Below are positions 1 to 44,006 of a stretch of DNA of 44,006 nucleotides, piece by piece. Below the pieces are notes generated by a model. That model saw nothing but the letters and a program-made list of their open reading frames with translations. It did not search any database and was not told the origin of the DNA. Origin of the DNA: a virus. Position numbers and translations under genes: made by a program. Positions within the stretch are counted from its first letter, which is position 1; each line of letters opens with the position of its first letter. Location of the stretch: IMG/VR virus record IMGVR_UViG_3300018424_000047, positions 1 to 44,006 of that record; one strand, 5' to 3'.

Positions 1-759
1 GATGCTAACAACGAAGGCCTAGGAGACATGTTTAAGAAAGATCCTACGCTTGGCATGAACAAATATGGACTTGCAGCAATACACAAGGACGGAAAATTCT
101 TCAGCATTAAGGATAAAAAAATTACGGGTGAGTTTGATTCACTTGATGAACTTAAAAAGCATCAGGAAGAATTATTAAACAACGAAGACAGTGTAAGTGA
201 AGGCGGAAATGCTTGGGACTTGGCTGTAACAACAGGAATGGAAATTATTCAAGATTCAAACGATGAAGACGAAGCAATTAAAAGACTTGAAGATGAAATT
301 ACAGGCAGTAACGAACCCGATGAATCATATGCAGATATGGTAATTAAGGACTACATTGAAAGAATCAAAAAAGAAGGATTTGATAAAGTCAGACATGATA
401 TGGATGCACAAGACTTTATGGGTGATCCAGTTGATTTAGAAATGGAAGGTAATGAATTTAGTAAAAAGGTTCAGGATCTTAAGGCACAGGGTGCTAAGAA
501 AGGCACTAAGTTTAAGACTTCAGACGGTGAGGAACACACACTAGAAGGATTGGCAGAATTTATCAATTCATTCTACGACAAGAACACAGGAACTTTTCCT
601 AAAGGACCAGAAGGCGTTTGCACAATGGTAGGCAAGAAGTTTGGAGAACAGGCTGAACAGGTTGCTCGCAAGTTTGTGGAAAGAATGGCTCCAGAACAGG
701 AACAGGGTGCTGAAGATCTAGAAGAACTAGAGCGCATTAAATCACTTGTTAACTTTTAA
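1..759 (+). CDS. Acidic conserved phage protein, 5' end outside window
   Basis: I do not recognise a function. The reading frame is open to the left window edge, with nine in-frame codons before the first ATG at 28, so the true start is probably upstream. The visible 252 codons give a strongly acidic, mostly helical-looking protein rich in Glu, Asp and Lys. There is no signal peptide or membrane segment. A Gly/Lys segment around 490-520 is followed by a more structured part containing EGLAEFINSFYD and ending in an acidic tail. It precedes the replication block and is on the same strand. A scaffold-like or virion-associated role is possible but unsupported. Confidence 0.7.
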   Translation, partial: DANNEGLGDMFKKDPTLGMNKYGLAAIHKDGKFFSIKDKKITGEFDSLDELKKHQEELLNNEDSVSEGGNAWDLAVTTGMEIIQDSNDEDEAIKRLEDEITGSNEPDESYADMVIKDYIERIKKEGFDKVRHDMDAQDFMGDPVDLEMEGNEFSKKVQDLKAQGAKKGTKFKTSDGEEHTLEGLAEFINSFYDKNTGTFPKGPEGVCTMVGKKFGEQAEQVARKFVERMAPEQEQGAEDLEELERIKSLVNF

Positions 760-763
760 TGAT

Positions 764-788
764 TTTACGTATTGATCTTTTACGTAAA
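764..788 (+). other. Inverted repeat after the acidic gene
   Basis: TTTACGTA (764-771) and TACGTAAA (781-788) form an eight-pair stem with a nine-base loop just after the stop codon. There is no U-run after it, so it is a weak terminator candidate or an mRNA 3'-end stabiliser. Its right arm overlaps a possible promoter (TTTACG at 779-784, 17-base spacer, TATAGT at 802-807) that could drive the peptide unit downstream. Confidence 0.45.
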
Positions 789-807
789 GATGTTTAAATA
801 GTATAGT

Positions 808-842
808 AGACTCAAGCGGGACTTGTTATGCAGTCTCTCCCG
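808..842 (+). ncRNA. Pseudoknot-capable leader RNA before the PqqA-like peptide
   Basis: AGACT (808-812) can pair with AGTCT (832-836), enclosing a hairpin CAAG (813-816)/CTTG (822-825). The entire five-base hairpin loop CGGGA (817-821) is complementary to TCCCG (838-842). This makes either a pseudoknot or two competing folds. The element sits about 40 bases before a tiny ORF with a strong ribosome site, the position expected of a riboswitch or translational regulator. I could not match it to the glutamine-binding Downstream-peptide/glnA riboswitch consensus or to another named class, so the role is inferred only from base pairing. Confidence 0.5.
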
Positions 843-883
843 TGATCTGTTTACATAATTTTAATCTAATAAGGAGAAACATT

Positions 884-955
884 ATGTGGACAAAACCTAC
901 AGCAGAAGAAATGCGTTTTGGTTTCGAAGTTACAATGTATGTGATGAACAAGTAG
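884..955 (+). CDS. PqqA-like 23-residue precursor peptide
   Basis: A 23-codon ORF begins at ATG 884, seven bases after the strong ribosome site AAGGAG (871-876). The peptide starts MWTKP, has Arg at 11, the block GFEVTMY at 13-19 and ends in Lys. Bacterial PqqA, the precursor of pyrroloquinoline quinone, has the same length in Klebsiella, an N-terminal W-x-K-P and the conserved Glu and Tyr of E-V-T-x-Y that are cross-linked into the cofactor. Here Glu15 and Tyr19 sit at the matching positions. No pqqB, C, D or E homolog is visible in the window, so it would depend on host maturation enzymes, mimic the peptide or do something else. The unit has its own leader RNA and terminator. Family resemblance is clear to the eye; function is inference. 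Confidence 0.72.
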   Translation: MWTKPTAEEMRFGFEVTMYVMNK

Positions 956-997
956 ATTACATGCAGCGTCTTTTGGAAACACAAGACTGCGAATAAC

Positions 998-1024
998 GAA
1001 AGGATCTTCGGATCCTTTCTTTTT
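998..1024 (+). terminator. Rho-independent terminator after PqqA-like peptide
   Basis: A perfect nine-pair stem GAAAGGATC (998-1006)/GATCCTTTC (1011-1019) is closed by a TTCG tetraloop and followed by five Ts. It ends the short peptide transcript and insulates it from the gp32 promoter about 35 bases downstream. Confidence 0.93.
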
Positions 1025-1058
1025 GGTTATATAAAATCAGAAAAAGTTAAAAATTCTG

Positions 1059-1087
1059 TTGACAAGATAAATAACATTGCATATAAT
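1059..1087 (+). promoter_or_regulatory. Perfect consensus sigma70-type promoter for gp32
   Basis: TTGACA (1059-1064), a 17-base spacer and TATAAT (1082-1087) match the bacterial housekeeping consensus exactly. Transcription should start near 1094, giving a leader of about 54 bases before the gp32 start. Host RNA polymerase should read it, so gp32 and probably uvsX downstream can be made early. Confidence 0.9.
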
Positions 1088-1147
1088 GTAACGTATGCAT
1101 TAGGCATAAATGACATTTTTTATTAGGCAAACAAAGGAGGCTACAAA

Positions 1148-2134
1148 ATGGCATCATTAGCAGAAATCCGCGCAAAACTAGCGGAACAACAAAATCGCTC
1201 AACTGGTAATTCTACTGGTGGCGGAGACAACGCAATTTACCCACATTGGAATATGCAAGAAGGCAAGGAAGCGGTAGTCCGTTTCTTACCAGACGGTAAC
1301 AGTGATAACACATTCTTTTGGGTAGAACGTGCAATGATCAAATTACCTTTCGCAGGTATTAAAGGCGAATCAGACAACCGTAACGTAATTGTTCAAGTTC
1401 CATGCGTGGAAATGTATAATGACGGAACACCGTGTCCAATTCTTTCAGAAGTTCGTCCTTGGTTCAAAGATAAATCATTAGAAGACATGGGTCGTAAGTA
1501 TTGGAAGAAGCGTTCATACATCTTCCAAGGTTTCGTTTCAGATGATCCTCTAAATGAAGATTCTAAACCAGAAAATCCAATTAGACGCTTTATCATTGGT
1601 CCACAAATTTTCCAAATCATTAAGGGTGCATTAATGGATCCTGAATTGGAAGAATTGCCAACAGACTATATGAAGGGTGTTGATTTCCGTATTAAGAAAA
1701 CATCCAAAGGTGGATATGCTGACTATTCAACTTCACAGTGGTCACGTAGAGAACGTGCTTTAACTGATGAGGAAAAAGCAGCAATTGATACTCACGGACT
1801 GTTTAATCTAAACGACTTCCTACCTAAGAAACCAACTGAAGTTGAACTACAGGTAATGAAAGAAATGTTCGAAGCATCTGTTGATGGCGAGGCATATGAT
1901 ATGGACAAGTGGGGTCAATACTTTAAGCCAGCAGGCATGGGCCAGGCTACGGGTGATCCTAACAAATCTACATCAACTGCGGCACCAGCGACTGCGGCAC
2001 CAGCGGCTCCAGTAACTGAAACTGCAACAACTGAAGCGGCACCAGCAGCAACTGAAGCACCGGCGGAAAGTTCCGATAGTGCAAACAGAGCTCAGGACAT
2101 TCTTGCAATGATCCGTAACAGACAACAGCAGTAA
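1148..2134 (+). CDS. 32: Single-stranded DNA-binding protein, T4 gp32-like
   Basis: This protein coats single-stranded DNA during replication and recombination and organises the replisome. The N-terminal helix (ASLAEIRAKLAEQQ) fits the cooperative-binding region of the family. The core begins near residue 40 with EAVVRFLPDG, the counterpart of QAVIRFLP in T4 gp32. Cys86 and Cys96 lie in the expected zinc-binding loop. From about residue 265 there is an Ala/Pro/Thr-rich linker, then a short helix ending in a glutamine run, in place of the very acidic T4 tail. At 328 residues it is close to the marine homologs and slightly longer than T4 gp32. The start has a strong AAAGGAGG site. A consensus promoter lies upstream and uvsX follows. 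Confidence 0.93.
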   Translation: MASLAEIRAKLAEQQNRSTGNSTGGGDNAIYPHWNMQEGKEAVVRFLPDGNSDNTFFWVERAMIKLPFAGIKGESDNRNVIVQVPCVEMYNDGTPCPILSEVRPWFKDKSLEDMGRKYWKKRSYIFQGFVSDDPLNEDSKPENPIRRFIIGPQIFQIIKGALMDPELEELPTDYMKGVDFRIKKTSKGGYADYSTSQWSRRERALTDEEKAAIDTHGLFNLNDFLPKKPTEVELQVMKEMFEASVDGEAYDMDKWGQYFKPAGMGQATGDPNKSTSTAAPATAAPAAPVTETATTEAAPAATEAPAESSDSANRAQDILAMIRNRQQQ

Positions 2135-2142
2135 ACGAGTTT

Positions 2143-2196
2143 GTGTGTGAGTTCCGGCAAAAACCTCCATTCGGTAATCAGCGAGGTCTCACACAC
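2143..2196 (+). ncRNA. Structured RNA element between gp32 and uvsX
   Basis: GTGTGTGAG (2143-2151) pairs with CTCACACAC (2188-2196) over nine bases. On the 3' side this is directly continuous with GAGGT (2183-2187), which pairs with ACCTC (2163-2167). An 11-base bulge on the 5' side contains CCG (2154-2156), which can pair with CGG (2172-2174) in the apical loop, giving a pseudoknot. No U-run follows and an uvsX ribosome site lies just downstream. It looks like a processing, stability or translational-control element rather than a simple terminator. Confidence 0.6.
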
Positions 2197-2219
2197 TTCT
2201 TAACAAAGGAAAGGATATT

Positions 2220-3287
2220 ATGGCAAAAGCATTTGACGTAACTAAATTTAGAAAGAGTCTGACAAAGAGCATTGACGGACTAGGTATTGGATTTAATGAT
2301 CCTACTGATTGGATTTCAACAGGAAACTATGCTCTAAACTATTTGATCAGCGGTGACTTCCATAAGGGTGTTCCACTAGGAAAAGTAACTGTATTAGCAG
2401 GTGAATCTGGTGCGGGTAAATCGTATATTGCAGCAGGTAACATTGTGAAAGCAGCACAGGAACAAGGCATTTTTGTAGTCCTTGTTGACTCAGAGAACGC
2501 ACTTGACGAAGCATGGCTACATGCATTGGACGTTGATACGAGTGAAGAAAAATTACTTAAACTAAACATGAGCATGATTGACGATGTTGCGAAAACGGTA
2601 TCAGAATTCATGAAAGAATACAGGGACATGGCTGAAGAAGACCGTCCTAAGGTATTATTTGTCATCGATTCGTTGGGTATGTTATTAACACCCACAGACG
2701 TTGACCAGTTTGGTAAGGGTGATTTGAAAGGTGACATGGGTAGAAAACCCAAGGCACTAACAGCACTTGTAAGAAACTGTGTCAATATGTTTGGTAGTTA
2801 TAATGTTGGATTGGTAGCAACCAATCACACATACGCATCACAGGATATGTTTGATCCAGATGATAAGATTTCAGGTGGTCAAGGATTTATCTATGCATCT
2901 TCAATTGTTGTTGCAATGCGTAAATTAAAACTAAAAGAAGATGAAGATGGTAACAAGGTAACTGATGTGCGTGGTATTCGTGCAGCCTGTAAGGTTATGA
3001 AAACACGTTACGCAAAACCATTTGAAGCAGTTCAAGTTAAAATTCCATATGAAACTGGCATGGATCCATACAGTGGACTAGTTGATCTTTTCGAAGCGAA
3101 AGGATTAATCAAGAAAGATGGAAATAGACTTAAATACACTGACCTCAACGGCGAAGTGCATTTAGAATACAGAAAAAACTGGACTGGCGAAAAATTAGAC
3201 ATGGTTATGAAAGACCTTGCTGATAAACCCGCTATTGCAGATGAAGCCGAAGAGGAAAAAGAAGTAGAATCTGTTAATGGAGAGTAA
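2220..3287 (+). CDS. uvsX: UvsX RecA-like recombinase
   Basis: UvsX forms the presynaptic filament on single-stranded DNA and drives strand exchange in recombination-dependent replication and repair. Walker A is GESGAGKS at residues 61-68. The VLVDSENALDEAW segment near 86 and the Walker B strand KVLFVIDS near 143-150 follow in RecA order. The segment around 215-225 (SGGQGF) corresponds to a DNA-binding loop. Length is 355 residues, usual for the family. The C terminus is acidic, as in RecA-type regulators of filament assembly. The start follows an AAAGGAAAGG ribosome site. It lies between the gp32-like gene and a small overlapping gene. Confidence 0.95.
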   Translation: MAKAFDVTKFRKSLTKSIDGLGIGFNDPTDWISTGNYALNYLISGDFHKGVPLGKVTVLAGESGAGKSYIAAGNIVKAAQEQGIFVVLVDSENALDEAWLHALDVDTSEEKLLKLNMSMIDDVAKTVSEFMKEYRDMAEEDRPKVLFVIDSLGMLLTPTDVDQFGKGDLKGDMGRKPKALTALVRNCVNMFGSYNVGLVATNHTYASQDMFDPDDKISGGQGFIYASSIVVAMRKLKLKEDEDGNKVTDVRGIRAACKVMKTRYAKPFEAVQVKIPYETGMDPYSGLVDLFEAKGLIKKDGNRLKYTDLNGEVHLEYRKNWTGEKLDMVMKDLADKPAIADEAEEEKEVESVNGE

Positions 3288-3291
3288 GGGT

Positions 3292-3516
3292 ATGAATCAA
3301 GATTTGCTCGCTGATATTTGGAATGTCATGAGTGAACACATTCCTGAAAAGGATAAAGAAGGTGTAGCACAGGAATACATTACAACACTATTGGACTATG
3401 GTGTGAATGAAAGTGTGCTAGAAGGCATGTTGGGAATAGACACGTATCTGGACGGTGCAATCGAATACGCAATAAGCGATGAGCCAACAGATGACGAGGA
3501 CGAAGATTGGGGTTAA
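3292..3516 (+). CDS. Small acidic protein downstream of UvsX
   Basis: Function unknown. A helical, acidic protein of 74 residues ending in a Glu/Asp run (DEPTDDEDEDWG). I prefer ATG 3292 (MNQDLLADIW), which lies nine bases after GGAG within the uvsX 3' end. An alternative in-frame ATG at 3277 would overlap uvsX by 11 bases. Tight packing against uvsX suggests co-translation, and the pattern (EHIPEK, then a central helical repeat) looks like small proteins seen beside uvsX in marine T4-like viruses. An accessory role in recombination is inference from position. Confidence 0.75.
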   Translation: MNQDLLADIWNVMSEHIPEKDKEGVAQEYITTLLDYGVNESVLEGMLGIDTYLDGAIEYAISDEPTDDEDEDWG

Positions 3517-3517
3517 T

Positions 3518-3976
3518 ATGATTAATTGGTATGATAAGGTATCCAAGGATATTTCAACAATACCCGATGCTGTAAAGTATTACGAGGATCAACTGATTCT
3601 TGCAAAACAGGAAACAGCAATATCTGGTAGAATTGAAAAGGCTGCCGCAATGATGCCAGCAAACGTAGAAACTCGATTTGGCCAACTACAAGAAATTGAA
3701 GCCATTCTTGAATATCTAAACATCGAACTTCGTCGACTGCGTGCTTCTCACTTTAGAAAATATGTTGAAAGTTATCAAAGACAACTAAGTTCTAGAGATG
3801 CAGAGAAGTTTGTGGACGGCGAAGCCGATGTTGTAGATTTTGAAAAAATCATAAATGAGTTTGCACTGTTAAGAAACAAATGGTTAGGAATAATCAAGGG
3901 ACTTGATATCAAACAGTGGCAACTATCAAATATCGTAAAACTAAGAACAGCAGGATTGGATGACGCAACTCTTTAG
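3518..3976 (+). CDS. Conserved helical protein near UvsX, possible UvsY-like mediator
   Basis: A 152-residue helical protein starting MINWYDKVSKD. The preferred start is ATG 3518, directly after the previous stop. The middle is basic (ELRRLRASHFRKYVESYQRQ). The C terminus KLRTAGLDDATL resembles the I-x-x-L/M-R-x-x-x-A-G ending of the recombination mediator UvsY, and the gene follows uvsX. Length is similar to T4 UvsY (about 137). However, the rest does not obviously match UvsY, so this is only one possibility. It ends four bases into the convergent gene on the other strand. Confidence 0.75.
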   Translation: MINWYDKVSKDISTIPDAVKYYEDQLILAKQETAISGRIEKAAAMMPANVETRFGQLQEIEAILEYLNIELRRLRASHFRKYVESYQRQLSSRDAEKFVDGEADVVDFEKIINEFALLRNKWLGIIKGLDIKQWQLSNIVKLRTAGLDDATL

Positions 3977-4383
3977 AGTTTGCCGTCTTTTCTTAACTGT
4001 TCTCTAATCTTTGTAGCACTAATGTTGTGAATTTCCTCACCTAACTCGTGCTGTGTGAATGTATAACCCACACCACGACCATAACTTATATCAACAATGT
4101 TAGGAACTTTCATAATGATATAATCTTCATTTTCACGAAAGTTTTCCTTCCACAGTGCATCAATGATATTGTTCCTTACTTGATCCCAATGAAATGGATT
4201 ATCATCTTGATTTGCAGTTCTTCCTGCGCCGGCATCTTGTCCTACTATGCCGCCCACATCGCGAACCATAATTACTACCTGTCCAGTTTCAGCAAATGCT
4301 TTCTTAAACAATGCTGTATGGCCTGGGTGCCACGGCTGCCATCTACCTAACATCTCCGTAGTTGGCTTCTTCCAGTCAAACAT
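3973..4383 (-). CDS. Nucleotidyltransferase (HxGH class, NMN/cytidylyltransferase-like)
   Basis: This small enzyme should transfer a nucleotide from an NTP to a phosphorylated acceptor. It carries GRWQPWHPGH at residues 13-22, the signature of the HxGH nucleotidyltransferase superfamily, in a form close to NMN adenylyltransferases. The second motif ISATKIR at about 121-127 is near the C terminus. Length is 136 residues, near the minimum for this fold. It lies two bases downstream of the APS-kinase-like gene on the same strand, so the two are probably one operon. The substrate is not readable from the motifs: NMN, pantetheine phosphate or a sugar phosphate are all possible. A role in sulfate activation is only suggested by the neighbour. 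Confidence 0.85.
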   Translation of the reverse strand: MFDWKKPTTEMLGRWQPWHPGHTALFKKAFAETGQVVIMVRDVGGIVGQDAGAGRTANQDDNPFHWDQVRNNIIDALWKENFRENEDYIIMKVPNIVDISYGRGVGYTFTQHELGEEIHNISATKIREQLRKDGKL

Positions 4384-4385
4384 GT

Positions 4386-4808
4386 TTACCTCTTTATGTA
4401 TTTTTCAATAACTTTTACTAGTTGTTCATGTGTATCGTTAAACCATTCTGACACATGATAGTCATATTGGCCTTTTTCTAAAGGAACAAACATTTTATTT
4501 GTATCCTCAAATCTGCCTTCCTTAATCGTGTCCATCCAGACAACATAGTCTGCACTAAACTCGTTACGTGCCTGTGGTGTTGGAGCAACAAAGTCTGCCA
4601 CACAAATCTTGCCAGCCTTGACAATTCCATCTGCTAGATAACGCATTCTTTGTGCTTGCCTTATTCTGCCTTCGGGACTAAAATCCCAATCATCATATTC
4701 GGTTCTAACGGCGTCAGCATTGATCCATACTGCACCAATAAGTTTGCTAAAAGGTTCTGCCAGTGTAGTCTTACCACTCCCGGGTAACCCACATATAAGA
4801 ATTTTCAT
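4386..4808 (-). CDS. Adenylylsulfate kinase-like P-loop kinase
   Basis: APS kinase (CysC) phosphorylates adenylylsulfate to PAPS, the universal sulfate donor. Walker A is GLPGSGKTT at residues 7-15. It is followed by NADAVR, equivalent to the DGDxxR motif of APS kinases, and DWDFSPEGRIRQAQRM, equivalent to the GFSxxDRxENIRR block. VADFVAPTPQARNEF corresponds to the SPYRxxRxxAR region. At 140 residues it is shorter than typical CysC (about 180-200), so it is minimal and could have another small substrate. A ribosome site AAAGGAATAACT precedes the ATG. The sulfotransferase-like gene at 5947 would use its product. Confidence 0.8.
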   Translation of the reverse strand: MKILICGLPGSGKTTLAEPFSKLIGAVWINADAVRTEYDDWDFSPEGRIRQAQRMRYLADGIVKAGKICVADFVAPTPQARNEFSADYVVWMDTIKEGRFEDTNKMFVPLEKGQYDYHVSEWFNDTHEQLVKVIEKYIKR

Positions 4809-4851
4809 AGTTATTCCTTTGTCACTTCTATATTTACCAAATTAACTGCGC

Positions 4852-4858
4852 ATAAATA
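4852..4858 (+). promoter_or_regulatory. T4-late-type promoter motif ATAAATA
   Basis: ATAAATA lies 16 bases before the methyltransferase start at 4875, with a strong AAAGGAGG ribosome site between. The form matches the TATAAATA late promoter of T4-like phages. It starts the first glycan block. Confidence 0.6.
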
Positions 4859-4874
4859 TAAAGGAGGAACACAC

Positions 4875-5426
4875 ATGACTATAAGCAAAGAATACCAAGA
4901 CGCATTAAAAGAAATGCACGGAAGATCACAAAAATGGGGAGTTAGAGTAGAGATACCCGAAAAAGTAAAATGGTGCATTGAAAATTATCCAATCAAGTCA
5001 ATACTAGATTTTGGTTGCGGAAAAGGAGCGGTAGTTGAAGAACTCAAAAGACAATATCCTCATTTAGAAGTCCACGGTTACGATCCTGCATTTAATGATG
5101 TCCTCCCTGAAAAAGTAGATATGATCATGAGCACAGATGTGCTAGAACACATAGAACCTCATGAATTAGATAATACTATTAATGATTTAAGATCGCGAAC
5201 AAATATACTTCAATATCATTTAATTGCGTGTCATTTAGCAAAAAAATTATTACCGGATGGAAGAAATGCACACTTAATTATTGAAACTCCAGATTGGTGG
5301 CAACGAAAATTAGGTGAATGGGAATGGAATTTTGTTCACGAAGATATTATTTCATATATGAAGCACAGAAAAAAAGGAAATCGTCCTTTAGCGGTAACAA
5401 AATACGAAGCAGTCATGGTAATGTAA
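4875..5426 (+). CDS. Class I SAM-dependent methyltransferase
   Basis: Transfers a methyl group from S-adenosylmethionine; the acceptor is unknown. Motif I is SILDFGCGKG at residues 42-51. An acidic residue closes the second strand (HGYDPAF). STDVLEHI near 90-97 is the typical post-II motif of small-molecule methyltransferases. The C terminus contains NFVHEDIISYMKHRK, as in UbiE/sugar-type enzymes. At 183 residues it is a compact single domain. It is first in a tight plus-strand run with GT29, sulfotransferase and glycosyltransferase genes, so a glycan or nucleotide-sugar substrate is likely. Confidence 0.85.
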   Translation: MTISKEYQDALKEMHGRSQKWGVRVEIPEKVKWCIENYPIKSILDFGCGKGAVVEELKRQYPHLEVHGYDPAFNDVLPEKVDMIMSTDVLEHIEPHELDNTINDLRSRTNILQYHLIACHLAKKLLPDGRNAHLIIETPDWWQRKLGEWEWNFVHEDIISYMKHRKKGNRPLAVTKYEAVMVM

Positions 5427-5428
5427 CT

Positions 5429-5950
5429 ATGCTAAAAAATTTTGTTGAAAACAAAATTATAGGCTTAGTCGGTAATGCTTCTTTAATTTTAGAAAAAAAT
5501 TATTCAACGCATATTGATGATAACGATACAGTATTAAGATTTAATAGAGGAATTCCAACTCATCCATACCAAGGTAAAAAATTTGATATATTGTGCTGTT
5601 CAGGAAAGCCAATTATTGAAGATTTGTTAGACCAAATACCACCCAACGTTATAATACTCTACGGTAAAGATTTACAAAACAAATATCTACAACAGTTAAG
5701 AGAAAAATTAAATTTAGTTACAAAGAAACAAAAAGCGTCTACAGGCTTATTATTTTTAACACATGTAATTTCTTTAAAACCAAAACAAATTAATTTATAC
5801 GGTTTTGATTGGAACAAAACAAAAACATACTACGAAGAAGAATATCGTAAACGAACTGATCTAGTATGGACTTCTCATATCTATGATAACGAAGAAAGAT
5901 TAATTAGAGATGAATACTGTAAAAAATATAACATTAGGATATTTGAATGA
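5429..5950 (+). CDS. GT29 family (sialyltransferase-like) glycosyltransferase
   Basis: GT29 enzymes move sialic acid or a related sugar from a CMP donor. The start is ATG 5429, two bases after the methyltransferase stop. IGLVGNASL (residues 11-19) with DNDTVLRFNRG (31-41) is the large sialylmotif pattern. ASTGLLFLTHV (103-112) followed by INLYGFDW (121-128) is the small-sialylmotif pattern. At 173 residues it is much shorter than animal GT29 enzymes and has no membrane anchor, so it would act in the cytoplasm. It overlaps the sulfotransferase-like gene by four bases. Donor and acceptor are not deducible. Confidence 0.82.
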   Translation: MLKNFVENKIIGLVGNASLILEKNYSTHIDDNDTVLRFNRGIPTHPYQGKKFDILCCSGKPIIEDLLDQIPPNVIILYGKDLQNKYLQQLREKLNLVTKKQKASTGLLFLTHVISLKPKQINLYGFDWNKTKTYYEEEYRKRTDLVWTSHIYDNEERLIRDEYCKKYNIRIFE

Positions 5951-6537
5951 AATGTTTTATCATCAGTTTGCCTAAATCAGGAACATACCTTTTGAGTAAT
6001 TTAATTTCTCAGTTTGGTTTAGAAGAATCATTATTACACATAGGAATAAACAAATATCAAAAATATGATCCAAATAACTTGTCGGCAGGAAGAAAGGATC
6101 CCTTAAAGTATACTCATGAACTACCGATAGAAGAATCGATTAACTTAGTAAAAGAAAATCAAATTGTGGTTGGTCACTTACCTTTTAATGAAAACATATA
6201 CAACATACTTAAACCTTTTAAAAAAATATTATTAACAAGAGATGTGGACGACATAAATCAATCGGCAAAAAGATGGCAATCTCAAACTGGAAGAGGAAAT
6301 CCAGAAAGGACTAATGTTAAACAAAGAAAAATAGTTGCAATCGGTGAATGGACTAATGCTCAGGATATTTTTAAGATAGAATTCGATCAGATAATTAATA
6401 GAAACAAGAAAGTTTTAGATGATTTACAAATGTATCTTTTTGGACAAATTAAATCAGATTCTTTAAAATGTGTCGATGCAGCACTATCATCTAATACACT
6501 TACAAAGAGTAATATGAGGAATAAAAATGGAAAATAA
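5947..6537 (+). CDS. Sulfotransferase-like protein
   Basis: Sulfotransferases move sulfate from PAPS to a hydroxyl or amine. PKSGTY at residues 9-14 is the 5'-phosphosulfate loop (family form PKSGTT). ILLTRDVDDINQSAKRW at 94-110 matches the 3'-phosphate motif, with Arg98 and Ser106 as the expected ligands. At 196 residues it is smaller than most (about 250-300), with a shortened C-terminal half, but the nucleotide-binding parts are present. It starts by a four-base overlap with the GT29 gene and its end overlaps the next gene by 11 bases. The minus-strand APS kinase nearby would supply PAPS. Confidence 0.78.
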   Translation: MKCFIISLPKSGTYLLSNLISQFGLEESLLHIGINKYQKYDPNNLSAGRKDPLKYTHELPIEESINLVKENQIVVGHLPFNENIYNILKPFKKILLTRDVDDINQSAKRWQSQTGRGNPERTNVKQRKIVAIGEWTNAQDIFKIEFDQIINRNKKVLDDLQMYLFGQIKSDSLKCVDAALSSNTLTKSNMRNKNGK

Positions 6538-7159
6538 TCTAATTTATCAATATTCAGACTACGACTCAACAGATACATTGTGGACAAAGTCGTCAAACTC
6601 AGTTAGTGCTTATGCTAAATTTTTTACTCACGAATACAAGTTAATTAATGGCGGTGCACCTGATAATAATCGCAACGGTATATTCGTTCCATTTTTAGAA
6701 GGCTGGCATGAAAAATACGATTTTGTAACCTATGTGGAATGCGATATTCTTGCAACAGATGTATCCAATAATATCGTAGGCATGTGTGATGATACTGATA
6801 TCAATGCATGTCATGCAAATTCAGGACTATTGGTAGTAGATAAAATCGAATCAGGACATCCTTACTGGCATCTTGGTCCTGTTGATGACGGTGTTGTTAT
6901 TATTCCAAGATCAAAATACGAAACATTTATGGAATATGTAAATCACTGTAAGGAGAATGATGCTTTTCCCAAGAATGGAAATGTCATGCAGGATTTCTGT
7001 AAATTCCAAAACAAGGGCGTTGCCAATCTTCACTATAAATTCAATTATAGAATGGATCGTTTTGAACCAAAGAAAAAGTTTTGGCAAACATTTATTCACT
7101 ACAGAAAAAATCACGACCAAATGGAAAAAGATTATTCTCATCCAAAATTTTTGAAGTAA
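6527..7159 (+). CDS. Glycosyltransferase-like protein (GT-A type)
   Basis: Likely a cytoplasmic GT-A enzyme using a metal-bound nucleotide sugar. The strand TYVECDILATD at about 69-78 fits the metal-binding D-x-D region, with Glu71-Cys-Asp73 in place of the usual first Asp. A later block MQDFCKFQNKGVANLHYKF and a C-terminal FIHYRKNHD look like the acceptor-side and His metal motif of GT8-like enzymes. Length is 210 residues. It begins within the 3' end of the sulfotransferase-like gene. The family is not certain because the motif is atypical. Confidence 0.62.
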   Translation: MENNLIYQYSDYDSTDTLWTKSSNSVSAYAKFFTHEYKLINGGAPDNNRNGIFVPFLEGWHEKYDFVTYVECDILATDVSNNIVGMCDDTDINACHANSGLLVVDKIESGHPYWHLGPVDDGVVIIPRSKYETFMEYVNHCKENDAFPKNGNVMQDFCKFQNKGVANLHYKFNYRMDRFEPKKKFWQTFIHYRKNHDQMEKDYSHPKFLK

Positions 7160-7170
7160 TTAACTGGGCA

Positions 7171-7178
7171 TATAAATA
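7171..7178 (+). promoter_or_regulatory. T4-late promoter TATAAATA, start codon at predicted +1
   Basis: An exact TATAAATA is followed by five bases and then the ATG at 7184. In T4 late promoters transcription starts about five bases after this octamer, so the mRNA should begin at or next to the ATG. No ribosome site is present in the gap. Confidence 0.75.
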
Positions 7179-7183
7179 TTAGT

Positions 7184-7966
7184 ATGAAAACAATAGTTTT
7201 AGTAACAGGTGGCTTTGATCCACTACACTCGGGACACATTGCTTATTTCAAAGCAGCGAAAGAACTCGGAGATGAACTCTGGGTAGGACTTAATTCGGAT
7301 GAATGGTTAACCAATAAGAAAGGAAGACCGTTTATGCCGTGGACGGAAAGAGCAAATATTCTTGCTGAACTTTCTTGTGTTGATAACGTAATTGATTTTG
7401 ATGATTCCGACGGAACAGCAAAAGATGCAATAACAAAGGCAATAATTGAAGCAGGCAAAATTTCTGCAACAAAACTTATTTTTGCCAACGGTGGTGATCG
7501 AGTTATAGGAAATGTTCCTGAAGAAATTGCATTCAGAGATAGTGCATTTGTTAAGTTTGAATACGGTGTAGGAGGCGAAGATAAAAAGAATTCAAGCAGT
7601 TGGATATTGGATGATTGGAAGGCTCCTAAGACTGAACGCAAGTGGGGTTACTATAGAGTTATACACGAATATGGCAACAGCGTTAAGGTAAAAGAATTAA
7701 CAGTTGATCCAGGAAAAACTCTAAGCATGCAGAGACACAGAGAACGTGCAGAGCATTGGTTTGTTGCTAAAGGAACAGCCACAGTTTATACAATAGATAA
7801 ACAAACAACGGATTTTGAATTACATGGCACATACAAAGAGCATGATTCCTTACACATTAATACCATGGACTGGCATATGTTAGCGAACGAAACTGATAAA
7901 CCATTACAGGTGGTCGAGATACAATATGGAACTAATTGTATCGAAGAGGATATAGAAAGAAAATGA
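7184..7966 (+). CDS. Nucleotidyltransferase-cupin fusion for nucleotide-sugar synthesis
   Basis: Two domains are fused. Residues 1-140 are an HxGH nucleotidyltransferase with GGFDPLHSGH at 9-18 and WVGLNSDEWL, close to the C-terminal domain of HldE/RfaE, which makes ADP-heptose. Residues 155-260 are a cupin with SMQRHRERAEHWFV at 181-194, the metal-binding pattern of type II mannose-6-phosphate isomerase/mannose-1-phosphate guanylyltransferases. The product is probably an activated sugar or polyol, with the cupin an isomerase, epimerase or regulatory module. The late promoter immediately upstream has no leader. The stop overlaps the next start (ATGA). Confidence 0.85.
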   Translation: MKTIVLVTGGFDPLHSGHIAYFKAAKELGDELWVGLNSDEWLTNKKGRPFMPWTERANILAELSCVDNVIDFDDSDGTAKDAITKAIIEAGKISATKLIFANGGDRVIGNVPEEIAFRDSAFVKFEYGVGGEDKKNSSSWILDDWKAPKTERKWGYYRVIHEYGNSVKVKELTVDPGKTLSMQRHRERAEHWFVAKGTATVYTIDKQTTDFELHGTYKEHDSLHINTMDWHMLANETDKPLQVVEIQYGTNCIEEDIERK

Positions 7967-8766
7967 GGAACTGGATATTTCTCAGCAAGGGCCTAGAAGA
8001 TCCATACATAAATGATTTTGCTAAAGGCTGTGGCGTAAAGCCTAAGGATAGTAATACATTTGATTATGATTCATCTGAAGATCCTATTGTTCTAAGAGGA
8101 ATATTAAAGAAAAAGTTTATACACAAGTGCTGGGAAGATAATAGAGATTTTTATTATGTTGATACAGGATATTTTGGAAATGAAAGAACACAATCAAATC
8201 CAAATGGTTGGAAATATTGGCATAGGATAGTAAAGAATAATCTACAACACAATGATATAATTAAAAGACCTCCAGATAGATTTAAAACATTCAACAAGAA
8301 ATTTTCTCCTTGGAAAAAGGATGGAAGAAAGATTTTAATTGCAGCACCAGACGAAAAGCCTATGAAATTTTATGGGTTGGAACTGGATCAATGGTTAAGT
8401 GATACCATAGAAACAATTAAAAAATATACGGATAGACCCATAGAAGTAAGGAAACGTGACAAGGTTAGATTGGATAGAATGACCACTAATACATTGGAAC
8501 AAGCATTAAATAACGATGTATTTGCTCTTGTAACATTCAATTCAAATGCTGCTGTTGAATCAGTATTCCAAGGAATACCGGTGTTTACACTAGCACCAGC
8601 ATGTGCAGCATCGCCTGTAGGGTTAAAGGATATAAGTCAAATAGAAAGACCATACTATCCAGACCAGGATAAATTATTTGAGTGGGGCTGTCATCTAGCA
8701 TACGGACAATTTCATATTAGTGAAATGAAATCCGGTGTTGCCAAAAGGATGTTGGAGGAACAATGA
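7963..8766 (+). CDS. GT-B-like glycan protein, paralog family copy 1
   Basis: No firm function. The start is ATG 7963, overlapping the previous stop by four bases. The 267-residue protein has an N-terminal part with DFYYVDTGYFGN and YWHRIVKN. Its C-terminal part resembles the nucleotide-sugar domain of GT-B or capsule-type transferases: KILIAAPDEKP, KKYTDRPIEVRKR, then TFNSNAAVESVFQGIPVF near 195-212 and LAYGQFHISEM at the end. The same blocks recur in the products at 9436, 10209, 11320 and 13541. The S/N-x-A-x-E-x-x-x-x-G-x-P-x-F pattern is typical of a donor-binding loop. A role in surface or virion polysaccharide transfer is inferred. Confidence 0.78.
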   Translation: MRNWIFLSKGLEDPYINDFAKGCGVKPKDSNTFDYDSSEDPIVLRGILKKKFIHKCWEDNRDFYYVDTGYFGNERTQSNPNGWKYWHRIVKNNLQHNDIIKRPPDRFKTFNKKFSPWKKDGRKILIAAPDEKPMKFYGLELDQWLSDTIETIKKYTDRPIEVRKRDKVRLDRMTTNTLEQALNNDVFALVTFNSNAAVESVFQGIPVFTLAPACAASPVGLKDISQIERPYYPDQDKLFEWGCHLAYGQFHISEMKSGVAKRMLEEQ

Positions 8767-9434
8767 AAGTATTTGTAGGATATGATACTAGAGAAGACAT
8801 TGCATATCAAGTATGCAAGCACAGCATTATCAGCAAACAACCTAATGCTGATGTGCAACCATTAAAACAACAAGAACTAAGAGATGCGGGCTGGTATACA
8901 CGTCCCGTTGATAAACTAGCGTCTACTGAATTTACGTTTACTAGATTCTTAATACCAGAATTAACCAACTTTGATGGTTGGGCGTTATTCATGGACTGTG
9001 ATATGATATTAACAACCGATATTAAAAAACTTTTCGATCAAGCAGATGACAAATATGCGGTAATGTGTGTTCATCATGATTACAAAGTTCAGGAAGGTGT
9101 TAAGATGGATGGACAAAAACAAACAGTATATCCACGCAAGAATTGGTCAAGCGTGGTGTTATGGAATTGTGGTCATCCTAGCAACAAGGTAGTAACTACT
9201 GACTTGATTAACGATCCTGAAACAACTGGAAAATACATGCATCGCTTTAGTTGGCTCAAGGATGAAGAAATCGGCGAACTTGATCATACATGGAATTACC
9301 TAGTAGGTGTGTATGACGATTATGAAAAACCAAACCTAATTCATTATACGGAAGGCGGACCGTGGTTTGAAAATTACAGAGAATGTGAGTTTGCTGATCT
9401 ATGGAAAAAAGAACTTTTTGAGATGATGTCCTAA
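8763..9434 (+). CDS. GT8-like glycosyltransferase
   Basis: A GT-A enzyme expected to transfer hexose from a nucleotide sugar. ALFMDCDMIL at 74-83 carries the metal-binding D-x-D (Asp78, Asp80). The C-terminal LIHYTEGGPWF near 192-202 supplies the metal-binding His and the typical GT8 loop. Residues around 150 (WNCGHP) give the acceptor-side N-x-G/C-x-x pattern. It has 223 residues with no membrane segment. It overlaps the preceding GT-B-like gene by four bases and sits between two members of that family, so the three probably act on one glycan. Confidence 0.85.
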   Translation: MKVFVGYDTREDIAYQVCKHSIISKQPNADVQPLKQQELRDAGWYTRPVDKLASTEFTFTRFLIPELTNFDGWALFMDCDMILTTDIKKLFDQADDKYAVMCVHHDYKVQEGVKMDGQKQTVYPRKNWSSVVLWNCGHPSNKVVTTDLINDPETTGKYMHRFSWLKDEEIGELDHTWNYLVGVYDDYEKPNLIHYTEGGPWFENYRECEFADLWKKELFEMMS

Positions 9435-9435
9435 T

Positions 9436-10212
9436 ATGAAAGACTACTCATTAGAAGAAGCACTTGTTATTGGATCAGGAAATAAATTAACCACGGATCC
9501 GGATGATACTTCAAAACCTTTGGTAGTAAGAGGAGTTATTAAAAAGGATCATGTAAACAAGTGTATTGAAATGGGGAGAGATTTTTACTACATTGATACA
9601 GGATACCTGGGTAATTTTCCGAGCAAGGGCAATCCTGGAGGTAAGAAACTTTGGCATAGAGTAGTCAAGAATGAAAATCAACATTCTAAAATTAGAGAAG
9701 TTCCTGCTGATAGATGGCAACAACTATTAGAACAGGATCCTACACTAGAATTTAAGGGTTGGAAAGATCACAGTAAAAAAATATTACTTGTAATGCCTAA
9801 TCCTAAAGCCTGCAAGTATTATAATGTAAACTACGATGACTGGGTCAAGGATACACAAGAACAGATAGCGAATACAACAAAAATGGAAGTTGAAGTTAGG
9901 ATTAAAGGATCTAGATCAGAAAGAAATAAGGGTTATACAATATTTGATGCACTAGATAGTGGAGTTCATACTACCGTAGCATTTAATAGCATAGGTGCAT
10001 TGGAATCAATAGTTCATGGAGTTCCTGCTATTGTATCCGTTCCTTGCTGTGCAACACCATTAGCAGGAAGCACCATAGAAAATATTATTAATCCTCACAA
10101 GCCGGATAAGAAAACAATAGAAAAACAGTGCATGAGTCTTGCATATGGCCAATTTACTATGGATGAAATTTTAAATGGCAAGGCATACGAATTGACGGAA
10201 AGGTATTCATGA
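9436..10212 (+). CDS. GT-B-like glycan protein, paralog family copy 2
   Basis: A diverged copy of the 7963 product. It shares FYYIDTGYLGN near 51-61, KLWHRVVKNENQH, KILLVMPNPKACKYY and TTKMEVEVRIKGSR. The donor-loop block is VAFNSIGALESIVHGVPAIV, and the end has SLAYGQFTMDEIL with a short tail. Length is 258 residues. Spacing to neighbours is minimal: it starts one base after the GT8-like stop and overlaps the next gene by four. The repeated family in one operon suggests successive sugar additions or alternative specificities. Confidence 0.78.
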   Translation: MKDYSLEEALVIGSGNKLTTDPDDTSKPLVVRGVIKKDHVNKCIEMGRDFYYIDTGYLGNFPSKGNPGGKKLWHRVVKNENQHSKIREVPADRWQQLLEQDPTLEFKGWKDHSKKILLVMPNPKACKYYNVNYDDWVKDTQEQIANTTKMEVEVRIKGSRSERNKGYTIFDALDSGVHTTVAFNSIGALESIVHGVPAIVSVPCCATPLAGSTIENIINPHKPDKKTIEKQCMSLAYGQFTMDEILNGKAYELTERYS

Positions 10213-11327
10213 AACTTCTAATCAACGATAAAGAAATTGCCCATTTCCTAAATTATCATATGGAAATTTTTGAAAAGGTAAAGTTAAAAAAGACAGTAAC
10301 TTGGACCAATCTTGAAGCATTCAAGGAAGATTTTTATGAAAAGATGAATAGCAAAAAGGTGCAAGGAAAGAAAGCCAAGCACTATTTTAATGATGATCAG
10401 AAAGCAAAATTTGCAGATAAACTTAGAAAGGCAATTATAAGAGACGTAGATCTTTATCGAGAAGAAGCGAGAGAATACATTAGATCAAAGAGAGAATACA
10501 ATTTCCATAAGATACACAATAACATTGAAACTATTATTGAAAAAATAGGAATCGACAAAATATTTGATTTGTATAAAAAAAGCAAATATAAAAATTTTGT
10601 AAAAGGAACTGGCCTAACACTTGATCCTAACGCACAAATGATGCGCCGAAAGGATTTTAATTCTTATACTGAAGATGCTCTCATAAGAAATACTGTGGGC
10701 AATGAAGAATTATTAGTAACCAAGGTAGACAATAACTATCCCATGTGGTTCATTGATAGTGGTTATACAAACTTCTTGGAACCCAGCAAAAAGTGGCATA
10801 GACTAGTTAGGAACCATTTACACTACGGAGATTACTTTGATGCTCCGGCATATAGATTAGAAAATTTTGCAAAGTTTCCTGTGCCTTGGAGAAAGAATGG
10901 TGATACCATCTACATCATAGAACCAGGGCCTTTTGCTGCTGGCATATTCCATTGCGATCTTGCTACATGGAAATATGATGTGGAAGCAGAATTGAGAAAA
11001 TACACTGACAAGAAAATTAAATTCAGAGAAAAGAAACCACTAAGAGAAAGAACAAGACTGTTTGACGAATTACTAAATGAGGATTATCATTGTGTTATCA
11101 GCATTAATAGTAATGCAGCAACCGAAGCAATATGGGCTGGAATACCTGCAATTACACTAGGCAAGCACATTACTAATCCGGTGACTAGAAACAAGTTAAG
11201 TGATATAAATGATTTATATTATGGTCCTTTGGGTCAATGGCTATGCATGCTAAGTTATTCACAGTTTACAAAAGAAGAACTAATGAATGGAACAGCACAC
11301 AGAATAATTAAGAAATATCATGTCTAA
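10209..11327 (+). CDS. GT-B-like glycan protein with helical N-terminal extension, copy 3
   Basis: The same paralog family, but about 110 residues longer at the N terminus. Residues 1-130 are charged and helical with possible coiled coil (ADKLRKAIIRDVDLYREEAREY). The family part starts near 140 with the equivalents MWFIDSGYTN and KKWHRLVRNHLHYGD. It continues with YTDKKIKFREKKP, then SINSNAATEAIWAGIPAI and LSYSQFTKEEL at the end. Length is 372 residues. The extension may bind a partner or membrane surface; that is inference. It overlaps the next gene by eight bases. Confidence 0.78.
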   Translation: MKLLINDKEIAHFLNYHMEIFEKVKLKKTVTWTNLEAFKEDFYEKMNSKKVQGKKAKHYFNDDQKAKFADKLRKAIIRDVDLYREEAREYIRSKREYNFHKIHNNIETIIEKIGIDKIFDLYKKSKYKNFVKGTGLTLDPNAQMMRRKDFNSYTEDALIRNTVGNEELLVTKVDNNYPMWFIDSGYTNFLEPSKKWHRLVRNHLHYGDYFDAPAYRLENFAKFPVPWRKNGDTIYIIEPGPFAAGIFHCDLATWKYDVEAELRKYTDKKIKFREKKPLRERTRLFDELLNEDYHCVISINSNAATEAIWAGIPAITLGKHITNPVTRNKLSDINDLYYGPLGQWLCMLSYSQFTKEELMNGTAHRIIKKYHV

Positions 11328-12255
11328 GATTACAGCAGTAGCATATTACGGAGGAATACCAGCAAGGAATAATAATCCTGAAAAGCCTCTAATACTAGAT
11401 AACTTTTTAGCAGGAGTAAGATCCTGCGGAGATGAAGGAATCGCACATAGAGAAATGCAGGCTATACCGTGCGATGTTGCCCTTATACAAGGATTCGTTC
11501 ACGAGGACGGTAAGAGAGGAGTTCCACATCTTACACTAAGACAAAATGCAATTGAAATGCAAAAAAGAAATGGTAAGAAATCATTAATAGTTGATAGCAA
11601 TCTTTTCCTGTTTGCAGATCCAGGTAACACAAAAAGATATTTGCGTTATAGTTTTGATGGAGTTTTTCCTACAACAGGATTTTACTTTGACAAGGACATA
11701 GATCCTTTAAGATGGCAACAGATTAGCAGAGATCTTAATTTACAACTAAAGCCTTATAGAACACAGGGAAATCATATTGTTGTATGTTGTCAACGAAACG
11801 GTGGTTGGTCAATGAAGGGAATGCCTGTTGTTTCCTGGCTGAGAGATACTCTTACAAAACTAAGAGCATTTACAGACAGACCGATCATAGTAAGAATACA
11901 CCCGGGCGATAAAAAATGGCGAACATGGTTTGATTTAAAAATACTAAACGAATTTAAAAATGTTACACTGAGTCAAAAGCATATCAGAGAAGATCTTGTA
12001 AATGCTTGGGCCAGTGTAGTTTATAATAGTTCTCCTAGTATTGCTAGTGTAATTGATGGTGTTCCTACGTTTGTTACTGATCCGGATGTAGAAATAAGCC
12101 AATCCAATGGTGTTTGCAACACCAATCTAAAAAGAATAGAAGATCCAAAACTCTACGATAGGCAGGAGTGGGTTGAAAAATTATCAATGTGTCATTGGAA
12201 CTTTGACGAATTGCGTGACGGAAGAGCCTGGAAATTTTTTAGGCAGTATGTCTAG
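11320..12255 (+). CDS. GT-B-like glycan protein, paralog family copy 4
   Basis: A more diverged family member of 311 residues. The N-terminal half has a Rossmann-like pattern (VALIQGFVHEDGKRG and SLIVDSNLFLFA). The C-terminal half keeps HIVVCCQRNGGWSMKGMP, LRAFTDRPIIVRIHPGDK and the donor loop VVYNSSPSIASVIDGVPTFV, ending SMCHWNFDELRDG. The HPGD and TDRPIIVRIHP segments strengthen the resemblance to GT-B/capsule transferases with their His in the donor site. It ends in a four-base overlap with the convergent minus-strand gene. Confidence 0.76.
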   Translation: MSKITAVAYYGGIPARNNNPEKPLILDNFLAGVRSCGDEGIAHREMQAIPCDVALIQGFVHEDGKRGVPHLTLRQNAIEMQKRNGKKSLIVDSNLFLFADPGNTKRYLRYSFDGVFPTTGFYFDKDIDPLRWQQISRDLNLQLKPYRTQGNHIVVCCQRNGGWSMKGMPVVSWLRDTLTKLRAFTDRPIIVRIHPGDKKWRTWFDLKILNEFKNVTLSQKHIREDLVNAWASVVYNSSPSIASVIDGVPTFVTDPDVEISQSNGVCNTNLKRIEDPKLYDRQEWVEKLSMCHWNFDELRDGRAWKFFRQYV

Positions 12256-13103
12256 GCCTTAAACTGTTGCCAATATGGTTCGGTTCTTGGAACCTTCAAA
12301 TCATCTCTTTTACTCATACCTAATTGTTTTCTTCCACCCTTAAGATGATCTAGCCATGCTCCCCATTCGCTGTTGATGAGTGGATGACCTTCTCCTCTGC
12401 TCATACCAGGCTTGGGTCTTAGGTCCTCTAAACTTGCTGCCCAGTTGTGTTGATTCATTTGAGGAAATTTAATTCTTACACAATCAAAGACAAAACTGTC
12501 GTGCCATTCAGCCATTGTAAATATTCCTCCTTGGCTTTCTGCTTGATCGTATACTCTTTGAAATTCAGCAAGAAACTTTTGTGTTTCTGGTGAAGTTAAA
12601 TGCATTGCATACAGTCCACACTCTGAATATTTTCCTCTTCTTCCTAGGAAACATAGTTCTTGTTTTCCAGGTAACATTCTACCTAATTCTTTTTCACTTA
12701 TTGCACTATGGCAAAATGTATCAGCATCCATCCACATTAACCATTCAGTATTACATTCCTTGGCGCATGCAAATATGGAATAAACTTTATGAGCAAATCT
12801 AATGGCATGCCATTTGAAACCCTTACCTGAATCTTTTCTTTTGCTTCGTATAGGATCAGAACTAACATCGCCGTTAGCCTTGGGAACATTCTTCCATCTT
12901 GTTTTAAATTCAACTAGTTCAGGACTTGCCTGATGAAGATCTTTTACTATTAGATTGGGTGCAGTTTCCTCTACTTCACAGTCTTCTGCATACACATATA
13001 ACTTTACAGTCTGTGGCCATTTTTCTAAAAATGATTTGATCATTCTTTTTCCATACAAATCATAACCTGCCTTATGAAATGTTGTTACTACTGAAACACT
13101 CAT
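12252..13103 (-). CDS. GT-A-like glycosyltransferase, second paralog family copy 1
   Basis: A 283-residue protein with a GT-A-like layout: an N-terminal VSVVTTFHKAGYDLYGKRMI strand-helix unit, WLMWMDADTF at 121-130 carrying D-x-D (Asp126, Asp128), and AEWHDSFVFD near 200. These blocks recur in the 18491 product (HKVYATCHAAKN, IWLDADAEI, KEWHDGYIFD). The last 60 residues contain WGAWLDHLKGGRKQ, a likely His metal ligand. It is transcribed against the surrounding operon together with the next gene, sharing a TAATG stop/start with it. Confidence 0.72.
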   Translation of the reverse strand: MSVSVVTTFHKAGYDLYGKRMIKSFLEKWPQTVKLYVYAEDCEVEETAPNLIVKDLHQASPELVEFKTRWKNVPKANGDVSSDPIRSKRKDSGKGFKWHAIRFAHKVYSIFACAKECNTEWLMWMDADTFCHSAISEKELGRMLPGKQELCFLGRRGKYSECGLYAMHLTSPETQKFLAEFQRVYDQAESQGGIFTMAEWHDSFVFDCVRIKFPQMNQHNWAASLEDLRPKPGMSRGEGHPLINSEWGAWLDHLKGGRKQLGMSKRDDLKVPRTEPYWQQFKA

Positions 13104-13501
13104 TAAATTTTACTCCACTGATGGCAATCACCTAATTGAGCAATTGCATTGTAACCTAGTTGATAGAGCCTTGCTGTATCTGTTCTCGGTATCACTGTAT
13201 TTCCTTCAATAAACAAATCAGGTCCAGGATTAACCAATAAAGGAACAAAGTCTTCGAAGGTATTTACTTTATCTAAATCAAAAAATATTGCACTTAATTT
13301 TCTTAAATCATATGTTGATTTGACTGTAGGTCTATATATTAAATTTTTTGCCCTTAGGGTATCTTCTTTGTATCCATTCCAGAATACTGTGTTAAAAATT
13401 TCTAGTATACTATGCATATGACCAAACCCCTCTCCTACTACCAGAGCATCTATTGGAGGATTTTTCATATTTTTGGCAATTCTTTTTTGAAATTTGTTCA
13501 T
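13103..13501 (-). CDS. Conserved phage protein of unknown function
   Basis: Not recognised. A 132-residue soluble protein with ALVVGEGFGHMHSILEIF near 19-37, AIFFDLDKVNTFEDF near 72-85 and a C terminus RLYQLGYNAIAQLGDCHQW. The middle has a VxPxP-like stretch (LVNPGPDLFIEGN). It is the first gene of a two-gene minus-strand unit with the GT-A-like gene at 12252. An ATAAATA motif on the minus strand lies upstream. The pairing suggests a link to glycan chemistry, which is inference only. Confidence 0.68.
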   Translation of the reverse strand: MNKFQKRIAKNMKNPPIDALVVGEGFGHMHSILEIFNTVFWNGYKEDTLRAKNLIYRPTVKSTYDLRKLSAIFFDLDKVNTFEDFVPLLVNPGPDLFIEGNTVIPRTDTARLYQLGYNAIAQLGDCHQWSKI

Positions 13502-13523
13502 AATAATTCATTAAATACTACTA

Positions 13524-13530
13524 TATTTAT
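13524..13530 (-). promoter_or_regulatory. Late-type promoter motif on minus strand in a divergent gap
   Basis: Reading the minus strand, ATAAATA occurs 22 bases before the ATG at 13501. The plus strand of the same 40-base gap has TTAAATACT and a GAGG ribosome site for the gene at 13541. The gap therefore appears to drive both divergent genes. Confidence 0.5.
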
Positions 13531-13540
13531 TGAGGATTCT

Positions 13541-14398
13541 ATGAAGTTTAAAATTTTTCGCGAACACGGTGCTCTTAATAGTCCGGAAGTTTTTGATGCG
13601 TTTGAAAAGGGATTAATTGCAGCAGGGCATCAAGTCGTTAAAGATGGCGAAGATGTCGGAGTTATTTGGTCAGTGTTGTGGAACGGAAGAATGGCTCCTA
13701 ATCAACAAATTTATGAAAGATATAGAAAATACAATATACCAGTCATAATCATAGAAGTCGGAAATCTTAAGAGAAATAAGACATGGAGAATTTGTCTAAA
13801 TCATATTAATGGACTTGGTGTATTCGGTAATGATACTGATCTAGATACTGACAGGCCAAACAAGTTAGGCATCAAACTAAAGCCGCTCAATACCAATAGA
13901 AAGCAATCAATACTCATAGCAACACAGCATAATAAGAGTTTGCAATGGGTAGGAATGCCATCAATGGACATATGGTTAACAAGGTTAATAGATGGTATTA
14001 GAGAAAGGACGGATATGCCCATATACATTCGACCGCATCCTAGATCTCCAATGCCGGGCATCGAACACGAATTTAAAAATGTATATAGACAAACTCCACA
14101 GAAGATTAACGGAACCTACGATGATTTTGATATTGGGTATGATTACCATGTTGTAATTAATCATAACAGCGGAGTTCCCATTCATGCAGCCATTGCTGGC
14201 ACACCCGTGATTTGTGACGAAAGCAGTCTTGCTTATCCAGTGTCGGATAATATTGAAAATATTTTAAATCCAACATTACCAGAAAGAGACGATTGGCTGA
14301 TTAGGCTCACCCACACCGAATGGACCTTGGGAGAAATATCCAAGGGAATACCTATAAAAAGATTAGAATCTCTAATAAAAAAGCAAGTTAATTCTTGA
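13541..14398 (+). CDS. GT-B-like glycan protein, paralog family copy 5
   Basis: Fifth member of the family first seen at 7963, separated from the others by the two minus-strand genes. ATG 13541 is chosen because GAGG lies five bases upstream and family similarity begins there. The N-terminal part has EVFDAFEKGLIAAGHQV and VIIIEVGNLKRNKTW. The C-terminal part has QSILIATQHNKSLQW, RTDMPIYIRPHPRS, then VINHNSGVPIHAAIAGTPVI and LTHTEWTLGEI. The PHPRS and NHNSGVPIHA blocks are typical donor-site motifs of GT-B glycan transferases. It has 285 residues. A promoter for the following gene overlaps its stop codon. Confidence 0.76.
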   Translation: MKFKIFREHGALNSPEVFDAFEKGLIAAGHQVVKDGEDVGVIWSVLWNGRMAPNQQIYERYRKYNIPVIIIEVGNLKRNKTWRICLNHINGLGVFGNDTDLDTDRPNKLGIKLKPLNTNRKQSILIATQHNKSLQWVGMPSMDIWLTRLIDGIRERTDMPIYIRPHPRSPMPGIEHEFKNVYRQTPQKINGTYDDFDIGYDYHVVINHNSGVPIHAAIAGTPVICDESSLAYPVSDNIENILNPTLPERDDWLIRLTHTEWTLGEISKGIPIKRLESLIKKQVNS

Positions 14399-14423
14399 TC
14401 TTTTGCCCTAAACGTAGTATACT
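14395..14423 (+). promoter_or_regulatory. Sigma70-type promoter with start codon at predicted +1
   Basis: TTGATC (14395-14400), a 17-base spacer and TATACT (14418-14423) precede the ATG at 14430 by exactly six bases. The expected transcription start falls on the A of the ATG, and there is no ribosome site. The -35 element overlaps the stop codon of the upstream gene. Confidence 0.72.
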
Positions 14424-14429
14424 GTATTA

Positions 14430-15614
14430 ATGAAAAATAGTTTTTACATCGAAGATATATTTTTAGAATTTATGACCTATGTGGATCATAATACATTTCG
14501 CATGCAGTATCAGGATAGATCCGCAGCATACAGTTTTTACACCACCATAATTAATAATGGTGACCTAACACAAAATCAAGGAAACTATATTCTTAAAATT
14601 CTATACAAGTATAGAAATGTTGTCAAGCCACACATGGAATATGAAACTGAATTAGAAAATCCAAACTGGAAAAAACCATTTAGGGTGATTGACAATACCA
14701 AAAGCATATGGATTGAAGAAGATAATGATAAAGCATTATGGGTATGCTTAAAATTTCCTTATCAATTTAAGGACACGTTCGATGTTGAATTTAAGGGCTG
14801 GCAAGATTTTTACGGATCAAAGTCAGTATGGGATAGAGAACGTAAACTTAGAAAACTGTATCTCTATGATTTCAATATCATACAGATTAATGAATTTGTT
14901 AAGGAACAGGGATTTGAAATCGATGAAACTTTTTCAGAAGCAGTTTCATCGGTTGAAGAGATATGGCAAAATTCAGAAACTCTGCAGAAAAGATCAGTAA
15001 TAGAAAATGGTGTAGTATTAAAGAATGCACCCGAGGATGCATTGGAATATTTTGAATCCAAGAAAACTGGTAATGTTGCTAATGATTTGTTTTTGGCAAA
15101 ATCCATGGGATATCTTTTGGATAAAAATCCTCATACCATAGTTGAAAAAATTGCTGCAACCAACTCAAATTCTTTCTGGATAAAAACTAATAAGGAATTT
15201 TTGGAACTGTGTTATTCCGTTGAAGGAAAAATTTGTATCATTCTCGATAGAACATCGGACAGTCTTAACTGGATTAAATCACTAGCAGAATCAATAGATC
15301 AATACGGTTTTGAAAGAACGGACTTTAGGGTATGCTTTAGAACGAGTAATACTAATGACGCAGATTTTAATAAATGGGTAAGTGAAAACAAGTTTGGAGG
15401 AAAAATCAAGGATGCTAAGTTCTTGATCTTCCAACATAAACCAGCAAAGTGGTTGTTCAAAGACAAAAGTGATGTTATAATATATGCAAGTAATAATTTG
15501 TATCCTGCTACAAACTCTACTGCAAGGGCACTTATACAGTATCATCCTTGTGTAATTTTTGTAGGAGACATACAACCAACTAATAGTAAGGAAAACACAG
15601 TTGTCGAATTGTAA
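14430..15614 (+). CDS. Conserved protein upstream of UvsW, unknown function
   Basis: A 394-residue soluble protein with no motif I can assign. The N-terminal part is aromatic-rich (FYIEDIFLEFMTYVDHNTFRM). A central region runs through ALWVCLKFPYQFKD, WDRERKLRKLYLYDFNIIQINEF and LFLAKSMGYLLDKNPH. The C-terminal third alternates predicted strands and helices with ICIILDRTSD, FLIFQHKPAKWLF and CVIFVGDIQPT, reminiscent of a helicase- or nuclease-like Rossmann fold without visible Walker motifs. It overlaps uvsW by 14 bases, so the two are probably translated together. A replication or repair accessory role is inferred from that coupling. Confidence 0.75.
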   Translation: MKNSFYIEDIFLEFMTYVDHNTFRMQYQDRSAAYSFYTTIINNGDLTQNQGNYILKILYKYRNVVKPHMEYETELENPNWKKPFRVIDNTKSIWIEEDNDKALWVCLKFPYQFKDTFDVEFKGWQDFYGSKSVWDRERKLRKLYLYDFNIIQINEFVKEQGFEIDETFSEAVSSVEEIWQNSETLQKRSVIENGVVLKNAPEDALEYFESKKTGNVANDLFLAKSMGYLLDKNPHTIVEKIAATNSNSFWIKTNKEFLELCYSVEGKICIILDRTSDSLNWIKSLAESIDQYGFERTDFRVCFRTSNTNDADFNKWVSENKFGGKIKDAKFLIFQHKPAKWLFKDKSDVIIYASNNLYPATNSTARALIQYHPCVIFVGDIQPTNSKENTVVEL

Positions 15615-17055
15615 GTTAATAATAAAGGATGAAGTAAACGTTAAGTTTGAAGGACTTGCTGTTGAAACACGCAGGAAGATAGTTAATAAACTTAAATATG
15701 ATCTTCCCTATGCTCGACACATGCCTGCATTTAAATTAGGAAGATGGGATGGCACAGTAAGTTTCTTTGGCATTGGTGGTAATGGGTTTCTTGCACATCT
15801 TGATGTTGCTCTTCCGATAGTTGAAAACGATGGATACGATATAGAAGTTATTGATCAACGAGAACATCATACATTTGATTTTAAGAAGATAGGTGAAAAT
15901 TATTGGGCAGATCAAGGAAAGGTATGGCCGCAAGGGCATCAACTTGCTGGACAACCTATCGTGCTTAGAGACTATCAGTATGACGTTGTTAATCAATTCC
16001 TAGAAAATCCACAGAGTCTACAGGAGGTTGCAACCGGTGCTGGTAAAACTATTACAACTGCTACCCTTTCGCATTTATGTGAGCCTTATGGCCGCACAAT
16101 GGTTATTGTTCCGAACAAGAGCCTTGTTGTTCAAACTGAGGAAGATTATAAAAACCTAGGGTTGGATGTTGGTGTTTACTTCGGAGATCGAAAAGAATTA
16201 AATCACACACACACCATCTGCACATGGCAAAGCCTTAATGTTCTTGATAAGAAAAGTTATGACAGCGATACCCTAACACTCGCAGAGTTCACGGAAGATG
16301 TTAGAGCAATTATAATTGACGAAGTGCATCAAGCAAAAGCAGATGTTCTTAAAAAACTACTCACGGTTAATTTTAGAAATGCTCCCATACGTTGGGGATT
16401 GACTGGAACTGTTCCTAAGGAGAAATGGGAATTCCAAGGGATACTTGCCAGCATAGGACCCGTAATTAATAATGTGTCCGCACATGATTTACAGGAAAAA
16501 GGTGTGTTGGCAAAACTTGATATTCAGATATTACAAACAAAGGACATTGAAGAGTTTAGAAACTATCAAGAAGAATACACTTGGTTAGTGACTGATGAAA
16601 AACGATTGGAATATATTAGCAAGCATGTTAGCAAGGTTGCCAAGAATGGTAACACACTTGTGCTAGTAAACAGAATCGATACGGGTAATAAACTGCTCAA
16701 GAATATACCCGATGCAACGTTTATTAAGGGAGATGTAAAACTTGACGAGCGTAAAGAACAGTATGACGAAATTAAGACATCGGATGGAAAAATTATTATC
16801 GCAACATATGGAGTGGCCGCTGTGGGTATTAACATTCCGCGTATTTTCAACCTTGTTCTTATTGAGCCTGGCAAGTCTTTTGTCCGCGTCATTCAATCTA
16901 TAGGAAGAGGAATACGTAAAGCAGAAGATAAGGATTTTGTTCAGATTTGGGATATAACATCAACGTGTAAGTATGCCAAGAGACATTTAACAGAGAGGAA
17001 AAGATACTACAGGGAGGCAAAATATCCTCACACTGTAACTAAGGTGGATATATGA
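15601..17055 (+). CDS. uvsW: UvsW-type SF2 DNA/RNA helicase
   Basis: UvsW unwinds branched DNA and R-loops and shuts off origin-dependent replication late in T4 infection. The N-terminal domain has HMPAFKLGRWDGTVSFF (40-56), the counterpart of the FRYGNWDGRIRL region in T4. RDYQYDVV is the Q-like motif, EVATGAGKT (142-150) Walker A, IIIDEVHQA (237-245) motif II, and WGLTGTVP motif III. TYGVAAVGINIPR and QSIGRGIRKA are motifs V and VI. Length 484, as in the family. The start appears to be TTG 15601 after an AAGGAA site, because no in-frame ATG exists before the conserved region; it overlaps the previous gene by 14 bases. Confidence 0.93.
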   Translation: MSNCKLIIKDEVNVKFEGLAVETRRKIVNKLKYDLPYARHMPAFKLGRWDGTVSFFGIGGNGFLAHLDVALPIVENDGYDIEVIDQREHHTFDFKKIGENYWADQGKVWPQGHQLAGQPIVLRDYQYDVVNQFLENPQSLQEVATGAGKTITTATLSHLCEPYGRTMVIVPNKSLVVQTEEDYKNLGLDVGVYFGDRKELNHTHTICTWQSLNVLDKKSYDSDTLTLAEFTEDVRAIIIDEVHQAKADVLKKLLTVNFRNAPIRWGLTGTVPKEKWEFQGILASIGPVINNVSAHDLQEKGVLAKLDIQILQTKDIEEFRNYQEEYTWLVTDEKRLEYISKHVSKVAKNGNTLVLVNRIDTGNKLLKNIPDATFIKGDVKLDERKEQYDEIKTSDGKIIIATYGVAAVGINIPRIFNLVLIEPGKSFVRVIQSIGRGIRKAEDKDFVQIWDITSTCKYAKRHLTERKRYYREAKYPHTVTKVDI

Positions 17056-17591
17056 AAATAAGTAACGAAACAAAAATCAAACACAAAGTAAAATACACAT
17101 CTGCTACCAGCGGAACACGAGAACACTTTCTAAGTGATATTGTAAAGAATAATAATTTAAAACTCGGTGCCGAAGTTGGAGTTAGGACAGGCAGAACAAC
17201 ATTTCATATTTTAGATAACAATCCAATGTGTGAAATGTATGCCATTGACAAGGACATCGCACAATTTTTTAATGACACGGTAAAAGAAAAATACGGACAT
17301 AGATTAAAAGTATACGAAGTTGACAGCAGGGTGGAACCTGAATTCGTTGCAGATCAGAGTTTGGATTTTTTCTTTATTGATGCATCACACACATACAAGA
17401 ATGTTGTAAAAGATATAAACGCCTGGATACCAAAACTAAAGGACGACGGTTGGATGATGGGTCATGACATAGACTACCCATCTGTTGAAGCAGCAGTCAT
17501 GCAAACTATTGGCTTCTATGAAGTTGGTCCTGATAATGTTTGGATTGCAAAAAAGGATAAAATTTATCCAGGTTTACAGGAGAATAAATGA
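17052..17591 (+). CDS. Class I SAM methyltransferase (Methyltransf_24-like)
   Basis: A 179-residue methyltransferase. Motif I is GAEVGVRTGRTT at 39-50. The acidic residue after the second strand is in YAIDKD, and DFFFIDASHTYKNVVKDI near 105-122 is the characteristic D-A/G-S/D-H-x-Y block. WIPKLKDDGWMMGHDI is the motif of enzymes that methylate sugars or other small molecules. It overlaps uvsW by four bases and the next gene by four, so it is expressed with the core genes. The acceptor is unknown. Confidence 0.83.
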   Translation: MKISNETKIKHKVKYTSATSGTREHFLSDIVKNNNLKLGAEVGVRTGRTTFHILDNNPMCEMYAIDKDIAQFFNDTVKEKYGHRLKVYEVDSRVEPEFVADQSLDFFFIDASHTYKNVVKDINAWIPKLKDDGWMMGHDIDYPSVEAAVMQTIGFYEVGPDNVWIAKKDKIYPGLQENK

Positions 17592-18094
17592 GAATACTTA
17601 CTTTAGAAAACAAAGCATTTGACCTAAATGAATTACCGGAAGAAGTATCGGAAGATGCTAGATTTAGTGTCCTTGATAATTCGGATCCAAAGAATCCAGA
17701 CTTCTTTTTTCAACCACTAATCTTTTTGGAATCATTTAACAGTCCAGCAATACTAATGAAGATAGGCGGACACGAAATACAAATGCCACTGGATTGGTCA
17801 ATACTTATTGGTGATAGCGACAGTGGCGGAGATCCAGAAATGCTGCCTCTTACTTCTATAAATGAACGAGGGTTTGAAGCATTTGTTATGAACCCAATAA
17901 AAGGTTTTAGATGTGATTTTGCACCCGTAGAAATTATTAATGTCTATCAAGATGTTAGATGGTATTTTCCAAAAATGAAAAATGGGCAAATACTAACAAT
18001 ACCACTTCACGAAGATGAAAATCCTCCATGTGCATTTTTTGTGAAGGACATTAGTAGGCAATCAGAAGTCGTTGATTTGGCTGCACTACTATGA
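17588..18094 (+). CDS. Conserved marine T4-like protein, unknown function
   Basis: No function known to me. A 168-residue protein of mixed strand/helix character: FFQPLIFLESFNSPAILMKIGGHEIQ, then PLDWSILIGDSDSGGD and PLTSINERGFEAFVMNPI. Further on come INVYQDVRWYFPKMKNGQILTIPL and CAFFVKDISRQSEVVDLAALL. The composition and the strongly patterned blocks look like a conserved housekeeping protein of these viruses rather than an accessory gene. Position after uvsW and the methyltransferase points to the same transcript. Confidence 0.75.
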   Translation: MRILTLENKAFDLNELPEEVSEDARFSVLDNSDPKNPDFFFQPLIFLESFNSPAILMKIGGHEIQMPLDWSILIGDSDSGGDPEMLPLTSINERGFEAFVMNPIKGFRCDFAPVEIINVYQDVRWYFPKMKNGQILTIPLHEDENPPCAFFVKDISRQSEVVDLAALL

Positions 18095-18130
18095 TAACTA
18101 CATATATTACTCAACAAGAGGAAAGGAATA

Positions 18131-18490
18131 ATGACAATGAAAGCAGGTAAGATTTGGGGTCAAACGGAATTGATCCATGCAAACGGTGTCCTAGAGTTTC
18201 ACCGTATTGAATTCAAGAAAGGATATAAATGCTCTGAGCATGAACATCGATATAAATGGAATGGCTTCTTTGTAGAGTCAGGAAAGATGATTGTCCGTGT
18301 TTGGCAGGATGCTGATCAAAAAGGTTTAGTTGATGAAACTATTCTTGGTCCGGGAGAGTTCACACAGGTTAAGCCAGGTAAAATTCACCAGTTTGAGGGT
18401 GTAGAAGATGGTGTAGCATTTGAACTATATTGGGCAGAATTTAATCACGACGATATCGTTAGACGCACTATTGGCACAAAGGCAAAATAA
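18131..18490 (+). CDS. Cupin domain protein
   Basis: A single small cupin of 119 residues. KCSEHEHRYKWNGFFVESG (33-51) provides the first cupin motif with the His-x-His pair. PGEFTQVKPGKIHQFEGVEDG (80-100) gives the second motif with His. AFELYWAEF closes the barrel. Such proteins are sugar epimerases/isomerases or metal-dependent oxygenases. It starts the second glycan block and lies one base before a glycosyltransferase gene, favouring a nucleotide-sugar role. A GAGGAAAGG ribosome site precedes ATG 18131; a second in-frame ATG at 18137 is possible. Confidence 0.82.
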   Translation: MTMKAGKIWGQTELIHANGVLEFHRIEFKKGYKCSEHEHRYKWNGFFVESGKMIVRVWQDADQKGLVDETILGPGEFTQVKPGKIHQFEGVEDGVAFELYWAEFNHDDIVRRTIGTKAK

Positions 18491-19189
18491 ATGAAAGTCG
18501 AAGTAGTATCCACTTTTAGTCCGGCATACTATGATAGAGTCGCAAAATATTTTGTCGCAAGTTGTATAGAACATTTATCTCCTTCTATCAAACTAAAATT
18601 ATATGTTGACGATTTTAATATACCAACAGCCGATCATTTTGAACTCATAAACTTAGAAGAAACGGTTGTTGATCTTAAAAACTTTAAAGAAAGAAACAAG
18701 GATAGGCCGCAAGATGACTGGAGGCATGCAGCAATAGTTTTTAGTCATAAGGTATATGCAACATGCCATGCAGCAAAAAATACAGATGCTGATGTTTTAA
18801 TTTGGCTCGATGCTGATGCAGAAATAAAAAAACACATAGACGAAAAATACTTGTTACAATTTTTATCTCAAGATTATGATATTGGATGCCTAAAAAGAAA
18901 AAGATCTACAGAAACAGGTTTTTTAGTTTTTAATTTAAGAAACAAGAACACTCACATGTTTTTAGAAAATTATAAAAAAATCTACGATACTGACGAACTC
19001 TTTAAACACAAAGAGTGGCACGATGGTTATATTTTTGACAGAGTCTGTGAAGAACTAGAAAACAAAGGAATGTTATCTACAAAAAATATTTCTCCAGAAG
19101 GAACAAGAAAAAGTCACTTCAACAATCTTCATAAGGGATATATCATACACCATAAGGGTGACGATAAGGATAAGCGTAATGCACAATAA
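18491..19189 (+). CDS. GT-A-like glycosyltransferase, second paralog family copy 2
   Basis: A 232-residue relative of the 12252 product. It shares VEVVSTFSPAYYDRVAKYF at the N terminus, VFSHKVYATCHAAKN, DVLIWLDADAEI with D-x-D (Asp107, Asp109), STETGFLVFNL and KEWHDGYIFDRV. The C terminus has HNLHKGYIIHHKGDD-like spacing (LHKGYIIHHKGDD), where a His would bind the metal. It is shorter than its relative by about 50 residues, lacking the Arg/Lys insertion before the D-x-D. The last 11 bases overlap the next gene. Confidence 0.75.
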   Translation: MKVEVVSTFSPAYYDRVAKYFVASCIEHLSPSIKLKLYVDDFNIPTADHFELINLEETVVDLKNFKERNKDRPQDDWRHAAIVFSHKVYATCHAAKNTDADVLIWLDADAEIKKHIDEKYLLQFLSQDYDIGCLKRKRSTETGFLVFNLRNKNTHMFLENYKKIYDTDELFKHKEWHDGYIFDRVCEELENKGMLSTKNISPEGTRKSHFNNLHKGYIIHHKGDDKDKRNAQ

Positions 19190-19973
19190 AAAAAGATATA
19201 CTTGTGTTACATCATTGAATCAAGGAATTTATGATCACTTGGGTTCGTTTATGATAGATACATGGTTAGAATTTTGGCCTGCTGATGCACAATTGATAAT
19301 ATATGCTGAGAATGTCGAAATAAAACAAAAAGACCCAAGAATAGTAATATTAGATTGGCACGAACACTGCTTGGCAGATCAAGAAGAGTTTGCAAAAATA
19401 TTACATGATGCTAGAACACTTAGATTTAGTAAAAAGGGATTTAGTTGGCTGCACGCCATGGAAAACAATCATAGCCATAAATTAGTTTGGTTAGATAGTG
19501 ATTTATTATTTTATAAAAATATAGATTATAAATTATTAGATAGTTTGTTACCTTCTCATAAATTAATTGCCTTATTTGATTGTTTTTATCAGACCAATCC
19601 AAACTATACTCCAGAAGAATACTTAGATTGGAGGAATAGAGGAAAGATGGCCGCTGAGAGTGGATTTGTTATAATGGATACTTCACATGAAAAATATCCT
19701 GAATACGTAAAACAATATAGGCAACTTTATCTTAATCAAGAAACACATCAATCGCTTGCAAGAAGATATGATGGCGAAGTTTGTGTTTGTGCAGCAATTG
19801 ATTTTTTAGATTTAGTGGAAGATTTAAGTTCTTTACGAACATCTAATAAAACGCAAACACCATTAAACAGAAGTAAACTATCAGAATATTTTCAACATCA
19901 TAAGGGCAAAGTCAAAGACGGATTTACTGAAAAAAGAATAAAAGAAATATTGGATATTAATAAAGAGAACTAA
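19179..19973 (+). CDS. GT-A-like glycosyltransferase, second paralog family copy 3
   Basis: A 264-residue protein of the same layout: VTSLNQGIYDHLGSFMIDTW, GFSWLHAMENNHSHKLVWLD with D-x-D at 106-108 (DSDLLF), then SGFVIMDTSH and a C-terminal YFQHHKGKVKDGF with the likely metal-binding His. ATG 19179 is preferred because AAGGA lies eight bases upstream; a GTG at 19158 would only add residues inside the previous gene. Together with the 18491 gene it suggests two related sugar transfers. Confidence 0.75.
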   Translation: MHNKKRYTCVTSLNQGIYDHLGSFMIDTWLEFWPADAQLIIYAENVEIKQKDPRIVILDWHEHCLADQEEFAKILHDARTLRFSKKGFSWLHAMENNHSHKLVWLDSDLLFYKNIDYKLLDSLLPSHKLIALFDCFYQTNPNYTPEEYLDWRNRGKMAAESGFVIMDTSHEKYPEYVKQYRQLYLNQETHQSLARRYDGEVCVCAAIDFLDLVEDLSSLRTSNKTQTPLNRSKLSEYFQHHKGKVKDGFTEKRIKEILDINKEN

Positions 19974-19974
19974 A

Positions 19975-20616
19975 ATGATTATTAGAAATGGTTGGCATTT
20001 TCCTGATATGGATGAACATTTTGGAAGGTATCAAGAAACCTATCCTGAATCAAGTTATCAACAAAAAGCAATCGATGCTGCATATAGTTATGTTAAAAAT
20101 TTTAATGATGTAATAGATGTTGGAGCAAATGTAGGACTACATACCGTTAGATTTTCTAAAAAATTTAATAACGTGCATTCATTTGAGCCTGTTACTAGTA
20201 ATTACGAATGTCTTGAAAAAAATACATTAAATTTTAAAAATGTTCATCTATATAAATTAGGGTTAGGAGATAATAATGAAACTAACGAGATATCTATACC
20301 TTCAGAACATAATAACTGCGGAGCATATAGTTTAGTAGATTTTAATCAAGAATCTAATTTAATAAAAGAATCTATAGAGATTAAAAAATTAGACGACTTT
20401 AATTTAAATGCAGATTTTATTAAAGTAGATGTTCAAGGTTTTGAAGATAAATTTTTGTTGGGATCTTTAGATACAATTAAAAGATGCCAACCAGTAATTA
20501 TGTTAGAAGTAGAATATAAAAAAGCATTTATCCGACTTAATTCTATACTAGAGCCACTTAATTATCATTGTGTAGAATCTGTAAAGAAAGATAAAATATG
20601 GATACCAAGGGGGTAA
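19975..20616 (+). CDS. FkbM family methyltransferase
   Basis: FkbM-type enzymes methylate hydroxyls of sugars and polyketides. Here VIDVGANVGLHTVRFSKKF (46-64) is motif I. HSFEPVTSNYECLEKN carries the acidic ribose-binding residue and conserved F-E-P. IKVDVQGFEDKFLLGS near 147-162 is the diagnostic K-x-D-V/I-x-G-x-E block, and PVIMLEVEYKKAF follows. Length 213 is usual for the family. Base composition here is particularly A/T-rich compared with replication genes nearby. It lies in a tight run of glycan genes. Confidence 0.87.
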   Translation: MIIRNGWHFPDMDEHFGRYQETYPESSYQQKAIDAAYSYVKNFNDVIDVGANVGLHTVRFSKKFNNVHSFEPVTSNYECLEKNTLNFKNVHLYKLGLGDNNETNEISIPSEHNNCGAYSLVDFNQESNLIKESIEIKKLDDFNLNADFIKVDVQGFEDKFLLGSLDTIKRCQPVIMLEVEYKKAFIRLNSILEPLNYHCVESVKKDKIWIPRG

Positions 20617-20617
20617 T

Positions 20618-21259
20618 ATGAAAATCGAACTATCACACAATGTAAGACACTTAGAAAGAACGATTAGGGCAATGGTTGCTTTAAACGTAACCAATGAAAG
20701 CGCAACTTATATCGAAGTAGGTGCTCACAGAGGAAGAAGTATCGGAACTATAGGAAATTTTTTAAAAGATAAATGCAAAAAACTTCATATCATAGGTTAT
20801 GATATTTTTGATGCTGAAACTAGCAGTTTCCATATAAAGGAAGATAATGGTAAAGGTGCAGGAAATATTATAAAATGTAATAAAGCACTTAGCAAATTGT
20901 GTAAACGCAATCCTCACGTTACATATGAATTAGTTGAAGGATATACTACAGACAGTTTAAAACCAAGTATAGCAGAATGGGCATATATTGATGGCGGCCA
21001 TAGTTACGAAACGGTTAAATGGGACCACGAACAACTTAAAGATTGTAGTGTTATTGTTTTCGATGATGCAGATCTACAAGGTGTTAATCAATACCTTTGG
21101 GAAATAAAAGATCAGTATAACATATACGACTTAGAATCAACCGAAGATGGAGCAAGACAGGCTTGTATTGTTAATGATAAGGAAAATTTTAATTTTGACG
21201 CCGCTGGATTTATTCCTTTTAGAGGATGTGATCCTAAAGAGTGGAAACCTATTAGATGA
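20618..21259 (+). CDS. Class I methyltransferase (Methyltransf_24-like)
   Basis: A 213-residue enzyme. YIEVGAHRGRSIGTIGNF (31-48) is motif I. IIGYDIFD carries the acidic residue after strand two. EWAYIDGGHSYETVKWDHEQ near 126-145 is the diagnostic D-G-G/D-H-x-Y block, and VIVFDDADLQG follows. This pattern fits sugar O-methyltransferases associated with surface polysaccharides. It is related in layout to the 17052 product but not close. It overlaps the acyltransferase gene by four bases. Confidence 0.83.
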   Translation: MKIELSHNVRHLERTIRAMVALNVTNESATYIEVGAHRGRSIGTIGNFLKDKCKKLHIIGYDIFDAETSSFHIKEDNGKGAGNIIKCNKALSKLCKRNPHVTYELVEGYTTDSLKPSIAEWAYIDGGHSYETVKWDHEQLKDCSVIVFDDADLQGVNQYLWEIKDQYNIYDLESTEDGARQACIVNDKENFNFDAAGFIPFRGCDPKEWKPIR

Positions 21260-21753
21260 GTAATACTCAAAAAATAAATGATTTTTTTGATAATCTTACG
21301 CTTGAAGAAGAAAATCTTTTAGCGGCTCGACTAGCACCTGCTATTTCTCGTTACCAAAAATCTACTCCTTTTTATTATGGAGACGAAGCAAGAGTTCATG
21401 TTTCAAAAAAAGTAAAATTAGTAAACACATTTTTTAATCTGATTTCAGGAAACGTATACATCAAGTCAGGAACATTTTTTGGAAATAATGTTTCCGTTCT
21501 TACAGGAACTCATGATATTAGTCTAAAAGATGGATTAAGGAAAAAAGCACCCACTAAGGGTAATGATATACACATAGGGTATGGAGTTTGGATTGCAAGC
21601 AATGCTACTATTTTAGGACCTTGCGAAATAGGAGATTATGCTGTTATTGCTGCAGGTTCAATTGTTCTTCCTGGCAAATACGAACAAGGATGTTTATATG
21701 CAGGAGTTCCTGCAAAATTTAAAAAGCGTATTGAATTTAAAGAAATAGATTAG
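21256..21753 (+). CDS. Left-handed beta-helix O-acetyltransferase-like protein
   Basis: Hexapeptide acyltransferases move acetyl from acetyl-CoA to sugars. After a helical N terminus (about residues 1-45), hexapeptide-type repeats run through GNVYIKSGTFFGNNVSVLTG. They continue with HIGYGVWIASNATILGP, EIGDYAVIAAGSIVLP and the final YAGVPAKFKKRI, the standard C-terminal signature of the LacA/WbbJ type. His in GTHDI is the expected catalytic residue. It has 165 residues. It would decorate a glycan built by adjacent genes; the acceptor is inferred. Confidence 0.88.
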   Translation: MSNTQKINDFFDNLTLEEENLLAARLAPAISRYQKSTPFYYGDEARVHVSKKVKLVNTFFNLISGNVYIKSGTFFGNNVSVLTGTHDISLKDGLRKKAPTKGNDIHIGYGVWIASNATILGPCEIGDYAVIAAGSIVLPGKYEQGCLYAGVPAKFKKRIEFKEID

Positions 21754-21762
21754 GAGAATAAC

Positions 21763-22485
21763 TTGAAAGTTTTTTTAAAATTTCATAGAACTGATCCAGC
21801 CGCAGTCAACTGTTTAAGATACTGGTTAGAAGTTTTTAAGAACTATGAAACTTTTATCTTATGTGATAGATATGATCCTAGTGAAGAACCGACACCTGAT
21901 TATTTAAAATCGTCGTTGTTAGATTATAATGTAAAAGTAATAAACAGCGACTATTCAATAGGTAAAGAATACTGTATGAATTTAAAAGGTGCAAAGCGTA
22001 ATATGGCTTCTGCGAATATGACAGGGTTTAACCATATATCAAAAAAGCAAAAAGGTTTTTGGATTATAGATGCAGACGATACATTGTTCTTAACTAGGAA
22101 TTATGAAATTATAAGAAACAAATTAAAGGCTGCTGAAGAATATTTTTTAAGTAATAATCTTGATGGCTTTAGTTTAGATTTTTATAGAAATCAAAATAAC
22201 TGTTGGACATTTGGAATATGCTTGTTGAAGTCTACTCTAGATTGGAAAAAAATTAAAGATATTACAAACGAAGAAATAAGACAGACTGGGTTTGCACAAA
22301 ATATCGATACTGTATTCAATCTTTTACGAGAGAAAAAAATATTTAATTTGAAAAATTTTATTTTTTCAAGAACAGCATTTCAACATCAAGAAAATAACTA
22401 CCCTGAGATGCCTCACGGTATATATGTATGGCACGATAATAAATTATGGGATAAAGATTTACAATCGGATGTTGTTGTTTTATAA
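21763..22485 (+). CDS. Putative glycosyltransferase with DADD motif, TTG start
   Basis: A 240-residue protein I cannot place in a family with certainty. KGFWIIDADDTLFL near 97-110 has a D-x-D-D in a hydrophobic strand, as in GT-A enzymes. VFLKFHRTDPAAVNCLRYW at the N terminus and FAQNIDTVFNLLREK in the second half are other ordered blocks. HGIYVWHD near the end may hold a metal ligand. The start is TTG 21763 because AGGAG (21752-21756) lies six bases upstream and no ATG precedes the conserved part. It overlaps the fused nucleotidyltransferase gene by one base. Confidence 0.62.
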   Translation: MKVFLKFHRTDPAAVNCLRYWLEVFKNYETFILCDRYDPSEEPTPDYLKSSLLDYNVKVINSDYSIGKEYCMNLKGAKRNMASANMTGFNHISKKQKGFWIIDADDTLFLTRNYEIIRNKLKAAEEYFLSNNLDGFSLDFYRNQNNCWTFGICLLKSTLDWKKIKDITNEEIRQTGFAQNIDTVFNLLREKKIFNLKNFIFSRTAFQHQENNYPEMPHGIYVWHDNKLWDKDLQSDVVVL

Positions 22486-23996
22486 TGAGTGTAAAAATGA
22501 ATATCATAGTTCAAGCAGGCGGAAGAGGAAGCCGATTACGACACCACACTTGGAATAAACCAAAGTGCTTGGTTAGTGTGAGAGGTAAGCCTTTATTATA
22601 TCATTTATTTGATAGATTTCCAGAAGCAAACTTTGTTATTATCGGTGATTATGCTTATGACAAACTTGAAAAATATTTACAGGTCAACCAACCTAAAGTA
22701 AAATATACACTAATTGAATCTAACGAAAAAGGCACTGCGTCTGGTATTGATATCGCACTTGAAAGCGTTTCCAAAGAAGAACCTTTAATGATTACATGGA
22801 GTGATCTTATTATTGGCAGTCTTCCTGAAATGCCAGAGACAGACCTCCCGGTAGTAGTAATAACTAATGCCTTTACATGTAGATGGACATATAATGAAAC
22901 ACTAAAAGAAACACCAGGTCCAAATGGAATTCCTGGAATATTTTATGTTCGTCAAGCAAAAGATTTTCCTACACCTCCTTCTAGTGGAGAGTTTGTAAAA
23001 TGGTTTAGTAATACTATAAAACATTTTGTAACTATAGAAGCAAATGATTTAGAAGAACTGGGTGACTTTTCAACTATAGAATTACAAAATGACAGAGCAG
23101 GATTTAGTAGATTCTTTAACGAAGTTAAAATACTAGAAGATACTGTAGAAAAGCGTGCCATAGATCCTGAATATAGTCATTTAATAAACAATGAAATATC
23201 TTGGTATAATAGCGTAAGCGATTTAGGATTTAGAAGGATACCTAAAATACATTCAACTGATCCGTTGGTAATGCAACGTGTGAAAGGCGAGCAAGCCTAC
23301 CAAATGAGCGATTTGAGCAACAGAGAAAAGAGAGCAGTTTTAGCAGATTATTTAGATGCTTTAATTTCACTGCATGATCTAGGAAGCAGACCTGCAGATC
23401 ATCAAGATGTAAAGGACACTTATATTAGTAAAACAATAAGTAGGGTAGAAAGCGTTTCTAGTATTATTCCCAACTTTGAACAAAAATCTGTAACAATTAA
23501 TGGAAAAAAATGTAAAAATGTTTTCCAAGATAATATTTGGAATGATATATATAAAGAACTTTTACCTAAGATGTTTTCACCAATTCACGGTGATCCTACA
23601 TTTAGTAATAGTTTAATTGATAAAAATTTAAGAACTTGGTTTATCGATCCTAGAGGATATTTTGCAAAACAAGGAAGCATATGGGGAGACCCTATGTATG
23701 ATTTTGCAAAAGTTTATTACAGTGCAGTCGGAGGATATGATAGTTTTAATAGAAGAAAATTTAAACTACATATAGACAATGAAACTGTAGAAGTGTTAAT
23801 GGAACAACCATTATTCTATGACACAGGTAAAGAAATATTCCAAGAATATTTCGGTAAGGATTTTTATAAAATAGAAATACTACACGGGTTAATCTGGCTT
23901 GCTCTAAGTGGTTATGCAAAAGATGACATTGATAGTGTTATAGGTAGTTTTTACTTAGGATTATATTGGTTACAAAAAGGGCTGGAGGATATTTAA
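22485..23996 (+). CDS. Fusion of sugar nucleotidyltransferase and APH/choline-kinase-like domain
   Basis: Two catalytic domains are joined. Residues 5-230 are a nucleotidyltransferase: NIIVQAGGRGSRL (6-18), KPKCLVSVRGKPLLYH, and TWSDLII with the metal-binding Asp. From about 240 to 500 is an aminoglycoside-phosphotransferase/choline-kinase fold: SPIHGDPTFSNSLID near 366-380 gives the H-G-D-x-x-x-x-N catalytic loop, and TWFIDPRGYF the D-P-R equivalent of DFG. A kinase plus a nucleotidyltransferase on one chain could phosphorylate and then activate a substrate, as the separate LicA/LicC (phosphocholine) or AmgK/MurU pairs do. Order and fusion here differ; the substrate is unknown. Confidence 0.85.
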   Translation: MSVKMNIIVQAGGRGSRLRHHTWNKPKCLVSVRGKPLLYHLFDRFPEANFVIIGDYAYDKLEKYLQVNQPKVKYTLIESNEKGTASGIDIALESVSKEEPLMITWSDLIIGSLPEMPETDLPVVVITNAFTCRWTYNETLKETPGPNGIPGIFYVRQAKDFPTPPSSGEFVKWFSNTIKHFVTIEANDLEELGDFSTIELQNDRAGFSRFFNEVKILEDTVEKRAIDPEYSHLINNEISWYNSVSDLGFRRIPKIHSTDPLVMQRVKGEQAYQMSDLSNREKRAVLADYLDALISLHDLGSRPADHQDVKDTYISKTISRVESVSSIIPNFEQKSVTINGKKCKNVFQDNIWNDIYKELLPKMFSPIHGDPTFSNSLIDKNLRTWFIDPRGYFAKQGSIWGDPMYDFAKVYYSAVGGYDSFNRRKFKLHIDNETVEVLMEQPLFYDTGKEIFQEYFGKDFYKIEILHGLIWLALSGYAKDDIDSVIGSFYLGLYWLQKGLEDI

Positions 23997-23998
23997 TA

Positions 23999-24610
23999 AT
24001 GCAACAAGAAATTTTACCTTTGTTTTCATCACCGGTAATGATCTCAACAGAGACATATCCAATGGAAAAGAGTCTTTATGATCATATCATGAATATGCCA
24101 AAGGAAGAAAATACAGGTGGTGGAGAAAATTTAATTACCGCTGATAGTAGAGTATTGGATAACCCTGAGTTTAAGAATCTAAGAGCATTCATAGAAAGAT
24201 ATCTAGGGTATTATGTAAAAGATGTAATGAAGGTCAATGACAAAAACGAAATATACATTACACAATCATGGATCAATTATAATAAAACAAATACTTCACA
24301 TCATGTTCACTCGCACCCGAACAGCATAATAAGCGGAGTATTTTATATTGAAGGCGAGGATGCTCCGATTGAATTTCACAGGCAGGATAAGTTACTGGAT
24401 CTAAACTTAATACACGATGAATGGAATATTTGGAATTCAAGCCAGTGGAATTTGGATATGATTAAAAACAAATTATTTTTATTTCCATCAAAACTAATAC
24501 ACGGTGTTGCTCCAAATGAAAGTGAAAAACTAAGAGTCAGCCTGTCATTTAATACATTTGTCAAGGGTGAAATTGGAAGTGTAAAACAAAAAACTTGGGC
24601 ACAAATATAA
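23999..24610 (+). CDS. 2OG-Fe(II) oxygenase-like protein, copy 1
   Basis: A member of the double-stranded beta-helix dioxygenases (TIGR02466-like). ATG 23999 follows GGAGG. The metal region is SHHVHSHPNSIISGVFYI (100-117), with His104/His106 as likely ligands. LFLFPSKLIHGVAPNESEKLRVSLSFN (159-185) supplies the distal His168 and the 2-oxoglutarate-binding Arg179. IPLFSSPVMISTE-type opening residues (LPLFSSPVMIS) are typical of the group. It has 203 residues. The target may be an amino acid side chain, glycan or nucleobase; none can be chosen. It overlaps the HAD gene by one base. Confidence 0.83.
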   Translation: MQQEILPLFSSPVMISTETYPMEKSLYDHIMNMPKEENTGGGENLITADSRVLDNPEFKNLRAFIERYLGYYVKDVMKVNDKNEIYITQSWINYNKTNTSHHVHSHPNSIISGVFYIEGEDAPIEFHRQDKLLDLNLIHDEWNIWNSSQWNLDMIKNKLFLFPSKLIHGVAPNESEKLRVSLSFNTFVKGEIGSVKQKTWAQI

Positions 24611-24963
24611 TGTTTCCGTTTGAATTATCAAAAAATCTAAGACATACGTGGTTCATAGATCTCGATGGAACAGTAGTTAAACATAACGGTTATCTAACAG
24701 GTGATGATGTTTTATTACCAGGAGCAAAAGAATTTTGGAATGAAATTCCAAAAGACGATTTCATCATAATAACAACAAGTCGACCGAGCATAGAAGCGAG
24801 AGTAACAGAAGATTTTTTAAGAATAAACGATTTAAGATACGATAGGATAATATTTGATTTGCCAACAGGTGAAAGAATAATTGTAAATGATATCAAACCA
24901 AAAGGATTAAAAACAGCAATCAGTTGGAATATTGAGCGCGATAAAGGGTTTGACAAATCATAA
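24610..24963 (+). CDS. HAD-superfamily phosphatase, capsule-type
   Basis: A small HAD phosphatase of 117 residues. WFIDLDGTVV (14-23) is motif I with Asp17 and Asp19. FIIITTSRPS is motif II (Thr/Ser), and ERIIVNDIKPKGL near 90-102 is the acidic motif IV with the Lys before it. It has no cap domain, as in small sugar-phosphate phosphatases of capsule gene clusters. The start ATG shares its A with the previous stop. It probably removes phosphate from a sugar or polyol intermediate in the path served by the nucleotidyltransferases. A perfect promoter lies in its 3' end. Confidence 0.82.
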   Translation: MFPFELSKNLRHTWFIDLDGTVVKHNGYLTGDDVLLPGAKEFWNEIPKDDFIIITTSRPSIEARVTEDFLRINDLRYDRIIFDLPTGERIIVNDIKPKGLKTAISWNIERDKGFDKS

Positions 24964-24978
24964 AATTTATACTATAAT
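24950..24978 (+). promoter_or_regulatory. Perfect consensus sigma70-type promoter
   Basis: TTGACA (24950-24955), 17-base spacer, TATAAT (24973-24978). The -35 box lies inside the last codons of the HAD gene. Transcription should start near 24985 and read the small gene at 25006 and the genes behind it. Confidence 0.9.
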
Positions 24979-25005
24979 TGTATAAAACTAGTAAAGGAAA
25001 AAAAC

Positions 25006-25203
25006 ATGCTTCATAAGATTAGTCAACTGTGTGATAAAATCGACGGAATCAAAAAAGATGCTGATCGTTTAAGAGAACTAAAATACGGTCCAAAAAAAGG
25101 TTCAACTATAGAGATTGATAATCTAATTGCACAAATACAAGCAGAATGTTATTTGGTATCGCAAGATAGAAGTTCATACGTTAAACATGATACAAGTAGT
25201 TGA
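25006..25203 (+). CDS. Small helical protein under consensus promoter
   Basis: Function unknown. A 65-residue charged helical protein beginning MLHKISQLCDKIDGIKKDAD, with one Gly-Lys break (YGPKKGSTIE) and a second helix ending AECYLVSQ. It has no membrane segment. It is the first gene after a perfect promoter with a GTAAAGGAA ribosome site, so early and strong expression is likely. Its last 17 bases overlap the following oxygenase gene. The length and two-helix layout would fit an anti-host or replication accessory factor, which is inference. Confidence 0.75.
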   Translation: MLHKISQLCDKIDGIKKDADRLRELKYGPKKGSTIEIDNLIAQIQAECYLVSQDRSSYVKHDTSS

Positions 25204-25741
25204 TAATTTTATACCAAAACAATATCAGGAAGAAATTAAATCAACTCTTTTAGGAAGACACTTCCAGTGGTTTTATGCATCCGATGTAACCTATCGTGAT
25301 GATAATAATAATCCTGCAATGTTTCATATCTATAGAGCAGATAACGAAACAAAGAGTAATTTTTACGATTTTCTGAACCCAATGGTGTATAACACGAACA
25401 TGGAAGTCAGAGAAGTTATACAGGCAAGATCCTTTTTACAGTTTCCATTGGCAGGGGAAAGAAATACGGACAAGTTACATGTTGATTTGCCATACAAGCA
25501 CACTGTTTTACTATACTACGTCATGGACTCGGATGGTGATACAATTATTGTTGACAAGAAGATGGAAAATAATAATTCCCAAGACAATCTTAGGCTTGAG
25601 GATTACGAAATAGTAAAAAAGATTACTCCCAAGCAGGGTAGAGCAGTTATATTCGACGGAAGATACTATCACACTGCTGAACAGCCTAAGAAGAACATGC
25701 GTTGCATCATAAATTTTGATATGTTAACAGAACTTGATTAA
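25187..25741 (+). CDS. 2OG-Fe(II) oxygenase-like protein, copy 2
   Basis: A 184-residue dioxygenase-like protein. ATG 25187 is chosen because family features start at MIQVVDNFIPKQY, a typical prolyl-4-hydroxylase-like opening. KLHVDLPYKHTVLLYYVMD (97-115) has the H-x-D pair His98/Asp100. RAVIFDGRYYHTAEQPKKNM (152-171) has the distal His162 and Arg172 for 2-oxoglutarate. All metal and cosubstrate residues are therefore in place. It does not group closely with copy 1, so the two may act on different substrates. Confidence 0.85.
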   Translation: MIQVVDNFIPKQYQEEIKSTLLGRHFQWFYASDVTYRDDNNNPAMFHIYRADNETKSNFYDFLNPMVYNTNMEVREVIQARSFLQFPLAGERNTDKLHVDLPYKHTVLLYYVMDSDGDTIIVDKKMENNNSQDNLRLEDYEIVKKITPKQGRAVIFDGRYYHTAEQPKKNMRCIINFDMLTELD

Positions 25742-25744
25742 ATT

Positions 25745-25987
25745 ATGCCTAAAATTTACGAATCGCCAGATGGAGGAAAAACAGTTTACGAAAGAGACAC
25801 GAAAACTGGAAAGAGAATATGCATAGAGAAGCCAAAATATCCAGCATGGTGGTTAAACGAACACGAACTTTCCGAAATAATGGAAATGGCACAAGACGGA
25901 AATCAGCCAATTCAAAAAATTTTGGAAAAGTTGAAATTAATTTACACAATGAATAAGGAACACGAAGAAAATTGGTGGAACGATTAA
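25745..25987 (+). CDS. Small conserved phage protein
   Basis: Not recognised as to function. An 80-residue protein with a basic, turn-rich N terminus (MPKIYESPDGGKTVYERDTKTGKR), an aromatic centre (KYPAWWLNEHELSEIMEMA) and a C-terminal helix ending ENWWND. It lies three bases after the oxygenase gene, so it is co-transcribed. The Pro-Asp-Gly-Gly-Lys-Thr pattern near the N terminus resembles small proteins that accompany DNA-metabolism genes in marine T4-like phages. The next gene has its own promoter. Confidence 0.72.
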   Translation: MPKIYESPDGGKTVYERDTKTGKRICIEKPKYPAWWLNEHELSEIMEMAQDGNQPIQKILEKLKLIYTMNKEHEENWWND

Positions 25988-25995
25988 AAAAATCC

Positions 25996-26024
25996 TTGAA
26001 AATTTCAAACTTTGAGTGTATACT
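25996..26024 (+). promoter_or_regulatory. Sigma70-type promoter with start codon at predicted +1
   Basis: TTGAAA (25996-26001), 17-base spacer, TATACT (26019-26024), then exactly six bases before ATG 26031. The expected transcript starts on the ATG. No ribosome site is present. Confidence 0.72.
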
Positions 26025-26030
26025 AATATC

Positions 26031-26498
26031 ATGAGTCAGGAAAAACTAAAACTTAACGAGGTCCTTGCGGCAGTGGACATGAATGCAAAGCATCTGTGGG
26101 ACGAACTCACAGAGGATCAGAGAAAAAGCGTGGTCTTCTTTACGCTAAACAGATACATTAGCAACGTTAAGGGGTCAAGAGAAGATAACGAGCACTTTGT
26201 GCTTCTCGGAAATGAAAGATTTAACAAGAATCTATTTTTATTGTTAAACAAGCATCCAAAATTGCTCTGGCAACTGGCGTGCAGTTGTGGTCACGAGTCA
26301 AAAAAGATTTATTTTCATCAGTGGCTCAAATTATTAAAAGAAAAAAACAAAAAGGAACAGTTTTTAGAAGACCTATTTCCTAATATGAAAAAATCTGACA
26401 TAAAAACGCTGGCTTCCATTACCACAGATAAGGAAATTAAGCAATACTGTGAAGAACTTGGTTGGGACAAGAAGCAAATTGCGGGTATAAAACTATGA
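26031..26498 (+). CDS. Conserved protein of replication region, unknown function
   Basis: A 155-residue helical protein. ATG 26031 is preferred over an in-frame ATG at 26016, which lies within the promoter. Patterned blocks include VLAAVDMNAKHLWDELTEDQ, VVFFTLNRYISNVKGSRED, HPKLLWQLACSCG and KIYFHQWLKLLKEK. The last 40 residues (DIKTLASITTDKEIKQYCEELG) look like a small helical docking domain. Position between primase-region genes suggests a replication accessory; I considered clamp-loader gp62 but could not match its known blocks. Translation is coupled to the next gene through an ATGA overlap. Confidence 0.75.
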   Translation: MSQEKLKLNEVLAAVDMNAKHLWDELTEDQRKSVVFFTLNRYISNVKGSREDNEHFVLLGNERFNKNLFLLLNKHPKLLWQLACSCGHESKKIYFHQWLKLLKEKNKKEQFLEDLFPNMKKSDIKTLASITTDKEIKQYCEELGWDKKQIAGIKL

Positions 26499-27142
26499 AT
26501 AAGCAATCAGACATAATTCCTGCTTTTCCCACTCCAATTTCCATCGGTGAATTTTCCATTTCCGACGAAAATAAACAGAAAATTATCAACGTTGAATACA
26601 ATAGACTGAACGCAGATAACGGAGACATGAGCAAGGACAAGTATGTGCTTGATAGACCAGAACTTGCAGAAGTAAAAAAGGAAGTGATGAGCCATGTCAA
26701 CGGATTTGTAAGAAATGCATTGCACGTTACACCGGAAATTGAGTTTCATATTACTAATAGTTGGGTAATGAGGCATCATAGAGGTGATTGGGCACCAAGA
26801 CACTATCATAACAATTCATTAGTATCAGGAATTTTCTATATCAAGTGTGATGAAAACTCGGGTGATTTGGTATTGTCAAGATCGTCAACGCACATAAATT
26901 TATTTCCACCAACTTTTCAATTTAAGTTTACGGAGAACAATTTATTCAACAGTGGATACTGGGAATTTACACCACAAGAAAATCAAATTTTTCTTTTTCC
27001 AAGCCACTTGGATCACGAAGTGAAACCTTCAAACTCCGATAGAGAAAGAATTTGTGTTGCATTTAACATATGGATTAAGGGAACACTTAATTTTAACACA
27101 GATAATGATGATGAACAGATAGGAACGTTGGATATTAGGTAG
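26495..27142 (+). CDS. 2OG-Fe(II) oxygenase-like protein, copy 3
   Basis: Related in layout to copy 1 (23999): an opening PAFPTPISIGEF (9-20), SWVMRHHRGDWAPRHYHNNS near 89-108 with His103/His105, then LVSGIFYIKC. LFPSHLDHEVKPSNSDRERICVAFN supplies the distal His and 2OG-binding Arg. Length is 215 residues; start ATG 26495 overlaps the previous stop (ATGA). The presence of two same-layout enzymes within 3 kb indicates duplication followed by divergence. The substrate is unknown. Confidence 0.83.
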   Translation: MNKQSDIIPAFPTPISIGEFSISDENKQKIINVEYNRLNADNGDMSKDKYVLDRPELAEVKKEVMSHVNGFVRNALHVTPEIEFHITNSWVMRHHRGDWAPRHYHNNSLVSGIFYIKCDENSGDLVLSRSSTHINLFPPTFQFKFTENNLFNSGYWEFTPQENQIFLFPSHLDHEVKPSNSDRERICVAFNIWIKGTLNFNTDNDDEQIGTLDIR

Positions 27143-27146
27143 CGCC

Positions 27147-27830
27147 ATGGATCAATTTGAATGTAAATATTGTGGTAAAAAGTTTGCAAGAGAAAAGACT
27201 CTTACTGTTCACGTTTGTGAGCAAAAAAGAAGGCATCTTAGCAAGAATGATAAACACGTTCAGATGGCATTGTTAACATATCAAAGATTTTATGAACTAA
27301 CACAAACACACAACGGTAAGAAAACGTTTGATGAGTTTGCTAAGAGTCCTTACTACAATGCATTCGTAAAGTTTGGCAGTTTCATGAGCAATGTGAATCC
27401 AATATATCCTGAAAAATTTATAGATTTTGTGATCAAGAGTGGCGTTAAGTTAGACCACTGGTGCCGCGATGAACTGTATGATACCTACATCGAAGAATTA
27501 TTAAAAATTGAACCAGCAGATGGTGCAATACAGAGAACAATACAAACAATGATGGATTGGGCAGACGATAAACAAGCATCATGGAATCATTATTTTAGTT
27601 ACGTTAATTTAAATAGAGCAACACACGATATTAGAGATGGAAAGATCAGTCCTTGGTTACTGTTGAACAGTAAGACTGGTAAGGAAATGCTTAAAAAATT
27701 AAATGATGAACAGTTAGAAATTATAGGTCCAACCATAAACCCACAATACTGGGTAAAAAGATTTAAGAATCTTCCTGCTGATGTTGAATTGGTCAAGGAA
27801 GTAATTGCGGAGGCAAAGATAGATGCCTGA
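27147..27830 (+). CDS. C2H2-type zinc-finger protein
   Basis: Residues 5-24 form a zinc-finger-like unit, FECKYCGKKFAREKTLTVHV, with Cys6 and Cys9 spaced as in C2H2 fingers, His22 and a further Cys/His group (CEQKRRH) supplying the fourth ligand. The remaining 200 residues are helical and acidic/aromatic with HVQMALLTYQRFYELTQ, YNAFVKFGSFMSNVNPIYP and KFIDFVIKSG. The last part has SPWLLLNSKTGKEML and GPTINPQYWVKRFKNLP. The finger suggests nucleic-acid or protein binding. It overlaps the DnaE-like gene by eight bases, so the two products are made together. Confidence 0.8.
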   Translation: MDQFECKYCGKKFAREKTLTVHVCEQKRRHLSKNDKHVQMALLTYQRFYELTQTHNGKKTFDEFAKSPYYNAFVKFGSFMSNVNPIYPEKFIDFVIKSGVKLDHWCRDELYDTYIEELLKIEPADGAIQRTIQTMMDWADDKQASWNHYFSYVNLNRATHDIRDGKISPWLLLNSKTGKEMLKKLNDEQLEIIGPTINPQYWVKRFKNLPADVELVKEVIAEAKIDA

Positions 27831-28410
27831 TATCGATATAGATTTTATAGATAGAGAAGAAGCACTTAGCCATTTCAAACACATAAAGGCAAGGCGTGTC
27901 GATGAAGGCAAGCCAGTGAAGCATAACACTGGCGTATACATGCATGACGTTCCGTATGATCCTGAGAATGATTTATGTTCGGTTGAATATGATCAGGCAG
28001 AAGAGCAAGGATTATTTAAAATAGATTTTCTTAACGTTTCGCTCTATAGGGGAGTTAAAAACGAAGCACACCTAAAGGAACTAATGAACAAGGAGCCACT
28101 ATGGGAATTACTCACTCACAACGAATTCAGCGACAAATTGTTTCACGTAGGAGGACACTCTACCGTCCTACAGACAATGAAGCCACAGAGCATAGAACAA
28201 CTGGCAGCAGTTCTGGCGATGATAAGACCTGCGAAGAAACATTTGATTGGCAAGTCGTGGGATACGGTGATGAAAGAAGTGTGGACGAAACCTGACAACG
28301 GAGAATATTTCTTTAAGAAGTCTCATGCAACTGCATATGCCGTTGCAGTTACCGTGCAGATGAATTTATTATGCGAAGAACTTGCAAAGGGCAATACAAA
28401 TGCTGTATAA
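27823..28410 (+). CDS. Miniature DnaE-like (Pol III alpha) protein
   Basis: At 195 residues it carries scattered signature blocks of the bacterial replicative polymerase alpha subunit (about 1100 residues). PDIDIDF at 2-8 matches the motif with two catalytic Asp residues. KHNTGVYMHDVP (33-44) matches the KHAGGVVI block. GLFKIDFLNVSLY (63-75) matches the K-x-D-F-L-G-L motif with the third Asp (Asp68). MKPQSIEQLAAVLAMIRPA (119-137) matches the QP-x-x-x-x-D-L-x-A-x-x-A-L-x-R-P-G block. FFKKSHATAYAVA (163-175) matches FNKSHSAAYA. PHP, finger and tau-binding parts are absent. Polymerase activity is doubtful; a regulator or decoy of host replication is possible. Confidence 0.78.
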   Translation: MPDIDIDFIDREEALSHFKHIKARRVDEGKPVKHNTGVYMHDVPYDPENDLCSVEYDQAEEQGLFKIDFLNVSLYRGVKNEAHLKELMNKEPLWELLTHNEFSDKLFHVGGHSTVLQTMKPQSIEQLAAVLAMIRPAKKHLIGKSWDTVMKEVWTKPDNGEYFFKKSHATAYAVAVTVQMNLLCEELAKGNTNAV

Positions 28411-28996
28411 AGTTTTTCCTACACTAATATACGAAGAAGTATTAACGGATCTTGAGAAGCATAATGATTATCTCGTAAACAAGGCATACTCACTAAAGGA
28501 TAAACTATCGGACAAGGTAGAAACTGAATGGAGATGCGATACATTTAATACTCTTGATGCATACAATCATGCCGAGGACAAGGATCCTATAATTGACGAA
28601 TTAATTAATACCTGCAGAGATAAGACCGTGGACTTTGCAAAGGAGTATGGAGTTACGAGAACTGATCTAAAGTGTGTTGACTTTTGGTTTAACATATCAC
28701 AGCCAGGAAATTATCAGGAATACCATCAGCATGCAAACTGTCATTTTAGTTTAACATACTATCTAAAGGCTCCTAAGGATTCAGGTAAGATAGTTTTTAA
28801 ATCCATGGACGCACTAACTGACATGCACCAACTACCGGTTGATTATTATACCTATTCATCCTTTAAAACTTTTACGTTTGAACCAAAAGAAAATTTGTTA
28901 TTAATATTTAGAAACAATCTCTTACACATGGTTGAAAAGAACATGAGCAACGAAGATAGGATTGGTGTAACAATGAACTTCGAATACAAAATGTAG
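28400..28996 (+). CDS. 2OG-Fe(II) oxygenase-like protein, copy 4
   Basis: A 198-residue protein with FWFNISQPGNYQEYHQHANC near 98-117, giving the H-x-H pair, then HFSLTYYLKAPKDSGKIVF. Near the C terminus LLLIFRNNLLHMVEKNMSNED supplies the distal His and RIGVTMNFEY the Arg for 2-oxoglutarate. The opening MLYKVFPTLIYEEVL is the P-T/S-x-I/V start common to this group. ATG 28400 overlaps the DnaE-like gene by 11 bases, so it lies in the same transcript as zinc-finger and DnaE-like proteins. Confidence 0.82.
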   Translation: MLYKVFPTLIYEEVLTDLEKHNDYLVNKAYSLKDKLSDKVETEWRCDTFNTLDAYNHAEDKDPIIDELINTCRDKTVDFAKEYGVTRTDLKCVDFWFNISQPGNYQEYHQHANCHFSLTYYLKAPKDSGKIVFKSMDALTDMHQLPVDYYTYSSFKTFTFEPKENLLLIFRNNLLHMVEKNMSNEDRIGVTMNFEYKM

Positions 28997-28997
28997 T

Positions 28998-29228
28998 ATG
29001 ACAAACTACGAATACAAAAACTATAAAAAACCAAATTTAGGTTCATGGCCCTTTTGGACCGTTCCAGTTCCGTTGGTGCCTACCTACATAATTAGAATGG
29101 TTTTATTTGTAGTATTGATACCCGTTGCATTTGGAGTATCATTATCAAGCATAGGTTTGCTAATTAATTTTCTTATAATAGATTATGTAATTTATTTGGG
29201 GATTAAGAAGGCTTTCGGACTAGAGTAA
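28998..29228 (+). CDS. Small two-helix membrane protein
   Basis: A 76-residue protein. The first 28 residues are polar and aromatic with Pro clusters (LGSWPFWTVPVPLVPTY). Two hydrophobic segments follow, about 29-46 (IIRMVLFVVLIPVAFGVS) and 50-68 (SIGLLINFLIIDYVIYLGI), then a short KKAFGLE tail. It should sit in the host inner membrane. Function unknown. It follows the oxygenase gene by one base, and its last 26 bases overlap the convergent minus-strand gene. Confidence 0.75.
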   Translation: MTNYEYKNYKKPNLGSWPFWTVPVPLVPTYIIRMVLFVVLIPVAFGVSLSSIGLLINFLIIDYVIYLGIKKAFGLE

Positions 29229-29574
29229 TTGATTTTCTCTTAATACGCTTCATAATAATATTGTTTAAACTAGTAATAGGACCCAGCGTTACTTTTACAT
29301 CCTTTGTTGTAAAATTCCTAATAGCATATTCAAATGCCATGATCTCATTTCTTAGGAAAATATTAATGGGGATCTGTCTATTTGATTCCCACCACCATGC
29401 TTCTCCTAGTTCTAGGAACTTTTTGCGATCTGCTTCCGTTTTCAGTATTTCATAGTCGTAGAAACTCGTTACGTTGGAATCCTGATTAATGATTATTCCA
29501 ACGTATTCCTTATCAGCATGCGTAAGAACGCTAATAAAAGGGAAATTTTGCTGTAAATTTTCTGTTATTCTCAT
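29203..29574 (-). CDS. Conserved small protein on the opposite strand
   Basis: No function known. A 123-residue protein with PFISVLTHADKEYVGIIINQ (12-31), TSFYDYEILKTEADRKKFLE and LGEAWWWESNRQIPINIFL. The last part is FEYAIRNFTTKDVKVTLGPIT. The strand-rich start and Trp-rich centre look like a small conserved protein of these viruses, and its opposite orientation is a conserved-looking trait rather than an error. It is divergent from the structural gene at 29607, sharing a short gap that holds a late-type promoter. Confidence 0.75.
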   Translation of the reverse strand: MRITENLQQNFPFISVLTHADKEYVGIIINQDSNVTSFYDYEILKTEADRKKFLELGEAWWWESNRQIPINIFLRNEIMAFEYAIRNFTTKDVKVTLGPITSLNNIIMKRIKRKSITLVRKPS

Positions 29575-29576
29575 CG

Positions 29577-29583
29577 ATAAATA
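29577..29583 (+). promoter_or_regulatory. T4-late-type promoter motif ATAAATA
   Basis: ATAAATA lies 23 bases before ATG 29607 of the virion-protein-like gene, with AAAGG between. This is the expected regulation for a structural gene inside an otherwise early region. Confidence 0.62.
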
Positions 29584-29606
29584 GTATAAAGGTTCATGTT
29601 AACAAT

Positions 29607-30506
29607 ATGCAAATTAACTCATTATATTTATATCCAAATAAGTTGGATCTTTACACAAGTGATACCGCTTCTTGGACATCGGAGAGATATAGAATGGTCT
29701 ACAACCGCACACTAAAAATTTATAGAAGCGTGGATAATCGTATCGATATCCAACTGCGAAATAGCGATCAAAAAGCACTTAATGCAACAGGTAGTTACAT
29801 AGTTTTTAACCTTGTTTCCAAGGAAAATAACGATCTAGCACTACAAAAGGACTGCTCGATAGATGATCTAGCGGTTGGAAGAGTTTATGTTACTCTTACA
29901 GAAACAGAACTACAGGGTTTAGAACAGGGATATTATCAATACAGTTTCCACAAGGAAACGAGAGAAAATATCGATTCAGTTGAATACAAAGTTCTTACAA
30001 AGATGCCTCTGTATATGGATAGCCAATATGGAGCACTGGGTGATTTATATATTGAGGGAGATCTTGAAGGCAATCCTTATGATACCAAAACCATAGACAC
30101 GTTTAGAAAAATTACTAACTTTGATGTTGAGACTGAAAAGGACGAAACGACATCACCTCTTCAATATCCTAGACCAAATTTTTCACAAAATTACAACACA
30201 ACAGGATATGAGGAATACTTTATCAGCAGTATAATTGATGCCCAACCAAACGTATCCAAACCACAAAGTTTGCACACCTTCCAATTTTTCTACAAGGGAT
30301 ACACGGGTGAAGTTGTATTGGAAGGAACTTTGGGCAAGGGCGGAAATCCAATCGAAGGCTCTTGGACCACTGTCCAAACTTTCAATATTACTACCAGCAA
30401 TGTTAATGAATACCATAATGTGACTGGTAAGTATAATTGGTTTAGAATTAAGCATACTCCGGACACAACTAATACAGGAACAGTTGACAAAGTATTATAT
30501 AGATAG
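29607..30506 (+). CDS. Virion structural protein, baseplate/receptor-binding-like
   Basis: A 299-residue strand-rich protein. The N-terminal part resembles the domain at the start of baseplate upper proteins: KIYRSVDNRIDIQLRNSDQK (38-57), GSYIVFNLVSKENNDLALQK, and GRVYVTLTETELQGLEQGYYQYSF (88-111). A C-terminal carbohydrate-binding-like sandwich follows (FQFFYKGYTGEVVLEGTLGK, WTTVQTFNITTSNVNEYHNV, YNWFRIKHTPDT). It should be assembled on the virion, probably the baseplate. It is under a late-type promoter, unlike its neighbours. The promoter of the primase gene lies in its last codons. Confidence 0.78.
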   Translation: MQINSLYLYPNKLDLYTSDTASWTSERYRMVYNRTLKIYRSVDNRIDIQLRNSDQKALNATGSYIVFNLVSKENNDLALQKDCSIDDLAVGRVYVTLTETELQGLEQGYYQYSFHKETRENIDSVEYKVLTKMPLYMDSQYGALGDLYIEGDLEGNPYDTKTIDTFRKITNFDVETEKDETTSPLQYPRPNFSQNYNTTGYEEYFISSIIDAQPNVSKPQSLHTFQFFYKGYTGEVVLEGTLGKGGNPIEGSWTTVQTFNITTSNVNEYHNVTGKYNWFRIKHTPDTTNTGTVDKVLYR

Positions 30507-30512
30507 TATAAT
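30484..30512 (+). promoter_or_regulatory. Perfect consensus promoter giving a leaderless primase mRNA
   Basis: TTGACA (30484-30489), 17-base spacer, TATAAT (30507-30512), then six bases before ATG 30519. The -35 is inside the structural gene and the -10 begins just after its stop codon. Transcription should begin on the ATG. Confidence 0.87.
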
Positions 30513-30518
30513 ACTAGT

Positions 30519-31547
30519 ATGACATTTGTAATTGATAAGTTCCAATCTCTGCTTCCACCCCGAGCAAGATCCAATCCAAGCGGCTGGACTTCGTTCAATG
30601 CGCCCTGCTGTCATCATAGAGGACATAGCCAAGATAAGAGAAAACGTGGTGGTGTAAGATTCGATACGGGTGTGGTATTCAACTGTTTCAATTGCAAGTT
30701 TACAGCAAGTTGGCAACCTGGTAGACAACTTTCTGAAAAGTTTAAATCCTTATGTAGATGGATGGGTGCTTCGGAAGACACAATCAACGAAATGATATTC
30801 GAAGCATTGAAAACTGAATCACCAGACTACAAGCCAAGAGAATTACCTGCAAGGATTACATTTGCAGAAAAGAAACTTCCTGATAACAGTCTTCCAGTTT
30901 CGGAATGGCTAGAAGTGGATTTTAAAGGCAACGAAGTCATAGAACAGAATCTTGCAAGGGTTGTTGAATACATCTATGACAGAGGGTTTGATCCACTAAG
31001 CAAAAATTTTTATTGGACACCGGAAGAAGGTTATGCTGATAGAGTGATTGTTCCTTTTTACTATAAAGGAAAGATAGTTGGTAACACAGCAAGAAAAGTA
31101 AGAAGTGGAAGGCCTAAATATCTTAGCGATCATCACTCACAATTTGTGTTCAATGTTGATGAACAAAAGGAAGATCAACGATACATATTTGTAACAGAAG
31201 GTCCATTTGATGCTATGTCCATAAATGGTGTTGCTTTGCTAACAAACAATATTTCCGAGCAACAGTATAGAATTATACAGGGACTAGGACACGAAGTAAT
31301 TGTCATACCGGATCAAGATGAAGCAGGAAGCAACCTAATTAACAAAGCAGTTGAGTATGGATGGAGCGTTGCATTTCCTAACTGGGATGATGATGTAAAG
31401 GATGTCGCAGAAGCAGTAAATAGATATGGAGAATTATTTGTCATAGTTGATGCAATTAAGTCAGCACAAAGCGGATCTATCAAAATTAACATGGCTAAAA
31501 AATCCTTCGAAAAGAAACTGGAGAAGAATCGTGAATTGGTTAGTTAA
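30519..31547 (+). CDS. 61: DNA primase, T4 gp61-like
   Basis: Primase synthesises RNA primers for lagging-strand replication with the gp41 helicase. The N-terminal zinc site uses Cys30/Cys31/His32 and the NCFNC pair (Cys56, Cys59). The TOPRIM catalytic part is YIFVTEGPFDAMS near 222-234 with Glu227 and Asp231, followed by VIVIPDQDEAG (260-270). A C-terminal helical region ends the protein at 342 residues, the usual size. The Asp-x-Asp of the TOPRIM domain is in place, so it should be active. It is followed within 20 bases by a small basic gene and later by the helicase. Confidence 0.92.
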   Translation: MTFVIDKFQSLLPPRARSNPSGWTSFNAPCCHHRGHSQDKRKRGGVRFDTGVVFNCFNCKFTASWQPGRQLSEKFKSLCRWMGASEDTINEMIFEALKTESPDYKPRELPARITFAEKKLPDNSLPVSEWLEVDFKGNEVIEQNLARVVEYIYDRGFDPLSKNFYWTPEEGYADRVIVPFYYKGKIVGNTARKVRSGRPKYLSDHHSQFVFNVDEQKEDQRYIFVTEGPFDAMSINGVALLTNNISEQQYRIIQGLGHEVIVIPDQDEAGSNLINKAVEYGWSVAFPNWDDDVKDVAEAVNRYGELFVIVDAIKSAQSGSIKINMAKKSFEKKLEKNRELVS

Positions 31548-31632
31548 AAAAATTAAGGAACTATACTACGGTTATAAACTTAAAAAGAAGATAAAGGAGA
31601 TGAGGAAGAAAGATCCTTTTTTATACAAATGA
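31531..31632 (+). CDS. 33-residue basic phage peptide, GTG start
   Basis: A very small gene overlapping the primase 3' end. GTG 31531 lies seven bases after GGAG (31520-31523). The peptide starts NWLVKKIKELYYGY after the initiator and ends KEMRKKDPFLYK, a helical, strongly basic sequence with a C-terminal Lys-Lys-Asp-Pro-Phe block. Comparable short peptides with a RKKDPF-type ending are common in marine T4-like phages. It may bind nucleic acid or membrane surfaces; no function is known. It overlaps the next gene by four bases. Confidence 0.7.
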   Translation: MNWLVKKIKELYYGYKLKKKIKEMRKKDPFLYK

Positions 31633-32246
31633 TTTTACAAAACACATATTACTATTGGCAGGAAGCAATAGATAAGGAAACTTGCGAAAAAATTATAAGC
31701 CTTGGCTTAGGCAAGACTCCTGAAGAAGGTTTGATTCATAGAAAAGAAAATAAACCAATGAACGAAGGACTGGCTTCTAATTTAGAACAGAGAAGATCCA
31801 TGGTATCGTGGTTGGATGAACCTTGGATTTATGAATTACTACAGCCATACATACACACGGCAAACAAAGAAGCAAACTGGAACTTCCAATGGGACTTTAC
31901 CGAGATGTTACAGTTTACAGTATATGACGAAGGACAACACTATAATTGGCACCCTGATCAAAATGCTTATCCATATCATCATGATGATGGAGAGAACCTA
32001 GAAGGAAAGATTAGAAAGATAAGTGCCAGCATTTTATTAAACGATCCTTCGGAATATGAAGGAGGAGAGTTGGAATTTGATTTAGGTCGAATAGATGGAA
32101 AACCGGCTTCCGAAACTTGCGATCAAATTAGCAAGCAAGGTTCGATTGTGGTTTTTCCTAGTTTTGTTTACCATAGAGTAAAACCGGTAACCAAAGGAAC
32201 TAGATATAGTTTGGTAATGTGGAATTTGGGGCATCCTTATAAATGA
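31629..32246 (+). CDS. Prolyl-4-hydroxylase-type 2OG-Fe(II) oxygenase, copy 5
   Basis: This is the most classical of the six: a 205-residue PKHD/P4H-type enzyme. HYNWHPDQN (104-112) has His108 and Asp110. ISASILLNDPSEYEGGELEF (131-150) is the typical S-x-x-x-x-L-N-x-x-x-x-Y-x-G-G-x-L-x-F block. SIVVFPSFVYHRVKPVTKGTR (172-192) has the distal His182 and 2OG-binding Arg192. It probably hydroxylates a protein or peptide residue. An extra His/Asp run (PYHHDDGEN) after the H-x-D is unusual. It overlaps the small basic gene by four bases. Confidence 0.9.
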   Translation: MILQNTYYYWQEAIDKETCEKIISLGLGKTPEEGLIHRKENKPMNEGLASNLEQRRSMVSWLDEPWIYELLQPYIHTANKEANWNFQWDFTEMLQFTVYDEGQHYNWHPDQNAYPYHHDDGENLEGKIRKISASILLNDPSEYEGGELEFDLGRIDGKPASETCDQISKQGSIVVFPSFVYHRVKPVTKGTRYSLVMWNLGHPYK

Positions 32247-32482
32247 CCGAATTTAGAACTGGTATATTTAAACTGCTCGAGAAACTCATTGGAGGTAGCA
32301 GTTTAGGGTTAGCAATAACTTATACCCTTGGACACATCATAATTGCTATGATCGTTGTCAAACTAATAACAGGTGCAACACTTGAAATGGCAGCATTGGA
32401 TGCCGTCATAGAACCAATCATTAATGGTGTTTGGTTTTATATATTACACAGAGCATATAAGAAGTATAAAGGTATAGAATAG
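32243..32482 (+). CDS. DUF2061-like small membrane protein
   Basis: A 79-residue protein with two membrane helices, about 19-44 (SLGLAITYTLGHIIIAMIVVKLITG) and 50-70. The order KLLEKLIGGSSLGLAITY, a middle TGATLEMAALDAVIEPI and an ending YILHRAYKKYKG fits the DUF2061 pattern (short basic start, two helices with a central acidic E-P and a C-terminal basic HRxW/Y-like tail). It probably resides in the host inner membrane. Its last base is the first base of the carbamoyltransferase start. Confidence 0.72.
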   Translation: MTEFRTGIFKLLEKLIGGSSLGLAITYTLGHIIIAMIVVKLITGATLEMAALDAVIEPIINGVWFYILHRAYKKYKGIE

Positions 32483-33954
32483 TGATAACATGGGGAATTT
32501 CAGCAAACAGCCACGACGGATCATTAGCCGTTTTTGACGATGACGAATTAGTATTCGCGAGTCATACGGAAAGATTCAGTGGACTTAAAAATGATCCCCA
32601 TCTTAACAAGCCGATAATCGAATATGCAAAACAGTGGGGTGAACCACAGGAAGTAATATGGTATGAAAAACCATTTAAGAAAACAGTAAGACAAGTAGTT
32701 GCAGGACAGGGATGGAATTGGAATGAAAATAATATCAAGACCTACCTCAAACAATTTAACATTAATGCACCCTTAGGTTACAGTAGCCATCACGAAAGCC
32801 ATGCAGCCGCAGGATATTACACAAGCGGATATACCGATGCTACTATTATTTGCATTGATAGCATAGGGGAGTTTGAAACGCTAACCATATGGGAAGGTAA
32901 AGGAAACAAAATTAATAAAGTATTCAGCCAAGGATATCCTAACAGCATAGGACTATGGTATAGTGCAATGACCCAGCGTGTTGGATTAAAACCCAACGAG
33001 GACGAATACATTCTAATGGGAATGTCAGCATACGGTGATGCAAGAAAACACTATCATCACATGAAGGAAACATTTTTTAAACTAGGTCCTCACATGCATT
33101 GGCAGTTTCCTAGTGTTGAATTTAAATCTAACTTGCACAGGGGTTGTAGATGGTATTTGGAAGGATATAATAGATGGACTGACAAATTAAACATTGCAGC
33201 AGCAACACAATCCTTATACGAGGAAATTTTTATAGGATTGATAGAATATTGTCGTGCAAAATTTAAGAGCAAAAATTTAATTGTAATGGGCGGGTGTGCA
33301 TTAAACTGCAAGGCAAATAGCAAGGCATATAGTTACTATGATAATGTTTGGATAATGCCAAACCCGGGTGATGCAGGAAGTTCCGTCGGTGCTGTATTAG
33401 CAAAGAAACAAAAACACATAAAATGGACTGGACCTTATTTGGGTTATGATATTAAACAGGAATATCCCGTTGATAATTTGTTTAGAGAACTAAAGGACAC
33501 AGGCATAGTAGGAGTTGCTAACGGTAAGGCAGAGTTTGGACCAAGGGCACTTGGTAACAGAAGTTTGTTGGCAGATCCGAGAGGAAAGAACATGAAGGAC
33601 TTAGTGAACACAGTTAAGAAAAGACAAAAGTATCGTCCTTTTGCACCTGCAATTCTAAAAGAACACGTGGAAGAATATTTTTACGGTGAGGTAGGACCAT
33701 ACATGCAATATACTGCAAAGTGCAGAAAGCCTGATGAGTTTCCTGCCATTATTCATGTAGACGGAACATCAAGAGTCCAAACTGTAGGAAAAAATGACAA
33801 CACGGGTTTGAGAGAACTTTTGGAAAGATGGTATGCCAAAACAGGTTGCCCAATGTTATTGAACACTAGTTTAAATATCAAAGGAAAGCCTATGGTAAAT
33901 GATGAAAAGGATGCAAAAAAGTTTGCTCATAAGTATGGTGTGAGTGTATACTAA
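32482..33954 (+). CDS. Carbamoyltransferase, NodU/TobZ type, copy 1
   Basis: Enzymes of this family move the carbamoyl group from carbamoyl-phosphate via carbamoyl-AMP to a hydroxyl. The start is GTG 32482, sharing a base with the previous stop. SSHHESHAAAGYYTSG (100-115) carries the metal-binding His pair. MGGCALNCKANSK near 270 is the ATP-binding part. The C-terminal domain has EFGPRALGNRSLLADPR near 350-366, YRPFAPAIL and LNTSLNIKGKPMV. Length 490 is slightly below the usual 550-600. It would decorate a sugar, nucleoside or glycan; the acceptor is unknown. A second, diverged copy is at 36980. Confidence 0.9.
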   Translation: MITWGISANSHDGSLAVFDDDELVFASHTERFSGLKNDPHLNKPIIEYAKQWGEPQEVIWYEKPFKKTVRQVVAGQGWNWNENNIKTYLKQFNINAPLGYSSHHESHAAAGYYTSGYTDATIICIDSIGEFETLTIWEGKGNKINKVFSQGYPNSIGLWYSAMTQRVGLKPNEDEYILMGMSAYGDARKHYHHMKETFFKLGPHMHWQFPSVEFKSNLHRGCRWYLEGYNRWTDKLNIAAATQSLYEEIFIGLIEYCRAKFKSKNLIVMGGCALNCKANSKAYSYYDNVWIMPNPGDAGSSVGAVLAKKQKHIKWTGPYLGYDIKQEYPVDNLFRELKDTGIVGVANGKAEFGPRALGNRSLLADPRGKNMKDLVNTVKKRQKYRPFAPAILKEHVEEYFYGEVGPYMQYTAKCRKPDEFPAIIHVDGTSRVQTVGKNDNTGLRELLERWYAKTGCPMLLNTSLNIKGKPMVNDEKDAKKFAHKYGVSVY

Positions 33955-33987
33955 TAAAATAATTAAGTATGAAGGTGATAAAGATTA

Positions 33988-35421
33988 ATGGCAAATACTA
34001 AAAATTACGATTTCGAAGTTCAAAAAGTATATCTGGAAATGATGCTGGCAGATGCAGAAACATTTGTTCGTTGTCAGGGTATTTTTGATCATACACTTTT
34101 TGATAGAAAGTTACAGGATGCCGCACAGTTTATAAATGAATACACAAAGCAATATAGTGTTATGCCAGACTATGAAACAGTAAATGCAAGTTGCAGAACT
34201 GACTTAACAAGACCATTGGATATAAAAGACGGTCACATGCAATGGCTAATGGATGACTTTGAAAGTTTTACAAGACACAAGGCACTTGAACGTGCAATTA
34301 TTAATTCAGCAGAACTATTAGAAAAGAATGACTATGGACAGGTAGAAGCCATGGTTAAGGATGCTGTGCAGATTGGATTGGCACGTGATATGGGAACAGA
34401 CTATTTTGAGGATCCACGTGCTAGATTAATGGGTTTGAAAGACAAGAACGGCCAAGTTAGCACTGGTTGGGAAAGCATGGATAGAAAACTATTTGGTGGG
34501 TTCAACAGAGGTGAACTAAACATTTTTGCAGGTGGTTCGGGTGCAGGTAAATCTTTGTTCTTGGCGAACTTGGGTGTTAACTGGGCACTACAAGGTTTGA
34601 ACGTTGTTTATCTAACACTAGAACTTTCAGAGCAGTTGGTTAGTATGCGTATTGACAGTATGACCACTGGAATTACAACAAGAGATATTTTTAAGAATAT
34701 CGATGATGTTGAAATGAAAGTTAAGATGATTGGCAAGAAGTCAGGTGCATTCCAAGTTAAGTATATGCCAAGTGGTAAGACTGCAAATGATATTAGGGCA
34801 TATCTAAAAGAGTTTGAAATCAAGACAGGCAAGAAAATTGATGTATTGCTTGTGGATTATCTAGACTTGCTAATGCCAGTTGGAAAAAGAATTAGTGCAG
34901 AAAATTTGTTCGTTAAGGACAAGTATGTATCAGAAGAATTAAGAAACTTGGCAATGGAACTACAGTGTGTGTTTGTAACTGCGGCACAGTTAAACAGGGG
35001 TGCAGTTGAGGAAGTAGAATTTGATCATTCACACATTTCAGGCGGACTGTCTAAGATTCAAACTGCTGATAATGTTATAGGTATTTTTACAAGTCGTGCA
35101 ATGCGTGAGCGTGGTAGATATCAATTGCAGTTAATGAAAACACGTTCGTCAAGTGGTGTTGGTCAAAAAGTAGATTTAGAATTTAATGTTGAAACTCTTA
35201 GAATTAGTGATCTTCCAGAAGATGAACAGGAAGCATCAAACGGAGCAAACAGAGGAAGCAGTAGTATTATAGATTCAATCAAGAGAAAATCTGAAGTTCA
35301 AAGCACCCAAGAAAATGATGATCCGACAAAAGGAGCATCAATAGGCAAAATTAAAGGTAAGGTAGAATCTACTAAACTTAGAGAGATTTTGAATAGCATG
35401 GGTGACAATGAAGAACTCTAA
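33988..35421 (+). CDS. 41: Replicative DNA helicase, T4 gp41/DnaB-like
   Basis: A hexameric 5'-3' helicase of the T4 replisome. The N-terminal helical domain spans about 1-140. The RecA-like domain begins with STGWESMDRKLFGGFNRGEL, then IFAGGSGAGKSLF (180-192) as Walker A. VDVLLVDYLDLLMP-type Walker B is at about 281-292 (IDVLLVDYLDLL), VTAAQLNRGA is motif H3, and SGGLSKIQTADNVIG is motif H4. Length 477 is typical. The ribosome site is AAGGTGAT. A possible but poor promoter (TTGCTC, 18 bases, TATACT near 33923-33952) precedes it. The last 14 bases overlap the next small gene. Confidence 0.94.
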   Translation: MANTKNYDFEVQKVYLEMMLADAETFVRCQGIFDHTLFDRKLQDAAQFINEYTKQYSVMPDYETVNASCRTDLTRPLDIKDGHMQWLMDDFESFTRHKALERAIINSAELLEKNDYGQVEAMVKDAVQIGLARDMGTDYFEDPRARLMGLKDKNGQVSTGWESMDRKLFGGFNRGELNIFAGGSGAGKSLFLANLGVNWALQGLNVVYLTLELSEQLVSMRIDSMTTGITTRDIFKNIDDVEMKVKMIGKKSGAFQVKYMPSGKTANDIRAYLKEFEIKTGKKIDVLLVDYLDLLMPVGKRISAENLFVKDKYVSEELRNLAMELQCVFVTAAQLNRGAVEEVEFDHSHISGGLSKIQTADNVIGIFTSRAMRERGRYQLQLMKTRSSSGVGQKVDLEFNVETLRISDLPEDEQEASNGANRGSSSIIDSIKRKSEVQSTQENDDPTKGASIGKIKGKVESTKLREILNSMGDNEEL

Positions 35422-35653
35422 AGTTACACTAATGGAATTTGATAAGGCAAGTGGTCCCACCGAACACTATGATATTCCGTGGCCAAAGGTGCAAAAGGAA
35501 TTAGGTGTTGATCATGTTGACTGGTTATACAAACAACCCGTTGACAAATGCCAAATGATACTAGAACTTTCTCCTAATGGATGCATGAAACTTGTAGCAG
35601 AGTTTTATGATAAAGAACTAAGTAAAACATATCATTTGATGTGGGCAAGGTAA
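35408..35653 (+). CDS. Small conserved protein after the helicase
   Basis: An 81-residue protein of unknown function starting MKNSKVTLMEFDKASG. It has strand-rich blocks YDIPWPKVQKELGVDHVDWL and KCQMILELSPNGCMKLVAEFYD. ATG 35408 is within the helicase end, so translation is coupled. A GTG at 35402 is an alternative. A role in replication or as a small adapter is only suggested by position. Confidence 0.72.
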   Translation: MKNSKVTLMEFDKASGPTEHYDIPWPKVQKELGVDHVDWLYKQPVDKCQMILELSPNGCMKLVAEFYDKELSKTYHLMWAR

Positions 35654-35656
35654 AAG

Positions 35657-36181
35657 ATGATACACGACTTATTTAAAACACTAGCATACCAATACGATAT
35701 CAAGGATTGGGGAAATAAAAAATCTAAACTCAACAGTCTTATAAACGCTAACAAGTTTACAAGAAATCCATTGCAGAATTTTTCCAGCGATAGAAACGAA
35801 GATAAAGTTTCTTATGTAAATGAATTTTGTGAAATATTCAAGGATGAACTGGATCAGTTCAAGCAGGAACTAGGAGTTACTGGTTTTGATGTTACTGATG
35901 CATGGACAGTAAAATACGATAAGGGCGATTTCCACGTTCCGCATAATCACAGCGGAAACGGATTTAGTGGAATTGTATATTTGGATTTTGATCCAAGCGA
36001 ACACACTACCACTTATTTTGTGAGCCCCATAAATGATCCAGTAACTGATCAGACCCAGATAATGGAATCGCCAGGTGCTGAAGGAATGATGTTAATTGTT
36101 CCTAGTTGCATAATGCATTATACAATACCTAATAAGTCTGATATTCAGCGATCAATAGTAAGTTTCGATATTAAGTTTTAG
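35657..36181 (+). CDS. 2OG-Fe(II) oxygenase-like protein, copy 6
   Basis: A 174-residue dioxygenase-like protein. TVKYDKGDFHVPHNHSGNGF has the metal-binding His-x-His, followed by SGIVYLDFDPSEHTTTYF. MMLIVPSCIMHYTIPNKSDIQRSIVSF supplies the distal His and 2OG-binding Arg. It is compact and lacks the N-terminal strands of copies 1 and 3. It lies three bases after the small post-helicase gene, so it belongs to the helicase transcript. Confidence 0.82.
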   Translation: MIHDLFKTLAYQYDIKDWGNKKSKLNSLINANKFTRNPLQNFSSDRNEDKVSYVNEFCEIFKDELDQFKQELGVTGFDVTDAWTVKYDKGDFHVPHNHSGNGFSGIVYLDFDPSEHTTTYFVSPINDPVTDQTQIMESPGAEGMMLIVPSCIMHYTIPNKSDIQRSIVSFDIKF

Positions 36182-36192
36182 TGCAATAGTCA

Positions 36193-36200
36193 GATAAATA
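36193..36200 (+). promoter_or_regulatory. T4-late-type promoter with start codon at predicted +1
   Basis: GATAAATA is followed by CTGAT and then ATG 36206. The five-base spacing puts the expected late transcription start on the ATG, as at 7171. Confidence 0.7.
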
Positions 36201-36205
36201 CTGAT

Positions 36206-36919
36206 ATGCGCATTAAAGATTTATTATTCGAACAGGCAGATTTTGTAACAGTCAATCGTAGACTGAATCCTAAGTTGTGGGAAAAAGACGAATTAAAGCC
36301 TGAAATCAAAAAGCAATTAGTCAAGATTGCAGAAGTATTCCAAGAGTTCATAGGCATTGATCTTGATGTAATAGATTTTACTATTACGGGTTCAAATGCA
36401 AATTATACCTGGACAGAATACTCGGATCTTGATCTACACATAATTGTTAAGGGAATGCCGGACGAAAAGGAACGCGAGTTATTCAACGCAAAGAAAGCAT
36501 TATGGTCAGAAGAACACAACATCACAGTAAAAGGCCTGCCTGTAGAGTGTTACGTGCAAGGCGAAGACGAACCTCATCATTCAACAGGGGTATACAGCAT
36601 ACTGGCGGATCAGTGGTTGGAAAAGCCAAAGAAGGTGAAACCAAAGATTGACGATGCGGCAGTAAAGGCAAAGAAAAACAGTCTACATCATGATATAGAA
36701 ACTGCACTGCTCAGCAAGGACATAACAAAACTAAGAGCAGTGAAACAAAAGATTACACAGATGCGCAAGGCAGGATTGGAAAAAGCCGGAGAATGGTCCA
36801 CAGAAAATCTTGTATTTAAGATCCTTAGAAACCTAGGAATGATAGACAAACTTGCACAGGAAATCAGAGATCTCGAAGACCAAGAACTAAGCCTGGAACA
36901 AGCAGATATTCTTTCCTAA
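36206..36919 (+). CDS. Polymerase-beta-type nucleotidyltransferase
   Basis: A minimal nucleotidyltransferase of the pol-beta fold: DFTITGSNANYTWTEYSDLD (57-76) carries Gly62-Ser63 and the catalytic Asp74 and Asp76, followed by LHIIVKGMP. The C-terminal half is helical and basic (KKVKPKIDDAAVKAKKNS, then a long RKAGLEKAGE helix) and may bind RNA or the partner. Such proteins transfer NMP to RNA or protein, including antitoxin-type toxins, but no antitoxin is visible. The late, leaderless promoter is odd for a regulatory enzyme and suggests it could be packaged or act late. It has 237 residues. Confidence 0.83.
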   Translation: MRIKDLLFEQADFVTVNRRLNPKLWEKDELKPEIKKQLVKIAEVFQEFIGIDLDVIDFTITGSNANYTWTEYSDLDLHIIVKGMPDEKERELFNAKKALWSEEHNITVKGLPVECYVQGEDEPHHSTGVYSILADQWLEKPKKVKPKIDDAAVKAKKNSLHHDIETALLSKDITKLRAVKQKITQMRKAGLEKAGEWSTENLVFKILRNLGMIDKLAQEIRDLEDQELSLEQADILS

Positions 36920-36950
36920 TCACAATAAACAAATCAAAAAAACAGCACAA

Positions 36951-36957
36951 ATAAATA
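36951..36957 (+). promoter_or_regulatory. T4-late-type promoter motif ATAAATA
   Basis: ATAAATA lies 22 bases before ATG 36980 of the second carbamoyltransferase. An AGGA ribosome site lies between, so this late transcript has a leader. Confidence 0.6.
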
Positions 36958-36979
36958 TTCGTATTAATAGGACTTACGA

Positions 36980-38506
36980 ATGATTTTAGTTGGAATTGCA
37001 GACAACGCACACGACTCTAATATTTCTGCTTGGATAAACGGAACGTTCAAGTATGCAAAGTATGAAAGAGAATCAGGTATAAAACATGGCCGTGCGCCTG
37101 CAATATGGTTTTGGAAAAAACTGGAACAGTGGGGAATAGAGGAAAAGGACATAGACGCATTTGCCTATGTTGAACCACACACATATTACGACAGCGAATT
37201 CGGATACATGGGGCATGATCCAGCACCCTTCTACGGAGAAATCTATCTTACAAAGTATAATGTTCCAAATGGTTGGAATGGTATTTGCAAGCATCTTCCG
37301 GACGATAGATATTTTCTCTTAGACCATCATTACGCACACTTCTTCTCTAACACAACCGTTACATCAGGTGACAAGGCAGTAATAGCAGATACTGGCGGAT
37401 CAAACAATAACAAGACACTGATTGTAGGTAGTGACAGCAGTGAGTTTATAAGGCCCAATAGAGATATTGCATCCAGTGGAAAACTCCTATACAAACTAGG
37501 ACAGAAGATGGGACTGCACGGTGACGAATCCGATGTAATAGGAAAGATAATGGGCCTACAGGCATTTGGAAAGGTTGACAAATACTTTGTTAGAGAATGG
37601 ACAAGCAGAGGAAGAAGTGATGCAGGTGATTTGTATGACTACATAGATAATCTTGATATAGGTGCATCACCTGATAATCCATTCTGGTTAGAAAAGGTAG
37701 CAAGTGTATTCGAAGTGGGCAGAAACTATCAAAAGCAAATGTTTGATGTATTAGGACAGCAGGATTCAAAGATACACTACAGTGGTGGCATAGCACTTAA
37801 CGTGAACTGGAATAGATATATCAAGGATCAGGGTTATGACATTGAGATAGAGCCACACGTTTATGATGGTGGCCTGTCCATAGGTTGCGTTAGATTTTTA
37901 GCCGAACAGTTCGGACAGCAGATAGAAATAGATGACTTCCCTTACATTCAGGATGATGAGGCACCTGAACAATTACCAAAGGATTCCTTGATCAAGGAAG
38001 TGGCAGAAATGCTCGCACAAGGTAAGATAGTAGGATGGTATCAGGGCCATGGAGAACTAGGGCCAAGAGCATTAGGAAACAGATCAATACTAATGAATCC
38101 AACAATTGAAAACGGAAAGGATATTCTGAATCAGAAAGTTAAGAGAAGAGAATACTGGAGACCCTTTGGTGCGAGTGTTAAACAGGACAAGGCATCGGAG
38201 TATTTTGACATGGATTATTCTCCATACATGCTATACACTTCTAAAGTATTAGATGATAGATTAACTAGCGTTACACACGTTGATGGAACATGCAGGCATC
38301 AAACGGTTAACGAAAATCAAAACAGTTTATACTACAGGCTACTGGATGAGTTTGAGAAACTGACAGGTTTGCCAGTATTATTAAATACTTCATTAAACAT
38401 TGGCGGTAAACCAATTGCCGGCAAGATAGATGATGCGATAGAATTATTAAAAAGATCGGATATGGATGCAGTGTGTGCCGGCGATGATCTTTATACCAAG
38501 AAATAG
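36980..38506 (+). CDS. Carbamoyltransferase, NodU/TobZ type, copy 2
   Basis: A 508-residue relative of the 32482 product with the same domain order. LLDHHYAHFFSN near 114-125 is the metal-binding region, VIADTGGSNNNKTL the first ATP-binding loop and YSGGIALNVNWN a second. GELGPRALGNRSILMNP near 358-374 and LLNTSLNIGGKPI near the end complete the C-terminal domain. Differences in the acceptor-side segments (residues 190-250) suggest a different acceptor. It is transcribed from a late-type promoter, whereas copy 1 is inside the replication operon. Confidence 0.9.
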   Translation: MILVGIADNAHDSNISAWINGTFKYAKYERESGIKHGRAPAIWFWKKLEQWGIEEKDIDAFAYVEPHTYYDSEFGYMGHDPAPFYGEIYLTKYNVPNGWNGICKHLPDDRYFLLDHHYAHFFSNTTVTSGDKAVIADTGGSNNNKTLIVGSDSSEFIRPNRDIASSGKLLYKLGQKMGLHGDESDVIGKIMGLQAFGKVDKYFVREWTSRGRSDAGDLYDYIDNLDIGASPDNPFWLEKVASVFEVGRNYQKQMFDVLGQQDSKIHYSGGIALNVNWNRYIKDQGYDIEIEPHVYDGGLSIGCVRFLAEQFGQQIEIDDFPYIQDDEAPEQLPKDSLIKEVAEMLAQGKIVGWYQGHGELGPRALGNRSILMNPTIENGKDILNQKVKRREYWRPFGASVKQDKASEYFDMDYSPYMLYTSKVLDDRLTSVTHVDGTCRHQTVNENQNSLYYRLLDEFEKLTGLPVLLNTSLNIGGKPIAGKIDDAIELLKRSDMDAVCAGDDLYTKK

Positions 38507-38517
38507 GAAATTTAAAA

Positions 38518-38970
38518 ATGTTAGTAAGAATTGATACCATAGACGATTGGGTTAAGGAGATTATCAAGGATGATCCGGTAAGATCAGAAATTCCCATTGA
38601 TCATAGAATAAACGAAACTGCCGAAATGTTTGCCCTATGGAATAATACTGAACTAGGTGCGGTGGTCTGCGTGTCATACACTGATGGCATTCCAAGCAGC
38701 GTTGAGGAAATGTATAGTTACGGCAGTCCGGAACCAAACACGGCAGTATTCTATACCATATGGAGTTACACAAAGGGCAGTGGTAGGCAGTTAATAATCG
38801 AAGCATCCGAGGCTATACAAAAGTTAAAGCCTACAATAAATAATCTAGTGACACTGAGTCCTAAAACGGAAATGGCGGAGCGTTTTCACATAAAGAATGG
38901 TGCTTGGCACTACAGAGAGAATGATGAAACCATAAACTATGCCTACAAACTAGATGAACAAAAAACTTGA
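38518..38970 (+). CDS. Conserved protein with GNAT-like features
   Basis: A 150-residue protein with AVVCVSYTDGIPSSVEEM near 47-64, TAVFYTIWSYTKGSGRQLII near 75-94 and LVTLSPKTEMAERFHIKNGA near 111-130. The strand-helix order with K-G-S-G-R, where acyl-CoA could bind, and the F-H-x-K-N-G-A ending look like an N-acetyltransferase fold, but no CoA loop is certain. It starts after an AGGAAATT site. The last 17 bases overlap the lipoprotein gene. Confidence 0.7.
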   Translation: MLVRIDTIDDWVKEIIKDDPVRSEIPIDHRINETAEMFALWNNTELGAVVCVSYTDGIPSSVEEMYSYGSPEPNTAVFYTIWSYTKGSGRQLIIEASEAIQKLKPTINNLVTLSPKTEMAERFHIKNGAWHYRENDETINYAYKLDEQKT

Positions 38971-39181
38971 ACGCAATATAATACTGAGTCTAATACTACT
39001 GCTAATTGTTATAGGATTAACAGGTTGTGGTCGCAGCATACAGAATTGCGAATTCAATCCTGGTGTAACGGTTGAACAGAAGAAAGAATCCAAGGAAGGT
39101 GAAGTCAAAAAGGAATCCGAATTGGAATCCAAACTGCCCGTAAAAGTATCTCCAAAAGGTGAATTTAACTGTAGTTTCTAG
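38954..39181 (+). CDS. Small phage lipoprotein
   Basis: A 75-residue precursor with basic N terminus MNKKLERN, hydrophobic core IILSLILLLIVIGL and the lipobox LTGC at 23-26. The mature part is about 50 residues, rich in Lys and Glu (KKESKEGEVKKESE), with a second Cys near each end. It should be lipid-anchored in the envelope. Possible roles are superinfection exclusion or lysis, as known for other small phage lipoproteins; the sequence does not decide. The gene ends immediately before the tRNA promoter. Confidence 0.78.
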   Translation: MNKKLERNIILSLILLLIVIGLTGCGRSIQNCEFNPGVTVEQKKESKEGEVKKESELESKLPVKVSPKGEFNCSF

Positions 39182-39210
39182 TTGACATTCAATGAGTTAT
39201 CCTATATAGT
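39182..39210 (+). promoter_or_regulatory. Sigma70-type promoter for tRNA
   Basis: TTGACA (39182-39187), 17-base spacer, TATAGT (39205-39210). Transcription should start about two to three bases before the tRNA 5' end at 39220. Confidence 0.8.
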
Positions 39211-39219
39211 AGATAGTAT

Positions 39220-39296
39220 CTGCTTGTAGCTCAGTTGGATAGAGCGTCAGTTTGCGGAACTGGAGGCCGAAGGTTCGAATCCTTCCAAGCAGGCCA
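39220..39296 (+). tRNA. tRNA-Arg with anticodon GCG, CCA encoded
   Basis: A full cloverleaf. Acceptor CTGCTTG (39220-39226) pairs with CAAGCAG (39286-39292). The D arm is GCTC/GAGC with A at position 20. The anticodon stem is TCAGT (39247-39251)/ACTGG (39259-39263), loop TTGCGGA, and the T arm GAAGG/CCTTC with loop TTCGAAT. The discriminator base is G and CCA is encoded (39294-39296). The anticodon at positions 34-36 is GCG, reading CGC (and CGU by wobble) for arginine. C35 and A20 are arginine identity elements. G34 in an Arg CGN tRNA is unusual, as bacteria normally use ACG, modified to ICG. Confidence 0.92.
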
Positions 39297-39321
39297 ATAA
39301 CAATAACAAGAAGAGGCAAAC

Positions 39322-39627
39322 ATGGTAGAAAAACAATTCAAGAAGGCAGTTATAGTAATAACAATATTATTAGTGGGACTATTCTTTGGTCTAGTAACTG
39401 CGAGCAATGCAGATGCTAACACCAATCAAGTAGTTCCAGAACCAAAACCATTTGAAATGAAACTCAAAAATTGGGCACAGGAAGAATGGAATGATATTAA
39501 AACATATCAGGCTGAAAATTGGGAGAACGGAAAGGCTCAATTGAACAGAAACAAAGAACAGGTTTCCAATCTATTCCAAAATATAGCAGATGCTATAAGC
39601 ACAATCATTACACCAGACAAACAGTAG
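39322..39627 (+). CDS. Secreted or membrane-anchored small phage protein
   Basis: A 101-residue protein with a basic start MVEKQFKKA, a hydrophobic segment about 9-27 (VIVITILLVGLFFGLVTAS) and a possible signal-peptidase site after NADA. The mature part is helical and charged with EEWNDIKTYQAENWENGKAQ followed by LNRNKEQVSNLFQNIADAI. It probably sits in or faces the periplasm. Function unknown. It is the last plus-strand gene before the large hairpin at 39640. Confidence 0.76.
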   Translation: MVEKQFKKAVIVITILLVGLFFGLVTASNADANTNQVVPEPKPFEMKLKNWAQEEWNDIKTYQAENWENGKAQLNRNKEQVSNLFQNIADAISTIITPDKQ

Positions 39628-39639
39628 TCTAAACACTTG

Positions 39640-39687
39640 CTAAACACCGCCTTAAACGCATTTTAAGCGTCATACAGCGGTGTTTAG
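39640..39687. terminator. Large hairpin at the strand switch, likely bidirectional terminator
   Basis: CTAAACACCGC (39640-39650) and GCGGTGTTTAG (39677-39687) pair over 11 bases. An inner stem CTTAAA (39651-39656)/TTTAAG (39662-39667) stacks on its 5' side. The element lies between the converging plus and minus genes. It lacks a classical long U-run on either strand, so it may stop transcription weakly or protect mRNA 3' ends. The remaining bases to 39752 contain a second small inverted repeat (AACG/CGTT) and no gene that I can support. Confidence 0.62.
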
Positions 39688-39752
39688 TATAAACTGCACC
39701 ACAAACACTATCTAAGAATTAAACATGCATATAACGCTGTTTTACGTTAGGC

Positions 39753-39872
39753 TTATAGAACTAGCAGCAGCGTAAACACCAACCAAACAGCCAGAAAAAT
39801 GGCAATGCTTGCCAACGGTCCTTGTGGTTTTGGATTAAGGACTGGCTTGCTACTAATCTCGTATGGATTCAC
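39753..39872 (-). CDS. 39-residue membrane peptide, GTG start
   Basis: A short ORF on the minus strand starting at GTG whose first base is the last base of the previous stop (TAGTG). The peptide opens NPYEISSKPVLNPKPQG after the initiator. One hydrophobic helix follows, about residues 21-39 (LASIAIFLAVWLVFTLLLVL region), directly to the stop. It is probably an inner-membrane peptide with its N terminus in the cytoplasm. The tight overlap with the upstream gene supports that it is real despite its length. Confidence 0.62.
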   Translation of the reverse strand: MNPYEISSKPVLNPKPQGPLASIAIFLAVWLVFTLLLVL

Positions 39873-40060
39873 TAGGCACGGTTCCAATGAACGGGTTTTC
39901 CCTGTTCATCCATCACCATGTCGCCTGTGTCCTTATACTGTGCCACCATTATGCCTGAACCAGTCTTGCCAGCAAAATACTTGCAGGGTTTTATGTCTCT
40001 GCCCGCATGCTGTCTCTGGATGTGATTGGTTATTATGCCTTTGGATTTCTTTACAGCCAT
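39872..40060 (-). CDS. Small basic phage protein
   Basis: A 62-residue protein starting MAVKKSKGIITNHIQRQHAG, with a central KPCKYFAGKTGSGIMVAQ and a polar tail ending HWNRA. It is basic at the N terminus with no membrane segment. A strong GGGGAGA ribosome site lies within the end of the preceding gene, and its ATG overlaps that gene's stop (TAATG). Function unknown; the location suggests early expression. Confidence 0.72.
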   Translation of the reverse strand: MAVKKSKGIITNHIQRQHAGRDIKPCKYFAGKTGSGIMVAQYKDTGDMVMDEQGKPVHWNRA

Positions 40061-40209
40061 TATGGTCTCCCCTGTCCAACGTTAAATTTGTGACTGCGCT
40101 TCTTGTGCTTGTTCATGCTGCTCATCTTGCACTTCTTGCGCTTTTGGGCTTGGCTGGTCTTCTTTGGAGTCGCTATGTGTCTTACATACGACTTCGCTAG
40201 TTTTGCCAT
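40060..40209 (-). CDS. 49-residue highly basic phage protein
   Basis: A short minus-strand ORF from ATG 40209. It starts MAKLAKSYVRHIATPKKTS, continues with QAQKRKKCKMSSMNKHKKRS and ends FNVGQGRP. About one third of residues are Lys or Arg. The ribosome site GGGAG is close to the ATG. Similar tiny proteins with an ATPKKTS start and a GQG-type ending are a recurrent marine T4-like type. It could bind nucleic acid. It is first of three overlapping genes (49, 62 and 39 residues) behind an extended -10 promoter. Confidence 0.78.
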   Translation of the reverse strand: MAKLAKSYVRHIATPKKTSQAQKRKKCKMSSMNKHKKRSHKFNVGQGRP

Positions 40210-40238
40210 AACACTCCCGGGTTAAGGGTTTGATTTAA

Positions 40239-40247
40239 ATTATAGCA
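40239..40247 (-). promoter_or_regulatory. Extended -10 promoter for the small-gene operon
   Basis: On the minus strand TGCTATAAT is a TG-N-TATAAT extended -10 with no clear -35. It lies about 30 bases before ATG 40209. The decamer GATAACTACT just upstream (40247-40256) also occurs directly before the lipoprotein gene at 40486. Confidence 0.5.
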
Positions 40248-40264
40248 GTAGTTATCTCTTTGAG

Positions 40265-40486
40265 TTATTTTTGGCAGGATTGAGGGGCAAATACGCAGCC
40301 AAGTGCTTCACCTATTGTCTTCATGTTGGCTATGCTGTCAGTGTCAGTTTGTGTGGTCTGTTCCTGCTGGTCCGCATGCTGTTCAATCACCTTGTCAGCG
40401 AGAGGAACCTGTCCACAGCCATGGGTCAGAAAGATGATGCCCACCACTAGGAGTATCCAAAGGTATTTGACGAACTGTCGTTTCAT
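40265..40486 (-). CDS. Small lipoprotein-like protein
   Basis: A 73-residue precursor if ATG 40486 is used: basic MKRQFVKYLW, hydrophobic LLVVGIIFLT, then HGC as a relaxed lipobox (T-H-G-C). The mature part is polar and acidic (ADKVIEQHADQQEQTTQTDTDS), ending with two further Cys. An in-frame ATG at 40501 is an alternative. No clear ribosome site is present. The -3/-2 lipobox residues are not canonical, so lipidation is probable but not certain. It is flanked by the GATAACTACT repeats. Confidence 0.68.
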   Translation of the reverse strand: MKRQFVKYLWILLVVGIIFLTHGCGQVPLADKVIEQHADQQEQTTQTDTDSIANMKTIGEALGCVFAPQSCQK

Positions 40487-40535
40487 GATAGTAGTTATCA
40501 TATAGGGGTTCAATCATAAACAGGCGTGATAAAAG

Positions 40536-40633
40536 CGGCGAAGCCGTCAGCGATTTTTTGCCGCGTAGCGGTTCGCGATTTTAGAGCTGCGAAGCAGCAA
40601 GCGGTAGCGCACGAAATTTGTAAGCAGAATTTC
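40536..40633. repeat. Cluster of GCGNAGC mini-hairpins in a GC-rich gap
   Basis: Between the lipoprotein-like gene and the gene at 40684 lie about 170 bases without a supported gene, unusually GC-rich for this genome. They hold three compact hairpins built on the GCGNAGC core: CGGC-GAA-GCCG (40536-40546), CCGC-GTA-GCGG (40561-40571) and GCTGC-GAA-GCAGC (40586-40598). A GCG-GTAG-CGC element (40601-40610) and a GAAATT/AATTTC inverted repeat (40613-40633) follow. GCGATTTT occurs twice between them. d(GCGAAGC) is known as an exceptionally stable DNA mini-hairpin. The function here is unknown: an origin, extruded promoter, recombination signal or repeat element. Confidence 0.82.
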
Positions 40634-40683
40634 CCATGGCCGGCAAGACAGAGTCGACCGGGTGTTATCGTTTGATGGGGTGA

Positions 40684-40893
40684 TTAAGCAGAAACTATGC
40701 CAGGCGTGTATTCTTCCACCCTAGCAGTCCAAGTCTCACCAGTTCTTGCAGTGAGTTTGGCAGCATACTGCTCCGCAAAGTCCTCGGCCAACTTGCGCTG
40801 TTTTAGCGTAAACTTGGCTTCGCTTAGATTGCGATGCATGAGCGTTTGCTTGGTTACCGTGTTCTGTGCTTTTGCTATTAGATACTTTTGCAT
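40684..40893 (-). CDS. Small basic helical protein
   Basis: A 69-residue protein beginning MQKYLIAKAQNTVTKQTLMH. A long helix follows (SEAKFTLKQRKLAEDFAEQYA), then AAKLTARTGETWTARVEEYTPG. It is basic and soluble. There is no ribosome site; an ATAAATA motif lies seven bases upstream, so the leader is very short. Function unknown. Confidence 0.68.
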   Translation of the reverse strand: MQKYLIAKAQNTVTKQTLMHRNLSEAKFTLKQRKLAEDFAEQYAAKLTARTGETWTARVEEYTPGIVSA

Positions 40894-40900
40894 GATATAC

Positions 40901-40907
40901 TATTTAT
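40901..40907 (-). promoter_or_regulatory. Late-type promoter motif on minus strand
   Basis: ATAAATA (minus strand) lies seven bases before ATG 40893. A TATACT further upstream is a weaker alternative -10. Between 40908 and 41065 I see no gene. Confidence 0.55.
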
Positions 40908-41065
40908 CCTCTAGTATAGAAAGTAGAACCCGTTTGTTCATCTACACACTGTGCCTAGTCTAGCATGCTCCAACGCAGTGCAAATGTTCTTACTTGATTG
41001 TGTGTGAACACTAACAAGTTCTTAATAGTATTTACTGTGTGTGTGCATAACCACCATGAAATAGG

Positions 41066-41281
41066 CTATTTAGACAGTATTTTAACACTGTATGCTGACC
41101 TCGAGCCTAGCAGTGCCAGTGCAAACGTAAGATCACGTGTGTCATGCAGTATAATGGTGTTGTGTGCGTTCTGCGAAGCGTGTATGCCGTGAGTGAACAG
41201 ATCTATTACTGCACAGTGCGTAAGGTTGTCACAGTATTGCACTTCCTTTTGTTCCGGGTATTCAAGCAGAATGGTATACAT
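41066..41281 (-). CDS. Small phage protein, unknown function
   Basis: A 71-residue protein, MYTILLEYPEQKEVQYCDNL at the start, then THCAVIDLFTHGIHASQNAHNT and a C-terminal DLTFALALLGSRSAY. It is mixed strand/helix, His- and Cys-containing, with no membrane segment. GGAG lies ten bases before the ATG and the gene starts five bases after the upstream stop. Shadow frames exist on the other strand, but this frame has the ribosome site and fits the packing. Confidence 0.62.
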   Translation of the reverse strand: MYTILLEYPEQKEVQYCDNLTHCAVIDLFTHGIHASQNAHNTIILHDTRDLTFALALLGSRSAYSVKILSK

Positions 41282-41286
41282 GGTGT

Positions 41287-41499
41287 CTAGACTCCCAAGC
41301 CGTGGTTGGTCTCGTGTGTTATGTCGTGTAGCACGTGGCTATACCGTATGTATAACTGCATGTGTGATTTGGAGTGTGGATCCAGCCAAAAGCGTGTTCT
41401 ATTAACGTGGACTTCATAGTGTATGTCCAATTCCTGCAGTGCTCCAAACACTCCCGGACTGGTTCTCATGTCACGTGTGTATATGCAGTAGTGATTCAT
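41287..41499 (-). CDS. Small phage protein, leaderless late-type gene
   Basis: A 70-residue protein rich in His, Tyr and Arg: MNHYCIYTRDMRTSPGVFGA, then LQELDIHYEVHVNRTRFWLD and HSKSHMQLYIRYSHVLHDIT. ATG 41499 is chosen because ATAAATA lies only four bases upstream; in-frame codons before it would start inside the promoter. No ribosome site is present. Function unknown. Confidence 0.64.
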   Translation of the reverse strand: MNHYCIYTRDMRTSPGVFGALQELDIHYEVHVNRTRFWLDPHSKSHMQLYIRYSHVLHDITHETNHGLGV

Positions 41500-41503
41500 A
41501 CAG

Positions 41504-41510
41504 TATTTAT
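41504..41510 (-). promoter_or_regulatory. Late-type promoter four bases before the ATG
   Basis: On the minus strand ATAAATA is followed by CTGT and ATG 41499. The arrangement closely copies that at 36193 (ATAAATA, CTGAT, ATG). Confidence 0.6.
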
Positions 41511-41694
41511 GAATGGGTCTACAGGTCAAAAAAATTTAGTGCGCGGTTTTTTAAAATCCCAAATGGGTCCTAGCGTGGTGATTTTCTGCTGCGCAAATTT
41601 TTATATATCAGGAAAGTTTATCACCTGCCTGGTGATTTTAGACCACTAGCATTTCAAAACTAGCACTTGCGCATACGCACTATAACCGGTCGCC
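41511..41694. other. Gene-free gap with short repeats
   Basis: I see no gene. It has A/T-rich runs, an ATCACC/GGTGAT hairpin (about 41619-41636) followed on the plus strand by Ts, and a second copy of GGTGATTTT near 41577. The heptamer ACTAGCA is repeated with a 14-base period (41645 and 41659), and CCGGTTA-type repeats lie near 41686-41700. It separates two minus-strand gene groups. Confidence 0.5.
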
Positions 41695-41880
41695 CTAACC
41701 GGCCACCATCGACTCATCACCGATCACGAAAAGAATATTGTCGAATCGATCTCTCACCTCAACTCTCTCCGCATCATAATCGGAACTCGCCTCCATGGCA
41801 ACTTCTTCTGCTTCTTCTTGTGTTTCGTAGAACCCCTCGTAGTGTTCCACGGTGTCCGCGTAGTAGTATATCCTATACAT
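41695..41880 (-). CDS. Small acidic phage protein
   Basis: A 61-residue protein starting MYRIYYYADTVEHYEGFYET, followed by an acidic helix QEEAEEVAMEASSDYDAERV and RFDNILFVIGDES. The pattern (strand, helix with many Glu, strand) suggests a small alpha/beta fold. ATG 41880 follows AGGGAGGTG. It starts just after the upstream lipoprotein stop. Its acidity could fit DNA mimicry, but this is speculation. Confidence 0.75.
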   Translation of the reverse strand: MYRIYYYADTVEHYEGFYETQEEAEEVAMEASSDYDAERVEVRDRFDNILFVIGDESMVAG

Positions 41881-41881
41881 T

Positions 41882-42127
41882 CTAGCACCTCCCTGTCTGG
41901 TGTGGCTTGCGTTGCTCTGGGGGAATGTGGCCCGCACACACCTTGCGTGCTTCCCCTTCCCAATTGGGTATTTGATCGAACAGGGTTTCACCCCGGCTTG
42001 GGTCAGGATCGTATGGACGGTCCATTGGTCCGTGTATGGAGCAGCCTGCCAATACTATCACGAACATGCCCACCAGTATGTTGTAGGCTGCGACTGCTAT
42101 TGCCCTGCCAATGTTCTTATCTTCCAT
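41882..42127 (-). CDS. Small lipoprotein with LAGC lipobox
   Basis: An 81-residue precursor: MEDKNIGRAIAVAAYNILV, hydrophobic core about 10-27, then lipobox LAGC with Cys29. The mature part is Pro-rich and polar (SIHGPMDRPYDPDPSRGETL) with a Cys near the end. A very strong GGGAGGAGGT ribosome site precedes ATG 42127. The start lies inside the 3' end of another lipoprotein gene, so two lipoproteins are encoded in overlapping frames. It is probably envelope-located; the role is unknown. Confidence 0.78.
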   Translation of the reverse strand: MEDKNIGRAIAVAAYNILVGMFVIVLAGCSIHGPMDRPYDPDPSRGETLFDQIPNWEGEARKVCAGHIPPEQRKPHQTGRC

Positions 42128-42264
42128 ACTACCTCCTCCCTAACGGTTGAATCCTTGTATATGTTATATGCGTTCGTGGTGTGTTGCACGTCTCTCCACG
42201 TGGCACCACAGCCCTGTAGAAGAACTGTGGCACATAACATTAGGAGTAATAAACCCTTATTCAT
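42097..42264 (-). CDS. Small lipoprotein with LLQGC lipobox
   Basis: A 55-residue precursor: MNKGLLLLMLCATVLLQGC, then a polar mature part of about 37 residues (GATWRDVQHTTNAYNIYKDS region). ATG 42264 lies in the end of the upstream gene; an ATG two codons earlier (42270) is also possible. Its 3' end overlaps the next lipoprotein start by 31 bases. Net size and paired arrangement recall nested Rz/Rz1 lysis proteins, but order and frames do not prove that. Confidence 0.7.
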   Translation of the reverse strand: MNKGLLLLMLCATVLLQGCGATWRDVQHTTNAYNIYKDSTVREEVVWKIRTLAGQ

Positions 42265-42454
42265 TCGCATTCTTTAGTAATACCATGGCACCAAACACGA
42301 ACATGGTCAATCCAATGCTCGCATACATGATCATCTCACCAATGGTGTTGGCCTGCTCCATGCACTTGCCATCACAGTCACCCGCACTACCAGCCATCAT
42401 TATGAGGCCCAATACTAGTAGAAGGCCTGCTATTGAGTTAATAATCGTTTTCAT
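42257..42454 (-). CDS. Small two-helix membrane protein
   Basis: A 65-residue protein with MKTIINSIAGLLLVLGLIMM as first hydrophobic segment, a short loop GSAGDCDGKCMEQANT with two Cys, and a second segment MIMYASIGLTMFVFGAMVLL. It should be in the inner membrane with a Cys-containing periplasmic or cytoplasmic loop. The ribosome site AAAGGAGCGACA is part of a repeated promoter-leader cassette. The end overlaps the lipoprotein gene by eight bases. Confidence 0.8.
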   Translation of the reverse strand: MKTIINSIAGLLLVLGLIMMAGSAGDCDGKCMEQANTIGEMIMYASIGLTMFVFGAMVLLKNANE

Positions 42455-42484
42455 TGTCGCTCCTTTTGTTTGTTTCATATTATT

Positions 42485-42512
42485 ATAATACATTCTTTAG
42501 AATAAAAGTCAA
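42485..42512 (-). promoter_or_regulatory. Early promoter cassette 1
   Basis: On the minus strand TTGACT (42507-42512), 16-base spacer, TATTAT (42485-42490), followed by AATAATA and AAAGGAGCGA before ATG 42454. The spacer contains the inverted repeat ATTCT-AA-AGAAT (42492-42503), a possible operator. Confidence 0.72.
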
Positions 42513-42514
42513 CC

Positions 42515-42541
42515 AAAAAGAGTGTTGCATTTCTGCAACAC
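42515..42541 (-). terminator. Rho-independent terminator
   Basis: On the minus strand GTGTTGCA-GAAA-TGCAACAC forms a perfect eight-pair stem with GAAA tetraloop, followed by TCTTTTT. It ends the 42556 gene directly before promoter cassette 1. Confidence 0.93.
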
Positions 42542-42555
42542 CCTCTCCGTTAATA

Positions 42556-42945
42556 CTAGTCTGCACGTGATCCCATGTGCATGTTGATGCCATATGATCG
42601 GAACACGTCAGCATATGCCTGGGCACCGATTTCCTTGCAATCCATGCTCTGGCCTCTGTGGTTAGCAGGATCCCAAAGTTGGAGAACACCACCCTGCCAT
42701 GACTTCTTGAAGCCCACTGCCTGTAGCGCCTTGCCCAATTTTGAATTAGATCTTACCTTCACGTCAACCCACGCAAAGCCACAATACATTGGCTCGCCGT
42801 ATTCGTTGCCGCCCGTTTTGCTGTTCCAATCATCCAGGAACTTGCTCACTGCTGCCTTTGCGGCTGCGGTTGCTTCTGCGTGGATCATCTCAACCTTTAC
42901 TAGGTCGAATGTTGGTTGCACTGTTACGGTTTCTTCTTTAAACAT
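42556..42945 (-). CDS. Conserved small phage protein with RGQSMD motif
   Basis: A 129-residue protein starting MFKEETVTVQPTFDLVKVEM, with helix HAEATAAAKAAVSKFLDDW, then MYCGFAWVDVKVRSNSKLGK. LWDPANHRGQSMDCKEIGAQ and a C-terminal YADVFRSYGINMHMGSRAD follow. The C-G-F-A-W and G-Q-S-M-D-x-K-E blocks recur in small phage proteins of unknown function that I know from other marine phages. ATG 42945 follows AAAAAGGAGCGA. It has its own promoter and terminator, so it is a single-gene early unit. Confidence 0.85.
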   Translation of the reverse strand: MFKEETVTVQPTFDLVKVEMIHAEATAAAKAAVSKFLDDWNSKTGGNEYGEPMYCGFAWVDVKVRSNSKLGKALQAVGFKKSWQGGVLQLWDPANHRGQSMDCKEIGAQAYADVFRSYGINMHMGSRAD

Positions 42946-42975
42946 GTTCGCTCCTTTTTCTAAGTTTGTATTATT

Positions 42976-43004
42976 ATAATACGTCCAAAAAGGGGATCTG
43001 TCAA
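42976..43004 (-). promoter_or_regulatory. Early promoter cassette 2
   Basis: On the minus strand TTGACA (42999-43004), 17-base spacer, TATTAT (42976-42981) followed by AATAATAC and AAAAAGGAGCGA before ATG 42945. The -35 overlaps the stop codon of the upstream 50-residue gene. Confidence 0.82.
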
Positions 43005-43153
43005 CCCCTAAATTGCTCCGTCCAAGCCTTGAATACTTCGTATGATTCAGCCTTGGAAAGTCCAAACTCTTCACGCAATACTGCCGGCGCACCAAACATA
43101 TTGATCGAACCCGTTTCACGCAACTCATCCAGAAATTTGAAATACTGTTCCAT
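43001..43153 (-). CDS. 50-residue protein with NMFGA motif
   Basis: A short minus-strand ORF: MEQYFKFLDELRETGSINMF, then GAPAVLREEFGLSKAESYEV and FKAWTEQFRG. The F-L-D-x-L-R-x-x-G-x-x-N-M-F-G-A pattern followed by a helix with F-x-L-S-x-x-E-A/S is a recurrent small-protein family in tailed phages, of unknown function to me. The ATG lies one base after the stop of the upstream gene's TAAG junction. Its stop codon (TGA) is part of the next promoter's TTGACA. Confidence 0.82.
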   Translation of the reverse strand: MEQYFKFLDELRETGSINMFGAPAVLREEFGLSKAESYEVFKAWTEQFRG

Positions 43154-43154
43154 C

Positions 43155-43364
43155 TTACACCCCCTGTAGAATTGATCGTTCCCAGTTGGCTCTACGCTCT
43201 GCCTTAGCCGCGTCAGCCTCGTCTGCTGAACGAAATACTCTACGCTCTACTGGTTGTTGTGAGCAAAATATTTTGAATAAGATCTCACGGTCCACATCAT
43301 CGAACACATTAAGCATTGATGTGAGTCGATCTGTTTGAGTTTGATCTAAATGTAAATGTGTCAT
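43155..43364 (-). CDS. Small helical phage protein
   Basis: A 69-residue protein: MTHLHLDQTQTDRLTSMLNV, FDDVDREILFKIFCSQQPVE, then RRVFRSADEADAAKAERRAN and WERSILQGV. The second half is a strongly charged helix rich in Arg and Glu. It has no membrane segment. ATG 43364 follows GCAGGAGCGACC, the third copy of the shared ribosome-site cassette. The next gene starts one base after the stop. Confidence 0.78.
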   Translation of the reverse strand: MTHLHLDQTQTDRLTSMLNVFDDVDREILFKIFCSQQPVERRVFRSADEADAAKAERRANWERSILQGV

Positions 43365-43394
43365 GGTCGCTCCTGCTTTTTTATTATTACTTAC

Positions 43395-43423
43395 AGTATA
43401 CAGTCATTTTGGACGGCTGTCAA
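43395..43423 (-). promoter_or_regulatory. Early promoter cassette 3
   Basis: On the minus strand TTGACA (43418-43423), 17-base spacer, TATACT (43395-43400), followed by GTAAGTAATAATA and AGGAGCGACC before ATG 43364. The -35 begins four bases after the stop of the 25-residue peptide gene. Confidence 0.85.
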
Positions 43424-43426
43424 CCA

Positions 43427-43504
43427 CTATCGGCCCATGAGGACCAACAGTATGTAGAGGGCACAGGGTAGGAATACCCATGCACCAATTGTGAGTATTT
43501 GCAT
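43427..43504 (-). CDS. 25-residue membrane peptide
   Basis: A very short ORF from ATG 43504: MQILTIGAWVFLPCALYILL, then VLMGR. Nearly the whole peptide is one membrane helix with a C-terminal Arg. The ribosome site is weak, which lowers confidence, but packing between a gene and a perfect promoter and the G-A-W-x-x-x-P pattern seen in other tiny phage membrane peptides support it. Confidence 0.52.
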   Translation of the reverse strand: MQILTIGAWVFLPCALYILLVLMGR

Positions 43505-43515
43505 GATGCTGTCCA

Positions 43516-43716
43516 CTATTGGTTCTCCATCATCTGCAATTTGTCAACCATCTTGAAGAACTGATCAAACATCTCATCGTTCTTGTCCTCGCCCTTGGGG
43601 ATGCAGATTGCCTTGGAATCCTGTGCCTTCACCTCTTCCAGGGCCTGCCTGCACACATCCTCTGTGGGATACGTGATCTGTAGGTTCAGAGCCGCCGCTA
43701 TGAGAATGAACTTCAT
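43516..43716 (-). CDS. Small secreted phage protein
   Basis: A 66-residue protein with a short hydrophobic start MKFILIAAALNLQITYP, compatible with a signal peptide. A polar part follows with two Cys (EDVCRQALEEVKAQDSKAIC) and a C-terminal helix DEMFDQFFKMVDKLQMMENQ. ATG 43716 is chosen because GGGAGGTGG lies upstream; longer in-frame readings begin inside the previous gene. The start shares a base with the upstream stop (TAATG). Confidence 0.73.
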   Translation of the reverse strand: MKFILIAAALNLQITYPTEDVCRQALEEVKAQDSKAICIPKGEDKNDEMFDQFFKMVDKLQMMENQ

Positions 43717-44006
43717 TACGCCACCTCCCTTTCCTTGTAGGGCACTCTCTTGGTGCCCGTTTGTGGAGATACCCTGTGGGCACACTCCAACTTGAAATTA
43801 CGATATTCCTCGTCGTCCTCCTCCAGAGAAGCCAACCATTGCTCCTCGGTCTCCCACTGGATTGGAAACTCCTTCCAGCCTAGGCCGTTGTCCGAGAACG
43901 CCGCCATTACGAACGCAACCGCATCCTGCACACGGTCCAACCCACTAACGATGTAGGTGTCGCCACCCTTCATCTTCCAATAGTGGTTGTTAGAAGAAAA
44001 CTTACC
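43716..44006 (-). CDS. Small acidic phage protein, 5' end outside window
   Basis: The frame is open to the right window edge; ATG 43973 is the first in-window start but eleven sense codons precede it and look coherent (SSNNHYWKMKGGDTY), so the gene probably starts outside. Features are TYIVSGLDRVQDAVAFVMAA, KEFPIQWETEEQWLASLEED and a basic tail KRVPYKEREVA. It is acidic in the middle. Function unknown. GC content is clearly higher than in the replication genes. Confidence 0.7.
   Translation of the reverse strand, partial: GKFSSNNHYWKMKGGDTYIVSGLDRVQDAVAFVMAAFSDNGLGWKEFPIQWETEEQWLASLEEDDEEYRNFKLECAHRVSPQTGTKRVPYKEREVA

Follow-up and report, generated by a model that had tools for sequence, protein, structure and literature searches.

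Long direct terminal repeats have been described for several jumbo phages. The 22,456-bp repeat of CBB is reported from doubled read depth and pulsed-field gels (PMC5259590), that of fEgEco12, 20,993 bp long, is reported as confirmed by restriction digests (PMC13070987), and a terminal repeat of 66 kb has been given for XacN1 (PMC5852040); record annotation made with PhageTerm assigns 19,736 bp to fENko-Kae01 and 20,030 bp to Muenster. By the count of the fEgEco12 paper, only five jumbo phage genomes have determined termini (PMC13070987), and the CBB paper states that the exact physical nature of the CBB genome remains unknown (PMC5259590). The element described here bears on how jumbo phages with 20-kb terminal repeats may set their two genome ends. 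In phage T7, which has a terminal repeat of ~160 bp, the processing of the repeat passes through a hairpin-ended intermediate.

Extra-stable GNA triloops are known as a speciality of DNA, not of RNA. The d(GCGAAGC) mini-hairpin of Hirao and colleagues comes from oligonucleotide work, whereas the identical core is found here in a natural, conserved phage element. GNA loops on G-C stems are reported to reach melting temperatures of up to 78 °C (PMC4686876), and the promoters of phage N4 are given as short GC-rich hairpins having a 3-base loop with a sheared G:A pair (PMC4496689). The GNA mini-hairpin itself is already known, and we found no description of the present element in the open-licence literature searched. 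The observations described below give good support to the view that it is a conserved cis-acting element bounding a 13-20 kb block of tiny early genes, and that it is shared by a large clade of uncultured, T4-like jumbo phages.

The island and its neighbouring genes

The window, meaning the whole stretch of DNA analysed, corresponds to one linear IMG/VR virus record, 44,006 bases long, with T4-type replication genes for a UvsX-like recombinase, a DNA helicase, a primase and a DnaB/gp41-like helicase. The last of these (33988-35421, plus strand) was used as syntenic anchor; its top matches among annotated phages are in the jumbo Pseudomonas phages PA5oct, Paride and relatives, at 54.6% identity, and the helicase of Agrobacterium phage Atu_ph07 is 52.9% identical to it. 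This replicative helicase is flanked by two carbamoyltransferase genes, both from phage family phrog_1601 (32482-33954 and 36980-38506), which may possibly serve DNA or sugar modification. A protein fusing nucleotidyltransferase-like and APH-kinase-like domains, from a phage family of unknown function (phrog_4098), is encoded at 22485-23996.

The rightward genes and a tRNA-Arg (39220-39296) end near 39.8 kb, where small leftward genes take over; the GC content steps from 0.379 to 0.466 at ~39760. Three small leftward ORFs (39872-40060, 40060-40209 and 40265-40501, minus strand) lie outside the element, before the rightward replication module. On its other side starts a leftward block of tiny genes (40684-44006, minus strand), of which the window holds 3.3 kb and which continues past the window end; its minus-strand ORFs here are 40684-40893, 41066-41281, 41287-41499, 41695-41880, 41882-42127, 42257-42493, 42556-43128, 43001-43153, 43155-43364, 43516-43716 and 43716-43973. 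The island (40534-40633) sits in the gap between the minus-strand ORFs 40265-40501 and 40684-40893, so that its description as gene-free, made earlier by a reader who had the sequence only, is correct; the same description as GC-rich holds for the 250-base bin (0.50), but the enclosing 4-kb region itself stands at 0.46-0.47.

Several of the tiny block genes in the window are preceded by strong sigma-70-like promoters. On the minus strand of 42485-43423, repeated near-consensus sigma-70 promoters and AGGAGCGA ribosome sites stand before tiny genes, and this stretch reads as a host-polymerase early region.

Three mini-hairpins followed by an A/T-rich tail

The island carries three hairpins with perfect stems, formed around GCGAAGC (40538-40544), GCGTAGC (40563-40569) and GCGAAGC (40589-40595), all on the plus strand. 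The outermost, CGGC-GAA-GCCG (40536-40546, plus strand), is seen as CGGC-G(A/T)A-GCCG in L082, L097, L098 and L099. At the position of the second, CCGC-GTA-GCGG (40561-40571, plus strand), the N of the loop alone varies among near relatives, being GTA in L082/L090, GAA in L097, GGA in L098 and GTA in L099. The innermost, GCTGC-GAA-GCAGC (40586-40598, plus strand), is the anchor of the covariance model R1 described below; it is followed on the same strand by the spacer AAGCGGTAGCGC (40599-40610) and by the A/T-rich tail GAAATTTGTAAGCAGAATTT (40613-40632), which fits the EM motif AGCARATTTTT. A repeat finder places the hairpin units 25 and 26 bases apart, start to start.

The sequence-only reading had pointed to three hairpins with a GCGNAGC core within 63 bases, and they are real: not one of 200 dinucleotide shuffles of the window had even two C(GNA)G hairpins inside 63 bases, and the clustering is not due to chance. 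It had further remarked that the cluster is unlike anything else in the window, and the cluster is indeed the unusual part. The bare GCGNAGC word is only mildly enriched: the window has 10, shuffles average 4.5, and 3 in 100 of them get to 10. On both strands of the window there are 8 C(GNA)G hairpins with a stem of at least 4, against a shuffle mean of 2.2. The fold of the whole island is not significantly better than that of shuffles (DNA, z -1.32; RNA of the minus strand, z 0.33), and therefore only the three small hairpins stand out. ViennaRNA with DNA parameters gives nearly equal energies to the GNA loops and to their complements (-3.7 to -3.8 kcal/mol), so that these energies do not tell which strand folds.

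A conserved module downstream of the helicase in related jumbo phages

A search with the helicase, from which the best 80 loci were kept, is the basis of all helicase-anchored counts. Among these 80 loci, clusters of C(GNA)G hairpins are found downstream of the helicase and always on the helicase strand. The DNA downstream of the helicase, 421 kb in all, has GC-rich hairpins in which the triloop is GAA 57 times and the runner-up 15 times, and the upstream DNA is without a comparable GAA excess. The module consists of two to three C(GNA)G hairpins followed by AGCG(GTA)GCG and, last, by an A/T tract; an alignment of 36 such modules, which runs from hairpin through AGCGGTAGC to A/T tract, was used to build R1. 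At E<=0.05, R1 matched 36 of the best 80 helicase-anchored loci, 28 of which had been in its training set, all on the plus strand and 4-8654 nt downstream of the helicase. Among the 80 loci, 35 reach 5 kb or more past the helicase on its downstream side, and 24 of these have a match; with 7 kb or more, 19 of 26 have one and 7 have none. Hairpin and A/T tract are present in L014, L068 and L073, where the R1 match is absent, and in G023 a pattern search located the element although R1 is blind to it. One pattern match, L153, proved on reading to be unrelated GC-rich DNA and was left out of the counts.

Of 34 tails, 32 contain AGCG and 19 contain GGTA, whereas 32 stretches further inside have these motifs 3 times and 0 times, respectively; the A/T tract is present in 22 of 34 tails and in 1 of 32 stretches further inside. 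CTA is not enriched in the tails (16 of 34 against 14.3 in shuffles).

In the 36-sequence alignment, four of the five stem pairs are altered on both sides, with the closing C-G invariant, 95% of the stem cells pair, and the covariation score was reached by none of 500 shuffles, a result that leans towards structure, given that the aligned hairpins had been picked for pairing. Because of that choice a second loop test was made, in which 12 distinct loci were found through the innermost hairpin alone and the 62 bases further out were scanned. Of the triloop hairpins with a stem of at least 4 in these outer bases, 11 of 14 had a GNA loop, where shuffles gave 0.17 on average and never more than 2. 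Stems that vary with compensation and loops that vary mostly at N indicate that the structure is under selection. Being conserved in structure and located in a fixed kind of place in relatives, the C(GNA)G hairpins are very likely functional DNA.

Direct searches found no DNA similarity to the island in annotated phages. The element of a relative gave only short Cellulophaga matches there, in structural or hypothetical genes, which we judged to be due to chance.

A second, inverted copy and the enclosed gene block

R1 was also run over whole records, namely 79 distinct virus records (G032 counted once) and two isolate genomes. Records contain one or two copies of the element, most of them one clear match; PA5oct is without an R1 match, and Atu_ph07 has only one of chance level (E 0.2). 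The sequence-only reading had proposed that position and copy number be looked up in related phages, and the search returned a module that recurs in one orientation downstream of the helicase and is present once or twice per record. Two copies at E<=0.0025 were found in G014, G018, G019, G024, G025, G026, G031, G052, G055, G064, G065 and G070, which represent about eight distinct phages (G024/G031 have identical ends; G025/G026 and G052/G064/G065 look like near-identical groups). In all 12 of these records the copies are inverted, with their A/T tails facing inward, and lie 13.4-20.5 kb apart. Four weaker second matches stand outside this count and do not all obey the inverted, tails-inward rule: G041 (+,+; E 0.0036), G078 (-,-; E 0.039), G054 (+,-; 2.9 kb apart; E 0.045) and G072 (+,+; E 0.087).

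In the six pairs that were read, the block between the copies holds 34-44 ORFs with a mean length of 98-127 aa, mostly in one direction, at a GC content of 0.47-0.51, above that of the surroundings. Whenever the helicase side is known, or the element type points to it, the block genes run towards the helicase-side copy; divergent genes flank the far copy, and the near copy is found in convergent or mixed settings. One or both edges of the GC plateau fall within ~2 kb of an element in G050, G051 and G024, but miss the elements by up to ~5 kb in G019 and G055, and GC is higher just inside than just outside for 37 of the 47 elements tested. The larger genes in the block of G019 (L105, 10518-12972) are those of a MoxR-type AAA ATPase and of a VWA/DUF2201 protein with a VWA-like metallopeptidase domain; such a pair is present as well in PA5oct and in hundreds of other phages.

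Contig ends are unevenly distributed around the element. Among 103 element-bearing rows, in which near-identical contigs are all counted, four end within 100 nt inside the element (0.43 expected), and within 1 kb there are 18 ends inside against 2 outside, where 4.3 would be expected per side; 36 of these rows are helicase-anchored, which makes a near outward end impossible, and the other 67, as counted from the listing, give 12 inside against 2 outside. This excess, which is spread over 1 kb, fits a repeat boundary, and a hypervariable block too. No shared 24-mers were found between the last 20 kb and the first 20 or 40 kb of G051, G023, G020 and G024, the ends of G050 have short local repeats only, so that a second copy of the block was seen at the ends of none of these five long records, and none of the 30-mers sampled at the record ends of PA5oct are in common; assemblers collapse long terminal repeats. 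A search for exchange of gene modules at the element found 35 pairs similar on both sides, 2 similar outside only and 0 inside only, and gave that idea no support.

Discussion

The early-gene block bounded by the element is probably, by analogy with the mapped repeats discussed below, a direct terminal repeat (DTR). The reading that we prefer, tentatively and with ample room left for others, is that the hairpin element of this clade may be a processing or packaging signal located at both ends of that repeat. One signal serving the two ends of a direct repeat would have to be present in inverted copies, and this is the arrangement observed. The element keeps a fixed polarity at the block edges, with the hairpins outside and the tail inside, and concatemeric phage DNA would be recognised and processed there, at each end of the repeat, either ahead of packaging or in its course. 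In the most speculative step, the hairpins would work in the folded state, either extruded from supercoiled DNA or on single-stranded replication intermediates. Hairpin DNA occurs at the terminal-repeat ends of phage T7 too, with the difference that the T7 repeat is much shorter. We consider doubtful the more complete proposal in which arrays of GNA mini-hairpins would mark the two ends of the clade's long repeat and would be read folded by the packaging machinery, as a genome-end signal specific for structure and not purely for sequence, with a DnaA-box origin in the block in addition. If the terminal-repeat reading is right, one computationally recognisable element predicts genome ends across the clade and offers a concrete DNA substrate, and should the hairpins act folded, this would be one of the few natural uses of GNA mini-hairpins in double-stranded DNA phages. 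The sequence-only reading was borne out in part, since the hairpins are conserved and have a definite place; that there is an inverted partner, with a block of genes in between, could not be seen in a single window.

A strong rival, although in itself rather unlikely, is that the element acts in replication at the edges of the early block, as an origin, a fork barrier or a site for initiation on a single strand. Of 47 records, 7 contain paired DnaA boxes, against 0 of 47 for a reversed control pattern; comparison with the element positions puts these pairs inside the block or at its edge (judged in G003 from a weak element match, E 0.017), that of G018 lying only 17 nt outside the far copy, and GNA hairpins are reported to form readily on single strands (PMC4686876). 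The boxes suggest a host-DnaA-type origin somewhere in the block, but in the other six records with pairs they are 1.2-13 kb away from the hairpins, 40 of the 47 records are without pairs, and an exact DnaA box is found within 400 nt of 1 of 34 near elements. The cumulative GC skew peaks near the element, yet it tracks gene direction. As to their location, the sole perfect pairs (TTATMCACA) of their records are at 11426-11530 in G051, where there are five boxes in 105 bases, 61311-61531 in G003, 59074-59093 in G018, 125528 in G052, 17256 in G064, 4872 in G065 and 13-32 in G058. A mobile palindromic repeat of the REP or MITE kind, bacterial or phage, had been another suggestion of the sequence-only reading, and short GC-rich palindromes in an intergenic gap are what it would look like; with one or two copies per record, a fixed polarity and no hit for either of two exact element patterns across 84,980 species genomes of bacteria and archaea, we rejected it as highly improbable. 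Presence in relatives together with the absence of exact-pattern matches from bacterial genomes is the opposite of what an ordinary interspersed repeat would give. A protein-binding array is compatible with the data.

Transcription offers further explanations. The element might be a boundary (a terminator, a pause site or a protection of RNA 3' ends) that keeps outward late transcription, or the rightward replication operon, apart from the early block, a role that we also hold to be unlikely. It often stands directly after the last rightward stop codon (L069, L014, L077, L042), and an outward TAAATA is found within 90 nt outside 17 of 36 elements (shuffle mean 1.2), but is absent at the window copy; in G001, TAAATA precedes 35 of 257 ORF starts against 1 of 257 interior stretches, as we would expect of a T4-type late promoter. 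Two features speak against termination: the genes on either side of the far copy are divergent, those around the near copy being convergent or mixed, and T runs directly after the stem are missing from most copies in either direction. We rejected an intrinsic terminator at the window copy, which is not among the 4 terminator-like sites found by a scan of the window and has no T run directly after the stem. The fixed strand and the compensatory stem changes would also be in keeping with a structured RNA encoded on the outside-to-inside strand, and just outside the stem G-T is seen 18 times against 2 for T-G; but A-C is common there as well (11), and so neither strand is favoured, the RNA fold of the minus strand of the window copy is no better than those of shuffles, and an Rfam search of the window returned the tRNA and one sub-threshold chance match elsewhere, none at the element, which leaves such an RNA improbable. 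The N4-type hairpin promoter for a virion RNA polymerase, raised by the sequence-only reading on the strength of the loops, is barely credible. The loops are indeed of the 3-base GNA type closed by C-G, as in N4 promoters, but the element is an array of two to three hairpins that forms inverted pairs around a gene block, and there is no constant +1 distance or gene orientation. Host-type sigma-70 promoters precede the block genes of the window, and late TAAATA promoters are found in G001. What weighs against the N4 role is that the vRNAP core was found in 0 of 22 records, in a search run without a positive control, and that the directions and positions of the neighbouring genes vary.

The terminal-repeat reading can be compared with the repeats mapped in isolated jumbo phages. 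Those of CBB and fENko-Kae01 contain ~50 tiny early genes that with few exceptions point the same way, and the block here is comparable in length and make-up; their GC is above that of the flanks (0.378 against 0.343 in CBB, 0.373 against 0.340 in fENko-Kae01), as is the case here. There are also clear differences. The helicases of RaK2/CBB/Asterius-type phages are only ~37% identical to that of the window, the CBB repeat is not adjacent to the helicase, and gene content differs, since no MoxR or VWA/DUF2201 gene is named for the CBB repeat whereas the G019 block has both.

Read from outside to inside, the mapped repeat ends (L140/L141, L223/L224, L227-L229 and L222/L225/L226) have TA at the cut in seven of eight cases, in four phages, and AG after the cut in six of eight. 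The TA| motif is inverted at the two ends in CBB, fENko-Kae01 and Muenster, with A/T-rich tracts inside, and is absent from the left end of XacN1. It would thus seem that these phages, too, rely on one signal in inverted copies at the two repeat ends. The AGCG and GGTA of the spacer and the A/T tract of the present element loosely resemble these mapped ends; in contrast to the element, the ends of CBB and fENko-Kae01 showed no C(GNA)G hairpins. Just inside the mapped left terminus of fENko-Kae01 (L223), a non-coding stretch at 83-186 is 76-93% conserved in XbC2, Kaldavass, GAP32, 121Q and others, its counterpart in XbC2 being bases 71-148 of that record, and this stretch is a candidate end or origin signal of the isolated jumbo phages.
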